Source: an uncultured Alphaproteobacteria bacterium
GTDB lineage: Bacteria > Pseudomonadota > Alphaproteobacteria > UBA8366 > GCA-2717185
Reading direction: 5' to 3'
DNA length: 64,000 nucleotides
Assembly: GCA_943788635.1 (NCBI GenBank)
Contig: CALSRA010000033.1
Location: 1 to 64,000 of the forward strand
In this document: positions 1-64,000 of the stretch, piece by piece
How positions within the stretch are numbered: position 1 is the first letter of the stretch
How the letters are laid out: each line of letters opens with the position of its first letter
The notes under the pieces: model-generated
Database searches by the model: none
The model's input: the letters and a program-made list of their open reading frames with translations, nothing else
What the model was told of the DNA's origin: nothing
Made by a program: the position numbers and the translations under genes

Positions 1-393
1 GGTCGGTCACCATCCCAAAGGCAGTTGCGCGTGGGGGAAACTCTGCGCCATATACTCGTTGACGTCCTCCATCAGGGCGGTCTTCGCGACCCAGTCCTGC
101 AGGGGTCATCCATCACGGTCAGCGAAGTCCGGGTCAGCCCGGATCTGAAGAATGCCACAGCCTATGTAATGCCCCTGGGCGGCAACGATGCAGAAGAAAT
201 CGTTGCAGCATTAGGGCGGGCATCAGCGTATCTGCGCGGTGCGGTTGCCGGACAAACCCAACTAAGGCACGCACCACGGCTCGTCTTTGAACTCGACCGC
301 AGCTTCAACAGGGCTTCCGAAATTGACACCCTGTTGCAACACCCGCAAGTCGCCAAGGACCTTTTGAAAAAGGACGAAAGCGATGGGTCGTAA
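1..393 (+). CDS. rbfA: Ribosome-binding factor A, 5'-truncated by window edge
   Basis: RbfA binds the 30S subunit during late 16S rRNA maturation and cold adaptation. The frame is open from base 1 and reads GRSPSQRQLRVGE, the usual N-terminal region of alphaproteobacterial RbfA, so the true start lies upstream of the window; the TTG at 25 is not the start. The core VRVSPDLKNATAYVMPLGG matches the KH-like fold of the family. About 130 residues are visible. The stop at 391-393 overlaps the truB start by 11 bases, which supports translational coupling. In related genomes nusA and infB lie just upstream; that part is not in the window. Confidence 0.95.
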   Translation, partial: GRSPSQRQLRVGETLRHILVDVLHQGGLRDPVLQGSSITVSEVRVSPDLKNATAYVMPLGGNDAEEIVAALGRASAYLRGAVAGQTQLRHAPRLVFELDRSFNRASEIDTLLQHPQVAKDLLKKDESDGS

Positions 394-1311
394 ACAAAAA
401 GGTCAGCCGATCAACGGCTGGCTCATCCTGGACAAGCCCAGTGGCATTACGTCCACCGGCGCCGTCAATCGTGCGAAACGCCTGTATGACGCCCGCAAGG
501 CGGGACATGGTGGAACCCTGGACCCGCTCGCGACCGGATTGCTGCCCATCGCCTTCGGCGAGGCAACAAAGACCGTTTCCCATGTCATGGACGGAACAAA
601 AACATATTCGTTTACGCTGCGTTGGGGCACCGAAACCGACACCGACGATTCCGAAGGGGAGGCGCTGGAACGCAGTGATTTCCGGCCAGACCCACAGGCT
701 GTGGAGCAGGCACTATCCGCGTTCCGGGGACGAATACAGCAAACCCCACCGCGGTTTTCGGCCATCAAGATCAATGGAGAGCGCGCCTACGACCTGGCCC
801 GGGCCAACAAACCTGTTGAGCTGGCACCTCGCGATATCGATATCTTCGATATCCAGGTTGATGCGATGCCGGACCGGGACCATACGGTTTTTGCTGTCAC
901 CAGCGGCAAAGGCGCCTATATGCGTTCTCTTGCCCGTGATATTGCCCGGGCCGTGGACGGATTGGGTCATGTGCCTGCCCTGCGCCGTACGCGCGTCGGG
1001 CCCTTTACCGAAGCGATGCGATTTCGGTGGATAAACTTGACCAATATGCTAATGAACCGCCGCCTATCGAGGCGCTTTTGCCCGTAGAGACGGCGCTGGA
1101 CGACATCCCGGCGCTCGCCGTTACGGAGACTATGACTCAACTGCTCAGGCAGGGACAGCCGGTCGAAGCACCCGAAAGTTGCAACGGTACCGTTCAGGTC
1201 CATGACGATGTTGGCCTTGTCGCACTTGGCGAGGTCACAGAAGGCATCCTGAAACCGTTGCGTGTTTTCAACCTGAACGAAAAGAGAGGCCACGATGTCG
1301 ATAACGGCTGA
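383..1311 (+). CDS. truB: tRNA pseudouridine-55 synthase, one-base frameshift near residue 211
   Basis: TruB makes pseudouridine 55 in the T-loop of tRNAs. The N-terminal frame carries the catalytic motif [13 protein letters not shown] with the nucleophile Asp47. The open frame from 383 stops at 1087, but the missing C-terminal part ([14 protein letters not shown] and onward) is read in another frame from about 1015 to 1311. Restoring one A near 1014 (gaa-gac-gat instead of gaa-gcg-atg) joins the two into a 309-residue protein of normal length. The start ATG overlaps the end of rbfA. The restored stop at 1309-1311 overlaps the rpsO start at 1295. A sequencing deletion is more likely than true inactivation because both halves are well conserved. 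Confidence 0.9.
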
Positions 1312-1564
1312 ACGCAAGACCGAACTCATCAAGGAATTCGGTCGTGGCACAGACGACACCGGTTCGCCCGAGGTCCAGGTCGCGATCCTCACGGAACGCA
1401 TCACCAACCTTACCGAACATTTCAAAACACACCGCAAGGACAAGCATTCCAGGCGCGGGTTGCTGATGTTGGTCAGCCGCCGCCGCTCCTTGCTTGATTA
1501 CCTGCGTGGTGTCAGCGAAGAGCGTTATGCAACGCTCATCAAAGTACTCGGCATCCGGCGTTGA
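1295..1564 (+). CDS. rpsO: 30S ribosomal protein S15
   Basis: S15 is a primary 16S rRNA-binding protein of the central domain of the 30S subunit. The 89-residue product has the family length and shows typical S15 blocks: [19 protein letters not shown] near the N-terminus and [16 protein letters not shown] in the middle. A GAGAGG ribosome binding site lies at about 1284-1289. The gene overlaps the end of the restored truB frame, as in other alphaproteobacterial rbfA-truB-rpsO-pnp operons. A strong stem-loop follows the stop. Confidence 0.97.
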
Positions 1565-1575
1565 TCGGGCCACGG

Positions 1576-1599
1576 CGGGGACGCGCAAGCGCGTCCCCG
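1576..1599 (+). terminator. rpsO-pnp intergenic stem-loop
   Basis: A perfect 10-bp stem (CGGGGACGCG paired with CGCGTCCCCG) closes a 4-base loop CAAG, 11 bases after the rpsO stop. No T tract follows, so it is either a weak or Rho-assisted terminator or an RNA processing and stability hairpin. In Escherichia coli the rpsO-pnp gap carries RNase III and RNase E processing elements; a similar role here is inference. Confidence 0.6.
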
Positions 1600-1797
1600 T
1601 TCGTGATTCACAACAAGAGGCCGGATGATTTCGAGACGACACGGCAGTTCCGTGTGGCGCCCATGGGGGGCGTCATGAAATCGACGTTCACATGAACATC
1701 CGATTCACAGACAACCAGGCCGCATACGGGGGCCAGGACCGCGTCTGACATGAACGAATTGCCGTTTGATCCGTAGGAAGAGAAAGAGAAAAACTCA

Positions 1798-3948
1798 ATG
1801 TTTACAATTCACACGAAAGAAGTTGTCTGGGGCGGGCGCAAGCTGACGCTGGAAACCGGACGCATTGCCAGGCAGGCCGACGCGGCCGTGCTGGCAACCT
1901 ATGGCGAGACCACTGTGCTTTGCACGGCCGTCGCCCAGAAGACGCCCAAAGAGGGCATCGATTTTTTCCCGCTCACCGTGAACTACCAGGAAAAGGCGTT
2001 CGCGGCTGGCAAGATCCCCGGTGGCTTCTTCAAGCGTGAAGGCGCCCGCGCGAAAAGGAAACCCTGACTTCGCGCCTGATCGACCGGCCGATCCGCCCGC
2101 TTTTCGCCAGGGTTTCCGCAATCGAGACCCAGGTGATCTGCACCGTCTCTCGCCACGACCTGGAAAACGATCCCGATATCGTCGCGCTGGTCGGCTGCCT
2201 CGGCCGCGCTGACCATTTCGGGCATTCCCTTCCTGGGCCCCATCGGCGGTGCCGCGTTGGCTATGTCGATGGCGAATACGTGCTCAACCCGACCCGCAGC
2301 AAGATGGCCGATCCAAGCTCGACCTGTCGTTGCCGGACCGCGCGATGCGTTCTGATGGTCGAATCCGAAGCCACGAGCTCCGAGGACGTCATGCTGGGCG
2401 CCGTCATGTTCGGCACAGAGGCATTCCAGCCGGTCATCGACGCAATCATCGAGCTGGCCGAAGCCTGCGCCAAGGAGCCTGGGATGTCCCGGCGCCCGAA
2501 GATCGACACGTGCCGACGTGAAGCACGCGCTGACTGGTCGGCGACGACTGAAGTCGAGCCTTAAGCGAGCCGACAAGCAGGCGCGCAGGATCAAGGTCGC
2601 CGCCGCGCAAGAAGGTTGCAAGGCCGCTTCGCCGAAGACGACAGCGTTTGACGCCAGCTCTCGGGTCTTCAAGAAGATCGAGAAGACATCGTGCGCGGCA
2701 CATCCTCGACACGGCATCCGCATCGATGGCCGCGACACCAAGACGGTTCGCCCGATCGTGGCGAAGTCGGCGTGCTGACCGCGCGCACGGTTCTGCCCTG
2801 TTCACCCGCGGTGAAACCCAGGCACTGGTCGTCGACCACGCTGGGCACCGGCCAGGACGAACAGATCATCGATGCGCTCGAGGGCGAGTACCGCGAGCAC
2901 TTCATGCTGCACTACAACTTCCCGCCCTATTCGGTCGGTGAAGCTCATTCATGCGCTCACCGGGTCGGCGCGAAATCGGCCATGGCAAGCTGGCCTGGCG
3001 CGCCATGCGTCCGCTTGCTGCCGCCAAGGAAGACTTCCCCTACACCATTCGCGTCGTCTCGGAGAGTCACCGAGTCGAACGGCTCGTCCTCGATGGCGAC
3101 GGTTTGCGGTTCGTCGCTGTCGCTTGATGGATGCGGGTGTTCCGCTGCAAGCGCCCGTGCGCCGGTATCGCCATGGGCCTGATCAAGGAAGGCGACGCTT
3201 TGCCGTCCTGTCGGACATCCTTGGTGACGAAGATCATCTCGGCGACATGGACTTCAAGGTCGCCGGTACCGAACGGGATCACCGCCTGCAGATGGACATC
3301 AAGATCACCGGTATCACCGAGGAGATCATGAAGGTCGCCCTGGGCCAGGCCCGCGACGGCCGCTTGCACATCCTGGGCGAAATGGCAAGGCGATCTCGCG
3401 GCCGGCGTGAGTGATTCCGACACGCCCCGCGCATCACCACCATGCAGATCCCACGGACAAGATCCGCGACATCATCGGCCCGGCGGCAAGGTCATCCGCG
3501 AAATCTGCGAAGTACCGGCGCCAAGATCGACATCGAAGACGACGGTACGTGAAGGTCGCTGCGGTCGACCGATGCCGGCGAAGCGCGATCGAATGGATCC
3601 AGTCATCGTCGCCGAGCCGGAAGTCGGCGTGATCTATCGACGGCAAGGTCGTCAAGTCGTGGACTTCGGCGCCTTCGTGAACTTCTTCGGCGCACGCGAT
3701 GGACTGGTTCATATCTCGGAACTGTCCAAAGAGCGTGTCGGTCTGTCGGCGACGTGGTCAGCGAAGGACAGACCGTCAGGGTCAAGGTCCTGGCCGTCGA
3801 CGATCGCGGCAAAGTCAAACTGTCGATGCGTGTGGTCAATCAGGAAACCGGTGAGGACCTGGGTGATATGCCACGTGAAGGCGGCGGTGGCGGCGGTCGC
3901 CCGCCCCGTGAACGTCGTCCGCGCAGCGAAGAAGCCAACGACGGCTAA
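1798..3948 (+). pseudogene. pnp: Polynucleotide phosphorylase, frame shattered by many indels
   Basis: PNPase is the phosphorolytic 3'-5' exoribonuclease of the degradosome. The start ([30 protein letters not shown]) and the end (S1 domain, [27 protein letters not shown], with a Gly/Arg-rich tail) are in the same frame, and the total span of 717 codons equals a normal PNPase. Between about 2040 and 3750 the protein can only be followed by hopping repeatedly among all three frames: [76 protein letters not shown] and the KH segment are all recognisable. Both insertions and deletions occur, roughly every 40-100 bases. Because every domain is still readable, a poor assembly patch is more likely than gene decay, but as written the gene cannot make a full protein. 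Confidence 0.9.
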
Positions 3949-3978
3949 AGCGAACGGCGCAAACGATACAAAAGGAAA

Positions 3979-4007
3979 GGGCGGCGAGATTACTCGCCGC
4001 CCTTTTT
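3979..4007 (+). terminator. Rho-independent terminator after pnp
   Basis: A perfect 10-bp stem (GGGCGGCGAG / CTCGCCGCCC) with an ATTA loop is followed directly by TTTTTCTTT. It ends the rbfA-pnp operon and lies between the convergent genes pnp and fabI; the reverse strand also has a pyrimidine-rich tract beyond the stem, so it may act in both directions. Confidence 0.92.
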
Positions 4008-4050
4008 CTTTAATCTGTTCGAAGTATGTTTCCGGCCGAAGCAGGAAAAG

Positions 4051-4842
4051 TTAGTCGTGAGCCAGCATCCCGACCACATGATACCCGGCATCGACATGCA
4101 GGATTTCACCGGTCGTTCCCTTGCCCTGATCGGAAAGAAGATACAGTGCCGCCCCGCCGATTTCATCGAGGGTCACGTTCCGGCGTAGCGGCGCATTTTC
4201 CGACTGCCATTTATATACGAAGCGAGAACCGCCAATGGCGGCACCTGCGAGTGTTCGCATGGGGCCTGCGGAAAGCGCATTCACCCGGATTGCCTGCGGA
4301 CCGAGATCCGCTGCCAGGTATCGCGTGCTTGCCTCCAGTGCCGCCTTCGCAACACCCATCACGTTATAGTTCGGCATGACCCGGCGAGCGCCGGCATAGG
4401 TCAGCGTCAGCACGCTGCCGCCTGTTGGCATCAATGCGGCAGCAGCGCGTGTCACCGCCGTAAACGAAAAACAGGAAATATCCATCGTGCGGGAAAAATT
4501 GGCCCGTGACGTATCGAAGAACCGGCCGTTCAATTCTGATTTGTCGGAAAACGCGATGGCATGAACGACAAAATCAAGGCCACCCCATTCAGTGGCGATC
4601 GTTTCAAACGCAGCGTCGATACTATCCTGATCAGATACATCGCATGGTAGTATCAAAGAGGAATCAATGGTTTTTGCCAGCGGACGAACACGTTTTTCGA
4701 AATTTTCGTCCTGATAGGTCAACGCGACTTCGGCACCATTCGCCGCCAATGCCTGTGCAATGCCCCATGCAATCGAATGATCGTTCGCGACCCCCATTAC
4801 GAGGCCTCGTTTGCCTTCCATCAGGCCATGCGTTGTTGTCAT
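4051..4842 (-). CDS. fabI: Enoyl-[acyl-carrier-protein] reductase (NADH)
   Basis: FabI reduces trans-2-enoyl-ACP in the last step of each fatty acid elongation cycle. The 263-residue protein has the NADH-binding segment [13 protein letters not shown] (17-29), and the catalytic Tyr-x6-Lys in [11 protein letters not shown] (Tyr159, Lys166) with the additional Tyr149, as in E. coli FabI. The N- and C-termini match the family length. It is the third gene after fabA and fabB on the minus strand, so an operon for unsaturated fatty acid synthesis is likely. The 80-base gap to fabB holds no obvious terminator. Confidence 0.96.
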
Positions 4843-4922
4843 TCGGCCTTTGCCGCTGGTGCGCTATCTGGACGCGCCAGCGATCCCCCCTTTGTCTGCC
4901 GCACTGTCATCAGTGCCGGTTA

Positions 4923-6140
4923 CTATTCGTCGTACCGCTTGAACACCAGTGTTGCGTTTGTTCCACCGAAGCCAAAACTGTTGGACATGACATAATCGAG
5001 ACCAACGTCGTCCTGGCGTTCCCGTACAATCGGGAACCCTTCGGCTTCCGGCTCCAGTTCATCAATATGCGCCGAGGCCGCGAGGAAGCGGTTTTGCATC
5101 ATCAGTATCGAATAGATCAATTCCTGCACACCGGCAGCGCCGAGAGAGTGACCTGTCAGCGATTTTGTTGAATTGATGGCCGGAATATCATTCCCGAAAA
5201 CTTCGCGAATTGCCTGCAATTCCTTCACGTCGCCAATCGGCGTCGAAGTACCATGCGCGTTGATATAGTCGATCTTTCCGTCAACCGTCGACAGGGCCTG
5301 ACGCATACAACGCGCTGCCCCTTCTCCCGACGGCTGCACCATATCGTAACCGTCAGAAGTCGCGCCGTAGCCGACGATTTCGCCGTAAATTTTCGCACCA
5401 CGCGCCTTGGCGTGCTCAAGCTCTTCAAGAACAACCACACCGCCGCCACCGGCAATAACAAATCCGTCGCGGTTCTTGTCGAATGCCCGGCTCGCAACGG
5501 ACGGTGTATCGTTGTACTTCGAAGATAGGGCCGGCATCGCATCAAACAGCAGCGTGAACGACCAGTGCAACTCCTCACCACCACCGGCAAAGACGATATC
5601 CTGCTTGCCCCATTGAATCAGTTCAGACGCATTGCCGATGCAATGCGCGCTGGTTGAACAAGCCGAACTGATGGAATAGTTCACCCCATGAATATGAAAG
5701 GGCGTCGCAAGGGTTGCTGAATTCGTGCTCGACATGACCTTGGGGACAACAAACGGCCCAACGCGCTTCGCATTCTTTTCACGCATCGTATCGACCGCGG
5801 CAACCATGTTCCGCATCGACGGCCCCCCGGATCCCATGATCAGGCCTGTGCGTTCGTTGGTAATATCGCCTTCTTCCAGCCCGGAATCGGCAATTGCCTC
5901 TTCCATCGCGATGTAATTATAGGCCGCACCATCGCCCATGAACCGCATTTGCTTGCGATCCATCCGGTCCTCAAGATTGATTTTCAAAGATCCGTGCACG
6001 TGGCTGCGAAACCCCAATTCCTTATAGGTTTCGCAAAACTCGATACCGGAACGACCCGCCTTCAGCGAATCGAGCACTTCTTCCTTGCTATTTCCGATAC
6101 TGGATACAATTCCGATACCGGTAACTACGACACGTCGCAT
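4923..6140 (-). CDS. fabB: 3-oxoacyl-[ACP] synthase I
   Basis: FabB condenses malonyl-ACP with acyl-ACP and is needed to elongate the cis-3-decenoyl product of FabA. The start is placed at [16 protein letters not shown], giving 405 residues; an upstream extension of the frame runs into fabA and is not expected. The thiolase-fold catalytic triad is visible: Cys in [12 protein letters not shown], His in [11 protein letters not shown] and His in [12 protein letters not shown]. It follows fabA with a 13-base gap, the typical fabA-fabB arrangement. Confidence 0.95.
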
Positions 6141-6153
6141 ATTCAAAGCCTCG

Positions 6154-6684
6154 CTAGCGGCCGTCGTCTGCTGTAAACAGACCAACCCGCATATTCTTCG
6201 CTTCATAGATCGATTCACCATCGACCTGCAATTCGCCATCGGCGACGCCAAGGACCAGTTTGCGCATCATCACGCGCTTGAGATTGATTATGTAAGTTAC
6301 CCGCTTTGCGGATTCCAGCACCTGACCAGTGAATTTTACCTCACCGACGCCAAGCGCGCGCCCCTTGCCGGCCCCACCAAGCCAGCCAAGAAAAAATCCG
6401 ACAAGCTGCCACATGGCGTCTAGCCCCAGGCATCCCGGCATAACAGGATCATTTTCGAAATGGCATTTGAAGAACCAGAGCTCGGGATTGATATCCAGTT
6501 CGGCCACGATCTGGCCTTTTCCATGCTCACCGCCATCTTCCGTGATCGACGTAATTCGGTCGAGCATCAACATTGGCGGCAATGGTAACTGGGCATTGCC
6601 CGGCCCGAACAAGTTGCCATGTCCACATTCGAGCAATTCCTCGTAGGAGAAACTGTTTTGTGTAAGCTTCACACCCATCCCCAT
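6154..6684 (-). CDS. fabA: Bifunctional 3-hydroxydecanoyl-ACP dehydratase/isomerase
   Basis: FabA dehydrates 3-hydroxydecanoyl-ACP and isomerises the product to the cis-3 form, the branch point to unsaturated fatty acids. The block [20 protein letters not shown] and the hotdog-fold catalytic His ([15 protein letters not shown]) and Asp ([15 protein letters not shown]) are present. The ATG at 6684 is chosen because GGGGG lies 8 bases upstream; ATG 6678 is an alternative. This gives 176 residues against a usual 170-175. The gene follows gyrB with about 120 bases in between, which hold a promoter and palindrome listed separately. Confidence 0.94.
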
Positions 6685-6750
6685 CGCCGATACCCCCGAA
6701 AGGTATCCAGCTTTAGTTGCTAATCGTTCGCCGCAATCCGGCACGCCACG

Positions 6751-6779
6751 TATGTAACGGTTTACATCATTTCATTCAA
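6751..6779 (-). promoter_or_regulatory. Candidate fabA promoter with 16-bp palindrome
   Basis: On the minus strand TTGAAT (6774-6779) and TACATA (6751-6756) are separated by 17 bases, a reasonable sigma70-like pair about 65 bases upstream of the fabA start. The -10 overlaps a perfect palindrome, ATGTAA-CGGT-TTACAT at 6752-6767, suited to a dimeric repressor. No regulator was identified from the sequence. Confidence 0.5.
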
Positions 6780-6805
6780 CGGCACGCAAGTCGCGCACAA
6801 TCCCG

Positions 6806-9259
<2,454 letters not shown>

Positions 9260-9277
9260 TCAAGTTTCCGTTCGATT

Positions 9278-10447
9278 TCAGGAAGTCCGTTCCAACGCCG
9301 CATTCGCGACCCTGAAAAATTGCACTGATGACTCGAGTTCCGCGAAGGTTTCCCTGTCCGTCCCCGTCAGCCAGGCCTGCGCGCCCAGCGATAAAATTTC
9401 CGCAAACAACGCCTGTCGTTTTTCCGCATCCAGATGGGCAACAACCTCATCCAGCAACAACAATGGCGCGGCACCGCGTTCCGCCGCCTGCAGCCGTGCA
9501 TCGGCCAGCACAACGGCAATCAGCAATGCTTTCTGTTCGCCGGTTGAACATTGATCCGCAGGCATATCTTTTTCCAGATGCCAGACCGAGAAATCACTGC
9601 GGTGCGGCCCTACGGCCGTCCGCCCCGATTCGGCATCCGTGCGACGAGACTGTGCCAATTGCTCGCGCAGGCGGTCTTCGGCCGCCAGGGCCGGGCCATT
9701 GTCGAGCCATGTTTCAACATCGCCCGTCGCCGCGATCCCGGCGCGGGGAAACGGCCCCGTTCCCTCGGCGCAGGCCCGGGCCAGCCGATGCGCCATATCC
9801 TGTCGCGCTGCGGCGATGGCAACGCCACGCTCCGCCATCGTTTCTTCCAGCGCCGACAGCCAGACATTGTCCGCGCCGCCAGCCTTAAGCAACCTCAGCC
9901 GTTCCCGCATCGCATGTTCATACGACCCCACGCGGCCAGCGTGGGCTGTATCAAAACCGAAAACCAAGCGGTCCAGAAACCGTCGCCGCGCCGAGGCCCC
10001 ATCCAGGAACAAACGGTCCATTTGCGGTGTCAGCCAGACAACGCTGACATATTCCGCAAGGGTGCTCTGGCCGGATGCCGGCACGCCATTGAGGCGCACC
10101 GTTCGGCGTTGCTGATCCTGCTCGCGCCCGGTGCCAAGGTCCACAGGGCCCGACGCACCCGATACCGTTGCCGCAACTCCCCAACCGACAACGCCATCGG
10201 CCCGGCGGTCAATCTCGCTCAGTCGAGCCTGACGCAAACCCCGTCCCGGCGCCAGAAAGGACACCGCTTCGAGCATATTGGTTTTTCCGGCCCCATTCGG
10301 CCCGGTCAGTACAACCGGTCGAGCGTCACCATCATACTCAGCGCGTTGATAACTACGAAAATCTGTCAGCCGCAGCCGGGTTACAGCCAGCCGAGTATCG
10401 GCCGGACCTGTATAGAAATCATTCCTGGCTATAGCGGCGTCCTGCAT
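9278..10447 (-). CDS. recF: DNA replication and repair protein RecF
   Basis: RecF is an SMC-like ATPase that loads RecA at gaps through RecFOR. The 389-residue product has a Walker A motif GPNGAGKTNML near residue 50, an ABC-type signature region (STGEQKALLIAVVLADA) and a Walker B motif PLLLLDEVVAHLD. The N-terminal segment before LAVTRLRLTDFRSYQ is about 20 residues longer than in many RecF proteins, so an internal start is possible. The gene starts 7 bases after the dnaN stop. Confidence 0.95.
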   Translation of the reverse strand: MQDAAIARNDFYTGPADTRLAVTRLRLTDFRSYQRAEYDGDARPVVLTGPNGAGKTNMLEAVSFLAPGRGLRQARLSEIDRRADGVVGWGVAATVSGASGPVDLGTGREQDQQRRTVRLNGVPASGQSTLAEYVSVVWLTPQMDRLFLDGASARRRFLDRLVFGFDTAHAGRVGSYEHAMRERLRLLKAGGADNVWLSALEETMAERGVAIAAARQDMAHRLARACAEGTGPFPRAGIAATGDVETWLDNGPALAAEDRLREQLAQSRRTDAESGRTAVGPHRSDFSVWHLEKDMPADQCSTGEQKALLIAVVLADARLQAAERGAAPLLLLDEVVAHLDAEKRQALFAEILSLGAQAWLTGTDRETFAELESSVQFFRVANAALERTS

Positions 10448-10454
10448 CCGCGCC

Positions 10455-11573
10455 TTAGACCCGCATCGGCATCAGGACATACAGGGCCGTGGTGTCCGCT
10501 GTGTCGCGGACAATGGTTGGCGATGCGCCATCCGCCAGCAGAACCTGCACTGTCTCACCCTGCACCTGCTGTGCGATATCCAGCAGGTAACGAGAATTGA
10601 AACCGATTTCCAGCCCTTCCTTGTCATAGGAAACTTCCAGCTCTTCCGTCGCAGAGCCTGCGTCGGGGCTGCTGGCGGAAAGCGTCAGTCCACCCGGCTC
10701 CAGTATCAGCTTGACCGACCGGGAACGCTCCGTGGAGATTGTCGCGACACGGTCAACCGCGGCGGCGAACTGCTTGCAATCAACCTCCAGCAGCTTGTCG
10801 TTTCCAACCGGAATAACCTTCTCGTAATCCGGAAAAGTGCCGTCAATCAGCTTCGAGGACAGCACCGTCCCATCGAACGCAAACCGTATCTTGGTATCTG
10901 AAAGCGATACCTCGACATCCCCTTCGCATTCGTCGATCAGTCGCCGTAATTCATTGACCGTCTTCCGGGGGACAATAATGCCCGGCATACCCTCTGCGCC
11001 GGCCGGCATCGGTGCCTCAACCCGCGCGAGCCGATGCCCGTCGGTCGCCACGGCCCGCATGACAGGCACGCCGTCCATCTCCGTCGCGTGCAGATATATG
11101 CCGTTCAGGTAATACCGGGTTTCCTCGGTCGATATGGCAAACTTGGTCCGGTCAATAAGTGCCCGCAGGGAATCCGCCGGCATCGCAAACCGATGCGGCA
11201 TGTCCCCATCCGTCATTGCGGGGAAATCAGCCGTCGGCAAGGATGCCAGAACGAAATGCGATCGACCGGCGTTGAGAAGAAGCCGGCCGTCCTCGGCACT
11301 TGAATCCAGCTCAATTTGTGCCCCGTCCGGCAATTTGCGGACAATGTCGTACAGCGTATGCGCCGGGGCGGTTGTCTTGCCCGCTGTCGTCACCTGCGAA
11401 GGCGCCGCATCAACGATCGATATATCCATATCCGTCGCTGTCAGATTGACGCCGCCGTCTGAGGATTCCAGCAGGACATTCGCGAGGATCGGAATTGTAT
11501 TGCGCCGTTCAACAACGCTCTGGACATGGCTCAATGACCGCAGAAGTGCCGCTCGTTCAATAGTCAGTTTCAT
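10455..11573 (-). CDS. dnaN: DNA polymerase III sliding clamp (beta)
   Basis: The beta clamp tethers replicative polymerase to DNA. The start is placed at MKLTIERAALLRSLSHVQSVVERRNTIPILANVLLE, the conserved N-terminus, giving 372 residues, the normal length; the frame remains open upstream but that stretch is unlike the family. Later blocks such as ISTEETRYYLNGIYLH and the C-terminal YVLMPMRV, part of the peptide-binding cleft, are typical. The 206-base gap to dnaA shows no clear signals beyond low coding potential. Confidence 0.96.
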   Translation of the reverse strand: MKLTIERAALLRSLSHVQSVVERRNTIPILANVLLESSDGGVNLTATDMDISIVDAAPSQVTTAGKTTAPAHTLYDIVRKLPDGAQIELDSSAEDGRLLLNAGRSHFVLASLPTADFPAMTDGDMPHRFAMPADSLRALIDRTKFAISTEETRYYLNGIYLHATEMDGVPVMRAVATDGHRLARVEAPMPAGAEGMPGIIVPRKTVNELRRLIDECEGDVEVSLSDTKIRFAFDGTVLSSKLIDGTFPDYEKVIPVGNDKLLEVDCKQFAAAVDRVATISTERSRSVKLILEPGGLTLSASSPDAGSATEELEVSYDKEGLEIGFNSRYLLDIAQQVQGETVQVLLADGASPTIVRDTADTTALYVLMPMRV

Positions 11574-11779
11574 GATTTCTCTTTGATCACATGCTTCAAG
11601 ATATTTGCAGGAAAAGCGGTTGCTATGACACCCCTTCCAGCCTGCTCCGAAGAATAGCAGCAGATTCGAGGGGGCCACTACCGAATCTAGCATGACCGGC
11701 CACGATTCCGCACTAGTTTATGTGCGTCTTCCGCCCCGGTAATGCGCCAAATCGGTCGCGAAACCCGGTTTTTACAGCG

Positions 11780-13141
11780 TCAGCCTTCCAGCATGCGCCG
11801 CAGCAACTCCACATCTTCGGAAAAGGACGTGTCCAGCGCGCACAACTCATCGATCTTGCGCACCGCATGCATGACCGTCGTATGGTCGCGACCACCAAAT
11901 TTTCGGCCGATTTCGGGCAAGGAACGCTCGGTCAGCTGTTTGGAGAGATACATCGCAACCTGACGCGGCCGCGCGATCGCGCGCGACCGGCGGGCAGAAT
12001 ACATTTCCCCGAGCCGGATATTGTAATGCTCGGCGACACGCTTTTGAATTTCCTCGATCGTGACCTTTCGGTCATTCGCCCGCAGGATGTCCTGCAGAAC
12101 CTCCTGCGTGTTGTCGAGGTCGATCGGTCGCCCGATCAGCCGGGCATAGGCAACCAGACGATTCAGAGCACCCTCCAGCTCCCGAACATTCGACGTAATC
12201 TTGTGCGCCAGGAACTCCAGCACCTTCAGCGGAATACCAAATTCCATCTTCTCCGCCTTGGACTGCAGAATCCCCAGGCGAAGTTCATAAATTGTCGGAT
12301 GGATATCCGCGACCAATCCCCAGCCGAGGCGGGACTTCATTCGCTCTTCCATGCCCTCCAGGTCATTCGGCGACTTGTCCGCCGAAATAATGACCTGACG
12401 GTTATGATCCACCAACGCGTTGAAGGTGTGGAAGAACTCTTCCTGGGTATTGTCCTTGCCGCTGAAGAACTGCACATCATCGATCATCAGCACATCGACG
12501 GACCGGAATTGTTCCTTGAACGCCATCGTATCCTTGAACCGCATCGCCCGAATGAACTGGTACATGAACTTTTCCGCGGACAGATAGATGACCCGGCGTT
12601 CCGGGGTCGTCTTGCGGATTTGCCAGGCGATGGCGTGCATCAGATGGGTTTTCCCGAGACCGACACCGCCATACAGAAACAGCGGATTGAACGGTACCGA
12701 TTCTGATTCGGCGACACGGCGCGCGGCCGCAAACGCCAATTCGTTCGGCTTTCCGACGACAAAATTATCAAACCGGAACCGCGGATCAAGCGGCGCACCG
12801 ATTTCGGCGCGCGGCGATTCTGTCTGCACCGGCACCGCGGGTAGCGGCTCCGCAATCGGAGCATCGCTATCCGCACCGGCGTGAACGATATCCAGCCGGA
12901 CAATTTTCGGATTCTCTTCCGACCAGAGTCTCAGAAGGCGATCGCCGTACTGGGTTTCAATCCAGTCGCGCATGAAGCGGGTCGGCGCCAGAATCCTGAT
13001 CGTCTCATCATCGGCCTGCTCGAACGACGCCGGCTTCAGCCAGCTCCGATATGCCGCTTCACCGAATTCCGCACGAAGCCGCGAACGCAAACGTGCCCAA
13101 AAAGGCGCCTGTTCACTGGTAGAATGCTTGTCGTTGGTCAC
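11780..13141 (-). CDS. dnaA: Chromosomal replication initiator protein DnaA
   Basis: DnaA opens oriC and regulates transcription. The AAA+ Walker [10 protein letters not shown], Walker [10 protein letters not shown] and the C-terminal DNA-binding signature [15 protein letters not shown] are all present. The start is uncertain: the frame allows TTG at 13165, GTG at 13153 or GTG at 13141. The GTG at 13141 ([14 protein letters not shown]) is chosen because AGGGG lies 11 bases upstream while the other two have no ribosome binding site. DnaA here directly precedes dnaN, recF and gyrB, the ancestral order kept in some Rhodospirillales but lost in many other alphaproteobacteria. Confidence 0.95.
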
Positions 13142-13682
13142 CGTTGTCGCCACCCCTAAAAGCAAAGCCGCACCGAAACATTTCGCATGCGGCAGACAAA
13201 AAGGTCCCCACCCATTTTGTGAACGGCCCCAAAATCGGGATTTCGCGCGAGGTTACGACAGACCAAGTAAAACAAACAGACGAAACGAGAATACAAAAAT
13301 CCTGCGCCAGAAGGACAAATAGCCCTTCCAGTTTATAAAGAACGCTTCAAATATTCGGATAATTCAGACAGCTTTTATTCTTAATTTTACTGTCTTTATC
13401 GATCCTCGCACCTGACTCTTTTTTGATTGCCGTCGCCGGTTCTTATCTTTTACTTGACTGAAACCCCGTCAAGCTGACCGCTACGATCATAGTCTACCCA
13501 TGCTATATCCGGGTTGCAACGAGAACCAAACGCAAACATCAAAATAATTCGGTAATCAGGCGGATGAATCAGGCTAAGCCTTTGAATCTACCAGTGGTAA
13601 AAATTTCGCTTTTTTTTGACTCAAAATAAAAGAGCCGCATCCTTCGGATGCGGCTCCTGCCGGGCTGAATTTCAGCCGCAGA
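13142..13682. other. AT-rich dnaA-rpsT intergenic region
   Basis: This is the longest gene-free stretch (about 540 bases) and clearly more AT-rich than its surroundings. It contains the rpsT terminator at its right end, four GANTC sites at 13414-13418, 13566-13570, 13584-13588 and 13618-13622, and a small inverted repeat CTTGAC (13453-13458) / GTCAAG (13468-13473). On the minus strand TTGACG overlaps that repeat and is followed after 17 bases by AAGATA, a weak promoter candidate for dnaA. No match to the DnaA box TTATNCACA was found, so an origin cannot be claimed. Confidence 0.5.
13622..13656 (-). terminator. Rho-independent terminator after rpsT
   Basis: A perfect 11-bp stem (GAGCCGCATCC / GGATGCGGCTC, 13632-13642 with 13646-13656) has a three-base loop and is followed on the minus strand by TTTTATTTTGA. 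It lies about 27 bases after the rpsT stop and insulates the dnaA upstream region. Confidence 0.92.
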
Positions 13683-13943
13683 TTACAAAGCTTTTATGCG
13701 CTTCGTCAGCCGAGAGATCTTCCGGGCAACCGTGTTCTTATGCATCAGGCCGTGCCCGACGCTGCGCTGCAATTCGGGAACTGCGCCCAGCATTGCGGAT
13801 TGCGCGTTACCCTTATCGCCACTTTCAATCGCTTCCTCTACCTTGCGCACGTATGTCCGAACACGACCACGACGGTCCCTGTTCACTTCGGTCCGGCGTT
13901 CGGTTTGACGGATACGCTTCTTGGCGGACTTATGATTCGCCAT
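13683..13943 (-). CDS. rpsT: 30S ribosomal protein S20
   Basis: S20 binds the 5' domain and helix 44 of 16S rRNA. The 86-residue, Lys/Arg-rich protein begins [17 protein letters not shown] and contains [15 protein letters not shown] near its end, both typical of the family. It stands alone with its own promoter and terminator, upstream of dnaA on the same strand, an arrangement common in alphaproteobacteria. Confidence 0.97.
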
Positions 13944-13982
13944 AATATGTCCTGACAGTCATTAGTGAATTCAAGGGAACGG

Positions 13983-14011
13983 CTTATATCCGGGGTCCAG
14001 GGTCTCGTCAA
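13983..14011 (-). promoter_or_regulatory. Candidate rpsT promoter
   Basis: On the minus strand TTGACG (14006-14011) and TATAAG (13983-13988) are separated by exactly 17 bases, about 45 bases upstream of the rpsT ATG at 13943. This is one of the best sigma70-type matches in the window. Confidence 0.65.
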
Positions 14012-14033
14012 CCTCGTTTCGTAACCAGTGCCA

Positions 14034-14810
14034 TCACCGGTTCCGGAACGACGGCTGGCGCTTGTCCACAAAAGCGCTCATTCCTTCCTTCTGATCCTCG
14101 GTCGCAAATGTCGAATGGAAGATCCGGCGCTCGAACCGAATGCCCTCTGCAAGGGTCGTTTCAAAGGCGCGATTGACGGATTCCTTCGCCATCATCGCCA
14201 CCGGCTGCGACATCCGCGCGATTTTTGCCGCGGTTTTCACAGCATCTTCCAGCAGATCCGCCGCCGGAACAATACGGCTCACCAGTCCGCAGCGTTCCGC
14301 TTCCTGTGCATCCATCATTCGGCCGGTCAGGCACATTTCCATCGCCTTGGACTTACCGACAAAACGGGTCAACCGTTGCGTCCCGCCCGCGCCGGGAATT
14401 GTCCCCAGGGTAATTTCGGGTTGCCCGAACCGGGCCGTATCCGCCGCAAGAATGAAATCGCACATCATGGCAAGTTCGCAACCGCCACCCAGCGCATATC
14501 CGGCAACTGCCGCGATAACCGGTTTGCGACATTCCGCGACACGTTCCCAACCGACCGTTATGAAATCGGCTTTGTAAACGTCCATATACGACTTTTCAGC
14601 CATTTCCTTTATATCGGCGCCGGCGGCAAATGCCTTGTCCGACCCCGTCAGAACTATGGCGCCAATGGCCTCATTCGCTTCCAGCGCGTCAAAGGCCTCG
14701 CTCAGTTCCTGTATCAGGCCGGCACATAATGCGTTGAGAGCCGCGGGCCGGTTCAGTGTCACAATTCCCACGGCATCACGCGTTTCAACCAGAATATGTT
14801 CGTATGCCAT
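14034..14810 (-). CDS. Enoyl-CoA hydratase
   Basis: A crotonase-fold enzyme expected to hydrate short-chain 2-enoyl-CoA in beta-oxidation. The 258-residue length matches classical short-chain hydratases. The two catalytic glutamates are visible as Glu112 ([11 protein letters not shown]) and Glu132 ([19 protein letters not shown]), and the oxyanion-hole segments AGADIKEM and ALGGGCE are intact. Both Glu residues being kept supports hydratase rather than isomerase or decarboxylase activity. It lies between an exported protein gene and rpsT in the same direction. Confidence 0.9.
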
Positions 14811-14848
14811 CGCGTCCCATTCCTTCGTTCAAAATTGCGGCGTTACTG

Positions 14849-15208
14849 TCACTTCGGCGATGGTGACAGCCGGAATCGCACCGTCAGGGGCGTGCCCTGG
14901 TCAATCACCTCCAGCGTCAACATTTCACCTTCGCGCTGGAAAGCCAGCTTCCCGATACGCGCCCATCCAAGCTGTGGCAGCGTTTCCTGGTAGAACTGTC
15001 GCATCGCCGCGTCCGTTATATCGCCGGCGGCATAAGCTTCAACAATCCGCCCGGTCCGCGTATCGAACGCGGTCGAGGCGTCACCATCGACCGCCATGCC
15101 GGGCATGACCGGGATGTCCTCGAATCCGGCGATGAATTCGCCGCCGCGGCTAACCGCCGCCGTCAGCAGGATACCGGCAAGCGCTGCAAAGGTGATCAGG
15201 GTTCGCAT
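14849..15208 (-). CDS. Hypothetical exported protein
   Basis: A 119-residue protein starting at MRTLITFAALAGILLTAAVS, a clear Sec signal peptide with likely cleavage around residue 20. The mature part reads EDIPVMPGMAVDGDASTAFDTRTGRIVEAYAAG and ends with beta-rich segments (EGEMLTLEVIDQGTPLTVRFRL). I do not recognise a named family. The start at 15208 is 13 bases after the mutM stop, so it is probably co-transcribed with mutM; the frame is open further upstream but would overlap mutM. Its position between mutM and an enoyl-CoA hydratase gives no clear functional hint. Confidence 0.8.
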   Translation of the reverse strand: MRTLITFAALAGILLTAAVSRGGEFIAGFEDIPVMPGMAVDGDASTAFDTRTGRIVEAYAAGDITDAAMRQFYQETLPQLGWARIGKLAFQREGEMLTLEVIDQGTPLTVRFRLSPSPK

Positions 15209-15221
15209 GTCCGCTGCTATA

Positions 15222-16055
15222 TCATCGTTGGTGCGTGGAACAAAGAAACGTGGACCGTCCGCTTTGCACGATCCGGCTGATGGTGCCATCACATTCAGGA
15301 TGCAGGCAGGGCTCGCCCTCCCGGCCATAGGCCTGCCAGCGATGCTGAAAATATCCAAGATCGCCGGATGCCTGGACGTAATCGCGCAACGACGATCCCC
15401 CAGCGTCTATCGCATCGCCCAGCACCGCCCTGATTTCGCGGACCAGCCGCTCCGATCGTGCGCCGGGTATCGTCGCGGCCGCCCGCCGCGGTGAAATACC
15501 CGCCCGATGCAGGGCCTCGCATATATAGATATTCCCCAACCCGGCGACGATACGCTGGTCCAGAAGCGCCGCTTTGATTGGCGTTTTCTTTCCGGCAAGC
15601 GCCAAATCCAGCACAGACGCATTGAAAGCATTACCAAGCGGTTCCGGGCCAAGCTTTTTCAGCAGCCGGTGTTCGCCCAGCGCCTGCACGGTGGTCAGGT
15701 CCATCATCCCGAAACGCCGCGGATCGCAATACCGGATGAGCACACCCTGATCCGTTTCGAATTCGACATGATCATGCGGTCCGGCCGGTGGCGCCGACAC
15801 CGCTTCGACGATTGTCATTCGGCCTGACATCCCCAGATGCGCCATCAGCACCGTATCGTCATCGAACGTCATCAGAATGTATTTGGCCCGGCGTTCGACC
15901 CGCATCACCCGGCGGCCGGTCAGCCGTTCAACGAACCCTTCCGGTATCGGAAACCGCAGATCGGGGCGCCGTTGGACCACGCGTGTCAGCAACCGCCCTT
16001 CCAGGGGCGGACGCAGCCCGCGGCATACGGTTTCGACTTCGGGTAGTTCCGGCAT
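15222..16055 (-). CDS. mutM: Formamidopyrimidine-DNA glycosylase
   Basis: MutM (Fpg) removes 8-oxoguanine and formamidopyrimidines and cleaves the abasic site. The 277-residue protein has the catalytic N-terminus [10 protein letters not shown] (Pro2, Glu3) and Lys58. The C-terminal zinc finger reads CLHPEC...CSTHQR: the first pair is spaced C-x4-C, and the last ligand, normally Cys in CPxCQR, is His275. Zinc can be held by Cys3-His, so activity is still likely. The gene is divergent from ubiE, a conserved arrangement near the origin in related genomes. Confidence 0.95.
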
Positions 16056-16143
16056 TAATGCAGCCTGTCATCCGGTTCCGGGCCAAGCGCACCGGTCTCC
16101 GCCGTTCTAGCAAACCCTGACGCAGTGCGCTATCGTCCGCCCG

Positions 16144-16899
16144 ATGATACAGGACACAAACGACGGACAAATAACCCATTTCGGCTTTCAGGAAGTCGGC
16201 AAGGGCGAAAAGGCGCAGATGGTACGCGGGGTCTTCGACCGTGTGGCGCGACGCTATGACCTGATGAATGACCTGATGTCCCTGGGCGTGCATCGACTTT
16301 GGAAAGCCTCGCTGATCGACCAGCTTAAGCCGCATAAGGGCATGCACCTTATTGATGTTGCCGGCGGCACAGGCGATATCGCGACCCGGTTTCAAGACGC
16401 GGGCGGTGGCAACGTCACGGTCTGCGACATCAATGCGGAAATGGTATCAGTCGGGCGCGATCGCGCCCTGGACCGTGGAACGCTGGACGGCATGCAATGG
16501 GTGGTCGGAGATGCGGAGGCGTTGCCATTCCCGGACCGCAGCGCCGATGCCTATACCATCGCTTTCGGATTGCGCAACGTGACCGAAATGGACAATGCGC
16601 TTCGCGAGGCGCGCCGGGTTCTGAAACCGGGCGGTCAGTTTCTTTGCCTGGAATTCAGCCATGTGGTGCTGCCCCTGCTCGCGGATGTCTATGATCGCTA
16701 CTCTTTTTCGGTCGTGCCCGCCCTGGGCGAAAAGGTGGCGGGTGACGCGGCATCCTATCAGTACCTTGTCGAAAGCATTCGTCGCTTTCCAACGCAGGAA
16801 AAACTCGCCGAACGAATGACGGCCAATGGGCTGGAGCGCGCTTCTGTTCGCAATCTTTCCGGCGGTATCGCGGCCATACACGCCGCCTGGCGCATCTGA
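16144..16899 (+). CDS. ubiE: Ubiquinone/menaquinone C-methyltransferase
   Basis: UbiE carries out the C-methylation of the ubiquinone ring using S-adenosylmethionine. The 251-residue product has the family signature FDRVARRYDLMNDLMSLGVHRLWK, the SAM-binding motif DVAGGTGDIA (71-80) and the second signature RVLKPGGQFLCLEFS. It is divergent from mutM and followed by ubiB after 10 bases, so both ubiquinone genes are probably one unit. Confidence 0.95.
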   Translation: MIQDTNDGQITHFGFQEVGKGEKAQMVRGVFDRVARRYDLMNDLMSLGVHRLWKASLIDQLKPHKGMHLIDVAGGTGDIATRFQDAGGGNVTVCDINAEMVSVGRDRALDRGTLDGMQWVVGDAEALPFPDRSADAYTIAFGLRNVTEMDNALREARRVLKPGGQFLCLEFSHVVLPLLADVYDRYSFSVVPALGEKVAGDAASYQYLVESIRRFPTQEKLAERMTANGLERASVRNLSGGIAAIHAAWRI

Positions 16900-16909
16900 T
16901 CCGGCGACC

Positions 16910-18445
16910 ATGTTTACAGCGATTACACAGATAAGGCGGCTGCTGCGGATTGCGCGGACCTTCGCACGGCATGATGCTCTCTTCCCGCTGGAACAGATGG
17001 GCGTTGCACCCGTCATCGTGACGCTGGCGCGAATGCTTTCCCGGCGGGACGTGCCGGGGCGCCCCGGCGAGCGGCTGGCAGCCGCACTGGAAGAGCTGGG
17101 ACCCAGTTTTATAAAACTCGGACAGGCGTTATCTGTGCGGTCCGACCTGGTCGGCGACGACATCGCGGAAGACCTGTCCGCGCTGCAGGATCAGTTGCCC
17201 CCGTTTGCAGGCGAACGGGCCCGCGCCATCATCGAAGAAGAACTGCAGATGCCGCTTGATGCGGTATTCGAGTCCTTCGATGACACCCCGGTTGCAGCGG
17301 CGTCCATCGCCCAGGTCCATTTCGCCCGAACTGTCGAAGGCGACGATGTCGCCGTCAAGGTGTTACGGCCCGGCATTGAGGACCGGTTTAATCGCGATAT
17401 CGAGCTGTTTCTCTGGATCGCCCGCATGGTCGAGCGAACCCAGCCTAGCCTGCGACGCCTGCGCCCGCTCGCCGTCGTGCACACGTTCCAGGCAACCGTT
17501 GTTACCGAAATGGATCTGCGGCTGGAGGCGGCAGCCGCGTCTGAATTGCGGGAGAATACGGAAGGCGATCCTGGGTTTCGGGTACCGAAAATCGACTGGG
17601 TGCGCACGGCCCAGCGCGTCATGACACTGGAGCGCATCGATGGCATCCAGATCGACGAGATCGATGCATTGAACGAAGCCGGGTTCGCGCCCCGCGACGT
17701 GTTGCAACGGTCCGCGGAGTCCTTTTTCAATCAGGTTTTTCGCGACGGGTTTTTCCACGCGGATATTCATCCGGGCAATATGTTTGTCGATCGGGAAGGC
17801 ACGCTGTGTCCGGTCGATTTCGGGATCATGGGCCGGCTCGACGCCCGGACCCGAAACTATCTTGCCGACATGCTTTTGGGGTTTCTGGACCGCGATTACA
17901 AGCGCGTGGCAGAAGTTCATTTCGAAGCCGGTTACGTTCCGGCCCGTATGTCCATTGGAAATTTCACTCAAGCAGTTCGCTCTATTGGTGAGCCAATTTT
18001 GGGCAAACCGCTACACGAAATTTCCCTGGCGCGGCTGCTCGCCCACCTGTTCCAGGTTACGAAGACATTCGAGATGGAAGCCCAGCCGCAATTACTGCTG
18101 CTGCAGAAGACCATGCTGGTCGCCGAAGGCGTCGGCCGGACGCTGGACCCGTCGGTAAACATGTGGACGCTCGCGCGGCCCCTGGTGGAAGAATGGGTCA
18201 TGGCCCATCGTGGCCCCGATGCGCGTATCCGCGATGCGGTCACCGACGCCGTTTCGAACCTGGAACGACTGCCCCGGCTGGTCGGTCGCGCCGAAGCGGT
18301 CGTCGAAGCAATGAGCGCGGGGTCAGAGCCTGGACCGCATATCCCGCGCTACGGTGGCGATCCCTCCCGCCAGCGCTGGGGGCCCAACTGGCTGGTACTT
18401 ATCCTGCTGGGTATTATCGCGTTTCTGCTGATGCGGAATTTCTGA
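16910..18445 (+). CDS. ubiB: Ubiquinone biosynthesis regulatory protein kinase UbiB
   Basis: UbiB is an atypical kinase/ATPase of the ADCK family required for ubiquinone assembly at the membrane. The 511-residue protein has the KxGQ motif (PSFIKLGQALSVRSD), the nucleotide-binding Ala-rich and Lys segments (VAAASIAQVHFA, VAVKVLRPGI), the catalytic-loop-like HADIHPGNMFV and the metal-binding VDFGIMGRL. A C-terminal hydrophobic segment (WLVLILLGIIAFLLM) probably anchors it. The start at 16910 is chosen because the upstream extension overlaps ubiE. Confidence 0.95.
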   Translation: MFTAITQIRRLLRIARTFARHDALFPLEQMGVAPVIVTLARMLSRRDVPGRPGERLAAALEELGPSFIKLGQALSVRSDLVGDDIAEDLSALQDQLPPFAGERARAIIEEELQMPLDAVFESFDDTPVAAASIAQVHFARTVEGDDVAVKVLRPGIEDRFNRDIELFLWIARMVERTQPSLRRLRPLAVVHTFQATVVTEMDLRLEAAAASELRENTEGDPGFRVPKIDWVRTAQRVMTLERIDGIQIDEIDALNEAGFAPRDVLQRSAESFFNQVFRDGFFHADIHPGNMFVDREGTLCPVDFGIMGRLDARTRNYLADMLLGFLDRDYKRVAEVHFEAGYVPARMSIGNFTQAVRSIGEPILGKPLHEISLARLLAHLFQVTKTFEMEAQPQLLLLQKTMLVAEGVGRTLDPSVNMWTLARPLVEEWVMAHRGPDARIRDAVTDAVSNLERLPRLVGRAEAVVEAMSAGSEPGPHIPRYGGDPSRQRWGPNWLVLILLGIIAFLLMRNF

Positions 18446-18621
18446 AGTCGAGATCGAAAGCGTCAACGGCGCCATTCCGCGAGCAGGCGGCTTGGTTGGC
18501 GTAGCGGCCCCGGTCAATTCGACGGGCGTTGCCTTGCTGCAAGCGACAGAAGCAGGGTTTGATGCGCGATGGTCGCGTTATAAGCCAGCATCTTTTTCAA
18601 GGCGTTTGCGGTTTAACGATC

Positions 18622-18670
18622 TTGCACAGTGGTTATGGGCCAACTACATTAATACAGTCATTGTAATGTA
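18622..18670 (+). promoter_or_regulatory. Candidate coaBC promoter and operator
   Basis: TTGCAC (18622-18627) and TACATT (18645-18650) are separated by 17 bases, 38 bases upstream of the coaBC ATG. A perfect 7-bp inverted repeat, TACATTA (18645-18651) and TAATGTA (18664-18670), begins at the -10 and spans the expected start of transcription, as a repressor operator would. The rest of the 243-base gap after ubiB (18446-18621) shows nothing recognisable. Confidence 0.5.
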
Positions 18671-18688
18671 TTTTTGGGCCCACCCATC

Positions 18689-19894
18689 ATGGCGCTTCAC
18701 GGCAAACGTATTCTCCTTATCATTTCGGGTGGCATCGCGGCATATAAATCGCTGGACCTGATCCGCCGTCTGCGCGATCAGGGAGCAGCCGTCCGTTGCG
18801 TGCTGACCAAAGGGGCAACCCAATTCGTTACGCCACTGTCGGTTTCTGCGCTGAGTGAAGACCGCGTCTATCAGGACATATTCTCGCTGACCGACGAAGC
18901 CGAGATGGGGCATATCCAGCTTTCGCGGGATGCGGACCTGTTGCTCGTCGCGCCGGCAACCGCTGATATTCTGGCCCGTATGGCCGCTGGAATCGCCAAC
19001 GACCTGGCCACCACAGCGCTATTGGCAACCGATAAACCGGTCATGGTGGTGCCGGCCATGAACGTGCGGATGTGGGAGCACGCCGCGACCAAAGCCAATT
19101 GCGCGCTGCTGGCGGAACGGGGTGTCGCGTTTGTCGGCCCGGTCCAGGGCGACATGGCGTGTGGTGAGTACGGTTTCGGGCGCATGACGGATGTCCCTGA
19201 CATCGTCAATTCAGTCGTCGGGCATTTCAACGGCGGACCACTGGCCGGGCGACGAATCCTTGTCACCAGCGGCCCGACGTTTGAAGCGATTGACCCTGTG
19301 CGCTACATCGCCAATCGGTCATCCGGAAAACAGGGGCACGCCGTCGCAGCGGCCCTTTCCGGCCTCGGCGCGGAGACGATCCTGATCAGCGGGCCAACGG
19401 CGCTGGCCGACCCTGCCGGCGTCAAAATGATTAAAGTCGAATCGGCACGCGATATGCTGGCCGCGTGCAAGGACGCATTACCGGCCGATGCCGCGATCTG
19501 CGTCGCCGCCGTCGCGGACTGGCGCGTCAAATCCGCTGCAACGCAGAAGCTGAAGAAAAACGGTGGCGGCCCACCGATGCTGGAATTCGCGGAAAACCCG
19601 GACATTCTAAAAACCCTGAGCAAAGGCGGTAACAATCGACCGGAACTGGTTGTCGGGTTTGCCGCAGAAACCGAAAACGTGGTCGACAACGCACGAACGA
19701 AACGCAAGACCAAGAAATGCGACTGGATCCTGGCCAATGACGTTTCGCCGACAACCGGGACTTTCGGCGGCGATGCAAACACGATTCACCTGGTTGCGGA
19801 TGGTGCGGAAGAAGCCTGGCCGACCATGACGAAGCAGCAGGTCGCAGAGCGCCTGGCGGCACGGATCAGCGACCATTTCGGGAAAAGCACATGA
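18689..19894 (+). CDS. coaBC: Bifunctional phosphopantothenoylcysteine decarboxylase/synthetase
   Basis: CoaBC joins cysteine to 4'-phosphopantothenate and decarboxylates the product in coenzyme A synthesis. The 401-residue product has the flavin-dependent CoaC domain first ([30 protein letters not shown] substrate clamp, catalytic Cys in [13 protein letters not shown]) and then CoaB ([24 protein letters not shown]). The ATG at 18689 is used; a TTG five codons upstream is less likely. The stop overlaps the dut start by four bases (ATGA). Confidence 0.95.
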
Positions 19895-20349
19895 CAGCAG
19901 TTACGGTCACAGTTAAGCGATTACCGCATGGTGCGGATCTGCCCCTGCCGCAATACGCGACGGCGGGAAGCGCGGGGCTCGACCTTTTGGCCGCCATCAC
20001 CGACCCCATGACCCTTGCACCCAGCGAACGGGCGCTTGTGCCAACGGGATTGGCCATCGCCCTGCCCCATGGTTACGAAGCACAGGTTCGGCCACGCTCC
20101 GGCCTCGCCCTGAAGAACGGCGTTACCGTGCTGAACAGCCCCGGCACAGTCGATGCCGATTATCGTGGGGAGATCGGTGTGATCCTGGCGAATTGCGGGG
20201 CCGAACCGTTTGTGGTCACGCGCGGCATGCGGGTTGCGCAGATGGTTGTTGCGCCGGTTACGCAGATCGAATGGGCGGAAGCAGAGGAATTGTCGGATAC
20301 CGCGAGGGGTACCGGCGGATATGGATCGACAGGTACGGGGAAAGACTGA
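19891..20349 (+). CDS. dut: Deoxyuridine 5'-triphosphate nucleotidohydrolase
   Basis: dUTPase hydrolyses dUTP to dUMP, keeping uracil out of DNA and supplying dTMP synthesis. The 152-residue length is normal for the trimeric type. Conserved motifs are visible: [10 protein letters not shown] (1), [11 protein letters not shown] (2), [13 protein letters not shown] (3), [10 protein letters not shown] (4) and the C-terminal Gly-rich [10 protein letters not shown] (5), which closes over the active site. It overlaps coaBC by four bases, the common coaBC-dut pairing. Confidence 0.96.
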
Positions 20350-20354
20350 AAGCG

Positions 20355-20810
20355 ATGTTGCGTCTGACGAAGAAACTTATTTATGCCATCGATGCGGTTG
20401 TTGATATCGCCTACAACGCGGCGGAAACGCCCGTGCAAAGCAAGGAAATTGCCCAGCGTCAGGGTATCCCCAGGCGGTATCTGGAGCAGGTGCTGCAGAA
20501 CCTCGTAAAAGCGGAAATCCTGCACGGGGTCCGCGGTCCGCGCGGCGGCTATCGCCTGTCACGCGAACGGCGCCGCATTTCACTCGGCGAGATCACCCGC
20601 ATCGTCGACCAGATGGAAGGGACCGCGGACCCGCTTGAGGAACCGGTCGGTTCGGAGCTTGGTCAGGCTGTCCTTCATCCGCTGTGGCTCGAATTGCAGG
20701 AAACAGCGATGCAGCGCCTGGATGAGGTCAGCATCGAGGACCTTTGTTCGCGCGCGCGTTCGGCGGGGGTGCAATGCAATGCCGCCGATATGTTCGACTT
20801 CATGATTTGA
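20355..20810 (+). CDS. Rrf2-family transcriptional regulator
   Basis: A 151-residue winged-helix protein of the Rrf2 family (IscR, NsrR, CymR). The N-terminal helix-turn-helix region (SKEIAQRQGIPRRYLEQVLQNLVKAEIL) and the wing (GVRGPRGGYRLSRE) are typical. Only two cysteines are present, both near the C-terminus (residues about 133 and 143), so the three-Cys Fe-S site of IscR is missing; it resembles CymR-type, cluster-free regulators. It starts 5 bases after dut and is followed by cysK and a MoeB-like gene, which suggests a role in cysteine or sulfur supply. The start at 20355 gives the normal length. Confidence 0.88.
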   Translation: MLRLTKKLIYAIDAVVDIAYNAAETPVQSKEIAQRQGIPRRYLEQVLQNLVKAEILHGVRGPRGGYRLSRERRRISLGEITRIVDQMEGTADPLEEPVGSELGQAVLHPLWLELQETAMQRLDEVSIEDLCSRARSAGVQCNAADMFDFMI

Positions 20811-20875
20811 CGAATCGTCCTTTCTGCCTCTCTTATTGAACCAATTCCCGGAACGAATAACCTGACGGAGCGGGT

Positions 20876-21820
20876 ATGGAATTTCGCGGCCGAATATACG
20901 ACAGCATCCTCGATACGATCGGCGCCACGCCAATTGTGCGCTTGGCACGCATGGCCGATGACGCGGGGGTTTCGGTCGAGCTGCTGGCCAAGCTTGAGTT
21001 TTACAATCCGATGGGGTCGGTCAAGGACCGTATCGGCGCCGCAATGATCGAAGCGATGGAAAAGGCTGGCGATATCGGGCCGGACACGACCATCGTGGAG
21101 CCGACTTCCGGCAATACCGGCATCGCGCTCGCATTCGTTTGCGCGGCGAAAGGCTACCGGTTAATTCTGACCATGCCGGAATCAATGTCGGTTGAGCGCC
21201 GCAAGATGCTGCTTATACTTGGAGCGGAAATTGAATTAACGCCGGCGAACATGGGCATGAGAGGCGCGATCAACCGCGCCCTCGCGCTGAAAGAAGAAAT
21301 CGGCGACGCCGTCATTCCCCAGCAGTTCCACAATCCGGCCAACCCGGCGATTCACCGGACAACGACCGCGGAGGAAATCTGGCGTGATACGGACGGTAAC
21401 CTGGACGTTCTCGTTGCCGGGGTCGGAACCGGCGGCACCGTAACCGGCTGTGCCGGGTTGCTGAAGGAACGCAATCCCGATTTCCGGATTGTCGCGGTCG
21501 AACCGGAAGACAGCCCGGTTTTGTCGGGCGGCACACCCGGGCCCCACAAAATTCAGGGGATCGGCGCTGGTTTTGTCCCGGACATCCTCGATACTTCCGT
21601 GATCGACGAGGTGATATCGATCGCCAATGAAACGGCATTCCGTACCGCGCGGAACATGGCAAAACTGGAAGGGATACCGGTTGGCATTTCTTCCGGTGCG
21701 GCTGTTGCTGCCGCTCTTGAAATCTCGGCAAGACCCGAAATGTCGGGCAAGCGGATTCTTGTCATCATTCCGTCCTTCGCCGAACGATACCTGTCCACGC
21801 CCCTATTCGACGGCATCTGA
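20876..21820 (+). CDS. cysK: Cysteine synthase A
   Basis: O-acetylserine sulfhydrylase, a PLP enzyme making cysteine from O-acetylserine and sulfide. The 314-residue product has the PLP lysine Lys50 in [10 protein letters not shown], the substrate loop [11 protein letters not shown], the phosphate-binding [10 protein letters not shown] and the C-terminal [16 protein letters not shown] lies upstream of the start. It sits between an Rrf2 regulator and a MoeB-like gene; in Bacillus, CymR (Rrf2) forms a complex with CysK, so the context is suggestive though the organism differs. Confidence 0.94.
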
Positions 21821-21821
21821 A

Positions 21822-22619
21822 ATGGTCATGCACACAGAAATCACCGACGATCAGTTACAGCGATATGCGCGCCACATCATCCTCGACGAGGTCGGCGAGG
21901 AAGGTCAGCTCAAACTGCTGCAATCCAGAGTCCTGGTCGTCGGCGCCGGCGGGCTGGGGTCGCCAGTACTGCTTTATCTGGCGGCGGCCGGTGTTGGCAC
22001 CCTTGGGATCATCGATTTCGATACGGTCGATATTTCCAACCTGCAGCGTCAGGTCATTCATCACACCGACAGCGTGGGCGCGCTGAAGGTCACCAGCGCC
22101 CGGGAAACGATTCAATCGATCAACCCGGAAATCGTCGTCAACGAACACACAATGCGGCTCGATGCAAAAAATGTGGCGGAACTGATATCGCAATACGACA
22201 TTATTGCCGATGGCAGCGATAATTTCGAGACACGCTACCTGTTGAATGATGCCTGTCACCTGGGTGGAAAAACGCTGGTCGCCGGGGCATTGCTGCGGTT
22301 CGAAGGACAGCTCGCGACCTTCAAGTCACACCTTGGCGGTGAAAACCCGTGCTATCGCTGCCTGTTTCCCAGCCCGCCGCCGGCGGGCACGACACCACGT
22401 TGCGAAACCGCCGGTATCTTTGGCGCGATCGCCGGCGTGATCGGCACGATGCAGGCCAGCGAGATTCTCAAGGAGCTGCTGGGCCTTGGCAAAAGCCTGT
22501 CAGGGAATCTCATCCTGTATGATGCAATGAACACCACGTTCCGAAAAATACGGGTCCCGCCGGACAGGAAATGCGCCCTGTGCGGCGAGCATCCGACGAT
22601 TACGTCGCTAGACCGATAG
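21822..22619 (+). CDS. moeB: Molybdopterin-synthase adenylyltransferase / ThiF-MoeB-type E1 enzyme
   Basis: An E1-like enzyme that adenylates the C-terminal Gly of a ubiquitin-like sulfur carrier (MoaD or ThiS type). The 265-residue product has the nucleotide motif VVGAGGLGSPVLLYLAAAGVG, the Asn-Arg-like ISNLQRQVIHH, a Cys in PRCETAGIFG and two CxxC pairs (PCYRCLF, CALCGE) that bind zinc. It starts one base after the cysK stop. The pairing with cysK fits sulfur transfer; whether the carrier is for molybdopterin, thiamine or cysteine cannot be told here. No rhodanese domain is present. It overlaps the convergent MATE gene by 20 bases. Confidence 0.88.
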   Translation: MVMHTEITDDQLQRYARHIILDEVGEEGQLKLLQSRVLVVGAGGLGSPVLLYLAAAGVGTLGIIDFDTVDISNLQRQVIHHTDSVGALKVTSARETIQSINPEIVVNEHTMRLDAKNVAELISQYDIIADGSDNFETRYLLNDACHLGGKTLVAGALLRFEGQLATFKSHLGGENPCYRCLFPSPPPAGTTPRCETAGIFGAIAGVIGTMQASEILKELLGLGKSLSGNLILYDAMNTTFRKIRVPPDRKCALCGEHPTITSLDR

Positions 22620-23973
22620 CCGCCTGCCGCCGTGAGATCAGCCAGAACCGGGCGATCAACAGGACGACCGAGACCGCACTGCCTGCAATGATGGCGTAGA
22701 TCAGCCCGTGGGTCCCCTTGCCCAGATGGATGGCGAGGTACCAGGCCAGTGGAAGCATCAGCAGATAAAACGCCGCCGCGTGAATAACCGGTGGCGACCA
22801 TGCTTCCGCCGCGCCGCGTAAAGCGTTCGCCATCACGACCTGCCCGCCATCAGTCATGATGGCGATGGCCGACAGCGCGATCAGTGGCGCCGCCGCTGCG
22901 ATCAGGGTCGGGTCACTCGTGAAAATCCTGGCGACCGAAGCTGGCAAAAACGCAAAGACCACACCGATACCGCCCAGCATCACGATAACCAGACCAAGGC
23001 CTGTCCACGCAGCCATCGTGCGATTGGACCAATCGCCCCGACCATGCGCAATGCCAACGCGGACGCCTGTTGCCGAGGCCATGCCCAGCGCCGACATGAA
23101 CACAAATGCGACGGCGATATTCTGGATCGTATAGGCTGCAAGCGACAGCGTTCCCAACATGCCGGCAAAAAAGCTGAGTGCGGAAAATGCCGATTCTTCG
23201 ATCGTGTAACTCGTTCCCGTCGCAAAACCATAGCGGCGCTGTTGCTTGCCCTTTCGCCACCAATGCCGTTCCAGCAGGCCCCGCACCGCATATTTTTCCC
23301 GCCCCGGCATCCACCAGACATAGGCAATAAGCATCGCCGCCATGACGAGCCGCACAATTGCGGTCGACCAGGCCGCCCCTTCTGCACCCATTGCCGGAAA
23401 GCCCGCATTCCCAAAAATAAAGAACCAGTTCAACAACACATTCAACAGGTTGACGACGATCATGACGACCATGGCCGGCGTCGGGCGCCGCAATCCTTCG
23501 AGAAAGAACGCCGTCGTGCAATACAACAGCGTTCCCGGCATGCCGATACCGAGGATGGCAATGACCCTGCCGCCCCCTTCCGCAATTTCCGGAGTCTGCC
23601 CCGCCAGCAGGAAAAAGGGCTCGCCCAGCAGGCAAACACCAAAACCCGCCATGCCGAGCAACAACGCGTAAGGCAGGGACCGCCACCAGATATTGCCGCA
23701 TTCCGCATCCATACCCCGGCCGACTGCGTGGCTGGTGGCGACGACAGTACCGAACATCAACCCGATGCCCGCGACGATTATGACGATAAAAGGAGCAACA
23801 CTGATGCCGTAGAAAGCCACCTGATCGACATGCGTACGGCCCAGCATGGCGGTATCGACCGCCGCCATAACCATTATTCCGGCCCGCGTTATGACGACCG
23901 GCGCGGCAAGCTTGACCGTTTCGACAATATGGCCGCGCAGGCGCGGCATCAGCCGTTGGGAATCATCCGGCAT
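22600..23973 (-). CDS. MATE family efflux transporter
   Basis: A 457-residue integral membrane protein with about twelve hydrophobic segments and the two-lobe pattern of MATE (NorM/DinF) exporters, which use Na+ or H+ gradients to expel cationic compounds. Typical blocks include LAAPVVITRAGIMVMAAVDTAMLG in the first helix, FGTVVATSHAVGRG and the repeat-lobe SATGVRVGIAHGRG. The ATG at 23973 is close to the first helix. The 3' end overlaps moeB tail to tail. Substrate unknown. Confidence 0.9.
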   Translation of the reverse strand: MPDDSQRLMPRLRGHIVETVKLAAPVVITRAGIMVMAAVDTAMLGRTHVDQVAFYGISVAPFIVIIVAGIGLMFGTVVATSHAVGRGMDAECGNIWWRSLPYALLLGMAGFGVCLLGEPFFLLAGQTPEIAEGGGRVIAILGIGMPGTLLYCTTAFFLEGLRRPTPAMVVMIVVNLLNVLLNWFFIFGNAGFPAMGAEGAAWSTAIVRLVMAAMLIAYVWWMPGREKYAVRGLLERHWWRKGKQQRRYGFATGTSYTIEESAFSALSFFAGMLGTLSLAAYTIQNIAVAFVFMSALGMASATGVRVGIAHGRGDWSNRTMAAWTGLGLVIVMLGGIGVVFAFLPASVARIFTSDPTLIAAAAPLIALSAIAIMTDGGQVVMANALRGAAEAWSPPVIHAAAFYLLMLPLAWYLAIHLGKGTHGLIYAIIAGSAVSVVLLIARFWLISRRQAAIGLAT

Positions 23974-23993
23974 GAAAGGGAAATCGCCGGGTA

Positions 23994-24980
23994 TCAGAAC
24001 ATCGTTTCAAGGACGCGGTCAGGCGGGCTGTGTCCGTCGGCCATGGTCTTGATATTGATGATGACCTTTTCGCCCATGGCGATGCGCCCTTCAATCGTCG
24101 CCGACCCCATATGCGGCAACAACACGACATTGTCGAGCGCCAGCAGTTTTGGATTGATGGCCGGTTCGTTTTCGAACACGTCGAGCCCGGCGCCAGCGAA
24201 AGCGCCCTGGCCAAGCAATTGCGTCAATGCGTTCTCATCGACAACCTCACCGCGGCTGGTATTGACGAGATAGGCATCCTTTTTCATCAGCTGCAACCGG
24301 CGTTTGTTCAACAGGTGATAGGTTGCGGGGGTATGCGGACAGTTGATCGACACGATATCCATCCGCGCCAGCATCTGGTCCAGGCTTTCCCAGTAAGTCG
24401 CCTCCAGCTCACCCTCGATTTCTTCATGGACGCGGCGCCGGTTGTGATAATGGATCGACAGACCGAAGCCGCGGGCGCGCCGGGCCACCGCTTCACCAAT
24501 TCTACCCATACCGACGATACCAAGCCGTTTTCCCCAAATCCGGTGACCAAGCATCGTTGTCGGGCTCCAGCCGGTCCATTGGCCGGAACGGACCAGACGC
24601 TCGCCTTCCGCCAGACGGCGGGGCACCGCCAGAATAAGCGCCATCGTCATGTCGGCGGTATCTTCTGTCAGAACGCCCGGGGTATTGGTGACCATGATGG
24701 AGTGGGCTTTCGCCGCTTCCATATCGACGTGGTCGACACCGGTGCCAAAAGACGCAATCAGCTTCAACCGATCGCCCGCGGCAGCGATTGTTTCGGGATC
24801 GATCCTGTCCGTGACGGTCGGAACCAGCACGTCGGCATCCTGCACCGCTGCGATCAGTTCGGCCTTGCTCATCGGGGTATCGTCCAGATTCAAATGCGCA
24901 TCGAACAATTCCATCATGCGGGTTTCGATGGCATCGGGTAGTCTGCGAGTCACAATGACTCTGGGTCTGTTCGAAGTCAT
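23994..24980 (-). CDS. D-isomer 2-hydroxyacid dehydrogenase (glyoxylate/hydroxypyruvate reductase-like)
   Basis: A 328-residue NAD(P)-dependent D-2-hydroxyacid dehydrogenase. The Rossmann motif GKRLGIVGMGRIGEAVARRARGFG, the catalytic Arg region VNTSRGEVVDENAL, the Glu in VFENEPAINPKLL and the catalytic His in LLPHMGSATIEGR are intact. Overall it is closest to the D-glycerate dehydrogenase/glyoxylate reductase group, but substrate choice within this family cannot be settled from sequence alone. It is divergent from an SH3-domain protein gene, an association often seen in alphaproteobacteria. Confidence 0.88.
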   Translation of the reverse strand: MTSNRPRVIVTRRLPDAIETRMMELFDAHLNLDDTPMSKAELIAAVQDADVLVPTVTDRIDPETIAAAGDRLKLIASFGTGVDHVDMEAAKAHSIMVTNTPGVLTEDTADMTMALILAVPRRLAEGERLVRSGQWTGWSPTTMLGHRIWGKRLGIVGMGRIGEAVARRARGFGLSIHYHNRRRVHEEIEGELEATYWESLDQMLARMDIVSINCPHTPATYHLLNKRRLQLMKKDAYLVNTSRGEVVDENALTQLLGQGAFAGAGLDVFENEPAINPKLLALDNVVLLPHMGSATIEGRIAMGEKVIINIKTMADGHSPPDRVLETMF

Positions 24981-25073
24981 GATCGGTCCCTGTAACTGGT
25001 CAGCTTGATAATATCCGCTCCGTCGGACAATGTCGCGCCTTGACCCTTATATGCCCGCACGATATTGGAAGCC

Positions 25074-25592
25074 ATGTCTCCTGAGTCATCGCATATTCTG
25101 TTTCGTCATCTTCTGGTCTTTCTGGCCGCCATTTTTATGGCGGGTCCGGCGGCAGCGCAGTCGGCGAGCGGATCGACGCAGAATGAAGCCAATATACGCT
25201 TCGCGTCATTACGCGCGGACGAGGTCAATGTCCGGGCGGGCCCCGGCGTCCGATATCATGTGAAATGGGTTTTCGTACGCAAGCACCTGCCCGTCATGAT
25301 CACCGCGGAGTTCGAAAGCTGGCGCAAGATCCGGGATTCAGAAGGTGCCGAAGGATGGGTCCACCGCGGCATGCTTTCCGGCCGGCGCAGCGTCGTTATC
25401 GCCGGCGAGGTCACGACATTGCGCCGCACGCCAAGCGAGACAGCACCCGCCGTCGCCCGCCTGGCGCCGGGTATTGTCGCTGAACTGGATTCGTGTGATG
25501 CGCAATGGTGCCGGGCCACAGCGCATTCCTATTCAGGATGGCTGCCGCGAAAAGCGCTATGGGGCCTGAAGGACGGCGAAACGGTCGAGTGA
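25074..25592 (+). CDS. Exported protein with two SH3-like domains
   Basis: A 172-residue protein with an N-terminal signal peptide (HLLVFLAAIFMAGPAAAQ, cleavage after AQ) followed by two bacterial SH3-like repeats: the first around LRADEVNVRAGPGVRYHVKWVF to GWVHRGMLSGRRSV, the second around VTTLRRTPSETAPAVARLAPG to GWLPRKALWGL. Such proteins act in the periplasm, often binding cell-wall material, but the ligand is unknown. The ATG at 25074 is chosen over the TTG at 25065. A Cys pair (SCDAQWC) in the second repeat could form a disulfide. Confidence 0.85.
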   Translation: MSPESSHILFRHLLVFLAAIFMAGPAAAQSASGSTQNEANIRFASLRADEVNVRAGPGVRYHVKWVFVRKHLPVMITAEFESWRKIRDSEGAEGWVHRGMLSGRRSVVIAGEVTTLRRTPSETAPAVARLAPGIVAELDSCDAQWCRATAHSYSGWLPRKALWGLKDGETVE

Positions 25593-25615
25593 CCATATAC
25601 GCCCGACGGCGCAGC

Positions 25616-26206
25616 CTAGGTCGTAAAATCGTCCGCCAGGGCAACCCGCATTGCTTCCGGCATTATGGCCATATGGCCATAGGCTTGATGATCGAAACCG
25701 ATCACGATCTCTGTGCCCGGTTGCCGGAATGCGGCAACCTGTTCATCCGTGAAGGGGAAATGCAGAAACTGGACCGATGAAGCCTTGCCGTCCGCAGTGG
25801 TCCGGTCAATATCCTCTTCCGCAACACCCCGAATTTGTGTTCCCGCGACGCGCAAAAATACTTTCTCTTCAATGCCGCCAAGCTTGTTCAGGAAGGTACG
25901 GCGCCGCGCTTCATCGTTGATTTCAAACATGATCGTGCAAACGAGTTCCTTCCCTTTCGGGATCAGCGGGTTATAGGCCGCCAATTCGTCTGCGAGCTGC
26001 TCGTCGCCCCCCTTCTCGATGAAGAGCATTTCCTGAATCTGCCACCACATTGTGTTGTAGGATTCAAAATAACAGGTCGTGACCGGACCGATTTCGATCC
26101 GCCGGTTCCGCTTGTGACCAACAAGTTCCTTGCGCTTGTCGGCCCGGATTTTGGCAAATTCCGGCAGGGAGAGTATATCCGCCGCGGTTATTTCCGTCTT
26201 TTTCAT
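25616..26206 (-). CDS. DUF3501 family protein
   Basis: A 196-residue cytoplasmic protein starting MKKTEITAADILSLPEFAKIRADKRKELVGHKRNRRIEIGP. This N-terminus and the segment YNTMWWQIQEMLFIEKGG match my recollection of the DUF3501 family, whose function is unknown. It has no membrane segment and only two cysteines. It is the last gene of the rubrerythrin / Fe-S protein / DUF3501 unit, 20 bases downstream of the Fe-S protein gene, so it likely works with them. The frame is open further upstream, but that would overlap the preceding gene. Confidence 0.85.
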   Translation of the reverse strand: MKKTEITAADILSLPEFAKIRADKRKELVGHKRNRRIEIGPVTTCYFESYNTMWWQIQEMLFIEKGGDEQLADELAAYNPLIPKGKELVCTIMFEINDEARRRTFLNKLGGIEEKVFLRVAGTQIRGVAEEDIDRTTADGKASSVQFLHFPFTDEQVAAFRQPGTEIVIGFDHQAYGHMAIMPEAMRVALADDFTT

Positions 26207-26226
26207 TGTCTTGCTTTCTTCGCCGC

Positions 26227-27573
26227 TTAGACGGCGATCCCATAGGCGCGGGCAAACAGAACGACCGGATGCGATGCCGTTTCCGCGGGTGTGTTTTCCG
26301 CGTCGGCAAGCCGTTCCATGCCCTGCGCGAGATGCGCACCGGCCAACGGGCACTCGGATACAACGTGTTTCGTCGCGTTCTTCAATGCCTGCCGTGCGGC
26401 CGGTTTGCCGACTTTCAACGCGATGTCGAAATTATCCTTCATCACCCCCCAGGACCCGCCGTGACCGGAGCACCGTTCGATGACCTGTACCTTGGTATCG
26501 GGAAGCAGACGCAGCATTTCGGCGGCCTTTGCCCCCATATTCTGCGCCCGCGCATGACAGGCAAGATGCACTGTCACGCCACCTTCCAGCGGTGACAACC
26601 CTTCCACAAGTCCGACATCCTTGGCGATTTCGACGACGTATTGCGCGATATCCCGGGTCGCCTTGCTCAACTTCTCAACCGCCGGATCGTCGGGCAGGAT
26701 CAGGGGCCATTCGAATTTCAGCATCAGGGCGCAGGACGGCATCATCGCAATAATGTCGTAGCCCTTGTCGATCCAGGGAACGAGTTCGGCGGCAACCTTT
26801 CGCGCGCTTTCCGCGACGGCAGCGATATCGCCTTGTTCAAGCTGCGGCATGCCGCAGCAAGCCGGGTGGACAACTTCCGTTTCGACCCCGTTTCGCGCCA
26901 GAATCGCACGCGTTGCATGGCCAATTTCGGGATTGTTGTAATTGCCATAGCAGGTCGCATAGAGCACAGCCTTGCGTCCGTGGCCCGGCGCCTGAAGATT
27001 GACCGCCGGCGGGTTGGCGCTCGACGACTTGACGAAGCTTTCGCCGGCAAATTTCGGCAACGCGGCATCGCGGTGAATCCCCGCCACCGATTCCATGACG
27101 GGGCGTGTCAGCGCATTTTTTTCATCGACGGCCCAGTTCACGACCGGTGCGACCATCGCCGCAAGTTTGCCGTTACGGTCGGTTTTGGTCATTTGCTTTT
27201 CGGCAAAGCCGACTTCGCCGTCACGCTGTTCGATGGCGCGATAGCGCAGCATCAAATGCGGAAAATCCAGGTTGAATTCATGCGGCGGCACATAAGGACA
27301 TTTCGTCATGAAGCACATATCGCAAAGCGTGCAGGCATCAACGACCGGCTTGAAATCCTTGGAATCGACTGAATCCAGCTCGCCTGTCTCGGCTTCGTCG
27401 ATCAAATCGAACAGTTGCGGAAAGCTGTCGCACAAATTGAAACATCGCCGGCAGCCATGACAGATATCGAAGACCCGCCGCAATTCGACGTCGAGCTTTT
27501 CCTTGTCATAGAAATCCGGTTCCTGCCACGCGATCGGATGCCGCGTTGGCGCTTCCAGGCTACCCTCGACCAT
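26227..27573 (-). CDS. Two-[4Fe-4S] protein with CCG (heterodisulfide reductase-like) domains
   Basis: A 448-residue protein related to HdrD/GlpC-type Fe-S oxidoreductases. Two ferredoxin-type cluster motifs lie near the N-terminus: C-x2-C-x2-C-x3-C at residues 38-48 and C-x2-C-x2-C-x4-C at 81-92. Two CCG domains follow. The first is complete ([10 protein letters not shown] ... HPACCGMPQ); the second is altered, with LACHARAQN ... [10 protein letters not shown] in place of CCG. No membrane segment is present. It lies between rubrerythrin and DUF3501. An electron-transfer role, possibly to the rubrerythrin diiron site, is inferred from context; the substrate is unknown. Confidence 0.88.
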
Positions 27574-27608
27574 GAGCTAGTCCGCCATAAATTTAATAAG
27601 GAAACCTA

Positions 27609-27640
27609 CGCGGCTGCGACGTTTTCACGACACAGCCGCG
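27609..27640 (-). terminator. Stem-loop between rubrerythrin and Fe-S protein genes
   Basis: CGCGGCTG (27609-27616) pairs with CAGCCGCG (27633-27640). The stem continues inward with two mismatches to a GAAA loop on the minus strand. It is followed by a partly U-rich stretch (TTTCCTTATTAAATTTA). It may act as a partial terminator or an RNA-stabilising hairpin, letting rubrerythrin be made in excess over the two downstream proteins. Confidence 0.5.
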
Positions 27641-27653
27641 CAACAACACTCAA

Positions 27654-28073
27654 TCAGTCGTCGAGCGTGTCCAGCGCCTTCTGGAACCGTCCGGCGTGGC
27701 TCTTTTCAGCCTTCGCCAGGGTTTCAAACCAGTCCGCGATCTCATCGAAGTTTTCTTCACGAGCGGTCCGCGCCATACCCGGATACATGTCGGTGTATTC
27801 ATGGGTTTCACCAGCGACGGCAGCGCCAAGATTGTCAGCCGTGCCACCGATCGGAAGACCCGTTGCCGGATCGCCGGTTTCTTCGAGAAATTCGAGATGA
27901 CCGTGCGCATGGCCGGTTTCGCCTTCGGCCGTTGAACGGAACACCGTTGCGACATCGTTATAACCTTCGACATCAGCTTTCTGCGCGAAATACAGATAGC
28001 GGCGATTGGCCTGGCTTTCACCGGCAAACGCTGCCTTGAGGTTGTCTTCGGTCTTGCTGCCTTTGAGTCCCAT
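27654..28073 (-). CDS. Rubrerythrin without rubredoxin domain
   Basis: A 139-residue ferritin-like diiron protein. Ligand motifs are visible: Glu in [14 protein letters not shown], the E-x2-H pair in [16 protein letters not shown], Glu in [15 protein letters not shown], and E-x2-H in [11 protein letters not shown]. The C-terminal rubredoxin CxxC...CxxC domain of classical rubrerythrins is missing, so electrons must come from another protein. Rubrerythrins reduce hydrogen peroxide. The gene has a GAGGAGG ribosome binding site, its own promoter with Irr/Fur-type elements, and heads the operon with the Fe-S protein and DUF3501. Confidence 0.93.
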
Positions 28074-28112
28074 GGGTCCCTCCTCTTGGGTTAATAATCA
28101 GCCACAGCCCTC

Positions 28113-28141
28113 TATATGGCGCAGCATCCAAAAGGAGTCAA
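28113..28141 (-). promoter_or_regulatory. Candidate rubrerythrin promoter
   Basis: On the minus strand TTGACT (28136-28141) and CATATA (28113-28118) are separated by 17 bases, 40 bases upstream of the rubrerythrin ATG at 28073. The GAGGAGG ribosome binding site follows. The Irr-like element lies immediately upstream of the -35. Confidence 0.55.
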
Positions 28142-28145
28142 TAAT

Positions 28146-28162
28146 TCTAGAATGGTTTTAAA
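28146..28162 (-). promoter_or_regulatory. ICE-like element (possible Irr site)
   Basis: On the minus strand TTTAAAA-CCA-TTCTAGA matches 12 of 14 defined positions of the iron control element as I recall it (TTTAGAA-N3-TTCTAAA). A perfect 10-bp palindrome ATTCTAGAAT (28144-28153) overlaps it. The site abuts the -35 of the rubrerythrin promoter and lies just downstream of the irr gene. Confidence 0.5.
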
Positions 28163-28187
28163 GAAAGAAGTATGCGGTTGGGTTAGT

Positions 28188-28202
28188 TGAGAATAATTGT
28201 CA
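28188..28202. promoter_or_regulatory. Fur-type 7-1-7 box upstream of rubrerythrin
   Basis: TGAGAAT-A-ATTGTCA differs from the Fur consensus TGATAAT-N-ATTATCA at one position in each half (12 of 14). It is the core of a longer inverted repeat, TAGTTGA-N9-TCAACTA. It overlaps the irr stop codon and lies about 45 bases upstream of the rubrerythrin -35, a position suited to a Fur-family regulator. Confidence 0.5.
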
Positions 28203-28616
28203 ACTAGCGCGCACTCTGATGATGACGTCAACGCCATCGATGACCGTCCCATCCGGTGCGGACGGCAGATGCGAAACAGCAACCGCATCCCCTGAAATAT
28301 CAATCAGCTGTTCCGTATCCTGATTGAAAAAATGATGATGCAGTTCGGTATTCGAATCGAAATAGGACCGTCGCGAATCCACCGCCACTTCGCGCAGGAG
28401 CCCCGACGCCGTAAACTGGTTCAGCGTATTGTAGACGGTGGCCAGCGAGACTTTTACGCCATTGCCGACAGCCTGCTGATGCAATTGCTCCGCCGTGACG
28501 TGCCGATCCCCGGAATCGAAGAGCAGCCGTGCCAGGGCAAGACGTTGCCGTGTCGGACGCAAACCTGCTGCGGTCAGCCGGTCCAAAACCGGGCGAAATG
28601 GACGGATCATGATCAT
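28200..28616 (-). CDS. irr: Iron response regulator, Fur family (Irr type)
   Basis: A 138-residue Fur-family regulator. The segments LRPTRQRLALARLLFDSGDRHVTAEQLHQQA and KVSLATVYNTLNQFTASGLL form the winged helix. The HHHFFN motif (ELHHHFFNQDTEQ) is characteristic of Irr, which senses heme and controls iron-dependent genes in alphaproteobacteria. The Cys pairs that bind zinc in many Fur proteins are missing, as in Irr. The start may be ATG 28616 or ATG 28610. TTGACA lies upstream at 28699-28704 on the minus strand. The next gene downstream is rubrerythrin, a likely target. Confidence 0.9.
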   Translation of the reverse strand: MIMIRPFRPVLDRLTAAGLRPTRQRLALARLLFDSGDRHVTAEQLHQQAVGNGVKVSLATVYNTLNQFTASGLLREVAVDSRRSYFDSNTELHHHFFNQDTEQLIDISGDAVAVSHLPSAPDGTVIDGVDVIIRVRAS

Positions 28617-28704
28617 AGGCGTTTCATAATACGGCTTGTTTTCGGGTGCAAATGCTTTTTGTAACAGGGTTGTATCTACATTTTTTGAATGTGTCGAATG
28701 TCAA

Positions 28705-29403
28705 TCATCCATACCGAAACAGGTCAGCACCATTTTCCCTGAGCCAGGCGCGGCCAAAATCCGTGTATTCGCTCAACCGGTCGACAACCGTCCAGAAAGC
28801 CGGTGAATGATTGGGCTGGGCAAGATGGCCAACCTCATGCGCGACGACATAGTCCAGCACTTCCGGCGGCGCGAGGACAAGCCGCCAGTTGAAGGACAGA
28901 TTCCCGGTACTCGAACAACTGCCCCAACGGCTTTTCTGATTGCGGATCGATATTCGACCGGCGCGGCGCCCCAATCGCGCCGCTTTCTCCACAACGAGCG
29001 GCGATACAGCGGCCCGGGCATCACGGCGTAACCAGTCGTGCAAACGCCGCGCGAGATAATCCGCCTGTCCTGAAACACAGATCCGGCCGGCTTCGGACCA
29101 AACACCACGCCGCGCAGACGGCTCATGGGAAATTAGATGGTCAACACCACGATAGGGCAGCACGACGCCATCGCCGAAAGGAACGAAAGCCGGCAACGCG
29201 CCGAGCCGGTCCACCAGCCAGTCAGCGCGCTCTTTCAGGAATGCGATACCGTCGCGTTTGCTGGCGCGGGGCGGCAGAACAAGTTCCGCACCGCCGATGG
29301 CCTGATCAACCCGGATTGCAATCCGCCGCGCCCTGGCGCTGCGCCGGATCGCCACTTCAATGTCGCGGCCATCCACATTCAGGACCGCCGTCCCACCCGT
29401 CAC
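28705..29403 (-). CDS. YgjP-like M48-type metallopeptidase (DUF45)
   Basis: A 232-residue protein of the YgjP/DUF45 family. The zincin motif [16 protein letters not shown] gives HExxH with a downstream His, and the preceding block [25 protein letters not shown] is the family signature. No signal peptide or membrane segment is seen, so it acts in the cytoplasm. Substrate unknown. Its ATG overlaps the stop of the YcgN-like gene (ATGA), so it is translationally coupled to it. Confidence 0.9.
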
Positions 29404-29903
29404 CGCCTGCGGCCCCGGCCGCCGAACTTGCGTCGATGAAACGGTTCCGCCCCATCGACCAGCCAGTCGACGATATGCTGTTCAAGGTTCTTGACGTTTT
29501 CTTCGGAGACCGCCTTGTCACGAACGGAGATACCGGCTTCATGCACGGTATCCGGATTGCCGGACACGAGCGGGTGCCACCATTCCAGGTCCTTGCCATT
29601 GGCAACGAGCCGGTAGCCACAGGTTTGTGGCAACCAGCGCAACGTTGTTGCCCGGCCCGGCGTCAACTGGACACAATCGGGCACCTGTGATTTCCGGTTT
29701 GTATAGTCCTTGCAATTGCAGCCATGCAGATCGAGCAGCGAACAGGCGACATCGGTCAAACCGATTTCGCCGGTATCGGCGTCCTCAACCTTGTGCAGGC
29801 AACATTGCCCGCAGCCATCGCACAAGGACTCCCATTCTTCCTGTGTCATCTGACTCAGGGTTTTCAGTTTCCAGAATGGAATCGGCGCTTCACGGTCGGT
29901 CAT
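29400..29903 (-). CDS. YcgN family cysteine-cluster protein (UPF0260)
   Basis: A 167-residue protein with the conserved Cys cluster [14 protein letters not shown] and further cysteines in [17 protein letters not shown] and QTCGYRL, typical of the UPF0260/UPF0153 family thought to bind zinc or iron-sulfur. Function unknown. The ATG at 29903 ([12 protein letters not shown]) is preferred to the upstream TTG. Its start overlaps the cobB stop and its stop overlaps the YgjP-like start, each by four bases. Confidence 0.9.
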
Positions 29904-31216
29904 GTCGCGCAATCTATCAAATGTATGAAGGATCCGGCGACATTTTCAACAACAAGACCCGCAGCCGGCAAATCGGTGCCCCGCGAATCCACTGCGTTGA
30001 ACAAATGATCGCCAGGACCTTCCTGCTCAATGGATGCGTAGTGGAACTCATGGCCGGTGAATCGGGTACCCGATTTACCAAGAGGTGACGATAGCGTCGT
30101 TTCCAGGCGACGGTAGCCGAGATGCAGCTTTCGCTTCGCAAAAGAGGTTGCGAGCGGCAGCAGTCCCGCCATCCTGTGCCGGGCACCCTCGGCATCGACC
30201 AATTCCTCACCCAGCACCATGTACCCGCCGCATTCACCGAAAACGGCCGCGCCCTTTGCCGCCGCCCGGCGCAAGCCAACCATGAATTTCTGATTCGCGG
30301 CGAGCCTCCCCGCATGCAGTTCCGGATAGCCACCCGGCAGGTATACCGCATCGGCATTTGCATCCGGCGCTTCATCCGCCAGGGGCGAAAACGTCGTTAT
30401 CGCAACGCCCGATTCGCGCCAGCCCCGCCGCACCGCCGGATAGGAAAAACGAAATGCGGCGTCGCTGGCTATCGCGATGCGTTGTCCCAGCGGCGGAAGA
30501 TTGGCAGCACTTTCCGTGCCCGCCATGCCGGATGGTTTTGCCGTTCGCTGCAACAGCGCCAAGTCAACATGACCCGAAATGACGGCGGCAGCGTCATCGA
30601 GAAACCCGTCCAGCGCATCGTGTTCCGAAGCCTGTACCAGCCCCAGATGCCGCGAGGGCAGGTTCAGTGCGGTACTGTTCGGTATATGCCCTAGCAGCGG
30701 AATCGCCCGGCGCATGGAGGTGATGGCGTTGCCCAGTATTCTTTCATGGCCCGGCCCGCCAACCCGGTTGCAGATAATCCCTGCGACATCGATATCGGTG
30801 CGGTGGTGGGCGAAGCCCTCGACCAGCGCGGCAACCGACGCACCCTGGCCCTTCGCGTCAACGATCAACACCACGGGCCACCCGGTAATCGCGGCCAGAT
30901 CCGCCGTGGAACCACCACCGCCCGACGCGCCGTCGAACAACCCCATGACCCCTTCGCACAAAATGAGATCCGCATCATCGCCCAAGCGGCAGACGAGTCC
31001 GGACAGGGTTTCCGCGCGCATCCCCCATGCGTCGAGATTGAAACAGGCACGGCCGCTGGCGGCCGCATGAAACGCAGGATCGATATAGTCCGGACCCGCC
31101 TTTGCCGATGCGACCCTGACGCCGTTGTTTCGCAGCGCCCGCAGCAATGCCAGGGTCGTTACGGTCTTGCCGCTGCCGCTGGATGGCGCGGCAAGGATCA
31201 GCCCCGGCGCAACCAT
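29900..31216 (-). CDS. cobB: Cobyrinate a,c-diamide synthase
   Basis: CobB/CbiA amidates the a and c side chains of (hydrogeno)cobyrinic acid using glutamine and ATP. The 438-residue protein has an N-terminal DTBS-like ATPase domain with P-loop [15 protein letters not shown], the segment [22 protein letters not shown], and a C-terminal class I glutamine amidotransferase domain with the catalytic Cys in [13 protein letters not shown] and His in [10 protein letters not shown]. No other cobalamin gene is in the window. It abuts the DUF4149 gene upstream and overlaps the YcgN-like gene downstream. Confidence 0.93.
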
Positions 31217-31630
31217 TCAGGCAGCCAGGCGGACAAAGACGACGGCGACCACGGCCCATTGCGCCATATGAATAAAGACGCTGGCGCGATGCAACATTGC
31301 GGCGGCACGGTCACGGCCGGCCTTGCGTTGTTTTTCAAGCGCCGGCAATAGCAGGCCGCGCATGGCGAAAAACAGAATCGCGACAACCATCATGGCCAGG
31401 CCTTCCGGCCGATAAGCATGAATGGGCAGCAGCACAAGAAGCGGCATCAGGGCGACAATGCCCATCACGGAAAAATACTTTGGGAAAAGGGCCCGCATGA
31501 AATCGGCAGCGGCTTCCCGTGTCAGGTTCCGGAAAATCATTGGTGCGAAAAATGCCATGAAGAAGGTCATGCCGCCAAACAGAACAGCAACCGGAACCAA
31601 CGCGGCAACATGCAGAGTGAGCCAGTCCAT
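31217..31630 (-). CDS. DUF4149 family membrane protein
   Basis: A 137-residue protein with four hydrophobic segments (about residues 5-25, 52-70, 76-95 and 115-135). The segment LFGGMTFFMAFFAPMIFRNLTREAAADFMRALFPKYF resembles DUF4149/TMEM205-like proteins of unknown function. Its stop is immediately followed by the cobB start, so the two are likely co-transcribed; a functional link is not evident. Confidence 0.8.
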   Translation of the reverse strand: MDWLTLHVAALVPVAVLFGGMTFFMAFFAPMIFRNLTREAAADFMRALFPKYFSVMGIVALMPLLVLLPIHAYRPEGLAMMVVAILFFAMRGLLLPALEKQRKAGRDRAAAMLHRASVFIHMAQWAVVAVVFVRLAA

Positions 31631-31672
31631 TGTGGCTCACTATATCCCGGCCAAGGGGATACCGGGTAGCGC

Positions 31673-33145
31673 TTATGAAGCGAAGAAGCTGAAGATATGA
31701 AAAACGCCCGCGGCCAGCACGGCGGCGGCCGGAACCGTAATCACCCAGGCAGACACAATTGTCATGAGGTGACGGCGGCGAACCAGTTTACGGTACCGCA
31801 CCTGATCGGCGCCGCCGGTTTGTTTCGTCGTCCCTGACTTGTTGAAACGGCCGTGATTGATATGCGTCCGTCGCCTGGTATGGTATTCACGATAAAACCC
31901 AACGCCGAAAATCGCGCCGACAGCGATATGGGTCGAACTGACCGGCAACCCCAGTGTCGATGCGATCAACACCGTGATCGCCGCTGAAAGCGCGACGCAA
32001 TAGGCGCGCATCGGGTTCATCTTCGTAATCTGCTCGCCAACCGTACGGATCAGTTTTGGTCCGAACAGGACCAGCCCTGCCGAAATACCGGCGGCACCGA
32101 CAAGCAGGATCCAAAGCGGCAGCTCCACCTTTTTCGCCACGGTACCCGTACTTGCCGCGTCAACAATTGCGGCAAGCGGACCGACCGCGTTTGCAACATC
32201 GTTGGCGCCATGGGCGAAGGACAGCAGCGCCGCCGAAAAAATCAGCGGAATTGTGAACAGCTTGCGCAGCGAGCGGTTCCGGTTCTCCATTCCTTCGGAC
32301 TGACGCGCGATCAACGGCTTGAGGACGGCATAACTTGCAGCAAAGACTCCGACACCGATGGCAACGACAACCCAGGCGTCCGGTTTCCAGATTTTCTTCA
32401 GCCCCTTCATGACCAGGTAGGCGGCGAAAATTCCGGCCATCAGCGCGACCAGCAGCGGCACCCAGCGGCGCGCCGCCGCGATTTTATCCGGCTGATAAAT
32501 GATTTGCGATTTTACAAAGGCGAGGAAGATCGCAGCGATGATGCCGCCCATGACCGGGGAGATAACCCAGCTTGCGGCGATGGAACCCATGGTCGGCCAG
32601 TTTACGACGCTCATGCCTGCCGCGGCGATTCCAGCCCCGGCAACGCCGCCGACAACGGAATGCGTCGTCGACACGGGCGCATTGAGGAGGGTCGCGAGAT
32701 TTACCCAGATAGCCGCCGCCAACAGCGCCGACATCATTGCCCAGATAAAGGCCTGTCCGTGCGGCATGGCATCGGCAGAAATAATATTTTTGGAGATTGT
32801 AGAGACAACGTCGCCACCCGCCAGGATCGCGCCGGCTGCTTCAAAGATCGCCGCGATAATCAGAGCGCCCACCATGGTCAGCGCCCGGGACCCGACCGCC
32901 GGCGCCATGTTATTGGCGACGTCATTGGCGCCGATATTCAACGCCATATAGCCGCCGATCACGCCGGCCGCGATGACAAGGCTGTGGTTGGCGCCGTCCC
33001 CGGAAACGAAGCTTGTAAAAATCCAGACAATGACAAGAAACAGTACCGCGAGCCCGACCAGCCCGGCCCGGCCCGCCGTTGTCCGGGTTGCCGCGCTGAC
33101 CTGCCCGATCTTGGACAGATCCTTGCTGAGCGTTTCCTTATACAT
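31673..33145 (-). CDS. Inorganic phosphate transporter, PiT family
   Basis: A 490-residue membrane protein of the PiT (PNaS) family that imports phosphate, probably as metal-phosphate with protons. The two inverted-repeat signatures are visible: LNIGANDVANNMAPAVGSRAL and AHGANDVANAVGPLAAI, together with APVSTTHSVVGG and LPVSSTHIAVGA. About eleven hydrophobic segments are present, with a basic loop near the C-terminus (YHTRRRTHINHGRF). No PhoU-like or DUF47 gene is adjacent. It is divergent from an acetolactate synthase-like gene. Confidence 0.92.
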   Translation of the reverse strand: MYKETLSKDLSKIGQVSAATRTTAGRAGLVGLAVLFLVIVWIFTSFVSGDGANHSLVIAAGVIGGYMALNIGANDVANNMAPAVGSRALTMVGALIIAAIFEAAGAILAGGDVVSTISKNIISADAMPHGQAFIWAMMSALLAAAIWVNLATLLNAPVSTTHSVVGGVAGAGIAAAGMSVVNWPTMGSIAASWVISPVMGGIIAAIFLAFVKSQIIYQPDKIAAARRWVPLLVALMAGIFAAYLVMKGLKKIWKPDAWVVVAIGVGVFAASYAVLKPLIARQSEGMENRNRSLRKLFTIPLIFSAALLSFAHGANDVANAVGPLAAIVDAASTGTVAKKVELPLWILLVGAAGISAGLVLFGPKLIRTVGEQITKMNPMRAYCVALSAAITVLIASTLGLPVSSTHIAVGAIFGVGFYREYHTRRRTHINHGRFNKSGTTKQTGGADQVRYRKLVRRRHLMTIVSAWVITVPAAAVLAAGVFHIFSFFAS

Positions 33146-33203
33146 GCTCCAGATTCCCCCGACTCAACTTTCAGACACCGTCAAGCGACGTAATAAAAAC
33201 GTA

Positions 33204-33213
33204 GCATTAATGC
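33204..33213. promoter_or_regulatory. Palindrome GCATTAATGC in a divergent promoter region
   Basis: A perfect 10-bp palindrome sits 58 bases upstream of the phosphate transporter start in the 168-base gap to the ThDP-enzyme gene. On the plus strand TTGACA (33230-33235) is a possible -35 for the ThDP gene, without a convincing -10. Confidence 0.35.
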
Positions 33214-33313
33214 AATGATCCGGCATCGTTTGACATATGCGGTACCGCGATGCAATTGCTAACCCGTCCGCAGCGCGATGCGAAAACACAGAAGCTCACG
33301 GAAGGAACGTTGA

Positions 33314-34858
33314 ATGAATGGTGCCGAAAGCCTGGTAAGGACATTGGTCAATGGTGGCGTGGATGTCTGTTTCACAAACCCCGGCACATCGGAGATGCAT
33401 TTCGTCGCCGCCCTGGACAAGGTCGATGGCATAAATTGCCTGCTGTGCCTGTTCGAGGGCGTGGTGACCGGCGCGGCAGACGGCTACGCGCGAATGGCGG
33501 GAAAGCCGGCATCGACACTGCTGCATCTTGGCCCCGGGCTCGGCAATGCCGTTGCCAACCTGCACAACGCCCGCAAGGCCGACACCCCGATGATTAACAT
33601 CGTCGGCGAACACGCGACCTATCACGTCGAACACGACGCGCCACTGACAGCGGATATCGAAGGCATTGCCCGACCGGTTTCACATTGGGTGCATACGTCG
33701 CGGGATTCAAAAACCGTTGCGGCGGATGCCGCGGAAGCCATCGCCACCGCTAGCGCCCCGCCGGGGCAGATCGCAACACTGATACTGCCTGCCAATACCG
33801 CCTGGGAAGATGCCGACGGCCCGGCTGTCGTTCCGGAGATTGCGGGACGCAAAACCGTTTCGGATGACGCCATTACAGCCGCGGCAAAGGTACTGCGCTC
33901 TGGCGAACCAACTGTGTTGCTGCTGGCCGGACAGGCGCTGTACGAAAACCCGCTGGATCTGTCCGGCCGCATCGCGGCAAAGACCGGCGCCGGCCTGATA
34001 TCGCAGGGCGCAAACGCGCGGCTGGAGCGCGGCGCGGGGCGTGTCGCGATCAACCGCATCCCGTTTTCGGTCGATCAGGCACTGGAAGTACTGGCTCCCT
34101 ACCAGAACATTATTCTCGTCGGCGCAAAACCCCCGGTCGCATTCTTCGCCTACCCCGGCAAGCCAAGCCGGCTGGAAGCCGAGGGCTGCAAGATCCACCG
34201 CCTGTGTGAATTGGGAGAGGATGCCGAAGACGCGCTCAACCGGCTCGCCGAAGAAGTCGGCGCAAAGCCGGGCGATGCCATCGTGCAGAAAGCGTTCCGG
34301 CCCGATCTTCCGACGGGCGCGCTGACGGCGGAAACCATCGCCGCGGTATTGGGGAATGCGTTACCGGAAGGCGCGATCGTCGCTGACGAATCGGTTTCCG
34401 TCGGCCGTGGGTTTTTTGGATTGACCGCCGGCGCACCACCGCATGACTGGCTGAACAATATGGGCGGTTCCATTGGGCTTGGCATGCCAATGGCAACCGG
34501 GGCTGCCGTAGCCTGCCCCGATCGCAAGGTGGTTTGCCTGGAAGGCGACGGCAGCGGCATGTACACGCTGCAAGCCCTGTGGACACAAGCGCGCGCCAAT
34601 CTGGACGTGACGACAGTCGTTCTCGCCAACCGGTCCTACGCAATCCTGCGCGGCGAGCTGACCCGGGTCGGTGCGGAGAACCCGGGACGCAAGGCGCTGG
34701 ATATGCTGGACCTTTCACGGCCCGAACTGAACTGGGTCCAGATGGCAAACGGTATGGGTGTGGAAGCGGTCCGTGTGGAGGATTGCGAGACATTCCATGC
34801 CGCACTGATCGCCGGGCTTGCCGTCAACGGTCCCTACCTGATCGAAGTCGTCATCTGA
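33314..34858 (+). CDS. ThDP-dependent enzyme, acetolactate synthase large-subunit type
   Basis: A 514-residue thiamine diphosphate enzyme. The catalytic Glu lies in CLFEGVVTGAADGYARM near residue 50, and the ThDP/Mg motif is GDGSGMYTLQALWTQARANLDVTTVVLANRSY. The overall form is that of acetolactate synthase homologues and benzoylformate decarboxylase. It is shorter than true IlvB (about 570) and has no small-subunit gene beside it, so branched-chain amino acid synthesis is unlikely to be its role. Its stop overlaps the start of a GST gene (TGATG), suggesting that both act on the same compound. Substrate not known. Confidence 0.85.
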   Translation: MNGAESLVRTLVNGGVDVCFTNPGTSEMHFVAALDKVDGINCLLCLFEGVVTGAADGYARMAGKPASTLLHLGPGLGNAVANLHNARKADTPMINIVGEHATYHVEHDAPLTADIEGIARPVSHWVHTSRDSKTVAADAAEAIATASAPPGQIATLILPANTAWEDADGPAVVPEIAGRKTVSDDAITAAAKVLRSGEPTVLLLAGQALYENPLDLSGRIAAKTGAGLISQGANARLERGAGRVAINRIPFSVDQALEVLAPYQNIILVGAKPPVAFFAYPGKPSRLEAEGCKIHRLCELGEDAEDALNRLAEEVGAKPGDAIVQKAFRPDLPTGALTAETIAAVLGNALPEGAIVADESVSVGRGFFGLTAGAPPHDWLNNMGGSIGLGMPMATGAAVACPDRKVVCLEGDGSGMYTLQALWTQARANLDVTTVVLANRSYAILRGELTRVGAENPGRKALDMLDLSRPELNWVQMANGMGVEAVRVEDCETFHAALIAGLAVNGPYLIEVVI

Positions 34859-35457
34859 TGAAACTATATGTCACGCTGACGTCTCCCTATGCCCGCATGG
34901 TCCGGGCGCTGATCGTCGAAAAAGGCATAGAGGACAACGTCACGGTGGAACCGATCGTGACCCGAAAACCGGATATGCCGCTCCTCGATATCAACCCGTC
35001 GGGCCGCGTGCCCGTGCTGGTCAATGATGATGGCGACGCATTTGAGGATTCAGCACTGATCATCGACTATCTGGAAACAGTTTATGCACCGCGCGTGCTT
35101 GCGCCGCAGCCTGACTGGAATGCGCGGCGGCTGGAAGCGTCTGCGCGCAGCATGCTGGACGGCGTTGCCGTTTGGGTGCGGGAGTTACGGCGCCCCGAGG
35201 ATCACCAGTCGCCGGTCATTCTGAAACATGAAGCAGGGCGCGCGCTACGAATGGCAAAGGCGTTCGACACGATCGTCGGATCAGGTGCGCTGGATGGACC
35301 CCTGGACATGACGCAACTGACGCTCGGCAGCACATTGCACTGGCGCGACCGGACGATGCCGGAATTCGACTGGCGGCACGGCAATGACCGCCTTTCCGCC
35401 TGGGTTGACCGGTTTGGCGAACGCGACCTGATGCAGCGAACAATCCCACCAGCCTGA
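34858..35457 (+). CDS. Glutathione S-transferase family protein
   Basis: A 199-residue protein with a thioredoxin-fold N-terminal domain (MKLYVTLTSPYARMVRALIVEKG, GRVPVLVNDDGDAFEDSALIIDYLE) carrying the cis-Pro and the Glu/Asp-Ser that hold glutathione, and an all-helical C-terminal domain (about residues 85-195). The usual catalytic Ser/Cys position is filled by Ser9. It overlaps the preceding ThDP-enzyme stop. Substrate unknown. Confidence 0.88.
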   Translation: MKLYVTLTSPYARMVRALIVEKGIEDNVTVEPIVTRKPDMPLLDINPSGRVPVLVNDDGDAFEDSALIIDYLETVYAPRVLAPQPDWNARRLEASARSMLDGVAVWVRELRRPEDHQSPVILKHEAGRALRMAKAFDTIVGSGALDGPLDMTQLTLGSTLHWRDRTMPEFDWRHGNDRLSAWVDRFGERDLMQRTIPPA

Positions 35458-35483
35458 GGTCGCATTTCTTGCCGCAACCGCGT

Positions 35484-35508
35484 CGTCGCGGACATTCCGT
35501 CCGCGACG
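35484..35508. terminator. Stem-loop between convergent genes
   Basis: A perfect 10-bp stem, CGTCGCGGAC / GTCCGCGACG, with loop ATTCC lies in the 57-base gap between the GST gene (+) and msrB (-). There is no clear T tract on either side. Its position suggests a shared bidirectional terminator. Confidence 0.5.
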
Positions 35509-35514
35509 GACTAT

Positions 35515-35925
35515 CTATTCCTTCGGTTTCAGGTCCAGCGACGCGGAATTCATGCAGTATCGCAACCCCGTGGGCGCGGGGCCGTCGGGAAAGACATGCC
35601 CGAGATGCGAGTCGCATTTTGCGCAGAGAATTTCCGTCCGGCGCATGAAAAACTTTGTATCGGTTTTTTCGTCAACCGCATCGGCCGATACCGGTTGAAA
35701 GAAACTGGGCCAGCCGGTGCCGGAATCGAATTTGGTATCGGAATCGAAAAGCGGGTTACCGCAACCCACGCAGACATAGACGCCCGGGTCCTTGTTCTCG
35801 GCATATTTGCCGCTGAAGGCTCTCTCGGTGCCATGTTCACGGCACACATGATATTGCTCGGGCGATAATTGCGCCCGCCATTCCGCTTCGCTTTTTACGA
35901 CCTTGCCGGATGCGTCGTCAGCCAT
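35515..35925 (-). CDS. msrB: Peptide-methionine (R)-S-oxide reductase
   Basis: MsrB repairs methionine-R-sulfoxide in oxidised proteins. The 136-residue product has the zinc-binding pairs CVGCG and CAKC, the block [14 protein letters not shown] and the catalytic Cys in RYCMNSASL. The start [10 protein letters not shown] at 35925 is chosen; an ATG at 35940 is an alternative. It overlaps the 3' end of chaC by about 31 bases, so the two thiol-redox genes are linked. Confidence 0.95.
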
Positions 35926-36650
35926 TTTCCGTTCTCCCATCGTCCTTGTGGCGGTCCACCACTATAATCGCGGACCCGTTCCAGAACATCGTGCAGCTGC
36001 CCGTCTTCAATGCCAAGCGCATGCATGTGTTCCACTGTATTGGTGAGATATTCCGCGCAGGTGCCGATTTTACCCGACGCCATCGCCAGATGGGCAACCA
36101 GCAGCTCCTGCGGCAATTTTCCGGCGTAGCGCGGCTGGTGGCGGTTGATGACGAATGTCAGCGCCCGCACCGGACCATCCGCCGTCCGTATCGTTACCCA
36201 GCGCGCCAGATATGATCCGCCGCCCATTTCCCGGGCCCATACGATCTCCAGCTCTTCGCGGACTTTTTCCGGCGCGATGCAATACGCCATGCCGGAACAT
36301 GACCCACCGCTATCCAGCCCCAGCATCAGACCCGCCAGTTCCGGCGACCCGCGACCCGCAGCGATCCACATACAGAAACGGCGGTGATAGCCATGCACCC
36401 GGCCCGGACGGCGCTCGCAGTAATGGAACGCCGGATTCCACATGAGCGAGCCATACCCAAACACCCAGACACATTCTCCCGACGGCACTTCGGCCAGTGT
36501 CCTGCGCAAGCTTTCATGCCGTTCTTCATCCGTTATTCGCGACGTCAGGCCAAGCGCCTCCGCTTCGCGGACGATCTCACTAACGATCCCGCTCTTGATC
36601 GACTCGCGGCTCAGTATCACGAATCCCGGCTCCTGCTTCTGAAATATCAA
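35895..36650 (-). CDS. chaC: Glutathione-specific gamma-glutamylcyclotransferase (ChaC-like)
   Basis: A ChaC-type enzyme that splits glutathione into 5-oxoproline and Cys-Gly. The 251-residue product has the substrate-binding [11 protein letters not shown] and the catalytic Glu in [15 protein letters not shown]. About 60 residues precede the catalytic domain, longer than minimal ChaC; a later start is possible. Its end overlaps msrB, and a GST gene lies beyond on the other strand, so this short stretch is enriched in glutathione and redox functions. Confidence 0.9.
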
Positions 36651-36708
36651 TTCAGTTGCGCTGCGTGATGACGTTCCGCGGCGCGACTAAATATCCGGTA
36701 TCAATATC

Positions 36709-37134
36709 TTATTTGTTGGAGGCAGTTTCAACCAGCGCATGACTCGGCCGCGTCAGAATAAAGGCGGATACCACAAACATGATCCCCCCAACCGTAACCG
36801 GCAGCATCCAGCCGGACGCCAGGATGATGAAAATGACGAGGCTCACGGTCATTGTCATCATCGCGAGACATTTGGCCCGCGGCGGAATGACCCGATGGTG
36901 TTCCCATGCCTGCAACGTCGCGCCATACCGGGGATGATTCCACAGCCAGATCCGCATGCGCGGCGAACTCTGGGTGAATGCCCAGAACGCAATGATCAGG
37001 AAAACCGTTGTCGGCATCCCGGGCACCACCGCACCGATCGTGCCAAGCACCACGTTGCTCCACCCGCAAACCAATAGCGCATAGCGCCGCGTCCGCGACT
37101 GCACGATCATGTGGTTGTGTTCTGTATCGGCCAT
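36709..37134 (-). CDS. DUF454 (YbaN-like) inner membrane protein
   Basis: A 141-residue protein with hydrophobic segments around LVCGWSNVVLGTIGAVVPGMPTTVFLIIAFWAF and SLVIFIILASGWMLPVTVGGIMFVVSAFIL. The PGxPTT motif followed by SSPRMRIWLWNHPRYG is typical of the YbaN/DUF454 family, whose function is unknown. The start MADTEHNHM at 37134 is preferred to an upstream extension that would run into the next gene. Confidence 0.87.
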   Translation of the reverse strand: MADTEHNHMIVQSRTRRYALLVCGWSNVVLGTIGAVVPGMPTTVFLIIAFWAFTQSSPRMRIWLWNHPRYGATLQAWEHHRVIPPRAKCLAMMTMTVSLVIFIILASGWMLPVTVGGIMFVVSAFILTRPSHALVETASNK

Positions 37135-37204
37135 GGCCGGGCTTCTCCTGACCCCGCCATAGTCGCATATATCGTTTAAGGACCCGTAAACGCCCGTCCG
37201 GGTA

Positions 37205-38815
37205 TCAGAATCGCCCGTCATAGACACCACGCGGGATATGCGCGGCAATCACGGTAAAGCTTTCCGCCGCCAGGCCTTCTGTGACCGCGGATGCGAGCCC
37301 GGCCCGGTTTTCAACGTCCACCCCGTTCCCGCCCATTGCCCGCGCAACGGCGGCAAAATCGGTTTGACCGGAATCGACACCGAGGTTCTTCATACCCGTC
37401 GCGCGCTGTTTCATTTCAATCAGCGTCAGCGAAGCATCAACAAAGACGACGATAACCACCGGCAGTTTCCGGTCGCGCAGCGTCGCCAGTTCGCCCAGGA
37501 TCATTTCCAGACCGGCATCGCCGGTAAACGCAACAACCGGGCGATCCGGGTCCGACAGCTTGACCCCCACCGCCAACGGCATGCCACAGCCCATACTGCC
37601 GAATGCCGAAGACTGGATCAGCGTATGCGGCTGGGCGCATTTCCATACTGAACTCAACAGGATACGGTGCGCGCCGGTATCACAGCTGACCATCGCATCA
37701 TCGGGCAGCAGGCGGTTCACCTCGTCGCAAATCGCCGCCGGACCCCATTCCTCGTCCGTGGGGAATGCTGCCGCCAGCGCCTTGCGGGTTTCCTGCGGCG
37801 CGCCGTTCGACCAGACCGGCGGCGGCACAACGCCATCACGCAACATAGTCAGCCCGGCACCGATATCGCCGATAAAGGAAAGTGTCGCCTGGTGCACGTA
37901 ATGGGTATTCGCGGCAGCGCTGAATTCGATGACCGGCGTCTTTTTCGGGTCCCACGGGTTCACCCAGCTCGACCGCATCTCGATCGGGTCGTAACCGGCA
38001 AGCAGGATAAGGTCGGCGGTTTCAATCAGGGGCATTACGTGTTTATCGCCCAGCGGCGACAGCCCCCAGCCGCCCAGCGCCATCGGATCGTCTTCGGGCA
38101 AGACACCCTTGGCCTTGTATGTCGTGACAAGCGGGATGGAAAAGTCCCGCGCCAGGGATGCAACCGCCTCCTCCGCGCCATGTTCCAGCACCTCGACACC
38201 GGCGATCATGACCGGGCGCTTGGCCTGTCCCAGCAAATTCCGGGCAAAACCGAATTCCGGGCCTGCTGCCGGAACGGAAGGCGCCGGCGAAACCCGCCGG
38301 ACCGGCGCAGCATCCGGCTGTTCCAGGCCGGCCAGTGGCGTCGGTATATCGATATGAACCGGGCCAGGCGGCGTGTCGGTCGCAATCGCAACCGCCTTGT
38401 CGATGATTGTGTCGACAGCGCCGTCCTGTAGCGTAAAGCTCGCCTTGGTAATCGATTTCATCACCGCAACATGGTCCATGACCTGATGCGTGTAGCTGTG
38501 CGATTCAGCTTCGGTGAACGCACCGGTCAGGAAAATCAGCGGGACGCGGTCCTGTTTCGCATTCGAAATGACATTGACCGCATTGGTGATGCCGGGCCCT
38601 ATCGTCGACAACAGCAGCCCGGGCGCACCGGTCGCATGAAAGGTGCCTTCCGCCATGAAGCCACCGGCGTTTTCATGCTTCACCAGAACGAATTCGATCC
38701 CCGCATCCTGCAGGGCTTCCATCATTGTCAGCACTTCGCCGCCGGGAATGCCGAAAGCATGGCGGCAGCCCGCCTCATACAATCGACGGGCAATGAGCTG
38801 AGCGGCGGTCGCCAT
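37205..38815 (-). CDS. ThDP-dependent enzyme, acetolactate synthase-like
   Basis: A 536-residue thiamine diphosphate enzyme. The catalytic Glu is in VLVKHENAGGFMAEGTFHATG near residue 50, and the ThDP/Mg motif is GDAGLEMILGELATLRDRKLPVVIVVFVDAS. Similar in plan to the ThDP enzyme at 33.3 kb but not a close copy. It starts 5 bases after the acyl-CoA dehydrogenase stop, so the two form a unit, which points to an acyl-CoA or 2-oxoacid pathway (for example oxalyl-CoA or 2-hydroxyacyl-CoA chemistry). The exact reaction cannot be fixed from sequence alone. Confidence 0.83.
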   Translation of the reverse strand: MATAAQLIARRLYEAGCRHAFGIPGGEVLTMMEALQDAGIEFVLVKHENAGGFMAEGTFHATGAPGLLLSTIGPGITNAVNVISNAKQDRVPLIFLTGAFTEAESHSYTHQVMDHVAVMKSITKASFTLQDGAVDTIIDKAVAIATDTPPGPVHIDIPTPLAGLEQPDAAPVRRVSPAPSVPAAGPEFGFARNLLGQAKRPVMIAGVEVLEHGAEEAVASLARDFSIPLVTTYKAKGVLPEDDPMALGGWGLSPLGDKHVMPLIETADLILLAGYDPIEMRSSWVNPWDPKKTPVIEFSAAANTHYVHQATLSFIGDIGAGLTMLRDGVVPPPVWSNGAPQETRKALAAAFPTDEEWGPAAICDEVNRLLPDDAMVSCDTGAHRILLSSVWKCAQPHTLIQSSAFGSMGCGMPLAVGVKLSDPDRPVVAFTGDAGLEMILGELATLRDRKLPVVIVVFVDASLTLIEMKQRATGMKNLGVDSGQTDFAAVARAMGGNGVDVENRAGLASAVTEGLAAESFTVIAAHIPRGVYDGRF

Positions 38816-38820
38816 GCCCG

Positions 38821-40034
38821 TCAGGACCCCGCCCGCGGCAGGTTCATATACCCGTCGCGGGTCTGTGGCAGCTTCTTGTTCAGGATGCGCGATGCCACAA
38901 CCGTGCGCAGGATCTGCGCGGTGCCGCCGCCGATGGTGAACATGCGGGCGTCCCGCACCATGCGTTCCAGCGGGTTATTCCGGGAATACCCGGCTGCACC
39001 GAACACCTGCAGCGCGTCATTGGTAACCTTGATCGCCATTTCCGATGTGAAGATTTTCGCCTGCGCCGCTTCGTTGGCATCGGGAAACGCGTCCCCCGGC
39101 ATTGCCCGCCGCCTTGTAACAAAGCGCCTCTGCCGCCGCGACCTGGATCGACATATCGGCCAGCATCCACTGCAATCCCTGGAATTCATGGATGGGCCGA
39201 CCGAACTGTTCGCGCTGGTGGCTGAACGCCAAGGCCTTTTCATAGGCGCCCTGCGCCAGACCCAGCGCCACCGAAGCCGCCCCGACACGCTGCGCGTTTA
39301 TACGCATTCATCAACCCGGCGAAACCGCGCCGCAGCCCTTCCGGCGGCACGATCATCATGGATTCGTCGACTTCCAGATCCTCGAACATCACTTCCGCTT
39401 CGGGAATGCCGCGCAAGCCCATGGTCGGTTCACGCTTGCCGATGACCAGCCCTTTCGGCGTTCCGGCTTCCGGATCGCGCACAGCCAGGAATCCGCCGAC
39501 CCCCTGTTCGAAACCGTTCTCGAAAACCCGGGCGAAGATCAGATGCAGCCGCGACACCCCGCCACCGGTGATCCAGTGCTTCTTGCCGTTCAGGATATAC
39601 TTGTCGCCTTTCTTCTCGGCACGGGTCGTCATTTCACTGGCGGCGCTACCGGCATTCGGTTCGGTAATGCAGATCGCCGGCTTGTCGCCGGACAGCACAA
39701 CTTCCGCCGCCAGTTTCCGCTGCGCCGCATCGCCGTATTTCATCACGGCACTGATCGCGCCCATGTTGCATTCCACCGCAATGCGCCCGGTGACGCCGCA
39801 GACCTTGGCCATCTCAACGATCAGCAAAACCGCATCCAGAATTGACCGCCCCTGACCACCGAGTTCTTTGGGAATGGAAATACCGACAAACCCAGCTTCC
39901 TTCAGCGCCTGCACATTATCCCATGGATACTGTTCGCTGCGGTCGACCTCGGCCGCGCGGGGGGCGATTACGGTTTCCGCAAGATCACGGGCGCGAGCCT
40001 GGAATGCACGCTGGTCGTCGGTCAGTGAGAACAT
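38821..40034 (-). pseudogene. Acyl-CoA dehydrogenase with two single-base frameshifts
   Basis: FAD-dependent acyl-CoA dehydrogenase. The N-terminal part (MFSLTDDQRAFQARARDLAE, ICITEPNAGSAASEMTT, NGKKHWITGGG) is intact to about 39300. There an extra A (TATAAACGC for TATAACGC) shifts the frame, and near 39110 an extra G in a run of five shifts it again. Correcting both gives 403 residues ending with AIKVTNDALQVFGAAGYSRNNPLERMVRDARMF and a tail typical of the family. Both shifts lie in homopolymers. It is co-directional with the ThDP enzyme 5 bases downstream. Confidence 0.88.
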
Positions 40035-40141
40035 GGATCAATCTTCCTTGTGATATTCCCGAACGCCAACGCATTCGGCATTCGGAATGTAATGGGAAGA
40101 CTCTAGCGCGTCACCGCCCGTCTGTCAGGACGGCAGACTGC

Positions 40142-41133
40142 TTATTTCAGCAGGATATTCGCGATTTCCTTGAGCTGCGTGCGGGACCGCAGCAGGTAGA
40201 ACCCTTGTGATGCAAGATGGCTGGGCATCACCTGGCTGTCTGGGTCGCCATTGACGACGACCATCGGCTGCATGGTCGACGCCACCCGCAGGGATTCCAG
40301 CATCTGATCCCAGGCGGCGGTCAATTCGCGTTCCTCGATGATCTTCTGGAAATCCACGCCCAGTGCCTTGAGGATCTGGTAATACGCGTATAACCGTCCC
40401 TTGACCTGGTAGAAAACATCGTCAGCCTGCATATCAATCAGAAAACCGCCCATCGGCGATCCGCTGATCAATCACCGCCGAGGACGACCCGATATCCGAA
40501 CTGATCCGTTCCAGTGTCGCCTGCAGATTGTCCGCGCGGCGCTCGAAACTGGCATCGCCTGCCGCCAGCCGCTGATTGTATTTGAGGAATGCCTGCCGGG
40601 CGGTCCGGTAATGCTGCTCCGACGCCGTTGTCGGCGCCAGCGAGGTCTTGAAATCAAAAAACCAGATCGTCCCCCGGAAATTTCAGCCGGCCCGCAGCGC
40701 TGTCCAAATCGTCGTCAACCTGGCTTGATCCGCGAACCCGGCCGATCTGGTCGCTCATTTCGATAGCGAAACGGGATAAGGCGTACATAATGCCTTGCTG
40801 GAAATTCGGCATATTGTCGAGCACTGCACCCGGCAAAAAGAACGGGTCATTGGCGGTCCAGCGGTTTTCATCGGTTTCGCGGGTAATCAGCGCCGCGGCC
40901 ATCGCCACCGCATGGCTTTCGCCGTCATTCACGTCGTAGCCAAGTTCCACGTCGTCATTGATATCATGAACAAGAAACATGCCCACCGGATAGTAGAGCA
41001 ACGCAATAATCGCCAGGAAACCGAGGAATTTTAACGTGAGCCGAACGTAATCCCGGCGTTCGCGGGAATCATTATGACCGCCAAGTTGCGGACGTTTCGC
41101 AGCGGCATCGCTTATCAGGTCTTCATCATTCAT
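40142..41133 (-). pseudogene. DUF2333 family protein with two single-base frameshifts
   Basis: A protein with an N-terminal cytoplasmic part, one membrane segment (LGFLAIIALLYYPVGMFLV) and an outer domain; the segments DDVELGYDVNDGESHAVAMAAALITRETDENRWTANDPFF and MQADDVFYQVKGRLYAYYQILKALGVDF are characteristic of DUF2333. Extra G residues in short G runs near 40672 and 40455 break the frame; with both removed the protein has 329 residues. The function of the family is unknown. It follows trpS on the minus strand with a 61-base gap. Confidence 0.85.
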
Positions 41134-41194
41134 TTAGTAAACTTGTGCATGCCGAACGGTGGATACAAGGGTCCGCACCCGTCCGAACGCCGGC

Positions 41195-42194
41195 TCATGA
41201 CCGCACAAATCCGACAATATCGAAGACTTCACGCATCACCGGGGCGGACAGTTCGCGGGCCCGCGCGCCGCCATCGGCCAGCACGCTGTCGATATAGGCA
41301 CTGTCGGCGACGAGCCGCTGCATTTCCGCGCCAATCGGGCCCAGCTTTGACACCCGCGACATCGGCCAGCACAGGCTTGAACTCCGAAAACATCTTGCCA
41401 CCCATTTCGGCCAGCACATCCTCGATACTCTTGTCCGACAGCGCGGCGTAAATACCGACGAGGTTCGCGGCTTCCGGACGCCCTTCCAGACCCGCCGGTT
41501 CACTGGGCAACGCGTCAGGGTCGGTTCTCGCCCGGCGGATTTTCTGGGCAATGGCATCCGCGTCATCCGTTAGATTCAACCGGCTGTTATCCGATGGGTC
41601 GGATTTCGACATTTTCGCCGACCCGTCCCGCAACGACATCACCCGCGTCGCCGGCCCGAGAATCAGCGGTTCGGTGATCGGAAAAACTTCCGTGCCGAAG
41701 TCGTTGTTGAATTTCTGCGCAATATCGCGGCAAAGTTCCAGATGCTGCTTCTGATCTTCGCCGACCGGCACGTGTGTCGCCTTATAGGCCAAGATATCCG
41801 CGGCCATCAGGTTGGGGTACGCGTACAGCCCGACCGACGCATTTTCGCGGTTTTTACCGGCCTTGTCCTTGAACTGCGTCATCCGATTCAACCAGCCAAG
41901 CCGGGCAACACAGTTAAATATCCAGGCCAGCTCCGCATGGTGCGGGTTCTGGGACTGGTTGAAGATGATGCTGTTCTTGGGATCGATTCCCGAGGCGATG
42001 AACGCTGCCGTCACTTCTCGGGTACTTTGACGAAGCTCGTCAGGGTCCTGCCACATCGTGATCGCGTGCAAATCAACCACGCAATAGATGCATTCATTGC
42101 CTTCCTGCAGGCGAACAAAATTACGGATCGCACCCAGATAATTGCCAAGATGCAGGTTACCCGTGGGCTGTACGCCCGAGAAAATCCGGTCCAT
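41195..42194 (-). CDS. trpS: Tryptophanyl-tRNA synthetase, one-base frameshift near the C-terminus
   Basis: TrpS charges tRNA-Trp. The class I signatures are visible: HLGN in [19 protein letters not shown] and KMSKS in [14 protein letters not shown]. The frame continues to about 41357, where an extra G (GCGGG for GCGG) shifts it; the true C-terminus [15 protein letters not shown] ... EVFDIVGFV is read in another frame to 41195. Correction gives 332 residues, the normal length. As written, the last 55 or so residues are replaced. The order mutS-glnD-murJ-trpS is well conserved in alphaproteobacteria. Confidence 0.92.
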
Positions 42195-42271
42195 GACGCC
42201 CTCGTTCCAGTACTTTTGTGTTGCGGGACGGCGCGAGTTATCGCGGCTCCCCCCCGCGCGGTCAAGCGCCG

Positions 42272-43819
42272 TCAGCTGCGCGACATCATCGCACGCAAGT
42301 CGCTGAGCCGAACGGCGCCGGTAACGGCGGCGGTACCGGCGAACAATGCGCCGCCGCCTGCCACCAGCACGACCAGTGCCAGAATTCGGACCGGTTCACG
42401 CCCATTCAGCCAATCGGCACCGAAATCGGCCGCCCACCAGAGCGCGGCCCCCATCACCACAGAGGCAAGGACCAGCCGCGGCAGCCGGTTCAAAAGGCGG
42501 GCATCGAATACCAGAAACCCCCGCCGCACCAGTATCAGCCCCAGAAACCCCGCATTCATCCAGGCCGCGATTGCCGTCGCCAGCGCAATGCCCGCATGCG
42601 CCAGCACCTGCATCAACAACAACGCCAGCCCGATATTCGCCGCCACCGCAAAAATCGCGATCTTGACCGGCGTCTTCGTATCCTCCCGCGCATAGAAACC
42701 TGGCGTCAGCGCCTTGATCAGCACATAGGCCGGCAGGCCGACCGCAAATGCGCTTAACGCATCAGCCGTAGCGGACGCATCCGCGGCATCAAATGCACCA
42801 CGCTGAAACAGCACCGTAATAATCGGGCCCGGAATTACGATCAGCGCGACGGCGGCCGGGACGGTCAGGGTAAGGGCAAATTCAATGGCCCGGTTCTGGC
42901 TGTATTGCGCCGCTTCATATTCTCCGGACCGCAATTGCCGAACCAGCAGCGGCAGCAATGCTATTCCCACAGCAACGCCGACAACACCCAGCGGCAACTG
43001 GTTCACCCGGTCGGCGTAATACAGGAATGACACCGAACCTTCCGGCAGGGTTGACGCCAGAATCACATCGACCACCAGATTGATCTGCACGACACCGGCA
43101 CCGATCAGTGCCGGAACCATCAATGCAAGAAGCCGCTTCACCCCCGGTGTCAGACGCGGTCGCGGCAAGACAAACAATATCCCCTCGCGCCGGCACGCCA
43201 GCGCAATCCAGATGAACTGGCCCAGCCCCGCGGCAGCGACGCCCCATGCCAGCGCCTGGCCCGGCAGTGACAAAACCCCGAAATGCAACAGCAGCATTAC
43301 CGAAATCAGCACGATATTCAGGAGTATCGGCGCCGCGGCCGTTGCCGCGAACCGGTCGATCGAATTCAGCATGCCGCCCATCAACGCGACCAGCGCCATG
43401 AACATCAGATAGGGAAAGGTTATCTGGGTCAGTTCGATAGCCAGTCCGAACTTTGCGGGCTCATCCACAAACCCGGGTGCAATCACGTACATCAGCCAGG
43501 GCATCGACATGATGGCCGCGATACTGAAAACCAGCAGCCCGGTCCACATGACCGCCGCGACCTCAGCCGCGAACCGCAAGGCGACCTCGCGCCCGTCACT
43601 GGTCAACCGGCCCGCAAACAGCGGCACGAAGGCGGCATTGAAGGCGCCTTCGGCGAACAGTCTGCGGAAAAAATTCGGGAACTTGAAGGCAACGAAAAAA
43701 GCATCCGCGATCATGCCCGCACCAAGGACATTCGCCATCAGCATGTCACGAACAAAGCCGAGAATACGGCTCATCATCGTCCAGCCGCCGACGGTCGCTA
43801 TGGATCGGTAAAGTGCCAT
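42272..43819 (-). CDS. murJ: Lipid II flippase MurJ
   Basis: MurJ (MviN) moves lipid II across the inner membrane for peptidoglycan synthesis. The 515-residue product starts [29 protein letters not shown], the family N-terminus, and has about fourteen hydrophobic segments. Conserved features include [19 protein letters not shown] and the cavity Arg residues nearby, and [14 protein letters not shown] in the second half. It lies 85 bases after glnD. Confidence 0.95.
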
Positions 43820-43904
43820 GCCGCTGTCTAGAGCAAATTGCCGGTTATCGGAAGCGCCTGCGACAATCCGGCCGGGATGAAAAACGCCGGGTTAAAATGT
43901 CGAA

Positions 43905-46730
43905 TCACTTTGCTACGGCAGCTTCTTTCTTCGAATCCTGTTCCGGCCTGGATACTTTGGCCGCCGGTTTGCGCTGCCGTTTCTTCGGCTCTTCGCCAGG
44001 CGGGGCTTCCGGGCCATTCAGCACTTTGAACAAGACCTCGTTTATCTGTTTCAGTTTTTCTGGGTGGTCAACTTTGGTGCCGAACAGATTCTTGACGTAA
44101 AAAACATCGACGACCCGTTCGCCGAAGGTTGAAACCTTCGCCGAGGCGACCTGCAAATTCAGCTCCTGCAACGCGCTGGTCAGGTCGAAAACAAGGCCCG
44201 GCCGGTCACGGCCGTTAATTTCGACAACCGTATGGGTATTGCTCGCCTTGTTGTCGATAAAGACCTGCGGCGCCACCTTGAATATTTTCGTGCGGCTGGA
44301 CATCGTGCCACGCTTCGACAATTCGTCTTCCATATCGAAACGCCCGGTCAGGGATAGCTCCACCCGTTCCGCGAGGCGGGCAAGGTTCGTTGCGCTATCA
44401 ATCGGCGTGCCCTTTGAATCCTGAACCCAGAACGTATCCAGTGCCATCCCGTCCATCAGCGTATTGATCCGCGCATCGACAATCGTCGCGCCACTCACCG
44501 CCAACGCCGCTGCTATTTTGTTGAACAGGCCCGGATGGTCGGCCGTGTAAACGGTCAGCTCCGTCACATCGTGATCTACGTTGATCCGCGTATCCACGGC
44601 CAGGCTGTTTTCCGTATCGCCGACGTTACGCATCATGTTTGCGTGCCTGACAAGCGTGTCCAGATCATAGAACAGCCAGTATGAGGACTCGCCGCGACGG
44701 ACATGCGCTTCGCGTTCCGCCTCGGGCCAGTCCGACAGGGCGTCGGCCACTCTGTGCCGGACCTTGGCAGCACGATCCCGCGACTGATAACTGTCATACC
44801 CGCCGGACATCGCGGATTCCGCATGGAAATACAGCTCCCGCAGCAGCGTCGCCTTCCAGTTGTTCCAGCGACCGGGCCCGACCGCGCGAATATCCGCCGC
44901 CGTCAGACACAAAAGCAATCGCAGACGTTCGGGTGACTGCACTTCTTCGGCAAAGTCGGTAACCGTCTTCGGGTCATCAAGGTCGCGCTTGAACGCCGTA
45001 TTGGACATATCGAGGTGGTGACGCACCAGCCAGGCTATCGTCTCCGTCTGCGCGGACGTAAAGCCAAAGCGCGGACAAAGCCGTTCCGCGACCTTGGCCC
45101 CAAGCACCGAATGGTCCCCCCCACGCCCCTTGGCGATATCGTGCAACAGAACCGCCATATACAGAACCGCCCGCGACTGCACCTTGTGGATGATCTCGCT
45201 GGAGGTCGGCAGCTCTTCCTTCAGTTCCCCGCGTTCGATCTGGCCCAGAATGCCGATGGCACGGATGGTATGCTCGTCCGTCGTATAGACGTGATACATG
45301 TCGTACTGCATCTGCGCGACGACACGGCCGAAGTCCGGCAGAAACTTGCCCAACACGCCCGCTTCGTTCATGCGCCGCAATGTCAGGTCCGTATCGCGCG
45401 GGGCCGTGAGGATTTTCATGAACACGCCGCAGGCTTCCGGGCTTTGCCGCATTTCCTTGTTCAGCCGGCTCAGATTCCGGGTGATGGTCTGCAGCGCATC
45501 GGGATGGATATCCATGCGGTTGCGCTGCGCAACTTCAAACAGCCGGATCATATCGACCGGGTTTTCGGTGAAGTGTTTCGGCGACGGGACTGTCAGACGA
45601 CTCGACGATACCGGGAATCCCTCGACCTCACGACTCCACAACCCCAGACGCGGCAGCGTAAACCGTCGTGGCCGCTGCTGTTGTGCTTCCAGCGCCGCGC
45701 AGAAAATGCGGGTCAGGTCACCAACGTCCTTGGCGACCAGAAAATAGTGACGCATGAACCGTTCGACACCCCGCATGCCCGCGCGATCCGTATAGCCCAT
45801 ACGGCGCGCCAGTTCGGGTTGCACATCGAAGGTCAGGCGTTCTTCCGGGCGGCCCGCCAGATAGTGAAGATGACATCGCACGGCCCACAGATAGGTCTGC
45901 GCCTTGTCGAACCGCTTCACTTCACCGGCGGTGAAGACACCTTGATCGACCAGCGCTGCGACATTGTCCACCTGATAGAGATACTTCGCGATCCAGAACA
46001 GCGTCTGCAGGTCGCGAATGCCGCCCTTGCCTTCTTTTATGTTCGGCTCCAGAACGTATCGCGTATCGCCCATCTGCTTGTGGCGTTCATCGCGTTCATG
46101 CAGCTTTGCTTCAATGAAAGCACCACCGGTTCCTTCCGCAACCTCTTTCCAGAACCGCTGGCGCAATTCCAGGTAAAGGCTTTGCTCTCCCCAGATATAG
46201 CGGGATTCGAGCAATCCGGTCCGGATCGTAATATCGGCCTTGGACTGGCGTATGCATTCATCCAGGGACCGCGTCGCATGCCCGACCTTCAGGCCCAGGT
46301 CCCACAAAATATAAAGAATATGCTCGACGATCTGTTCGCTGCGGCCGGTCTTTTTGTAGGGCAGGACAAACAGAAGATCGACATCCGATTTCGGCGCCAG
46401 TTCACCGCGACCGTAGCCGCCAAAAGCAACGACACAGACCTGATCGCCGGCGGTCGGATTGGCGGCCGGGTATATACGTTCGGAAACGACCTCAAAGATT
46501 GCCCGAATTAACTGGTCAATCAGATTGCATGTGCCCTGCACGCATAACTCACCGTCGTGATCTTCTTCAAACCGGCGACGCACCTCGGCAGTGCCCGCGT
46601 CCAGCGCCTCGCGGTAACAGGCGAGCATTGCTGGCACCCGCTCGGAATCCTTCAGCTCGGCAAGCGCAGAAGCCGTCTCGGTCACCGCAAGGCGGTCGAT
46701 AATTTTACGTGTTCCACGCAGCGTTTTCAT
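43905..46730 (-). CDS. glnD: [Protein-PII] uridylyltransferase/uridylyl-removing enzyme
   Basis: GlnD senses glutamine and modifies PII signal proteins, controlling nitrogen assimilation. The 941-residue product has the nucleotidyltransferase motif AFGGYGRGELAPKSDVDLLF, the PII-modifying domain, the HD domain (LLHDIAKGRGGDHSVLGAKVAE) and two C-terminal ACT domains (TVYTADHPGLFNKIAAALAVSGATI; INGRDRPGLVFDLTSALQE). A Lys-rich tail follows. The ATG at 46730 is preferred to the TTG two codons upstream. It lies between mutS and murJ. Confidence 0.96.
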   Translation of the reverse strand: MKTLRGTRKIIDRLAVTETASALAELKDSERVPAMLACYREALDAGTAEVRRRFEEDHDGELCVQGTCNLIDQLIRAIFEVVSERIYPAANPTAGDQVCVVAFGGYGRGELAPKSDVDLLFVLPYKKTGRSEQIVEHILYILWDLGLKVGHATRSLDECIRQSKADITIRTGLLESRYIWGEQSLYLELRQRFWKEVAEGTGGAFIEAKLHERDERHKQMGDTRYVLEPNIKEGKGGIRDLQTLFWIAKYLYQVDNVAALVDQGVFTAGEVKRFDKAQTYLWAVRCHLHYLAGRPEERLTFDVQPELARRMGYTDRAGMRGVERFMRHYFLVAKDVGDLTRIFCAALEAQQQRPRRFTLPRLGLWSREVEGFPVSSSRLTVPSPKHFTENPVDMIRLFEVAQRNRMDIHPDALQTITRNLSRLNKEMRQSPEACGVFMKILTAPRDTDLTLRRMNEAGVLGKFLPDFGRVVAQMQYDMYHVYTTDEHTIRAIGILGQIERGELKEELPTSSEIIHKVQSRAVLYMAVLLHDIAKGRGGDHSVLGAKVAERLCPRFGFTSAQTETIAWLVRHHLDMSNTAFKRDLDDPKTVTDFAEEVQSPERLRLLLCLTAADIRAVGPGRWNNWKATLLRELYFHAESAMSGGYDSYQSRDRAAKVRHRVADALSDWPEAEREAHVRRGESSYWLFYDLDTLVRHANMMRNVGDTENSLAVDTRINVDHDVTELTVYTADHPGLFNKIAAALAVSGATIVDARINTLMDGMALDTFWVQDSKGTPIDSATNLARLAERVELSLTGRFDMEDELSKRGTMSSRTKIFKVAPQVFIDNKASNTHTVVEINGRDRPGLVFDLTSALQELNLQVASAKVSTFGERVVDVFYVKNLFGTKVDHPEKLKQINEVLFKVLNGPEAPPGEEPKKRQRKPAAKVSRPEQDSKKEAAVAK

Positions 46731-46772
46731 GGCCAATACCTTTGAATGCCCGAAGACAATAACAAGGGTAGG

Positions 46773-49409
46773 TTAATTATCAACAACCATGCCCCGAAGC
46801 CGGTACAGAACCTCCAGCGCTTCGCGGGGGGAAAGACTGTCGGGATCTGTATCCGCCAACGCCGACTCGACCGCTGAATTTTTGGGTTCGGCAACGGCTG
46901 GCTGGGCCACGGCAGCCGCAAATAGCGGCAGGTCGTCGGAAAGCCGTGCAATGGCGCCGGACTGTTCGCCCTGTTCAAGCTCTTTCAGGATACCCCCGGC
47001 CCGATCGACCACGACCGTCGGCAAGCCCGCCAGTTTCGCCACATGAATGCCATAGGACCGGTCGGCGGCGCCCGGCGCAACAGAATGCAGGAACACGACA
47101 TCGCCTTCCCATTCCTTCACCTGCATCGTATGCGGCGACAGGGAATCGAGCCGTCCGGTCAAGCCGGTAAGTTCATGATAATGCGTCGCAAACAGGGACC
47201 GGCAGCGGTTTACCTCATGCAGGTGTTCAACACAGGCCCATGCAATCGACAAACCGTCATAGGTCGCGGTTCCGCGCCCGATTTCATCCAGAATCACCAG
47301 CGAACGCGGGCCGGCCTGATTCAGAATTGCCGCGGTTTCAACCATCTCGACCATGAACGTGGACCGCCCCCGCGCCAGATCATCCGCCGCGCCGACGCGG
47401 CTGAACAATCGGTCGACGACACCGATCGTCACCGATTCCGCGGGGGTATACGAGCCCATCTGCGCCAATATCGCGATCAGCGCGTTCTGGCGAAGAAAAG
47501 TACTCTTGCCCGCCATGTTGGGGCCCGTCACCAGCCATAGCCGCCGGTCGTTGGACAGGTCACAATCGTTCGGGACAAATTCGACACCATCCAGCGATGC
47601 CTCGACGACCGGATGCCGTCCGCCGGTAATTTCGAACGTCGTGTCTTCCAGAATACGGGGGCGGCAATAGCGCCGTGCCTGCGCTAGGTCAGCCAGTGCG
47701 GACGCGACATCCAGCGCGGCGAGCCCGTCCGCCGTCGCCGCGATTGCTTCGGCATGCGCGGTCACTTCGCCGACCAGATCGTCAAACAGGTTGAGTTCAA
47801 TCGCCAGCGCCTTGTCCGCCGCTTCGGAAATATCCCGTGCAAGATCGGCCAATTCGACCGTGGAATACCGCATCGCGCTGGCCAGGGTCTGGCGATGAAT
47901 AAAGACGTCGCCCATCTTGTCCGAATGTCGCGGCGTGATTTCGATGAAATATCCCAGCACGTTATTATGCTTGATTTTTAATGCATCGACGCCGGTTTCG
48001 CCCCGGTACCGGCTTTCCAGATTGGCGATCAGCCGCCTGCCCTCATCGCGCAGCTTGCGAAAATCATCCAGTTCCGATGAATAATCCGGCCCGATAAAGC
48101 CGCCATCGCGCGCCATGAGCGGAAGGCTTTCCGCCAGCGCGCGGCCAAGCCTGTCGCGCAAGGCATCATGCGGGCCCAGGGATCGGTGCGCCGTCACAAC
48201 ACCCGCCGGCGGCAGCAAGGCCGGGTCTGCCAGCAGCAGCCGGATTTCCTCCGCCACACTCAACCCGTCGCGGATCGCCGCGAGATCGCGGGGACCGCCG
48301 CGCTGAACGGTCAGCCGGGACATCGCGCGCATCATATCGGGGCATCGTCGCAACTGGCCGACAAGGTCGTTCCGGACAACCGTTGAACCGACGAAAAACT
48401 GGATCATGTCGAGACGGCCGGCAATCGCCGTCGCATCGGTCAGCGGCGCAGACAAACGTGCCGAAAGCAGCCTTGCGCCCGGACCGGTCACGGTGCGGTC
48501 TATGACCGACAGCAGGCTGCCCTTGCGCGCCCCGCCCAGGCTGCGTGTCAGTTCCAGACTGGCCCGCGTCGCCGCGTCGATTTCAAGCACCGCTCCCGTA
48601 GCCAGCCGTTGCGGCGGCGAAAGGCGCGGCATGTTGCCGTACTGGGTCAGGGCAACATAATCGACCAGCGCGCCGGCGGCCGCGAGTTCCATGCGTTCAA
48701 AGGTACCGAACCCGTCCAGCACCGCCACATCGTACAGGGCCTCCAGCCGGCGACGGCCATTTTCGGAATCGAAACGACTGTTCGGCAGCGGCGACAGCAC
48801 GTCCTTCCAATCCACGAAAACGTCAAACAGTTCCGGGTTCTCCAGCAGGCGTTCGGGCACGATCAGTTCACCCGGCGCAACCCGCGCCAGCGCCGCCGCA
48901 ACCCCGCCCGCATCGATCAACTGAACCGTGAATTCCCCGGTCGACATATCGAGCCAGGAAAAACCCATGCGCCCGCCCACTTCCGCCAGCGCCGCCAGGT
49001 GATTGTGCGCACGCGCATCCAGCAGCACCTCTTCGGTCAGCGTGCCCGGCGTTACCAGCCTTACGATTTCGCGCTTTACGACTGATTTCGGTCCGCGCTT
49101 CTTTGCCTCGGCGGGGTTTTCGACCTGTTCGCAGACTGCGACCTTGAACCCTTCCCGGATCAGGCGGGACAGGTATGAATCTGCGGCATGTACGGGTACG
49201 CCACACATCGGTATATCGTTGCCGTCGTGAGAGCCACGCTTGGTTAGCGCGATATCCAGCGCCGCGGATGCCTGGACCGCATCATCGAAAAACAGCTCGT
49301 AAAAATCGCCCATACGATAGAACAGCAGGCAGTCAGGCTGCTGCTGTTTGATCGAATGATACTGCGCCATCATCGGCGTTACGGCGGGTTTGCGGACAGG
49401 GCTAGTCAT
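46773..49409 (-). CDS. mutS: DNA mismatch repair protein MutS
   Basis: MutS recognises mismatches and starts repair with MutL. The 878-residue product has the mismatch-contacting Phe-x-Glu in [18 protein letters not shown] near the N-terminus, the Walker [16 protein letters not shown], the Walker B region [23 protein letters not shown] and the His in [10 protein letters not shown]-terminal segment ([21 protein letters not shown]) matches the tetramerisation motif. It is divergent from maeB. Confidence 0.97.
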
Positions 49410-49559
49410 GATGTCGGTTCATAGCATGGCCGAACGTTGAACCCCAATGCAGGAACACCATGCCCCAATACACGCGATCGGCGCACTTAATGCCTTGCCA
49501 TGGCGGCGAATATGGAGTTTAGCTTTCACTAAGTACGCAATCATAGCTACTGCATTAAT

Positions 49560-49572
49560 ATTGCAGTGCAAT
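49560..49572. promoter_or_regulatory. Palindrome ATTGCA-G-TGCAAT between mutS and maeB
   Basis: A perfect palindrome with 6-base arms lies 44 bases upstream of the maeB ATG in the 206-base divergent gap. A second, overlapping inverted repeat CTGCA-TTAATAT-TGCAG (49550-49566) shares its left half. A purine-rich ribosome binding region (GAGGGGGAGGGGG) follows. No clear -35/-10 pair was identified. Confidence 0.4.
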
Positions 49573-49615
49573 AACCGATAAGAGGGGGAGGGGGCAAGGC
49601 CTCCGTCAATTGCAT

Positions 49616-51877
49616 ATGGCCAACGGAAGATCATTGGAAGAAGAAGCGCTCGAATTCCACGCAAAGGGGCGCCCCGGCAAGCTTGCGGTTATGGCGACGA
49701 AGCCGCTGACGACACAGCATGAACTTTCGCTCGCATATTCGCCCGGCGTGGCATTTCCGTGCCTGCACATTGAAAAGAACCCGGACCTTGCGTTCGACTA
49801 TACGAACAAGGGCAATGTCGTTGCCGTCATCACCAACGGCACAGCCGTCCTCGGCCTCGGCAATATCGGCGCGCTGGCCGCGAAACCGGTCATGGAAGGC
49901 AAGGGTGTCCTGTTCAAGCGCTTCGCGGATATCGACGGTATGGATATCGAAGTCGATACGGAAAATGTCGATGAATTCGTGAACTGCGTCCGCTTCCTGG
50001 GCAAGACGTTCGGCGGCATCAATCTGGAAGACATCAAGGCACCGGAATGTTTTATCATCGAACAGCGCCTGCGCGAATTGATGGACATCCCGGTCTTTCA
50101 TGACGATCAGCATGGCACGGCCATCATCACCGCCGCCGGCGTGATCAACGGGCTGCACCTTACCGGCCGGACCCTGGCCAACACGAAAATCGTCGTAAAC
50201 GGCGCCGGCGCCGCGTCCATTGCCTGCATCGAATTGCTGAAGTCGATGGGCCTGCCCCACAACAACGCGATCCTCTGCGACAGCAAGGGTGTGATTTATC
50301 AGGGTCGCGAAGACGGCATGAACCAGTGGAAATCGGCGCATGCCGCAGATACCGATGCGCGCAGCCTGGCGGATGCGCTGGATGGTGCTGACGTCATGCT
50401 GGGCCTGTCGGTCAAGGGCGCGGTCACCCGGGAAATGGTCAAATCGATGGCCGCCAAACCGCTGATCTTCGCCATGGCGAACCCGGACCCGGAAATCACG
50501 CCGGAGGAAGTCGCCGCGGTTCGCGATGACGCCATCATGGCAACCGGCCGGTCGGATTACCCGAACCAGATAAACAACGTGCTCGGCTTTCCGTATATCT
50601 TTCGCGGCGCGCTTGATGTGCGCGCCGTCCAGATCAACGACGCGATGAAAATCGCCGCTGCCGAGGCGCTCGCCGCATTGGCCCGCGAAGACGTTCCCGA
50701 TGAAGTCGACGCCGCCTATGCCGGGCAGCATCTGCGGTATGGCCCGGGCTATATCATCCCCGTGCCGTTCGATCCCCGGCTGATCGCGGCAATTCCCGCT
50801 GCCGTCGCACAGGCGGCAATGGATAGCGGCGTTGCGCGCAAGCCGATCAAGGATATGGAACAGTACAAACAGCAATTATCCGCGCGGCTTGATCCGAGGG
50901 TATCCACGTTGCAGCTCATATATGAAAAGCTGCGCGCCAACCCGCGGCGGACGGTATTTGCCGAAGGCGAGGAAGACCGGATCATTCGGGCCGCACAATC
51001 ATATCGCGACGCCGGTTACGGGACGCCAATCCTGATCGGCCGCGACGAAGAGGTCTCCGACAAGATCGCGGCGCTGGGGATCGAAAACAGCGACGGACTG
51101 GAAATTCACAACGCGCGGCTGTCGTCCAACAACAAGAAATATACCGATTTCCTGTATAGCCGGCTGCAGCGCGAAGGCATGCTTTACCGCGATTGCCAGC
51201 GGCTGGTGAACCAGGACCGGAATGTTTTCGCCGCCTGCATGGTTGCCTGCGGCGATGCCGACGCGATGGTCACCGGCGCCACACGTCCTTTCTCGGTCGC
51301 CTATGAAGATATCCGCAAGGTCTTCGACGCGAAACCGGGGGAACGGATCCTTGGCCTGCAGATCATGATCGCTCAGGACCGGACCGTCTTTATCGGCGAC
51401 ACAAGGGTTCATGAGGAACCGGACGCCGAAGCACTGGCGGATATTGCCATTGAAAGCGCCGCCTACGCCCGGCGCGTCGGCCATACACCCCGCGTCGCGC
51501 TGCTGTCCTATTCAAATTTCGGCCAGCCGCAAACGGATAATGTGTCCCGTATCCGTGACGCCGTTGCCATTCTGGACAAACGGGGCGTCGATTTCGAATA
51601 CGACGGCGACATGGCCGCGGATACGGCGCTGAACTTCAACCTGATGCAGCAGCACTATCCGTTCTGCCGATTGACCGGTCCCGCGAATGTGCTGGTCATG
51701 CCGGCACTGCATGGCGCCAATATCGCCGCCAAACTGATGCAGGAACTCGGCGGCGGTTCGGTCGTCGGCCCGATCCTGCTCGGCGTCGAAAAGCCGGTGC
51801 AGATCGTTCAAATGGGTGCAACGGCGCATGATCTGGTGACAGCGGCTGCCCTGGCAGCCCATGCCACGCTGGATTGA
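49616..51877 (+). CDS. maeB: NADP-dependent malic enzyme with phosphotransacetylase-like domain
   Basis: MaeB-type malic enzyme decarboxylates malate to pyruvate. The 753-residue protein has the malic enzyme domain first (SLAYSPGVAFPCLHI, FHDDQHGTAIITAAGVINGL, VVNGAGAASIACIELL, LIFAMANPDPEITPEE) and a C-terminal phosphotransacetylase-like domain (VFAEGEEDRIIRAAQSY to the end) that is usually regulatory, responding to acetyl-CoA. The ATG at 49616 is chosen; a TTG two codons upstream is less likely. It is divergent from mutS. Confidence 0.95.
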   Translation: MANGRSLEEEALEFHAKGRPGKLAVMATKPLTTQHELSLAYSPGVAFPCLHIEKNPDLAFDYTNKGNVVAVITNGTAVLGLGNIGALAAKPVMEGKGVLFKRFADIDGMDIEVDTENVDEFVNCVRFLGKTFGGINLEDIKAPECFIIEQRLRELMDIPVFHDDQHGTAIITAAGVINGLHLTGRTLANTKIVVNGAGAASIACIELLKSMGLPHNNAILCDSKGVIYQGREDGMNQWKSAHAADTDARSLADALDGADVMLGLSVKGAVTREMVKSMAAKPLIFAMANPDPEITPEEVAAVRDDAIMATGRSDYPNQINNVLGFPYIFRGALDVRAVQINDAMKIAAAEALAALAREDVPDEVDAAYAGQHLRYGPGYIIPVPFDPRLIAAIPAAVAQAAMDSGVARKPIKDMEQYKQQLSARLDPRVSTLQLIYEKLRANPRRTVFAEGEEDRIIRAAQSYRDAGYGTPILIGRDEEVSDKIAALGIENSDGLEIHNARLSSNNKKYTDFLYSRLQREGMLYRDCQRLVNQDRNVFAACMVACGDADAMVTGATRPFSVAYEDIRKVFDAKPGERILGLQIMIAQDRTVFIGDTRVHEEPDAEALADIAIESAAYARRVGHTPRVALLSYSNFGQPQTDNVSRIRDAVAILDKRGVDFEYDGDMAADTALNFNLMQQHYPFCRLTGPANVLVMPALHGANIAAKLMQELGGGSVVGPILLGVEKPVQIVQMGATAHDLVTAAALAAHATLD

Positions 51878-51889
51878 CCGTCTGCAGGG

Positions 51890-52399
51890 TCAGCGGAACC
51901 TTGAAAGCTCGCTTCGGTAGACCGCCAGCGCGGCGGCGCCGAAGCAGCAGAAGGTCACCCGTTCGATAACCTGCGTCGTTTCCAATGCTTCTGCGACCTT
52001 GGCAACGGCTATCCCCGTCGCCCGGTCCAGTGGAAACCGGTACACACCGGTTGAAATGGCCGGGAACGCAATACTGTGCAGACCCGCGTCTTCGGCCAGC
52101 GCCATGGAATGACGATAGCAACTGCGCAACAGGTCGTCTTCACCTTCGCCGCCACCATTCCACACCGGCCCCACCGTGTGAATGACATGGCGTGCCGGCA
52201 GATCAAATCCCGCCGTCATTTTCGCCTGACCTGTCGGACAGCCCCCAAGCACGCGGCAGGCCGCCAACAGCCGGGGTCCGGCGGTGCGGTGAATGGCGCC
52301 ATCCACACCACCGCCACCCAGCAGCGATTCATTCGCCGCGTTGACGATCGCATCAACATCCAGGGTGGTTATGTCTGCCTCAATCGCTGTCATTCGCAT
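51890..52399 (-). CDS. Macro domain protein, O-acetyl-ADP-ribose deacetylase type
   Basis: A 169-residue single macro domain. The ADP-ribose-binding elements VDAIVNAANESLLGGGGVDGAIHRTAGP and FPAISTGVYRFPLDRATGIA are typical of the YmdB/MacroD-like group that hydrolyses O-acetyl-ADP-ribose or removes mono-ADP-ribose from Asp/Glu. Two start codons (ATG 52399 and the next Met) are adjacent. It follows the AmpG-like gene by 12 bases and is convergent with maeB. Confidence 0.92.
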   Translation of the reverse strand: MRMTAIEADITTLDVDAIVNAANESLLGGGGVDGAIHRTAGPRLLAACRVLGGCPTGQAKMTAGFDLPARHVIHTVGPVWNGGGEGEDDLLRSCYRHSMALAEDAGLHSIAFPAISTGVYRFPLDRATGIAVAKVAEALETTQVIERVTFCCFGAAALAVYRSELSRFR

Positions 52400-52411
52400 G
52401 ACGCGCGCCCC

Positions 52412-53713
52412 TTATTCCGCTGCCGTTTCCGGATAGCGCCGCATCATCCACCATAACAGCAACAGGCCCGGCGCCGCCGCCAGCGTCGTCAGCATGAAAT
52501 AGCCGATCCAGCCGGTCTGCTCCGCCGCCCAGCCGCCACCGGACGCAAAGAATGTGCGCGCCGCCGCCATCATGGACGACAGCAAGGCATACTGGGTCGC
52601 CGTATAGGCCCGATTGCAGAGGCTGGACAGATAGGCCACGAAAGCGGTGGTTCCCATACCGCCAGTGATATTTTCGACACTGATGGTGACCGACAGCATC
52701 GGCAGCGAATATCCGATCATGGCTTGCGCGACAAAAACCAGATTGGACGCTGCCTGCAACAGGCCCGCGATGAGCAGGGCCTGGATAATGCCGAACCGCG
52801 CGACAAGGACCCCGCCGATCGCCGTTCCCGCCAGGGTCATCGCCAGTCCGAAGCCCTTGGTCACGACCCCGATTTCGGCAAGTGAAAACCCCGTGTAGAG
52901 ATAGAACGGCGTCGCCATCACGCCAAGCAGGGCATCGCCATATTTATACAGTGCAACAAACAGCAGCACCGCGACCCAGCCCGGACGGGTCATGAACTCG
53001 GCAAAAGGCCGGACGACCGCGCCATGAAACCAGACCAGCGCCTGCTGGATGCCGCCGTTCCGACCGGCCGGGACATCTTGCACGCCAGAAGAGGGCTGTT
53101 CCGGCTCGGGATTGGCAATCGTTGCCGCGATCCCCACAGCCATCAGCAAAGCCATCACGCCATAAGCCCAGAACCAGCCGGCAAATCCCGCAATCACCAG
53201 CGCACCCCCGCCGGAAACGACCATCGCAACCCGATAGCCGAACACCAGCATTGCCGCCCCGGCCCCGAGTTTTTCGGGTTCCAGGATTTCGGTGCGATAG
53301 GCGTCGATGACGATATCCTGGGTCGCCGATGCGAACGCGACCGCCACCGCGCATATCACGGTCCAGGCCCCCACCGATGCCGGGTCCGTCACCGCGAGCG
53401 CGGCGAGCGCGCCAACAACCGCCAATTGGGACGCCAGCATCCAGCCGCGGCGGCGGCCAAGAATGCGGCAGAGGAATGGTATCGGTAATCGGTCGACCAG
53501 GGGCGACCAGAGGAATTTCAGCGCGTAGGCGATCCCGATCAAACCGACCAGACCGATTTCCGTCAACGACATGCCGGATTCGGTAAACCAGGCGGCAAGC
53601 GTCGCCCCGGTCAGGGCAAGCGGCAGCCCGCTGGAAAAGCCGAAAAAGAAAAGTGACGCAACACGCCTGTCACGGTAGACGCCCGCAGCACCAATCCAGC
53701 GTGTCAGAACCAT
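52412..53713 (-). CDS. ampG: AmpG-like muropeptide transporter (MFS)
   Basis: A 433-residue MFS membrane protein with about twelve hydrophobic segments. The opening RRVASLFFFGFSSGLPLALTGATLAAWFTESGMS and the segment AFASATQDIVIDAYRTEIL are characteristic of AmpG, which returns anhydro-muropeptides to the cytoplasm for peptidoglycan recycling. No beta-lactamase or AmpR gene is nearby. It lies between a PfkB-type kinase gene and a macro domain gene, all on the minus strand and closely spaced. Confidence 0.9.
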   Translation of the reverse strand: MVLTRWIGAAGVYRDRRVASLFFFGFSSGLPLALTGATLAAWFTESGMSLTEIGLVGLIGIAYALKFLWSPLVDRLPIPFLCRILGRRRGWMLASQLAVVGALAALAVTDPASVGAWTVICAVAVAFASATQDIVIDAYRTEILEPEKLGAGAAMLVFGYRVAMVVSGGGALVIAGFAGWFWAYGVMALLMAVGIAATIANPEPEQPSSGVQDVPAGRNGGIQQALVWFHGAVVRPFAEFMTRPGWVAVLLFVALYKYGDALLGVMATPFYLYTGFSLAEIGVVTKGFGLAMTLAGTAIGGVLVARFGIIQALLIAGLLQAASNLVFVAQAMIGYSLPMLSVTISVENITGGMGTTAFVAYLSSLCNRAYTATQYALLSSMMAAARTFFASGGGWAAEQTGWIGYFMLTTLAAAPGLLLLWWMMRRYPETAAE

Positions 53714-53727
53714 CGCCGGGTCGTTAA

Positions 53728-54714
53728 TCAGCCGATCTTTTCCTGGACCAGCTTCGCAAGACTGACTTCGGGTCGCGCACCGTAATGACTGATAATTTCA
53801 GCGGCCGCGATGCTGCCCATCTGGCCCGCCGTGGCCAGATCGCGGCCCTTCGCATAGCCATACAGGAACCCGGCAGCATATTGATCGCCGGCGCCGGTCG
53901 AATCGATAATTTTCGATGCCGGTTCCGCATCCACGACATGCAGTTCATCGCCGGACAGGATCACCGAACCTTTTTCGCTCCGTGTCAGGCAGGCGATCTC
54001 GCAATGGCCGCGCACGGCCTGCAGCGCATCGTCAAACTTGTCGACCTGATACAGCGACAAAATTTCCGCCTCATTGGCGAAAAGGATATCGATATGCTGC
54101 TCGACCAATGCCCGGAATTCATCCCGGTGGCGTTCGACGCAGAAACTGTCGGACAGGGTTATGGCGACCTTGCGATCGGCGGCATGCGCCAGTTCAGCGG
54201 CGCGAACGAACGCTTTCTTCGCTTCCGGCGGATCAAACAGATAGCCTTCGAGATAGGTCACCGCGGATGCCTGAACCAGATCGGCGTCGATATCGCTTTC
54301 ATTGAGCGCGGTTGCCGCACCCAGACAGGTACACATGGTCCGTTGGGCATCCGGCGTCACCAGTACAAGGCAGCGGCCGGTCGGGTCACCGTCACCTGCG
54401 GCAGGCGTCGTGAACGAAACGCCGATCGAGGTCATGTCATGCCGGAAAACCGTGCCGAACACGTCGTCATGAACCTTCCCGATATAGGCGCCATTGCCGC
54501 CCAGCGACGCAAAACCGGCCATTGTATTCGCGCAAGAACCGCCGGAACTTTCAACCGCTGGCCCCATATGCGCGTAAAGCTGCGACGCCCGGTCAGGATC
54601 GATCAACATCATGCCGCCCTTGTCGAGTCCCTGGTCCGTCAGAAAACCATCGTTGGATTGCGCGACAACATCGACAAGTGCGTTGCCAATGCCGAGAAGA
54701 TCGAATTGCGTCAT
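53728..54714 (-). CDS. PfkB-family carbohydrate/nucleoside kinase (adenosine kinase-like)
   Basis: A 328-residue ribokinase-fold enzyme. The N-terminal LLGIGNALVDVVAQ, the Gly-rich SSGGSCANTMAGFASLGG and the C-terminal catalytic motif DSTGAGDQYAAGFLYGYA, with the Asp base, are intact. Overall it is closest to the adenosine kinase-like group frequent in alphaproteobacteria; the true substrate could be adenosine or another sugar-containing compound. It is divergent from the EI24-like gene. Confidence 0.87.
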   Translation of the reverse strand: MTQFDLLGIGNALVDVVAQSNDGFLTDQGLDKGGMMLIDPDRASQLYAHMGPAVESSGGSCANTMAGFASLGGNGAYIGKVHDDVFGTVFRHDMTSIGVSFTTPAAGDGDPTGRCLVLVTPDAQRTMCTCLGAATALNESDIDADLVQASAVTYLEGYLFDPPEAKKAFVRAAELAHAADRKVAITLSDSFCVERHRDEFRALVEQHIDILFANEAEILSLYQVDKFDDALQAVRGHCEIACLTRSEKGSVILSGDELHVVDAEPASKIIDSTGAGDQYAAGFLYGYAKGRDLATAGQMGSIAAAEIISHYGARPEVSLAKLVQEKIG

Positions 54715-54873
54715 GAAACAGTCCTTTTGAACAAATAGCCAATCGTCCCTATCTTTAACACAAGGGCCGAAGGGTTTTGCGAATTTTCGTCCCCGGCGGT
54801 TTCACGCGGCACCGCCGTCTTGCGCCGCAACGATCTGGGCGATATGTAACCCCATGATAACTGGAATGATCCG

Positions 54874-55629
54874 ATGAGCATTGTCGACTGTTTCATGAAA
54901 GCCGTGTCCCAATTGCCCGATCCGCGATTGCGGCGGGTGTTGCTGATCGGCATTGCCGGTTCGCTGGGAATATTCATCGTGCTGTGGCTGGCGCTATGGT
55001 GGGTCATGGGCGCCATTGCCTGGACCGAAATATGGCTGATCGGCGGGTTGATCGAATGGTTCGGCAGTTTTGCGGAATGGCTTGGCGGCGTGGTCTACGT
55101 CTCTTCCGTTCTGATCGCCAGCTTCCTGCTTTTTCCCGCCGTCGTCACGATTATCGTCGGATTCTTCCTGGAAGATGTCGTCAGCGCCGTTGAAGCCAAG
55201 CATTATCCGAACGAACCGACACCAAGGCCGCAACCGCTGCCGGAAATGCTCGCATCGACGTTACGGTTCGCGCTGACCGTCGTCGCGGTGAACCTGCTGT
55301 TCCTGCCTTTCTATCTCATTCTGTTCCTGCTGCCGCCCCTGAACCTCGTGCTGTACTACGTCGTGAACGGCTATCTGATTAGCCGGGAATATTATGAACT
55401 GGTCGCGTTCCGGCGGCTGGACCCCCGTAGCGCAAAGCGGTTGCGCCGCGCGCATTCCGGCCGGGTTCTGTTCTCCGGCGTCCTGCTCGCCTTCCTGATG
55501 ACCATCCCCATTGTCAATTTCATTACCCCGGTTCTGGCCGCCGCATTCATGGTGCATGTCTATCAACATCTGCCTCGGCGCGAGGAATTCACGACAAAGT
55601 CCAGTGGCCCGCCAGCAAATATTGCTTAA
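54874..55629 (+). CDS. EI24/CysZ-like membrane protein
   Basis: A 251-residue membrane protein with about five hydrophobic segments and the EI24 (PF07264-type) pattern: an initial DCFMKAVSQLPDPRLRRVLLIG, a long helical region, then LPFYLILFLLPPLNLVLYYVVNGYLISREYYELVAFRRLDP near the middle-to-end, which resembles the conserved core of CysZ. CysZ imports sulfate, but many alphaproteobacterial homologues lack a proven function. It precedes the bactofilin gene by about 100 bases. Confidence 0.83.
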   Translation: MSIVDCFMKAVSQLPDPRLRRVLLIGIAGSLGIFIVLWLALWWVMGAIAWTEIWLIGGLIEWFGSFAEWLGGVVYVSSVLIASFLLFPAVVTIIVGFFLEDVVSAVEAKHYPNEPTPRPQPLPEMLASTLRFALTVVAVNLLFLPFYLILFLLPPLNLVLYYVVNGYLISREYYELVAFRRLDPRSAKRLRRAHSGRVLFSGVLLAFLMTIPIVNFITPVLAAAFMVHVYQHLPRREEFTTKSSGPPANIA

Positions 55630-55730
55630 ATTCCCAAAGCGTCCGTGATAGTCAATAGCAGGGGCGGTAGACACTTTAGCCGCGCCAAGAGACACGGCGG
55701 CCGGTACCCGCCCATCGACCAGGAGGTTTC

Positions 55731-56189
55731 ATGGCGAACGAAAACACTTTTGCTTCGGAGAACCGCGCGGAGTCAAACCGCCGCGTCATGGATATTCCTG
55801 GCGTCAACAGGCCCGATCAGCCCAGCGGCACGCAGGGCAAGAAACTCATCGTCGGTCGTGCAATCAGCCTTTCGGGACAGATTTCCGCCTGCGACACGCT
55901 GGTGGTCGAAGGCACCGTCGAAGCGTCGCTGAGCAACAGCCGAACGGTAGAGATCGCCGAATCCGGCGTCTTCCGCGGCGAGATCGAAATTGATGTGGCC
56001 GAAATCAGCGGCCAGTTCGAAGGATCGCTGACGGCGCGCACCCGGCTGATTATCCGCAGCAAGGGTCGCGTATCCGGCAAGATTCGCTATGCCGAGATCG
56101 AGATCGAGCGCGGCGGCCAGATTGCCGGCGAAATTGAAGTCATCGAAAAAACACCGCCCGCAAGCGTGAATGCACCCGACCGGAGCTAA
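55731..56189 (+). CDS. Bactofilin family cytoskeletal protein
   Basis: A 152-residue bactofilin, a polymer-forming beta-helical protein that scaffolds cell-wall enzymes or stalk and polar structures. The central domain (KKLIVGRAISLSGQISACDTLVVEGTVEASL ... VEIAESGVFRGEIEIDVAEISGQFEG) shows the repeating hydrophobic beta-helix pattern; the ends are polar and disordered. A strong CCAGGAGG ribosome binding site precedes the ATG. The next gene, a lipoprotein, overlaps its end by 20 bases, which suggests joint action at the envelope. No M23 peptidase gene is adjacent. Confidence 0.92.
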   Translation: MANENTFASENRAESNRRVMDIPGVNRPDQPSGTQGKKLIVGRAISLSGQISACDTLVVEGTVEASLSNSRTVEIAESGVFRGEIEIDVAEISGQFEGSLTARTRLIIRSKGRVSGKIRYAEIEIERGGQIAGEIEVIEKTPPASVNAPDRS

Positions 56190-56662
56190 CCGGCCGGCCC
56201 GTTGGGCGGTACCCGCGGTTGTCCTGATACTTGCGGCATGCGGCACGCCCCCCGCGAAATCCCCGGATCCAGCCGAGCAAGCGGCCCCTGTCGTCACAAC
56301 TGCGCCACTGGCGCCGACGCTTGACGCCAGCCCACCGGAAACCGTTTCCCCCGCCGGAACAATCCGCAGGACCGCAGGAAGCGTCAGCATCGCCGAAAGC
56401 CATTCCGGTAAACGATGATCCGCGACAATTGCTGAAACTGAGCGGAATGCGCGTCGCGGCGCTGCTGGGCCCGGCAAATTTCGTACGGCGCGATGGGCCC
56501 GCTGAAATCTGGCAGTACAGGGCCGCGCAATGCGTTCTGGACGTTTTCCTGTATCGGGACGGAAGCAGGCTGGCGGTGGCCCATGTCGAATTGCGGAAAC
56601 GGACGGCGTCGACCGAACCGCCCCGTCGCTGTTTCGCTGGACTGCTTGCCAGCGCGCAATAG
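56170..56662 (+). CDS. Hypothetical lipoprotein, one-base frameshift
   Basis: A predicted lipoprotein with lipobox LAAC in AVPAVVLILAACGTPPAK (Cys24), followed by a Pro/Ala-rich linker. The initial frame stops at 56418, but a conserved-looking domain (PRQLLKLSGMRVAALLGPANFVRRDGPAEIWQYRAAQCVLDVFLYRD) is read in another frame to 56662. Removing one C from the run of five near 56350 joins them into 163 residues. No family is assigned; the C-terminal domain resembles small outer-membrane assembly-type lipoprotein domains only in a general way. It overlaps the end of the bactofilin gene. Confidence 0.72.
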
Positions 56663-57295
56663 CTAGAGTGTCTTTCCCTTGAAGCGACACAGGTCATTCA
56701 CCGGACAGGCGGGACAATCCGGCTTTCGGGCCTTGCAGATATAGCGGCCATGCAGGATCAGCCAGTGATGTGCATGTAGCTTGAACGCGGCGGGTATCGC
56801 TTTTTCGAGCTTTTTTTCAACGGCCAGCGGTGTCTTGCCCGGCGCGAGCCCGGTTCGGTTGCCGACGCGGAACACATGCGTATCGACGGCAATGGTTGGG
56901 GCGCCGAAAGCCATGTTTCGCACAACATTCGCGGTCTTGCGCCCGACACCAGCCAATGCTTCCAGCGATTCCTGATCCTGGGGAACGACGCCGTCATGGC
57001 GTTCCAGGAGCTGCTGGCACAACAGAATGACGTTCTTCGCCTTGCTGTTGAACAGGCCGATTGTTTTGATATAGCCGCGCAATCCTTCGAGCCCGAGCGC
57101 CAGAATCTTTTCTGGCGTATCGGCCACCTTGAACAACGGTCCGGTTGCCTTGTTCACGCCGATATCCGTAGCCTGCGCCGACAGCACCACCGCCACAAGC
57201 AGCGTAAAGGGGCTTGAGTAGTTTAGCTCGCCCTTCGGTTCCGGTTCACGTTCTTCCAGGCGGGCGAAAAAGGTGACGACATCGGCTTTTTTCAT
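56663..57295 (-). CDS. nth: Endonuclease III
   Basis: Nth removes oxidised pyrimidines and cleaves the abasic site. The 210-residue product has the helix-hairpin-helix LAGVGRKTANVV with the catalytic Lys, the catalytic Asp in IAVDTHVFRVGNRTG and the [4Fe-4S] ligands C-x6-C-x2-C-x5-C in ICKARKPDCPACPVNDLC. Its stop directly abuts that of the convergent lipoprotein gene, and it is divergent from DUF2244. Confidence 0.96.
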   Translation of the reverse strand: MKKADVVTFFARLEEREPEPKGELNYSSPFTLLVAVVLSAQATDIGVNKATGPLFKVADTPEKILALGLEGLRGYIKTIGLFNSKAKNVILLCQQLLERHDGVVPQDQESLEALAGVGRKTANVVRNMAFGAPTIAVDTHVFRVGNRTGLAPGKTPLAVEKKLEKAIPAAFKLHAHHWLILHGRYICKARKPDCPACPVNDLCRFKGKTL

Positions 57296-57381
57296 GGGCC
57301 GGACATTAGTTCATCGGAACCGGCAGCGGCAAGCTGCCGCAGTTGGTAACAAGGGTGAACCATTCCCATGTATAATGCAGC

Positions 57382-57885
57382 ATGGAGAATCAGATGACGC
57401 CTGAGGACCAGCGGGTCTTTTTTGACGCCGAGCTGCGACCACACCGCAGTCTGGGGCCAAGCGGATTCGCCATCGTCATGGCCGTAGCGACAGGGTTCGG
57501 GTTTGTCATCGGCATCATGTTCATGATCGCCGGCGCCTGGCCCGTGCTGGGGTTTTGCGGCCTTGAAATTCTGTTGCTCTATATCGCATTTCGCCTGAAT
57601 TATCGGGCCGGGTTGCGGCGCGAACATATCAGTGTGACCGGCCGGGGTTTGCGGATTCGCTATCTTGCGCCGGATGGCAGGGTTTCCAACTGGGAAACGG
57701 AACCCAGCTGGCTGCGGGTTTCCGTTGAAAACCCGCGCCGGGGCGCCGGCCGGATTGTGCTTTCCAGCCGCGGACAACAAACCAGCATCGGCAGCTTTCT
57801 GACCCATACCGAAAGGCAGGAACTGGCCGACGCGCTGGTGACCGCAATCCAGGAATACCGCAGCACGCCCTATCAGGGCGCGTAA
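57382..57885 (+). CDS. DUF2244 family membrane protein
   Basis: A 167-residue protein with two hydrophobic segments (GFAIVMAVATGFGFVIGIMFMIAG and WPVLGFCGLEILLLYIAF) followed by a cytoplasmic domain (EHISVTGRGLRIRYLAPDGRVSNWETEPSWLRVSVENPRRG). The VFFDAELRPHRSLGPSGF opening matches DUF2244, of unknown function. TATAAT sits at 57371-57376, only 5 bases before the ATG at 57382; the next in-frame ATG is at 57394, so the transcript may have almost no leader. It overlaps the EamA gene start by one base. Confidence 0.85.
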   Translation: MENQMTPEDQRVFFDAELRPHRSLGPSGFAIVMAVATGFGFVIGIMFMIAGAWPVLGFCGLEILLLYIAFRLNYRAGLRREHISVTGRGLRIRYLAPDGRVSNWETEPSWLRVSVENPRRGAGRIVLSSRGQQTSIGSFLTHTERQELADALVTAIQEYRSTPYQGA

Positions 57886-58814
57886 TGGCCAATACACCGC
57901 TTTCCGGAACACCCCGCGGCGCGCAAGTCGGTGGATTGCTGGCGCTTGGCATGTTGTGGGGTGGGTCCTTCATGGTGCTCAAGGTTGCCGTCGAGTCAGT
58001 CCCGGCCGCGAGCGTCGCGGCGGCCCGGCTCCTTATTGCGGCCCTCATTCTTGTCACCATTGCCTGGCTCAGCGGGCACCGGCTGCCGCTGACATGGCGG
58101 GCCTGGCGGCAGTATTTCATCATGGGCGCACTGGCCGCCGCCCTGCCCTTCACGCTGATCGGCTGGGGCGAAGTCGCCATCGATAGCGGGCTTGCTGCGA
58201 TCCTGATGGCCGTAACGCCGTTGTCGACGCTGGTTCTGGCGCATCTTTTTGTTTCCGACGAGCCGATGACGATATCCCGGGTGATCGGCATCCTGCTCGG
58301 GTTGGCCGGGGTCGTCGTGTTGATCGGTCCGTCGGCGTTGCAGGGGCTGGGGGACCACGTGATCCGGCAAGGCGCCGTCGCGCTGGGAGCGGTCTGTTAT
58401 GCCTGCGGCAACATCGTTGCGCGGCATTTGCCGAAAGAATCCGATATGACCAATTCCGCCGGTATCATGGCCGCTGCCGCAATATTGTGGGTACCGGTTG
58501 CGCTGTTTGTGGAGCGGCCCTGGACGGCCGATCCATCGTCCGCATCCCTGATCGCGATACTGGCACTGGGGCTGTTGCCGACGGCATTGGCGACCATGAT
58601 CTATCTGTGGCTGGTGCGGACCGCCGGTGCGACCTTTGTTTCATTAAGCAATTACCTGGTCCCGGTTATCGGCGTCTTCTGGGGCGTCTTAATCCTGGAT
58701 GAGTCCCTGAACCCCAACGCCGCTTTTGCGCTCGTGCTTGTTCTTGCGGGTATTGCCGTGGCCCGGCGAGGCAAGCGCGGTTCCCCCGCCATCAAAGAAG
58801 GAGATTCCCCATGA
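57885..58814 (+). CDS. EamA family (DMT) transporter
   Basis: A 309-residue membrane protein with ten hydrophobic segments in two EamA repeats. The first begins LLALGMLWGGSFMVLKVAVESVPAASVAAARLLIAAL; the second begins GAVALGAVCYACGNIVARHLP and ends SNYLVPVIGVFWGVLILDESLNPNAAFALVLVLAGIAVA. Members export metabolites such as amino acids or nucleosides; the substrate is unknown. Its stop overlaps the next gene by four bases. Confidence 0.9.
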   Translation: MANTPLSGTPRGAQVGGLLALGMLWGGSFMVLKVAVESVPAASVAAARLLIAALILVTIAWLSGHRLPLTWRAWRQYFIMGALAAALPFTLIGWGEVAIDSGLAAILMAVTPLSTLVLAHLFVSDEPMTISRVIGILLGLAGVVVLIGPSALQGLGDHVIRQGAVALGAVCYACGNIVARHLPKESDMTNSAGIMAAAAILWVPVALFVERPWTADPSSASLIAILALGLLPTALATMIYLWLVRTAGATFVSLSNYLVPVIGVFWGVLILDESLNPNAAFALVLVLAGIAVARRGKRGSPAIKEGDSP

Positions 58815-59068
58815 CCAAAGGCCAGACATTATTGATCGGGCTCGCCGCCGGTGCCGCGCTGGCACTGCCATTCGCGCTGTCCGCACAGGATACAAGGGCG
58901 CTCGGGCCCGGCTTTTACGAACTTTCGGTCGGTGAAGGCGGCGCCTTTGCATGGCGCATCAATACCGCCAACGGGACGACCTCCTACTGCGCCGCGCCCA
59001 GTGACCCGGCGGTTGCCGCCCCCGTCTGTTCCGCGTGGAGCATGGGGATCATCAAGTTTCCGCGCTAA
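58811..59068 (+). CDS. Small hypothetical exported protein
   Basis: An 85-residue protein with a signal peptide (LLIGLAAGAALALPFALSAQ) and a short mature part (GPGFYELSVGEGGAFAWRINTANGTTSYCAAPSDP...VCSAWSMG) containing two cysteines that may form a disulfide. I do not recognise the family. Its start overlaps the EamA stop (ATGA), which supports translation, and it is convergent with dapB. Confidence 0.72.
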   Translation: MTKGQTLLIGLAAGAALALPFALSAQDTRALGPGFYELSVGEGGAFAWRINTANGTTSYCAAPSDPAVAAPVCSAWSMGIIKFPR

Positions 59069-59082
59069 ACAGCACACGCCGG

Positions 59083-59901
59083 TCAGTCGCTGAAGCCAAG
59101 CACGTTCTTCATCGAATACATCCCGGCCGGCTGTCCGCGCGTCCATAACAGGGCACGGACAGCGCCCGCGCCAAAGACCCGGCGGCTGCCCGCTTTGTGC
59201 GTCAGGACCACCTGCTCGCCCTCACCGGCGAAAATCACCGAATGGTCGCCGACAACATCACCGCCACGCAGCACGGCGAAGCCGATTTCACCACGCGGCC
59301 GCGCCCCGGTATGGCCGTCACGCGCCGCCTTGTAGACATCTTCCAGGGCGACGCCACGACCGGCGGCGACCGCACGACCAAGGCCCAGCGCCGTTCCGGA
59401 AGGCGCATCAATCTTGTGCCGATGATGCATCTCTACTATTTCCGCATCGTAATCATCGGGGCCAAGCAATCCGGCGACCTGTTCACTTAGCGCCAGTAGC
59501 AGGGTAACGCCGACGCTCATGTTCGGCGCCCAGACGACGGGGACATGCCGCGCCGCTGCATCCAGGATAGCGGTCTGTTCCTTGTCCAGCCCCGTTGTAC
59601 CGATCACCATCGCCGCACCGGCCTGTGCCGCCAGCCTTGCGTGTTCGACGCAGGCTTCGGGAATGGTGAAATCAACCACCACATCGACGGTGGCGATCAT
59701 TTGCGCGGCATCCGCCAGGATTTCAACGCCAAGCCGGTCCAGGCCCGCCACCTCGCCCGCATCGCGGCCAACCATTGGATGGCCCGGATATTCGCTGGCG
59801 CCGGCGATCGTACATCCCTCGGCTTCGGTCACCAGGGTGACGACCATCTGCCCCATGCGGCCGGTGCACCCGACCACGCCAACCTTCAAATCCTCCGCCA
59901 T
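59083..59901 (-). CDS. dapB: 4-hydroxy-tetrahydrodipicolinate reductase
   Basis: DapB acts in lysine and diaminopimelate synthesis. The 272-residue product has the N-terminal nucleotide motif VGVVGCTGRMGQMVVTLV, the GTTGLDKEQ segment, the substrate-binding EIVEMHHRHKIDAPSGTALGLG with catalytic His and Lys, and the C-terminal GAVRALLWTRGQPAGMYSM. Its upstream region holds a 40-base array of four 10-base near repeats. Confidence 0.96.
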   Translation of the reverse strand: MAEDLKVGVVGCTGRMGQMVVTLVTEAEGCTIAGASEYPGHPMVGRDAGEVAGLDRLGVEILADAAQMIATVDVVVDFTIPEACVEHARLAAQAGAAMVIGTTGLDKEQTAILDAAARHVPVVWAPNMSVGVTLLLALSEQVAGLLGPDDYDAEIVEMHHRHKIDAPSGTALGLGRAVAAGRGVALEDVYKAARDGHTGARPRGEIGFAVLRGGDVVGDHSVIFAGEGEQVVLTHKAGSRRVFGAGAVRALLWTRGQPAGMYSMKNVLGFSD

Positions 59902-60309
59902 GCGACGTCCCCCTTCCAGAATTCATATACATCGATTGACATTGATAGACATCGATTGGCGATGATTGTCATTTTGTGGAGACAATACCTGCCGTCCCGG
60001 GACCATAGCGCCTGATTACCGGTACGGCCAAGTCACAGAATAGCCCCGCCGCAACCCGATACCGCTTCACCCGCCGAAACAGCGTTTTGATTGGCATCGA
60101 TATGCATTCATGGACATCGCCCCTCGGACACCGATCCTCGACCGAGAGCCCACCGCGTCATTAAAAAGGAACATAAGCCTAATATGCTGTAAAATCAAGG
60201 CCGGTTTTGCGGTGACGGCATGTTCGAAACCGGCGTTTTCGGTATAGTTGAAAGAACGGGGAGATGCGGTTCATCCGGAGCCGCCTGACAAACAGGGAGG
60301 AAACCAGCC
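59902..60309. other. Intergenic region between dapB and cupin genes
   Basis: About 400 bases without a credible gene. It contains the 10-base repeat array at 59931-59970. Close to the cupin gene are a TATAGT element without a good -35 and the ribosome binding site GGGAGGAAACC before the cupin ATG. The rest shows nothing recognisable. Confidence 0.5.
59931..59970. repeat. Four 10-base near repeats upstream of dapB
   Basis: Consecutive units ATCGATTGAC, ATTGATAGAC, ATCGATTGGC and GATGATTGTC share most positions; ACATCGATTG recurs exactly 20 bases apart (59929-59938 and 59949-59958). The period equals one turn of the DNA helix. It lies 30-70 bases upstream of the dapB start. Confidence 0.6.
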
Positions 60310-60720
60310 ATGGCAACGCGTAAATCAAAGGTGGAACCGACCATAGGCGCATCGACCTATGTTGATCCCAAAGCAATCGAATGGTCGCCGTCACAGTTCG
60401 AGGGTATCAGCATCAAGATCCTGTATGAAGACAAGGAAAAGGGGGAGATGACCTGCCTGCTGAAATGGGAACCGGGCGCGACCCTGCCCATGCACAAACA
60501 TCCGGAACTGGAACAGTCCTTTGTTCTGGAAGGTTCGTTCTATGACCATGACGGCATCTGCCGGGCCGGCGAGTACGTATGGCGGCGTCAGGGTTCCTTT
60601 CACGAAACCCACTCCGACGAAGGGGCCGTCCTGCTGGCCATCTACCGCAAGCCGAACGTATTCCAGAACACGGCCGGATTCTTCGACGCCGCGGAAAAAA
60701 AGGGATATGCCGCCGAGTAA
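60310..60720 (+). CDS. Cupin domain protein (ChrR-like)
   Basis: A 136-residue single cupin. The first motif, PGATLPMHKHPELEQSFVLEGSF, gives His-x-His and Glu metal ligands; the second, WRRQGSFHETHSDEGAVLLAIY, supplies the last His. The form is that of ChrR-like or acetophenone-dioxygenase-like cupins. No sigma factor gene is adjacent, so an anti-sigma role is not supported. Metal and substrate are unknown. Confidence 0.85.
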   Translation: MATRKSKVEPTIGASTYVDPKAIEWSPSQFEGISIKILYEDKEKGEMTCLLKWEPGATLPMHKHPELEQSFVLEGSFYDHDGICRAGEYVWRRQGSFHETHSDEGAVLLAIYRKPNVFQNTAGFFDAAEKKGYAAE

Positions 60721-61079
60721 CGGGCCGGGCCCACATCTTTTCAGGCACCATGCCAGCGTGGAACTTATATACCTTTAATTACGTGTTAAACCGATTAAGG
60801 GGCCGTAACAGGTTTACGGTATCTCGTTATAGGGCGTAATTGAATAATGTATAATTCGGTGTGGTGCCTAGTTTATAGCTTTTAAGACCATCTTTAGCCT
60901 TCTTTCAACAAACACAAAGCAAACAACACTTCCGCGTCAGTCCCTTGAGTGATGCAAACCCGGACCCCTACCAAACGATTTGGAGCAACCCTTCGCCCGG
61001 CTGCTTTTGCCAGTTGCACGTCAATGCGGCTACAGTCGGCGCCGTGGCGTATTGCGCCGCAGGGCTGGGGAGAAGAATC
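60721..61079. other. AT-rich intergenic region with CtrA-like site
   Basis: About 360 bases without a credible gene. The left half is AT-rich. TTAA-N7-TTAA, the full CtrA-type spacing, occurs at 60775-60789, with a further TTAA at 60795-60798. TATAAT lies at 60850-60855 without a convincing -35. GGGGAGAAG just before 61080 is the ribosome binding site of the next gene. An open frame on the minus strand here has no recognisable protein features. Confidence 0.45.
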
Positions 61080-61560
61080 GTGGATTCGGAATTGCTGGCG
61101 CGGGCACTGCATGTCCTGGCCGTTATCGTATGGATCGGCGGGGTCGCCATGGAGACGCTGGCAATTCTGCCGGCATTGCGACGCATGAAAGACCAGAAAG
61201 CAGCCGGGCAGGCGTTCGAGGATATCGAACGGCGCTTTGCCCCCTGGTCGCGTGTCGCCGTTTTGCTGGCGGGCATCACCGGCTTTTACATGTTGTACGT
61301 ACTGGATGCATGGATCCGCTATACGCAGTTCGAATACTGGTGGATTCACGCCATGACAGCGATCTGGATCGTGTTCACGCTCATTTTGTTTGTGGCCGAA
61401 CCCCTTTTCCTGCGGGATTGGTTTCGCAGGCGGTTTGACCGCGATCCCGAAGGAACACTAACGTCCATAGCGCGGATGCACTGGCCTTCTGCTGACTCTA
61501 AGCGTCGTGACCGTATTGGGCGCGATTGCGGGGGCGCATGGCACAAGTTTTTTTGACTGA
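61080..61560 (+). CDS. Conserved membrane protein (CopD-like), one-base frameshift at the 3' end
   Basis: A four-helix membrane protein starting at GTG 61080 with ribosome binding site GGGGAGAAG. Segments: LLARALHVLAVIVWIGGVAMETLAIL, VAVLLAGITGFYMLYVL, WWIHAMTAIWIVFTLILFVAEPLFL and, after correction, MHWLLLTLSVVTVLGAIAGAHG. As written, the frame ends at 61556 with a polar, unlikely tail; removing one C near 61487 restores the fourth helix and a stop at 61560, for 159 residues. The early His-x4-(I/V)W pattern resembles CopD-type and related heme or copper membrane proteins. Function unknown. Confidence 0.72.
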
Positions 61561-61578
61561 CGGGAAGGGAAGGCGGCG

Positions 61579-62571
61579 ATGAAGTTCGGTATTTTCGGCG
61601 GCGCACGATCTGTCCCCGGCGTGGAAGACGGCTATCGGGAAGGCTATGACGCCTATATCGATTCAGTGGTTGAAGCCGAGGATCTGGGCTTTTACAGCAG
61701 TTTTCTGGTCGAACACCATTTCAGCGGCATGGGGCAGGTTTCGGCCTCGCTTAACCTGCTGTCCTTTCTGGCGGCCCGGACGTCGTCCATTCGGTTGGGG
61801 ACCGCGGTGGTGGTTTTGCCCTGGCACAACCCGGTTCTGGTGGCGGAGCAGGCGGCGACACTGGACCTGCTTTCAAAGGGCCGGTTCGATTTCGGCGTCG
61901 GCAAAGGCTACCGGCATAACGAATTTGCGGGGTTCTGTATTCCGATCGCGGAATCAACAGAACGTTTCGAAGAGGCAATGACCGTCATCCGCACGGCCTG
62001 GACCACCGAAGGCCGGTTTTCGCATCACGGCAAACGCTGGCATTATGAGGATATTCTGCTGGAACCATCGCCGGTGCAACAGCCCCATCCGCCCCTGTGG
62101 CTTGCGGCCGGACGGCCGGAATCGCTGCAATACGCGGCAAAAGAGAACTTCAACCTGTTCCTGGACCAGTTTCAGACGCTGGATGTCATCTTCGAGCGCC
62201 TTCGGATATTCCGGGCGGCGCTAACGGAAGCGGGGCGCCACTATGACCCGCTGGGCGTGGGCGTGGCGCGGGGATTGATGGTGGCGGATACCGATGACGA
62301 ACGCGAGACCGCCATTGCACAGCGGATGAAACAACTGGAAGTCATGAATTCGTTCGGCCAGACGGCTGACGGAAAGGGCCAATCCAGCATGGTATCCGAT
62401 GCGGATCTGCGCAAAGCCGCCGTCGACGGGGTGCTGCTCGGAACGCCGGATGCCATAATCGAGCGGCTGAAGAAGATGGAAGCGGCGGGTGTCGGCTATG
62501 TATTGCTGTCATCGCGCGACCAGCAGTCGCTGCGCCGTTTCGCCCGCGACGTGATGCCGGCATTTGGCTAG
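61579..62571 (+). CDS. Luciferase-like flavin-dependent monooxygenase
   Basis: A 330-residue TIM-barrel enzyme of the bacterial luciferase-like (LLM) group, using FMNH2 and oxygen. Family features include FYSSFLVEHHFSGMGQVSASLNLLSFLAARTSSIRLGTAVVVLPWHNPVLVAEQ in the N-terminal half and RFDFGVGKGYRHNEF after it. Substrate unknown. It starts 18 bases after the corrected stop of the membrane protein gene, so the two may be co-expressed. Confidence 0.88.
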   Translation: MKFGIFGGARSVPGVEDGYREGYDAYIDSVVEAEDLGFYSSFLVEHHFSGMGQVSASLNLLSFLAARTSSIRLGTAVVVLPWHNPVLVAEQAATLDLLSKGRFDFGVGKGYRHNEFAGFCIPIAESTERFEEAMTVIRTAWTTEGRFSHHGKRWHYEDILLEPSPVQQPHPPLWLAAGRPESLQYAAKENFNLFLDQFQTLDVIFERLRIFRAALTEAGRHYDPLGVGVARGLMVADTDDERETAIAQRMKQLEVMNSFGQTADGKGQSSMVSDADLRKAAVDGVLLGTPDAIIERLKKMEAAGVGYVLLSSRDQQSLRRFARDVMPAFG

Positions 62572-62601
62572 ACCGATAATCCGGCTCCGGATGGTAAGGC
62601 C

Positions 62602-63306
62602 TTACGGCACCAACCGGTAGCCGCCGGGTTCCGTTACCAGTATTTCGGCGTTTGACGGGTCCAGTTCGATTTTCTGCCGCAGCCGGTAGACATGGGTTTC
62701 CAGCGTATGGGTGGTCACCCCCGCATTGTAGCCCCACACTTCACCCAGCAATGTGTCGCGGTTGACCGGCCGGTCGCCAGAGCGGAACAGGTATTTCAGG
62801 ATCGACGTTTCCTTTTCGGTCAGGCGAACCTTTTTCTGCGTCGCTTCTTCCAGCAGCAGCTTGCCGCTGGGCTGGAACGTATAGGGGCCGATTGTGAAAA
62901 CGGCGTCTTCGCTTTGTTCATGCTGCCGCAACTGGGCCCGCAAACGGGCCAGCAACACGCCAAGCCGGAAGGGTTTGGTGATATAGTCGTTGGCGCCCGC
63001 GTCCAGGCCAAGGATCGTATCCGCATCTGAATCCGCACCGGTCAGCATGACGATCGGCACCTTCACCCCGGCGCGCCGCATCAACCGACAGGTTTCGCGC
63101 CCGTCCATATCGGGCAGGCCGACATCAAGCAAGACGGCATCAAAATACTGGTTTTTGGCCTGTTCCAGCGCATCACGAGCGGTCGGCGAAACCACTGTTT
63201 CGAATTCCTCATGCAATTGAAGCTGCTCGCAGAGGGATTCGCACAAGGTAACATCGTCGTCGACGATGAGAACTTTCTTGCTGGCCACGGCAACTCCAAC
63301 GGTCAT
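62602..63306 (-). CDS. OmpR-family response regulator
   Basis: A 234-residue response regulator. The receiver domain has the acidic pocket DDD (16-18), phosphoacceptor Asp61 in AVLLDVGLPDMDG, Thr in IVMLTGADSD and Lys in YITKPFRLG. The C-terminal winged helix (EKETSILKYLFRSGDRPVNRDTLLGEVWGYNAGVTTHTLETHVYRLRQKIE) is of the OmpR type. No histidine kinase gene is adjacent in the window, so its partner must be elsewhere or it is an orphan. Confidence 0.92.
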   Translation of the reverse strand: MTVGVAVASKKVLIVDDDVTLCESLCEQLQLHEEFETVVSPTARDALEQAKNQYFDAVLLDVGLPDMDGRETCRLMRRAGVKVPIVMLTGADSDADTILGLDAGANDYITKPFRLGVLLARLRAQLRQHEQSEDAVFTIGPYTFQPSGKLLLEEATQKKVRLTEKETSILKYLFRSGDRPVNRDTLLGEVWGYNAGVTTHTLETHVYRLRQKIELDPSNAEILVTEPGGYRLVP

Positions 63307-63410
63307 ACAAACAACCCCTGTATCATAATTCGGTAGGGTACTATAGCACGCATACTACCCGATCCGTATTACGACAGGATCAATACGTATAAAATATAGT
63401 TGATCACCGC

Positions 63411-63432
63411 ACCGGCAAGTGCAAGCGCCGGT
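63411..63432 (-). terminator. Stem-loop after the methyltransferase gene
   Basis: ACCGGC (63411-63416) pairs with GCCGGT (63427-63432) around a 10-base loop, just beyond the stop at 63444. No T tract follows immediately on the minus strand; a weak terminator at most. Confidence 0.35.
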
Positions 63433-63443
63433 TATTTGCAGGT

Positions 63444-64000
63444 TTATCCGCGAATGGCGAGAAGATCCCGGTGACCGACCGTCAAATGCAGGTTTTCTGC
63501 CGTCAGGCCCGCGTTACGCCGGTGCCGCCAGCCCGTCACATCGGCGCGTTCACCATGGCGGTTTGCGGCATCGGCAATGCCCCCGATCATGGCCGCGACA
63601 AGCGCCGCATTGGCGCAACCAAGAAGCCAGGGCGTATCGGCCCCCTGCACAGCATACCCGGCAGCATCCAGGACCGACGCCATACCGGTTGCCGCCACGA
63701 GCCCCATGGCCGGTCCAAACCCCTTGTCGCGGGACATATCCGCTGCGAATTGCACATCGATATACGTATCCACCGGATCTTCCGGGTCCCAGCGATGCCC
63801 ACCATCCGCGGTCAGCGCCGCCAGCAGGGGGCGACCGGCGATATGCGCCACGAATTTAGCAAACCAGCCTTCGGATACCAGGTCGAACAGGGCCGACGCC
63901 GCAACGCCATCAACACCCGAAACATCAATCACGCCCGGGTCCGCGGCAAAATCGGCGACCTGGCGGTCAAAACGGGGCAGGCCCACAACCCGGTCCAGCA
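63444..64000 (-). CDS. Putative class I SAM-dependent methyltransferase, 3' part only
   Basis: The frame is open to the window edge and runs LDRVVGLPRFDRQVADFAADPG, so the true start lies beyond 64000; the GTG at 63986 is not the start. The visible part has VTASALFDLVSEGWFAKFV-like organisation (here VDGVAASALFDLVSEGWF), then TYIDVQFAADMSRDKGFGPAMGL, which I associate with a methyltransferase family whose SAM-binding motif would lie in the missing N-terminal half. The assignment rests on these segments only. Confidence 0.6.
   Translation of the reverse strand, partial: LDRVVGLPRFDRQVADFAADPGVIDVSGVDGVAASALFDLVSEGWFAKFVAHIAGRPLLAALTADGGHRWDPEDPVDTYIDVQFAADMSRDKGFGPAMGLVAATGMASVLDAAGYAVQGADTPWLLGCANAALVAAMIGGIADAANRHGERADVTGWRHRRNAGLTAENLHLTVGHRDLLAIRG

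Follow-up and report, generated by a model that had tools for sequence, protein, structure and literature searches.

A 17-bp palindrome in the gap between irr and the rubrerythrin gene rbr appears to be an operator for the iron response regulator Irr, which would act beside the -35 element of the rbr promoter and control a peroxide-defence operon of rbr, RFO and DUF3501; we put the probability of this reading at roughly 0.86. The palindrome is conserved in place and in promoter phasing across relatives, and it occurs with Irr. It lies in the window, the whole stretch of DNA that was analysed (64,000 nucleotides), with the following features around it.

28146 to 28162, minus strand: predicted ICE (Irr box) TTTAAAACCATTCTAGA upstream of rbr; the top matrix match in the window
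28136 to 28141, minus strand: TTGACT, the -35 element of rbr, beginning 4 bp after the ICE
28113 to 28118, minus strand: -10 element CATATA, after a 17-bp spacer
28200 to 28616, minus strand: irr, Fur-family iron response regulator, 138 aa
27654 to 28073, minus strand: rbr, aerobic-type rubrerythrin without rubredoxin domain, 139 aa (Pfam Rubrerythrin, 103.3 bits)
26227 to 27573, minus strand: RFO, GlpC-like Fe-S oxidoreductase with CCG domain (Pfam CCG), second gene of the operon
25616 to 26206, minus strand: DUF3501 gene, third gene of the operon (Pfam DUF3501, 197.9 bits)

The site in the irr-rbr gap

The gap is 126 bp long, between the irr stop codon (28200-28202) and the rbr start at 28073, and the ICE lies 37 bp past that stop. 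A sequence-only reading had placed a 17-mer here, directly downstream of irr and abutting the -35 of a plausible rbr promoter, with 12 of 14 positions agreeing with the Irr iron control element; its coordinates and match count were reproduced, and the -35 is reached to within 4 bp (TTGACT, 17 bp, CATATA). The 12 matches of TTTAAAACCATTCTAGA are to the specified positions of TTTAGAA-N3-TTCTAAA, which we take to be the Irr-box consensus. The consensus of 26 distinct sites of relatives, TTTAGAATnATTCTAAA, is in agreement with this form, but the sites were chosen using it. The element adjoins the promoter of a gene related to iron or peroxide, and its interpretation as an Irr box is supported within limits, as a predicted site whose copy in the window is a weakened variant.

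The rbr product contains the rubrerythrin domain without a rubredoxin domain and is encoded beside RFO and DUF3501, as in the aerobic type. Among solved structures, the chains nearest to it are sulerythrin and rubrerythrins of 140-169 aa, and it scores 135.5 with the NCBIfam rubrerythrin model, under the cut-off of 200. In an unbalanced sample of 80 named rbr loci, the top-ranking ones of 586, RFO follows rbr in 78, the remaining two stretches ending within 70 bp of rbr; DUF3501 is found in 71, the other nine stretches stopping before the place where the gene could appear. The predicted Irr target is the known aerobic-type rbr-RFO-DUF3501 operon and not mbfA.

Across the genomes compared, rbr is present in 45 of 59, that of the window included. 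There are 47 irr loci; three with irr and no rbr (L158, L159 and L162) were left out, which leaves 43 besides that of the window. Whether relatives with this gene order share the site had been named earlier as a check, and they largely do: it matches at 11/14 or better in 41 of the 43 other irr-rbr gaps (12/14 or better in 37) against 0.87 expected, and TTGA stands 0-5 bp from it in all 41. The two exceptions are L019, at 10/14 with a palindrome beside TTGAC, and L160, at 8/14. In a profile of 32 loci anchored on the box and TTGA, part of the -10 element stands out, being moderately conserved, and most of the remaining gap carries little information. Loci with no TTGA at 0-3 bp from their best site, among them the window and its two siblings, were omitted from the profile, followed by two near-identical segments, so that the conservation of box and TTGA in it is partly due to how the loci were selected. 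Compared with a sibling of the same genus (L004), the window is identical at 13/14 ICE positions, 6/6 positions of the -35 and 73/97 of the remaining ones, with CATATA in both.

In locus L031 (genome G058), irr and rbr are separated by a peroxiredoxin gene and other sequence; an ICE-TTGAC module follows irr, 352 bp before the peroxiredoxin start, and another is found 97 bp before rbr. Therefore, a module stays with rbr. The sequence-only reading had taken the adjacency of the site to its likely regulator as evidence stronger than that of either by itself. The adjacency itself stands, but its weight is less than claimed, given the modules of L031 despite intervening genes and the boxes found where an Irr or Irr-like gene is encoded elsewhere.

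Direction of control

Apo-Irr binds ICE boxes, haem lifts it from them, and the position of the box sets repression or activation (PMC7762939). By this mechanism, haem-free Irr dimers would bind the ICE next to the -35 element of rbr, and haem, in iron-replete cells, or peroxide would remove Irr from the DNA, whereupon expression of the rbr operon would change. Since an Irr dimer bound there would be expected to extend as far as the -35 element, repression lifted by haem or peroxide is favoured, at about 70:30, over activation from just upstream of the -35. Repression also has its precedents: bfr and blr7895 of Bradyrhizobium are repressed by Irr (PMC3413700) and induced in iron-replete media (PMC6515984). 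A role in oxidative stress defence is stated in PMC3413700 in the passage concerning sphaeroides.

Activation of rbr by Irr at this site, with rbr raised in iron-poor cells, is rather unlikely but has several points in its favour. The ICE lies at about -56 to -40 from the inferred transcription start, a place compatible with an activator, and direct activation is commoner for Irr than for Fur (PMC7762939). The rbr of Pelagibacter rises 1.57-fold under iron limitation, a better fit to activation, in a paper whose excerpts are silent on an ICE at that gene (PMC2864753), and in L101, a locus of Pelagibacteraceae, rbr adjoins a homologue of irr (41% identity) and there is a 13/14 site. However, the Pelagibacter change is small, the site of L101 is only 22 bp from the start codon, and the box of many gammaproteobacterial loci stands in a repressing position, at 25-73 bp from the start codon. 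The repressed Bradyrhizobium genes point the same way.

Irr and other Fur-family proteins

The regulator gene encodes an Irr by the curated models (NCBIfam IrrA NF045678, 200.1 with a cut-off of 150; Irr NF045677, 183.3 with a cut-off of 170), and reaches at most 67 bits with PerR models whose cut-offs are at least 180. The HXH motif is present as HHH at residues 93-95. The protein has no cysteine, and the N-terminal Cys-Pro motif, which is the second haem site in Bradyrhizobium Irr and is not universal, is absent from it. The HXH motif for haem and DNA is conserved in Irr and the second haem site is diverse (PMC7762939); therefore, the Cys-Pro motif is not family-defining.

The relation between box and regulator was followed in the 80 named rbr loci, a box being a match of at least 11/14 within 300 bp upstream. 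Where irr is adjacent, 29 of 37 loci have a box; where an Irr homologue is encoded elsewhere in the genome, 10 of 14 do; and where no Irr was detected, 7 of 29 do. By chance, 0.95, 0.39 and 0.65 would be expected, respectively. An Irr elsewhere was defined by an IrrA score above 90 bits, a cut picked post hoc where the scores drop from 96.4, the lowest kept, to 69.5, and 5 of the 14 genomes are over the curated cut-off and 9 below it. With phylogeny ignored, Fisher's test gives p = 6.6e-6 for Irr against none and 0.0065 for Irr elsewhere against none. None of nine rbr loci of Irr-less Caulobacterales and Sphingomonadales, so assigned by record title, has a box, and two further relatives without Irr (G044 and G048) have rbr but no box (9/14 each). 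Overall, the box occurs with Irr and is absent without it as an association with exceptions: 8 of the 37 irr-adjacent loci fall below 11/14, three of them from Magnetovibrio (L033, L035 and L038), and the box is missing in 4 of the 14 genomes with Irr elsewhere.

All seven boxes for which no Irr was detected are gammaproteobacterial, judging by record title or family; their assemblies may lack the gene, or the box may serve a different regulator. In eight proteins of non-alphaproteobacterial genomes IrrA is the best model, yet they score 97 to 139 with a cut-off of 150, and are therefore termed Irr-like. ICE-like boxes, including the form TTTAGACTnnGTCTAAA, stand upstream of gammaproteobacterial rbr (L036, L040, L055, L108, L110 and others), with Irr-like Fur-family proteins elsewhere in the genome.

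Binding of the palindrome by Fur or some other Fur-family member in place of Irr is improbable, although the core GAATnATTC is common to ICE and Fur-type boxes. The genome has two further Fur-family genes, one on C48 that looks Zur-like by eye and one on C20 whose best model is Fur (99.7, below its cut-off of 146); a Fur-like 7-1-7 palindrome is present 41 bp from the ICE; and the seven gammaproteobacterial genomes with a box and no detected Irr would fit such a protein. So would the TTGCGAATTATTCGCAA-type palindrome found upstream of rbr in Irr-less Novosphingobium (L047 and L052). But the box tracks Irr and not Fur, as eight of the nine Irr-less Caulobacterales and Sphingomonadales have another Fur-family match and none of the nine has an ICE, and the outer TTT/AAA letters are conserved in the sites of relatives, unlike in the Fur-like box.

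Among the Irr-less loci, a palindrome like TTGCGAATnATTCGCAA, which we take to be a Fur box, is seen upstream of rbr in L047 and L052 and less well in L064 and L112; similar Fur-like sequences at 12-13/16 also occur in some irr-adjacent loci (L073, L079 and L101). A rewiring of rbr to Fur is possible in L047 and L052.

The Fur-like palindrome of the window itself is as follows.

28187 to 28203, minus strand: second palindrome TTGACAATTATTCTCAA, of the 7-1-7 Fur-family type, spanning the irr stop codon; its start lies 41 bp upstream of that of the ICE

Within the family, genera g1 and g3 have this second palindrome in 7/7 loci, at 13-15/16 to TTGAGAATNATTCTCAA and 40-41 bp from the ICE, a distance of about four helical turns; it was not seen in the 3/3 loci of genus g2. 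The strict 7-1-7 form TGANAATNATTNTCA, presumably a Fur-box form, is matched at 28188-28202. It occurs at 11 places in 10 genomes of the family and at none in a reversed control; five of these are the palindrome across the irr stop, and two further ones (G000 C28 and G009) are inside open reading frames. In G004 (L222), a 7-1-7 box, TGAGAATGATTGTCA, lies 183 bp before a gene of the ferritin family and has a bfd-like open reading frame on its other side; the likeness to bfd, and that of the ferritin-family gene to bacterioferritin, were judged by eye. The core AGAATnATTCT of the second palindrome's relatives is common to the ICE. Either protein, Fur or Irr, could bind the second palindrome, which may accordingly be a box for Fur or a further one for Irr. 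A terminator was also considered for it and rejected, as no T-run follows the palindrome.

Chance level, breadth of the circuit and related systems

A matrix was trained on 27 loci outside the window's genus, from the relatives' own irr-rbr gaps (the training site of L019 being the other of two tied candidates), and it measures conservation and not proven Irr binding. With it, the ICE scores 21.5 and 22.3 on its two strands, of a maximum of 31.6, which is the highest place in the 64 kb; the runner-up is the second palindrome at 28187, with 15.6. A matrix score at background level had been named as evidence against the site, and the ICE instead tops the window, in a test that is one of conservation. 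The window copy, which departs from the consensus at two positions, is a weaker match than those of its two genus siblings (21.5 and 28.6, respectively). In 5000 simulations from a Markov model of the same gap, the matrix score was attained in 0.12% and a 12/14 match in 0.18%.

A 17-position model was also built from the 26 distinct sites of relatives, in an alignment (A1) that omits L019, L147, L160, the window's genus and duplicate sites. At E<=10, this model finds the ICE and nothing else in the window (E 0.18, 10 bits). In the own genome (G000), there was no match at E<=10 among 150 of 477 candidates scored, and in G020 none among 150 of 325. Consensus sites with up to three mismatches are not enriched in the own genome, at 45 compared with 67 in a reversed control. 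The ICE is one of three places there with two mismatches, and the other two are inside open reading frames by a crude longest-ORF call. Among the neighbours of 13 ICE-type and 19 7-1-7-type places, most of which are inside open reading frames, crude ORF calls gave no convincing second target. By consensus matching alone, the site does not stand out genome-wide, and it is the comparison with relatives that carries the case. That an AT-rich intergenic stretch should resemble the box by chance, with which this lack of enrichment over controls would agree, is nevertheless extremely improbable against the 41 of 43 gaps with fixed TTGA phasing (0.87 expected) and the 0.12-0.18% of the Markov control.

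In 11 relatives, nine places have at most one mismatch and six of them are the irr-rbr gap, with 11 places in the reversed control; five of the 11 are without any such place. With the 17-position model and 150 first-look candidates scored per genome, the irr-rbr site is the only match at E<=10 in G001, G002, G007 and G009, and one extra match is found besides it in G005 and one in G017. The model was trained on sites that included those of G005, G007, G009, G017 and G020 and not those of G000-G002, G001 and G002 being of the window's genus. Boxes at other peroxide genes are seen in G017, where an ICE-like site (L260:1501-1556; 11/14, E 2.9) precedes a catalase gene by about 40 bp, and in the L031 locus with its peroxiredoxin. 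No mbfA was found over the cut-off in 30 genomes searched, with one sub-threshold match in G043. Provisionally, it appears that these genomes have few other strong boxes and that the circuit is narrow, by searches that are blind to weak boxes.

Control by Irr through ICEs includes bfr and blr7895 in Bradyrhizobium japonicum and mbfA and ccpA in Rhodobacter sphaeroides (PMC3413700). The system described here is similar in that its Irr belongs to the same curated family, the ICE lies near a promoter and the targets handle iron or peroxide. It differs in that the rubrerythrin-like target of those bacteria (blr7895, the mbfA homologue) is MbfA, according to NCBIfam an iron exporter with 318 positions, whereas here it is a 139-aa rubrerythrin in a three-gene operon beside irr. 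The aerobic-type cluster RBR-RFO-DUF3501 is described in PMC5114695 and shares with the operon the three genes together and a rubrerythrin without the rubredoxin domain. In its main text, the words Irr, PerR, regulator and promoter do not occur; an operator and a regulator are proposed here, unlike in that description.

In anaerobes, PerR controls rubrerythrin, so a Fur-family protein in charge of a rubrerythrin is common to both; in contrast, the present protein is far under the PerR cut-offs and the box is of the ICE type. An ICE at an aerobic-type rbr operon was not found in the excerpts of PMC10374146, PMC9549626, PMC2864753, PMC7762939, PMC5114695, PMC4902296, PMC6515984, PMC6532209 and PMC3413700, nor elsewhere in the literature searched, which did not cover Rodionov 2006, the likeliest place. 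Thus, the regulator and the type of site are already known, and their steady pairing with the rbr operon is not described in the literature searched. What is added is a specific conserved operator and a regulator, both proposed, for a widespread operon.

One possible scheme, which we hold to be somewhat less likely than not, can be described as follows. In this order, Irr would serve not as a global iron regulator but almost exclusively as a peroxide and haem switch for the rubrerythrin operon of the aerobic type, with catalase or peroxiredoxin added in some relatives. The link between Irr and rbr would predate iron control in rhizobia, with rbr-linked ICE boxes and Irr-like Fur proteins paired in gammaproteobacteria too, and lineages that lost Irr would have moved rbr to the control of a Fur-type box. 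The second box, 40-41 bp upstream in the window's family, would add joint control by Fur or a second Irr dimer. The findings suggest that a narrow circuit, in which Irr is devoted to peroxide defence, may predate the large Irr regulons of rhizobia.

A further sequence of the ICE type lies on the other side of irr.

28683 to 28699, minus strand: weak ICE-like sequence ATTCGACACATTCAAAA, 66 bp upstream of irr, score 6.6

Partly similar ICE-like sequences, weak and variable, are found 59-66 bp upstream of irr in several relatives, and ATTCGACACATTCAAAA is tentatively a possible autoregulatory site of irr.
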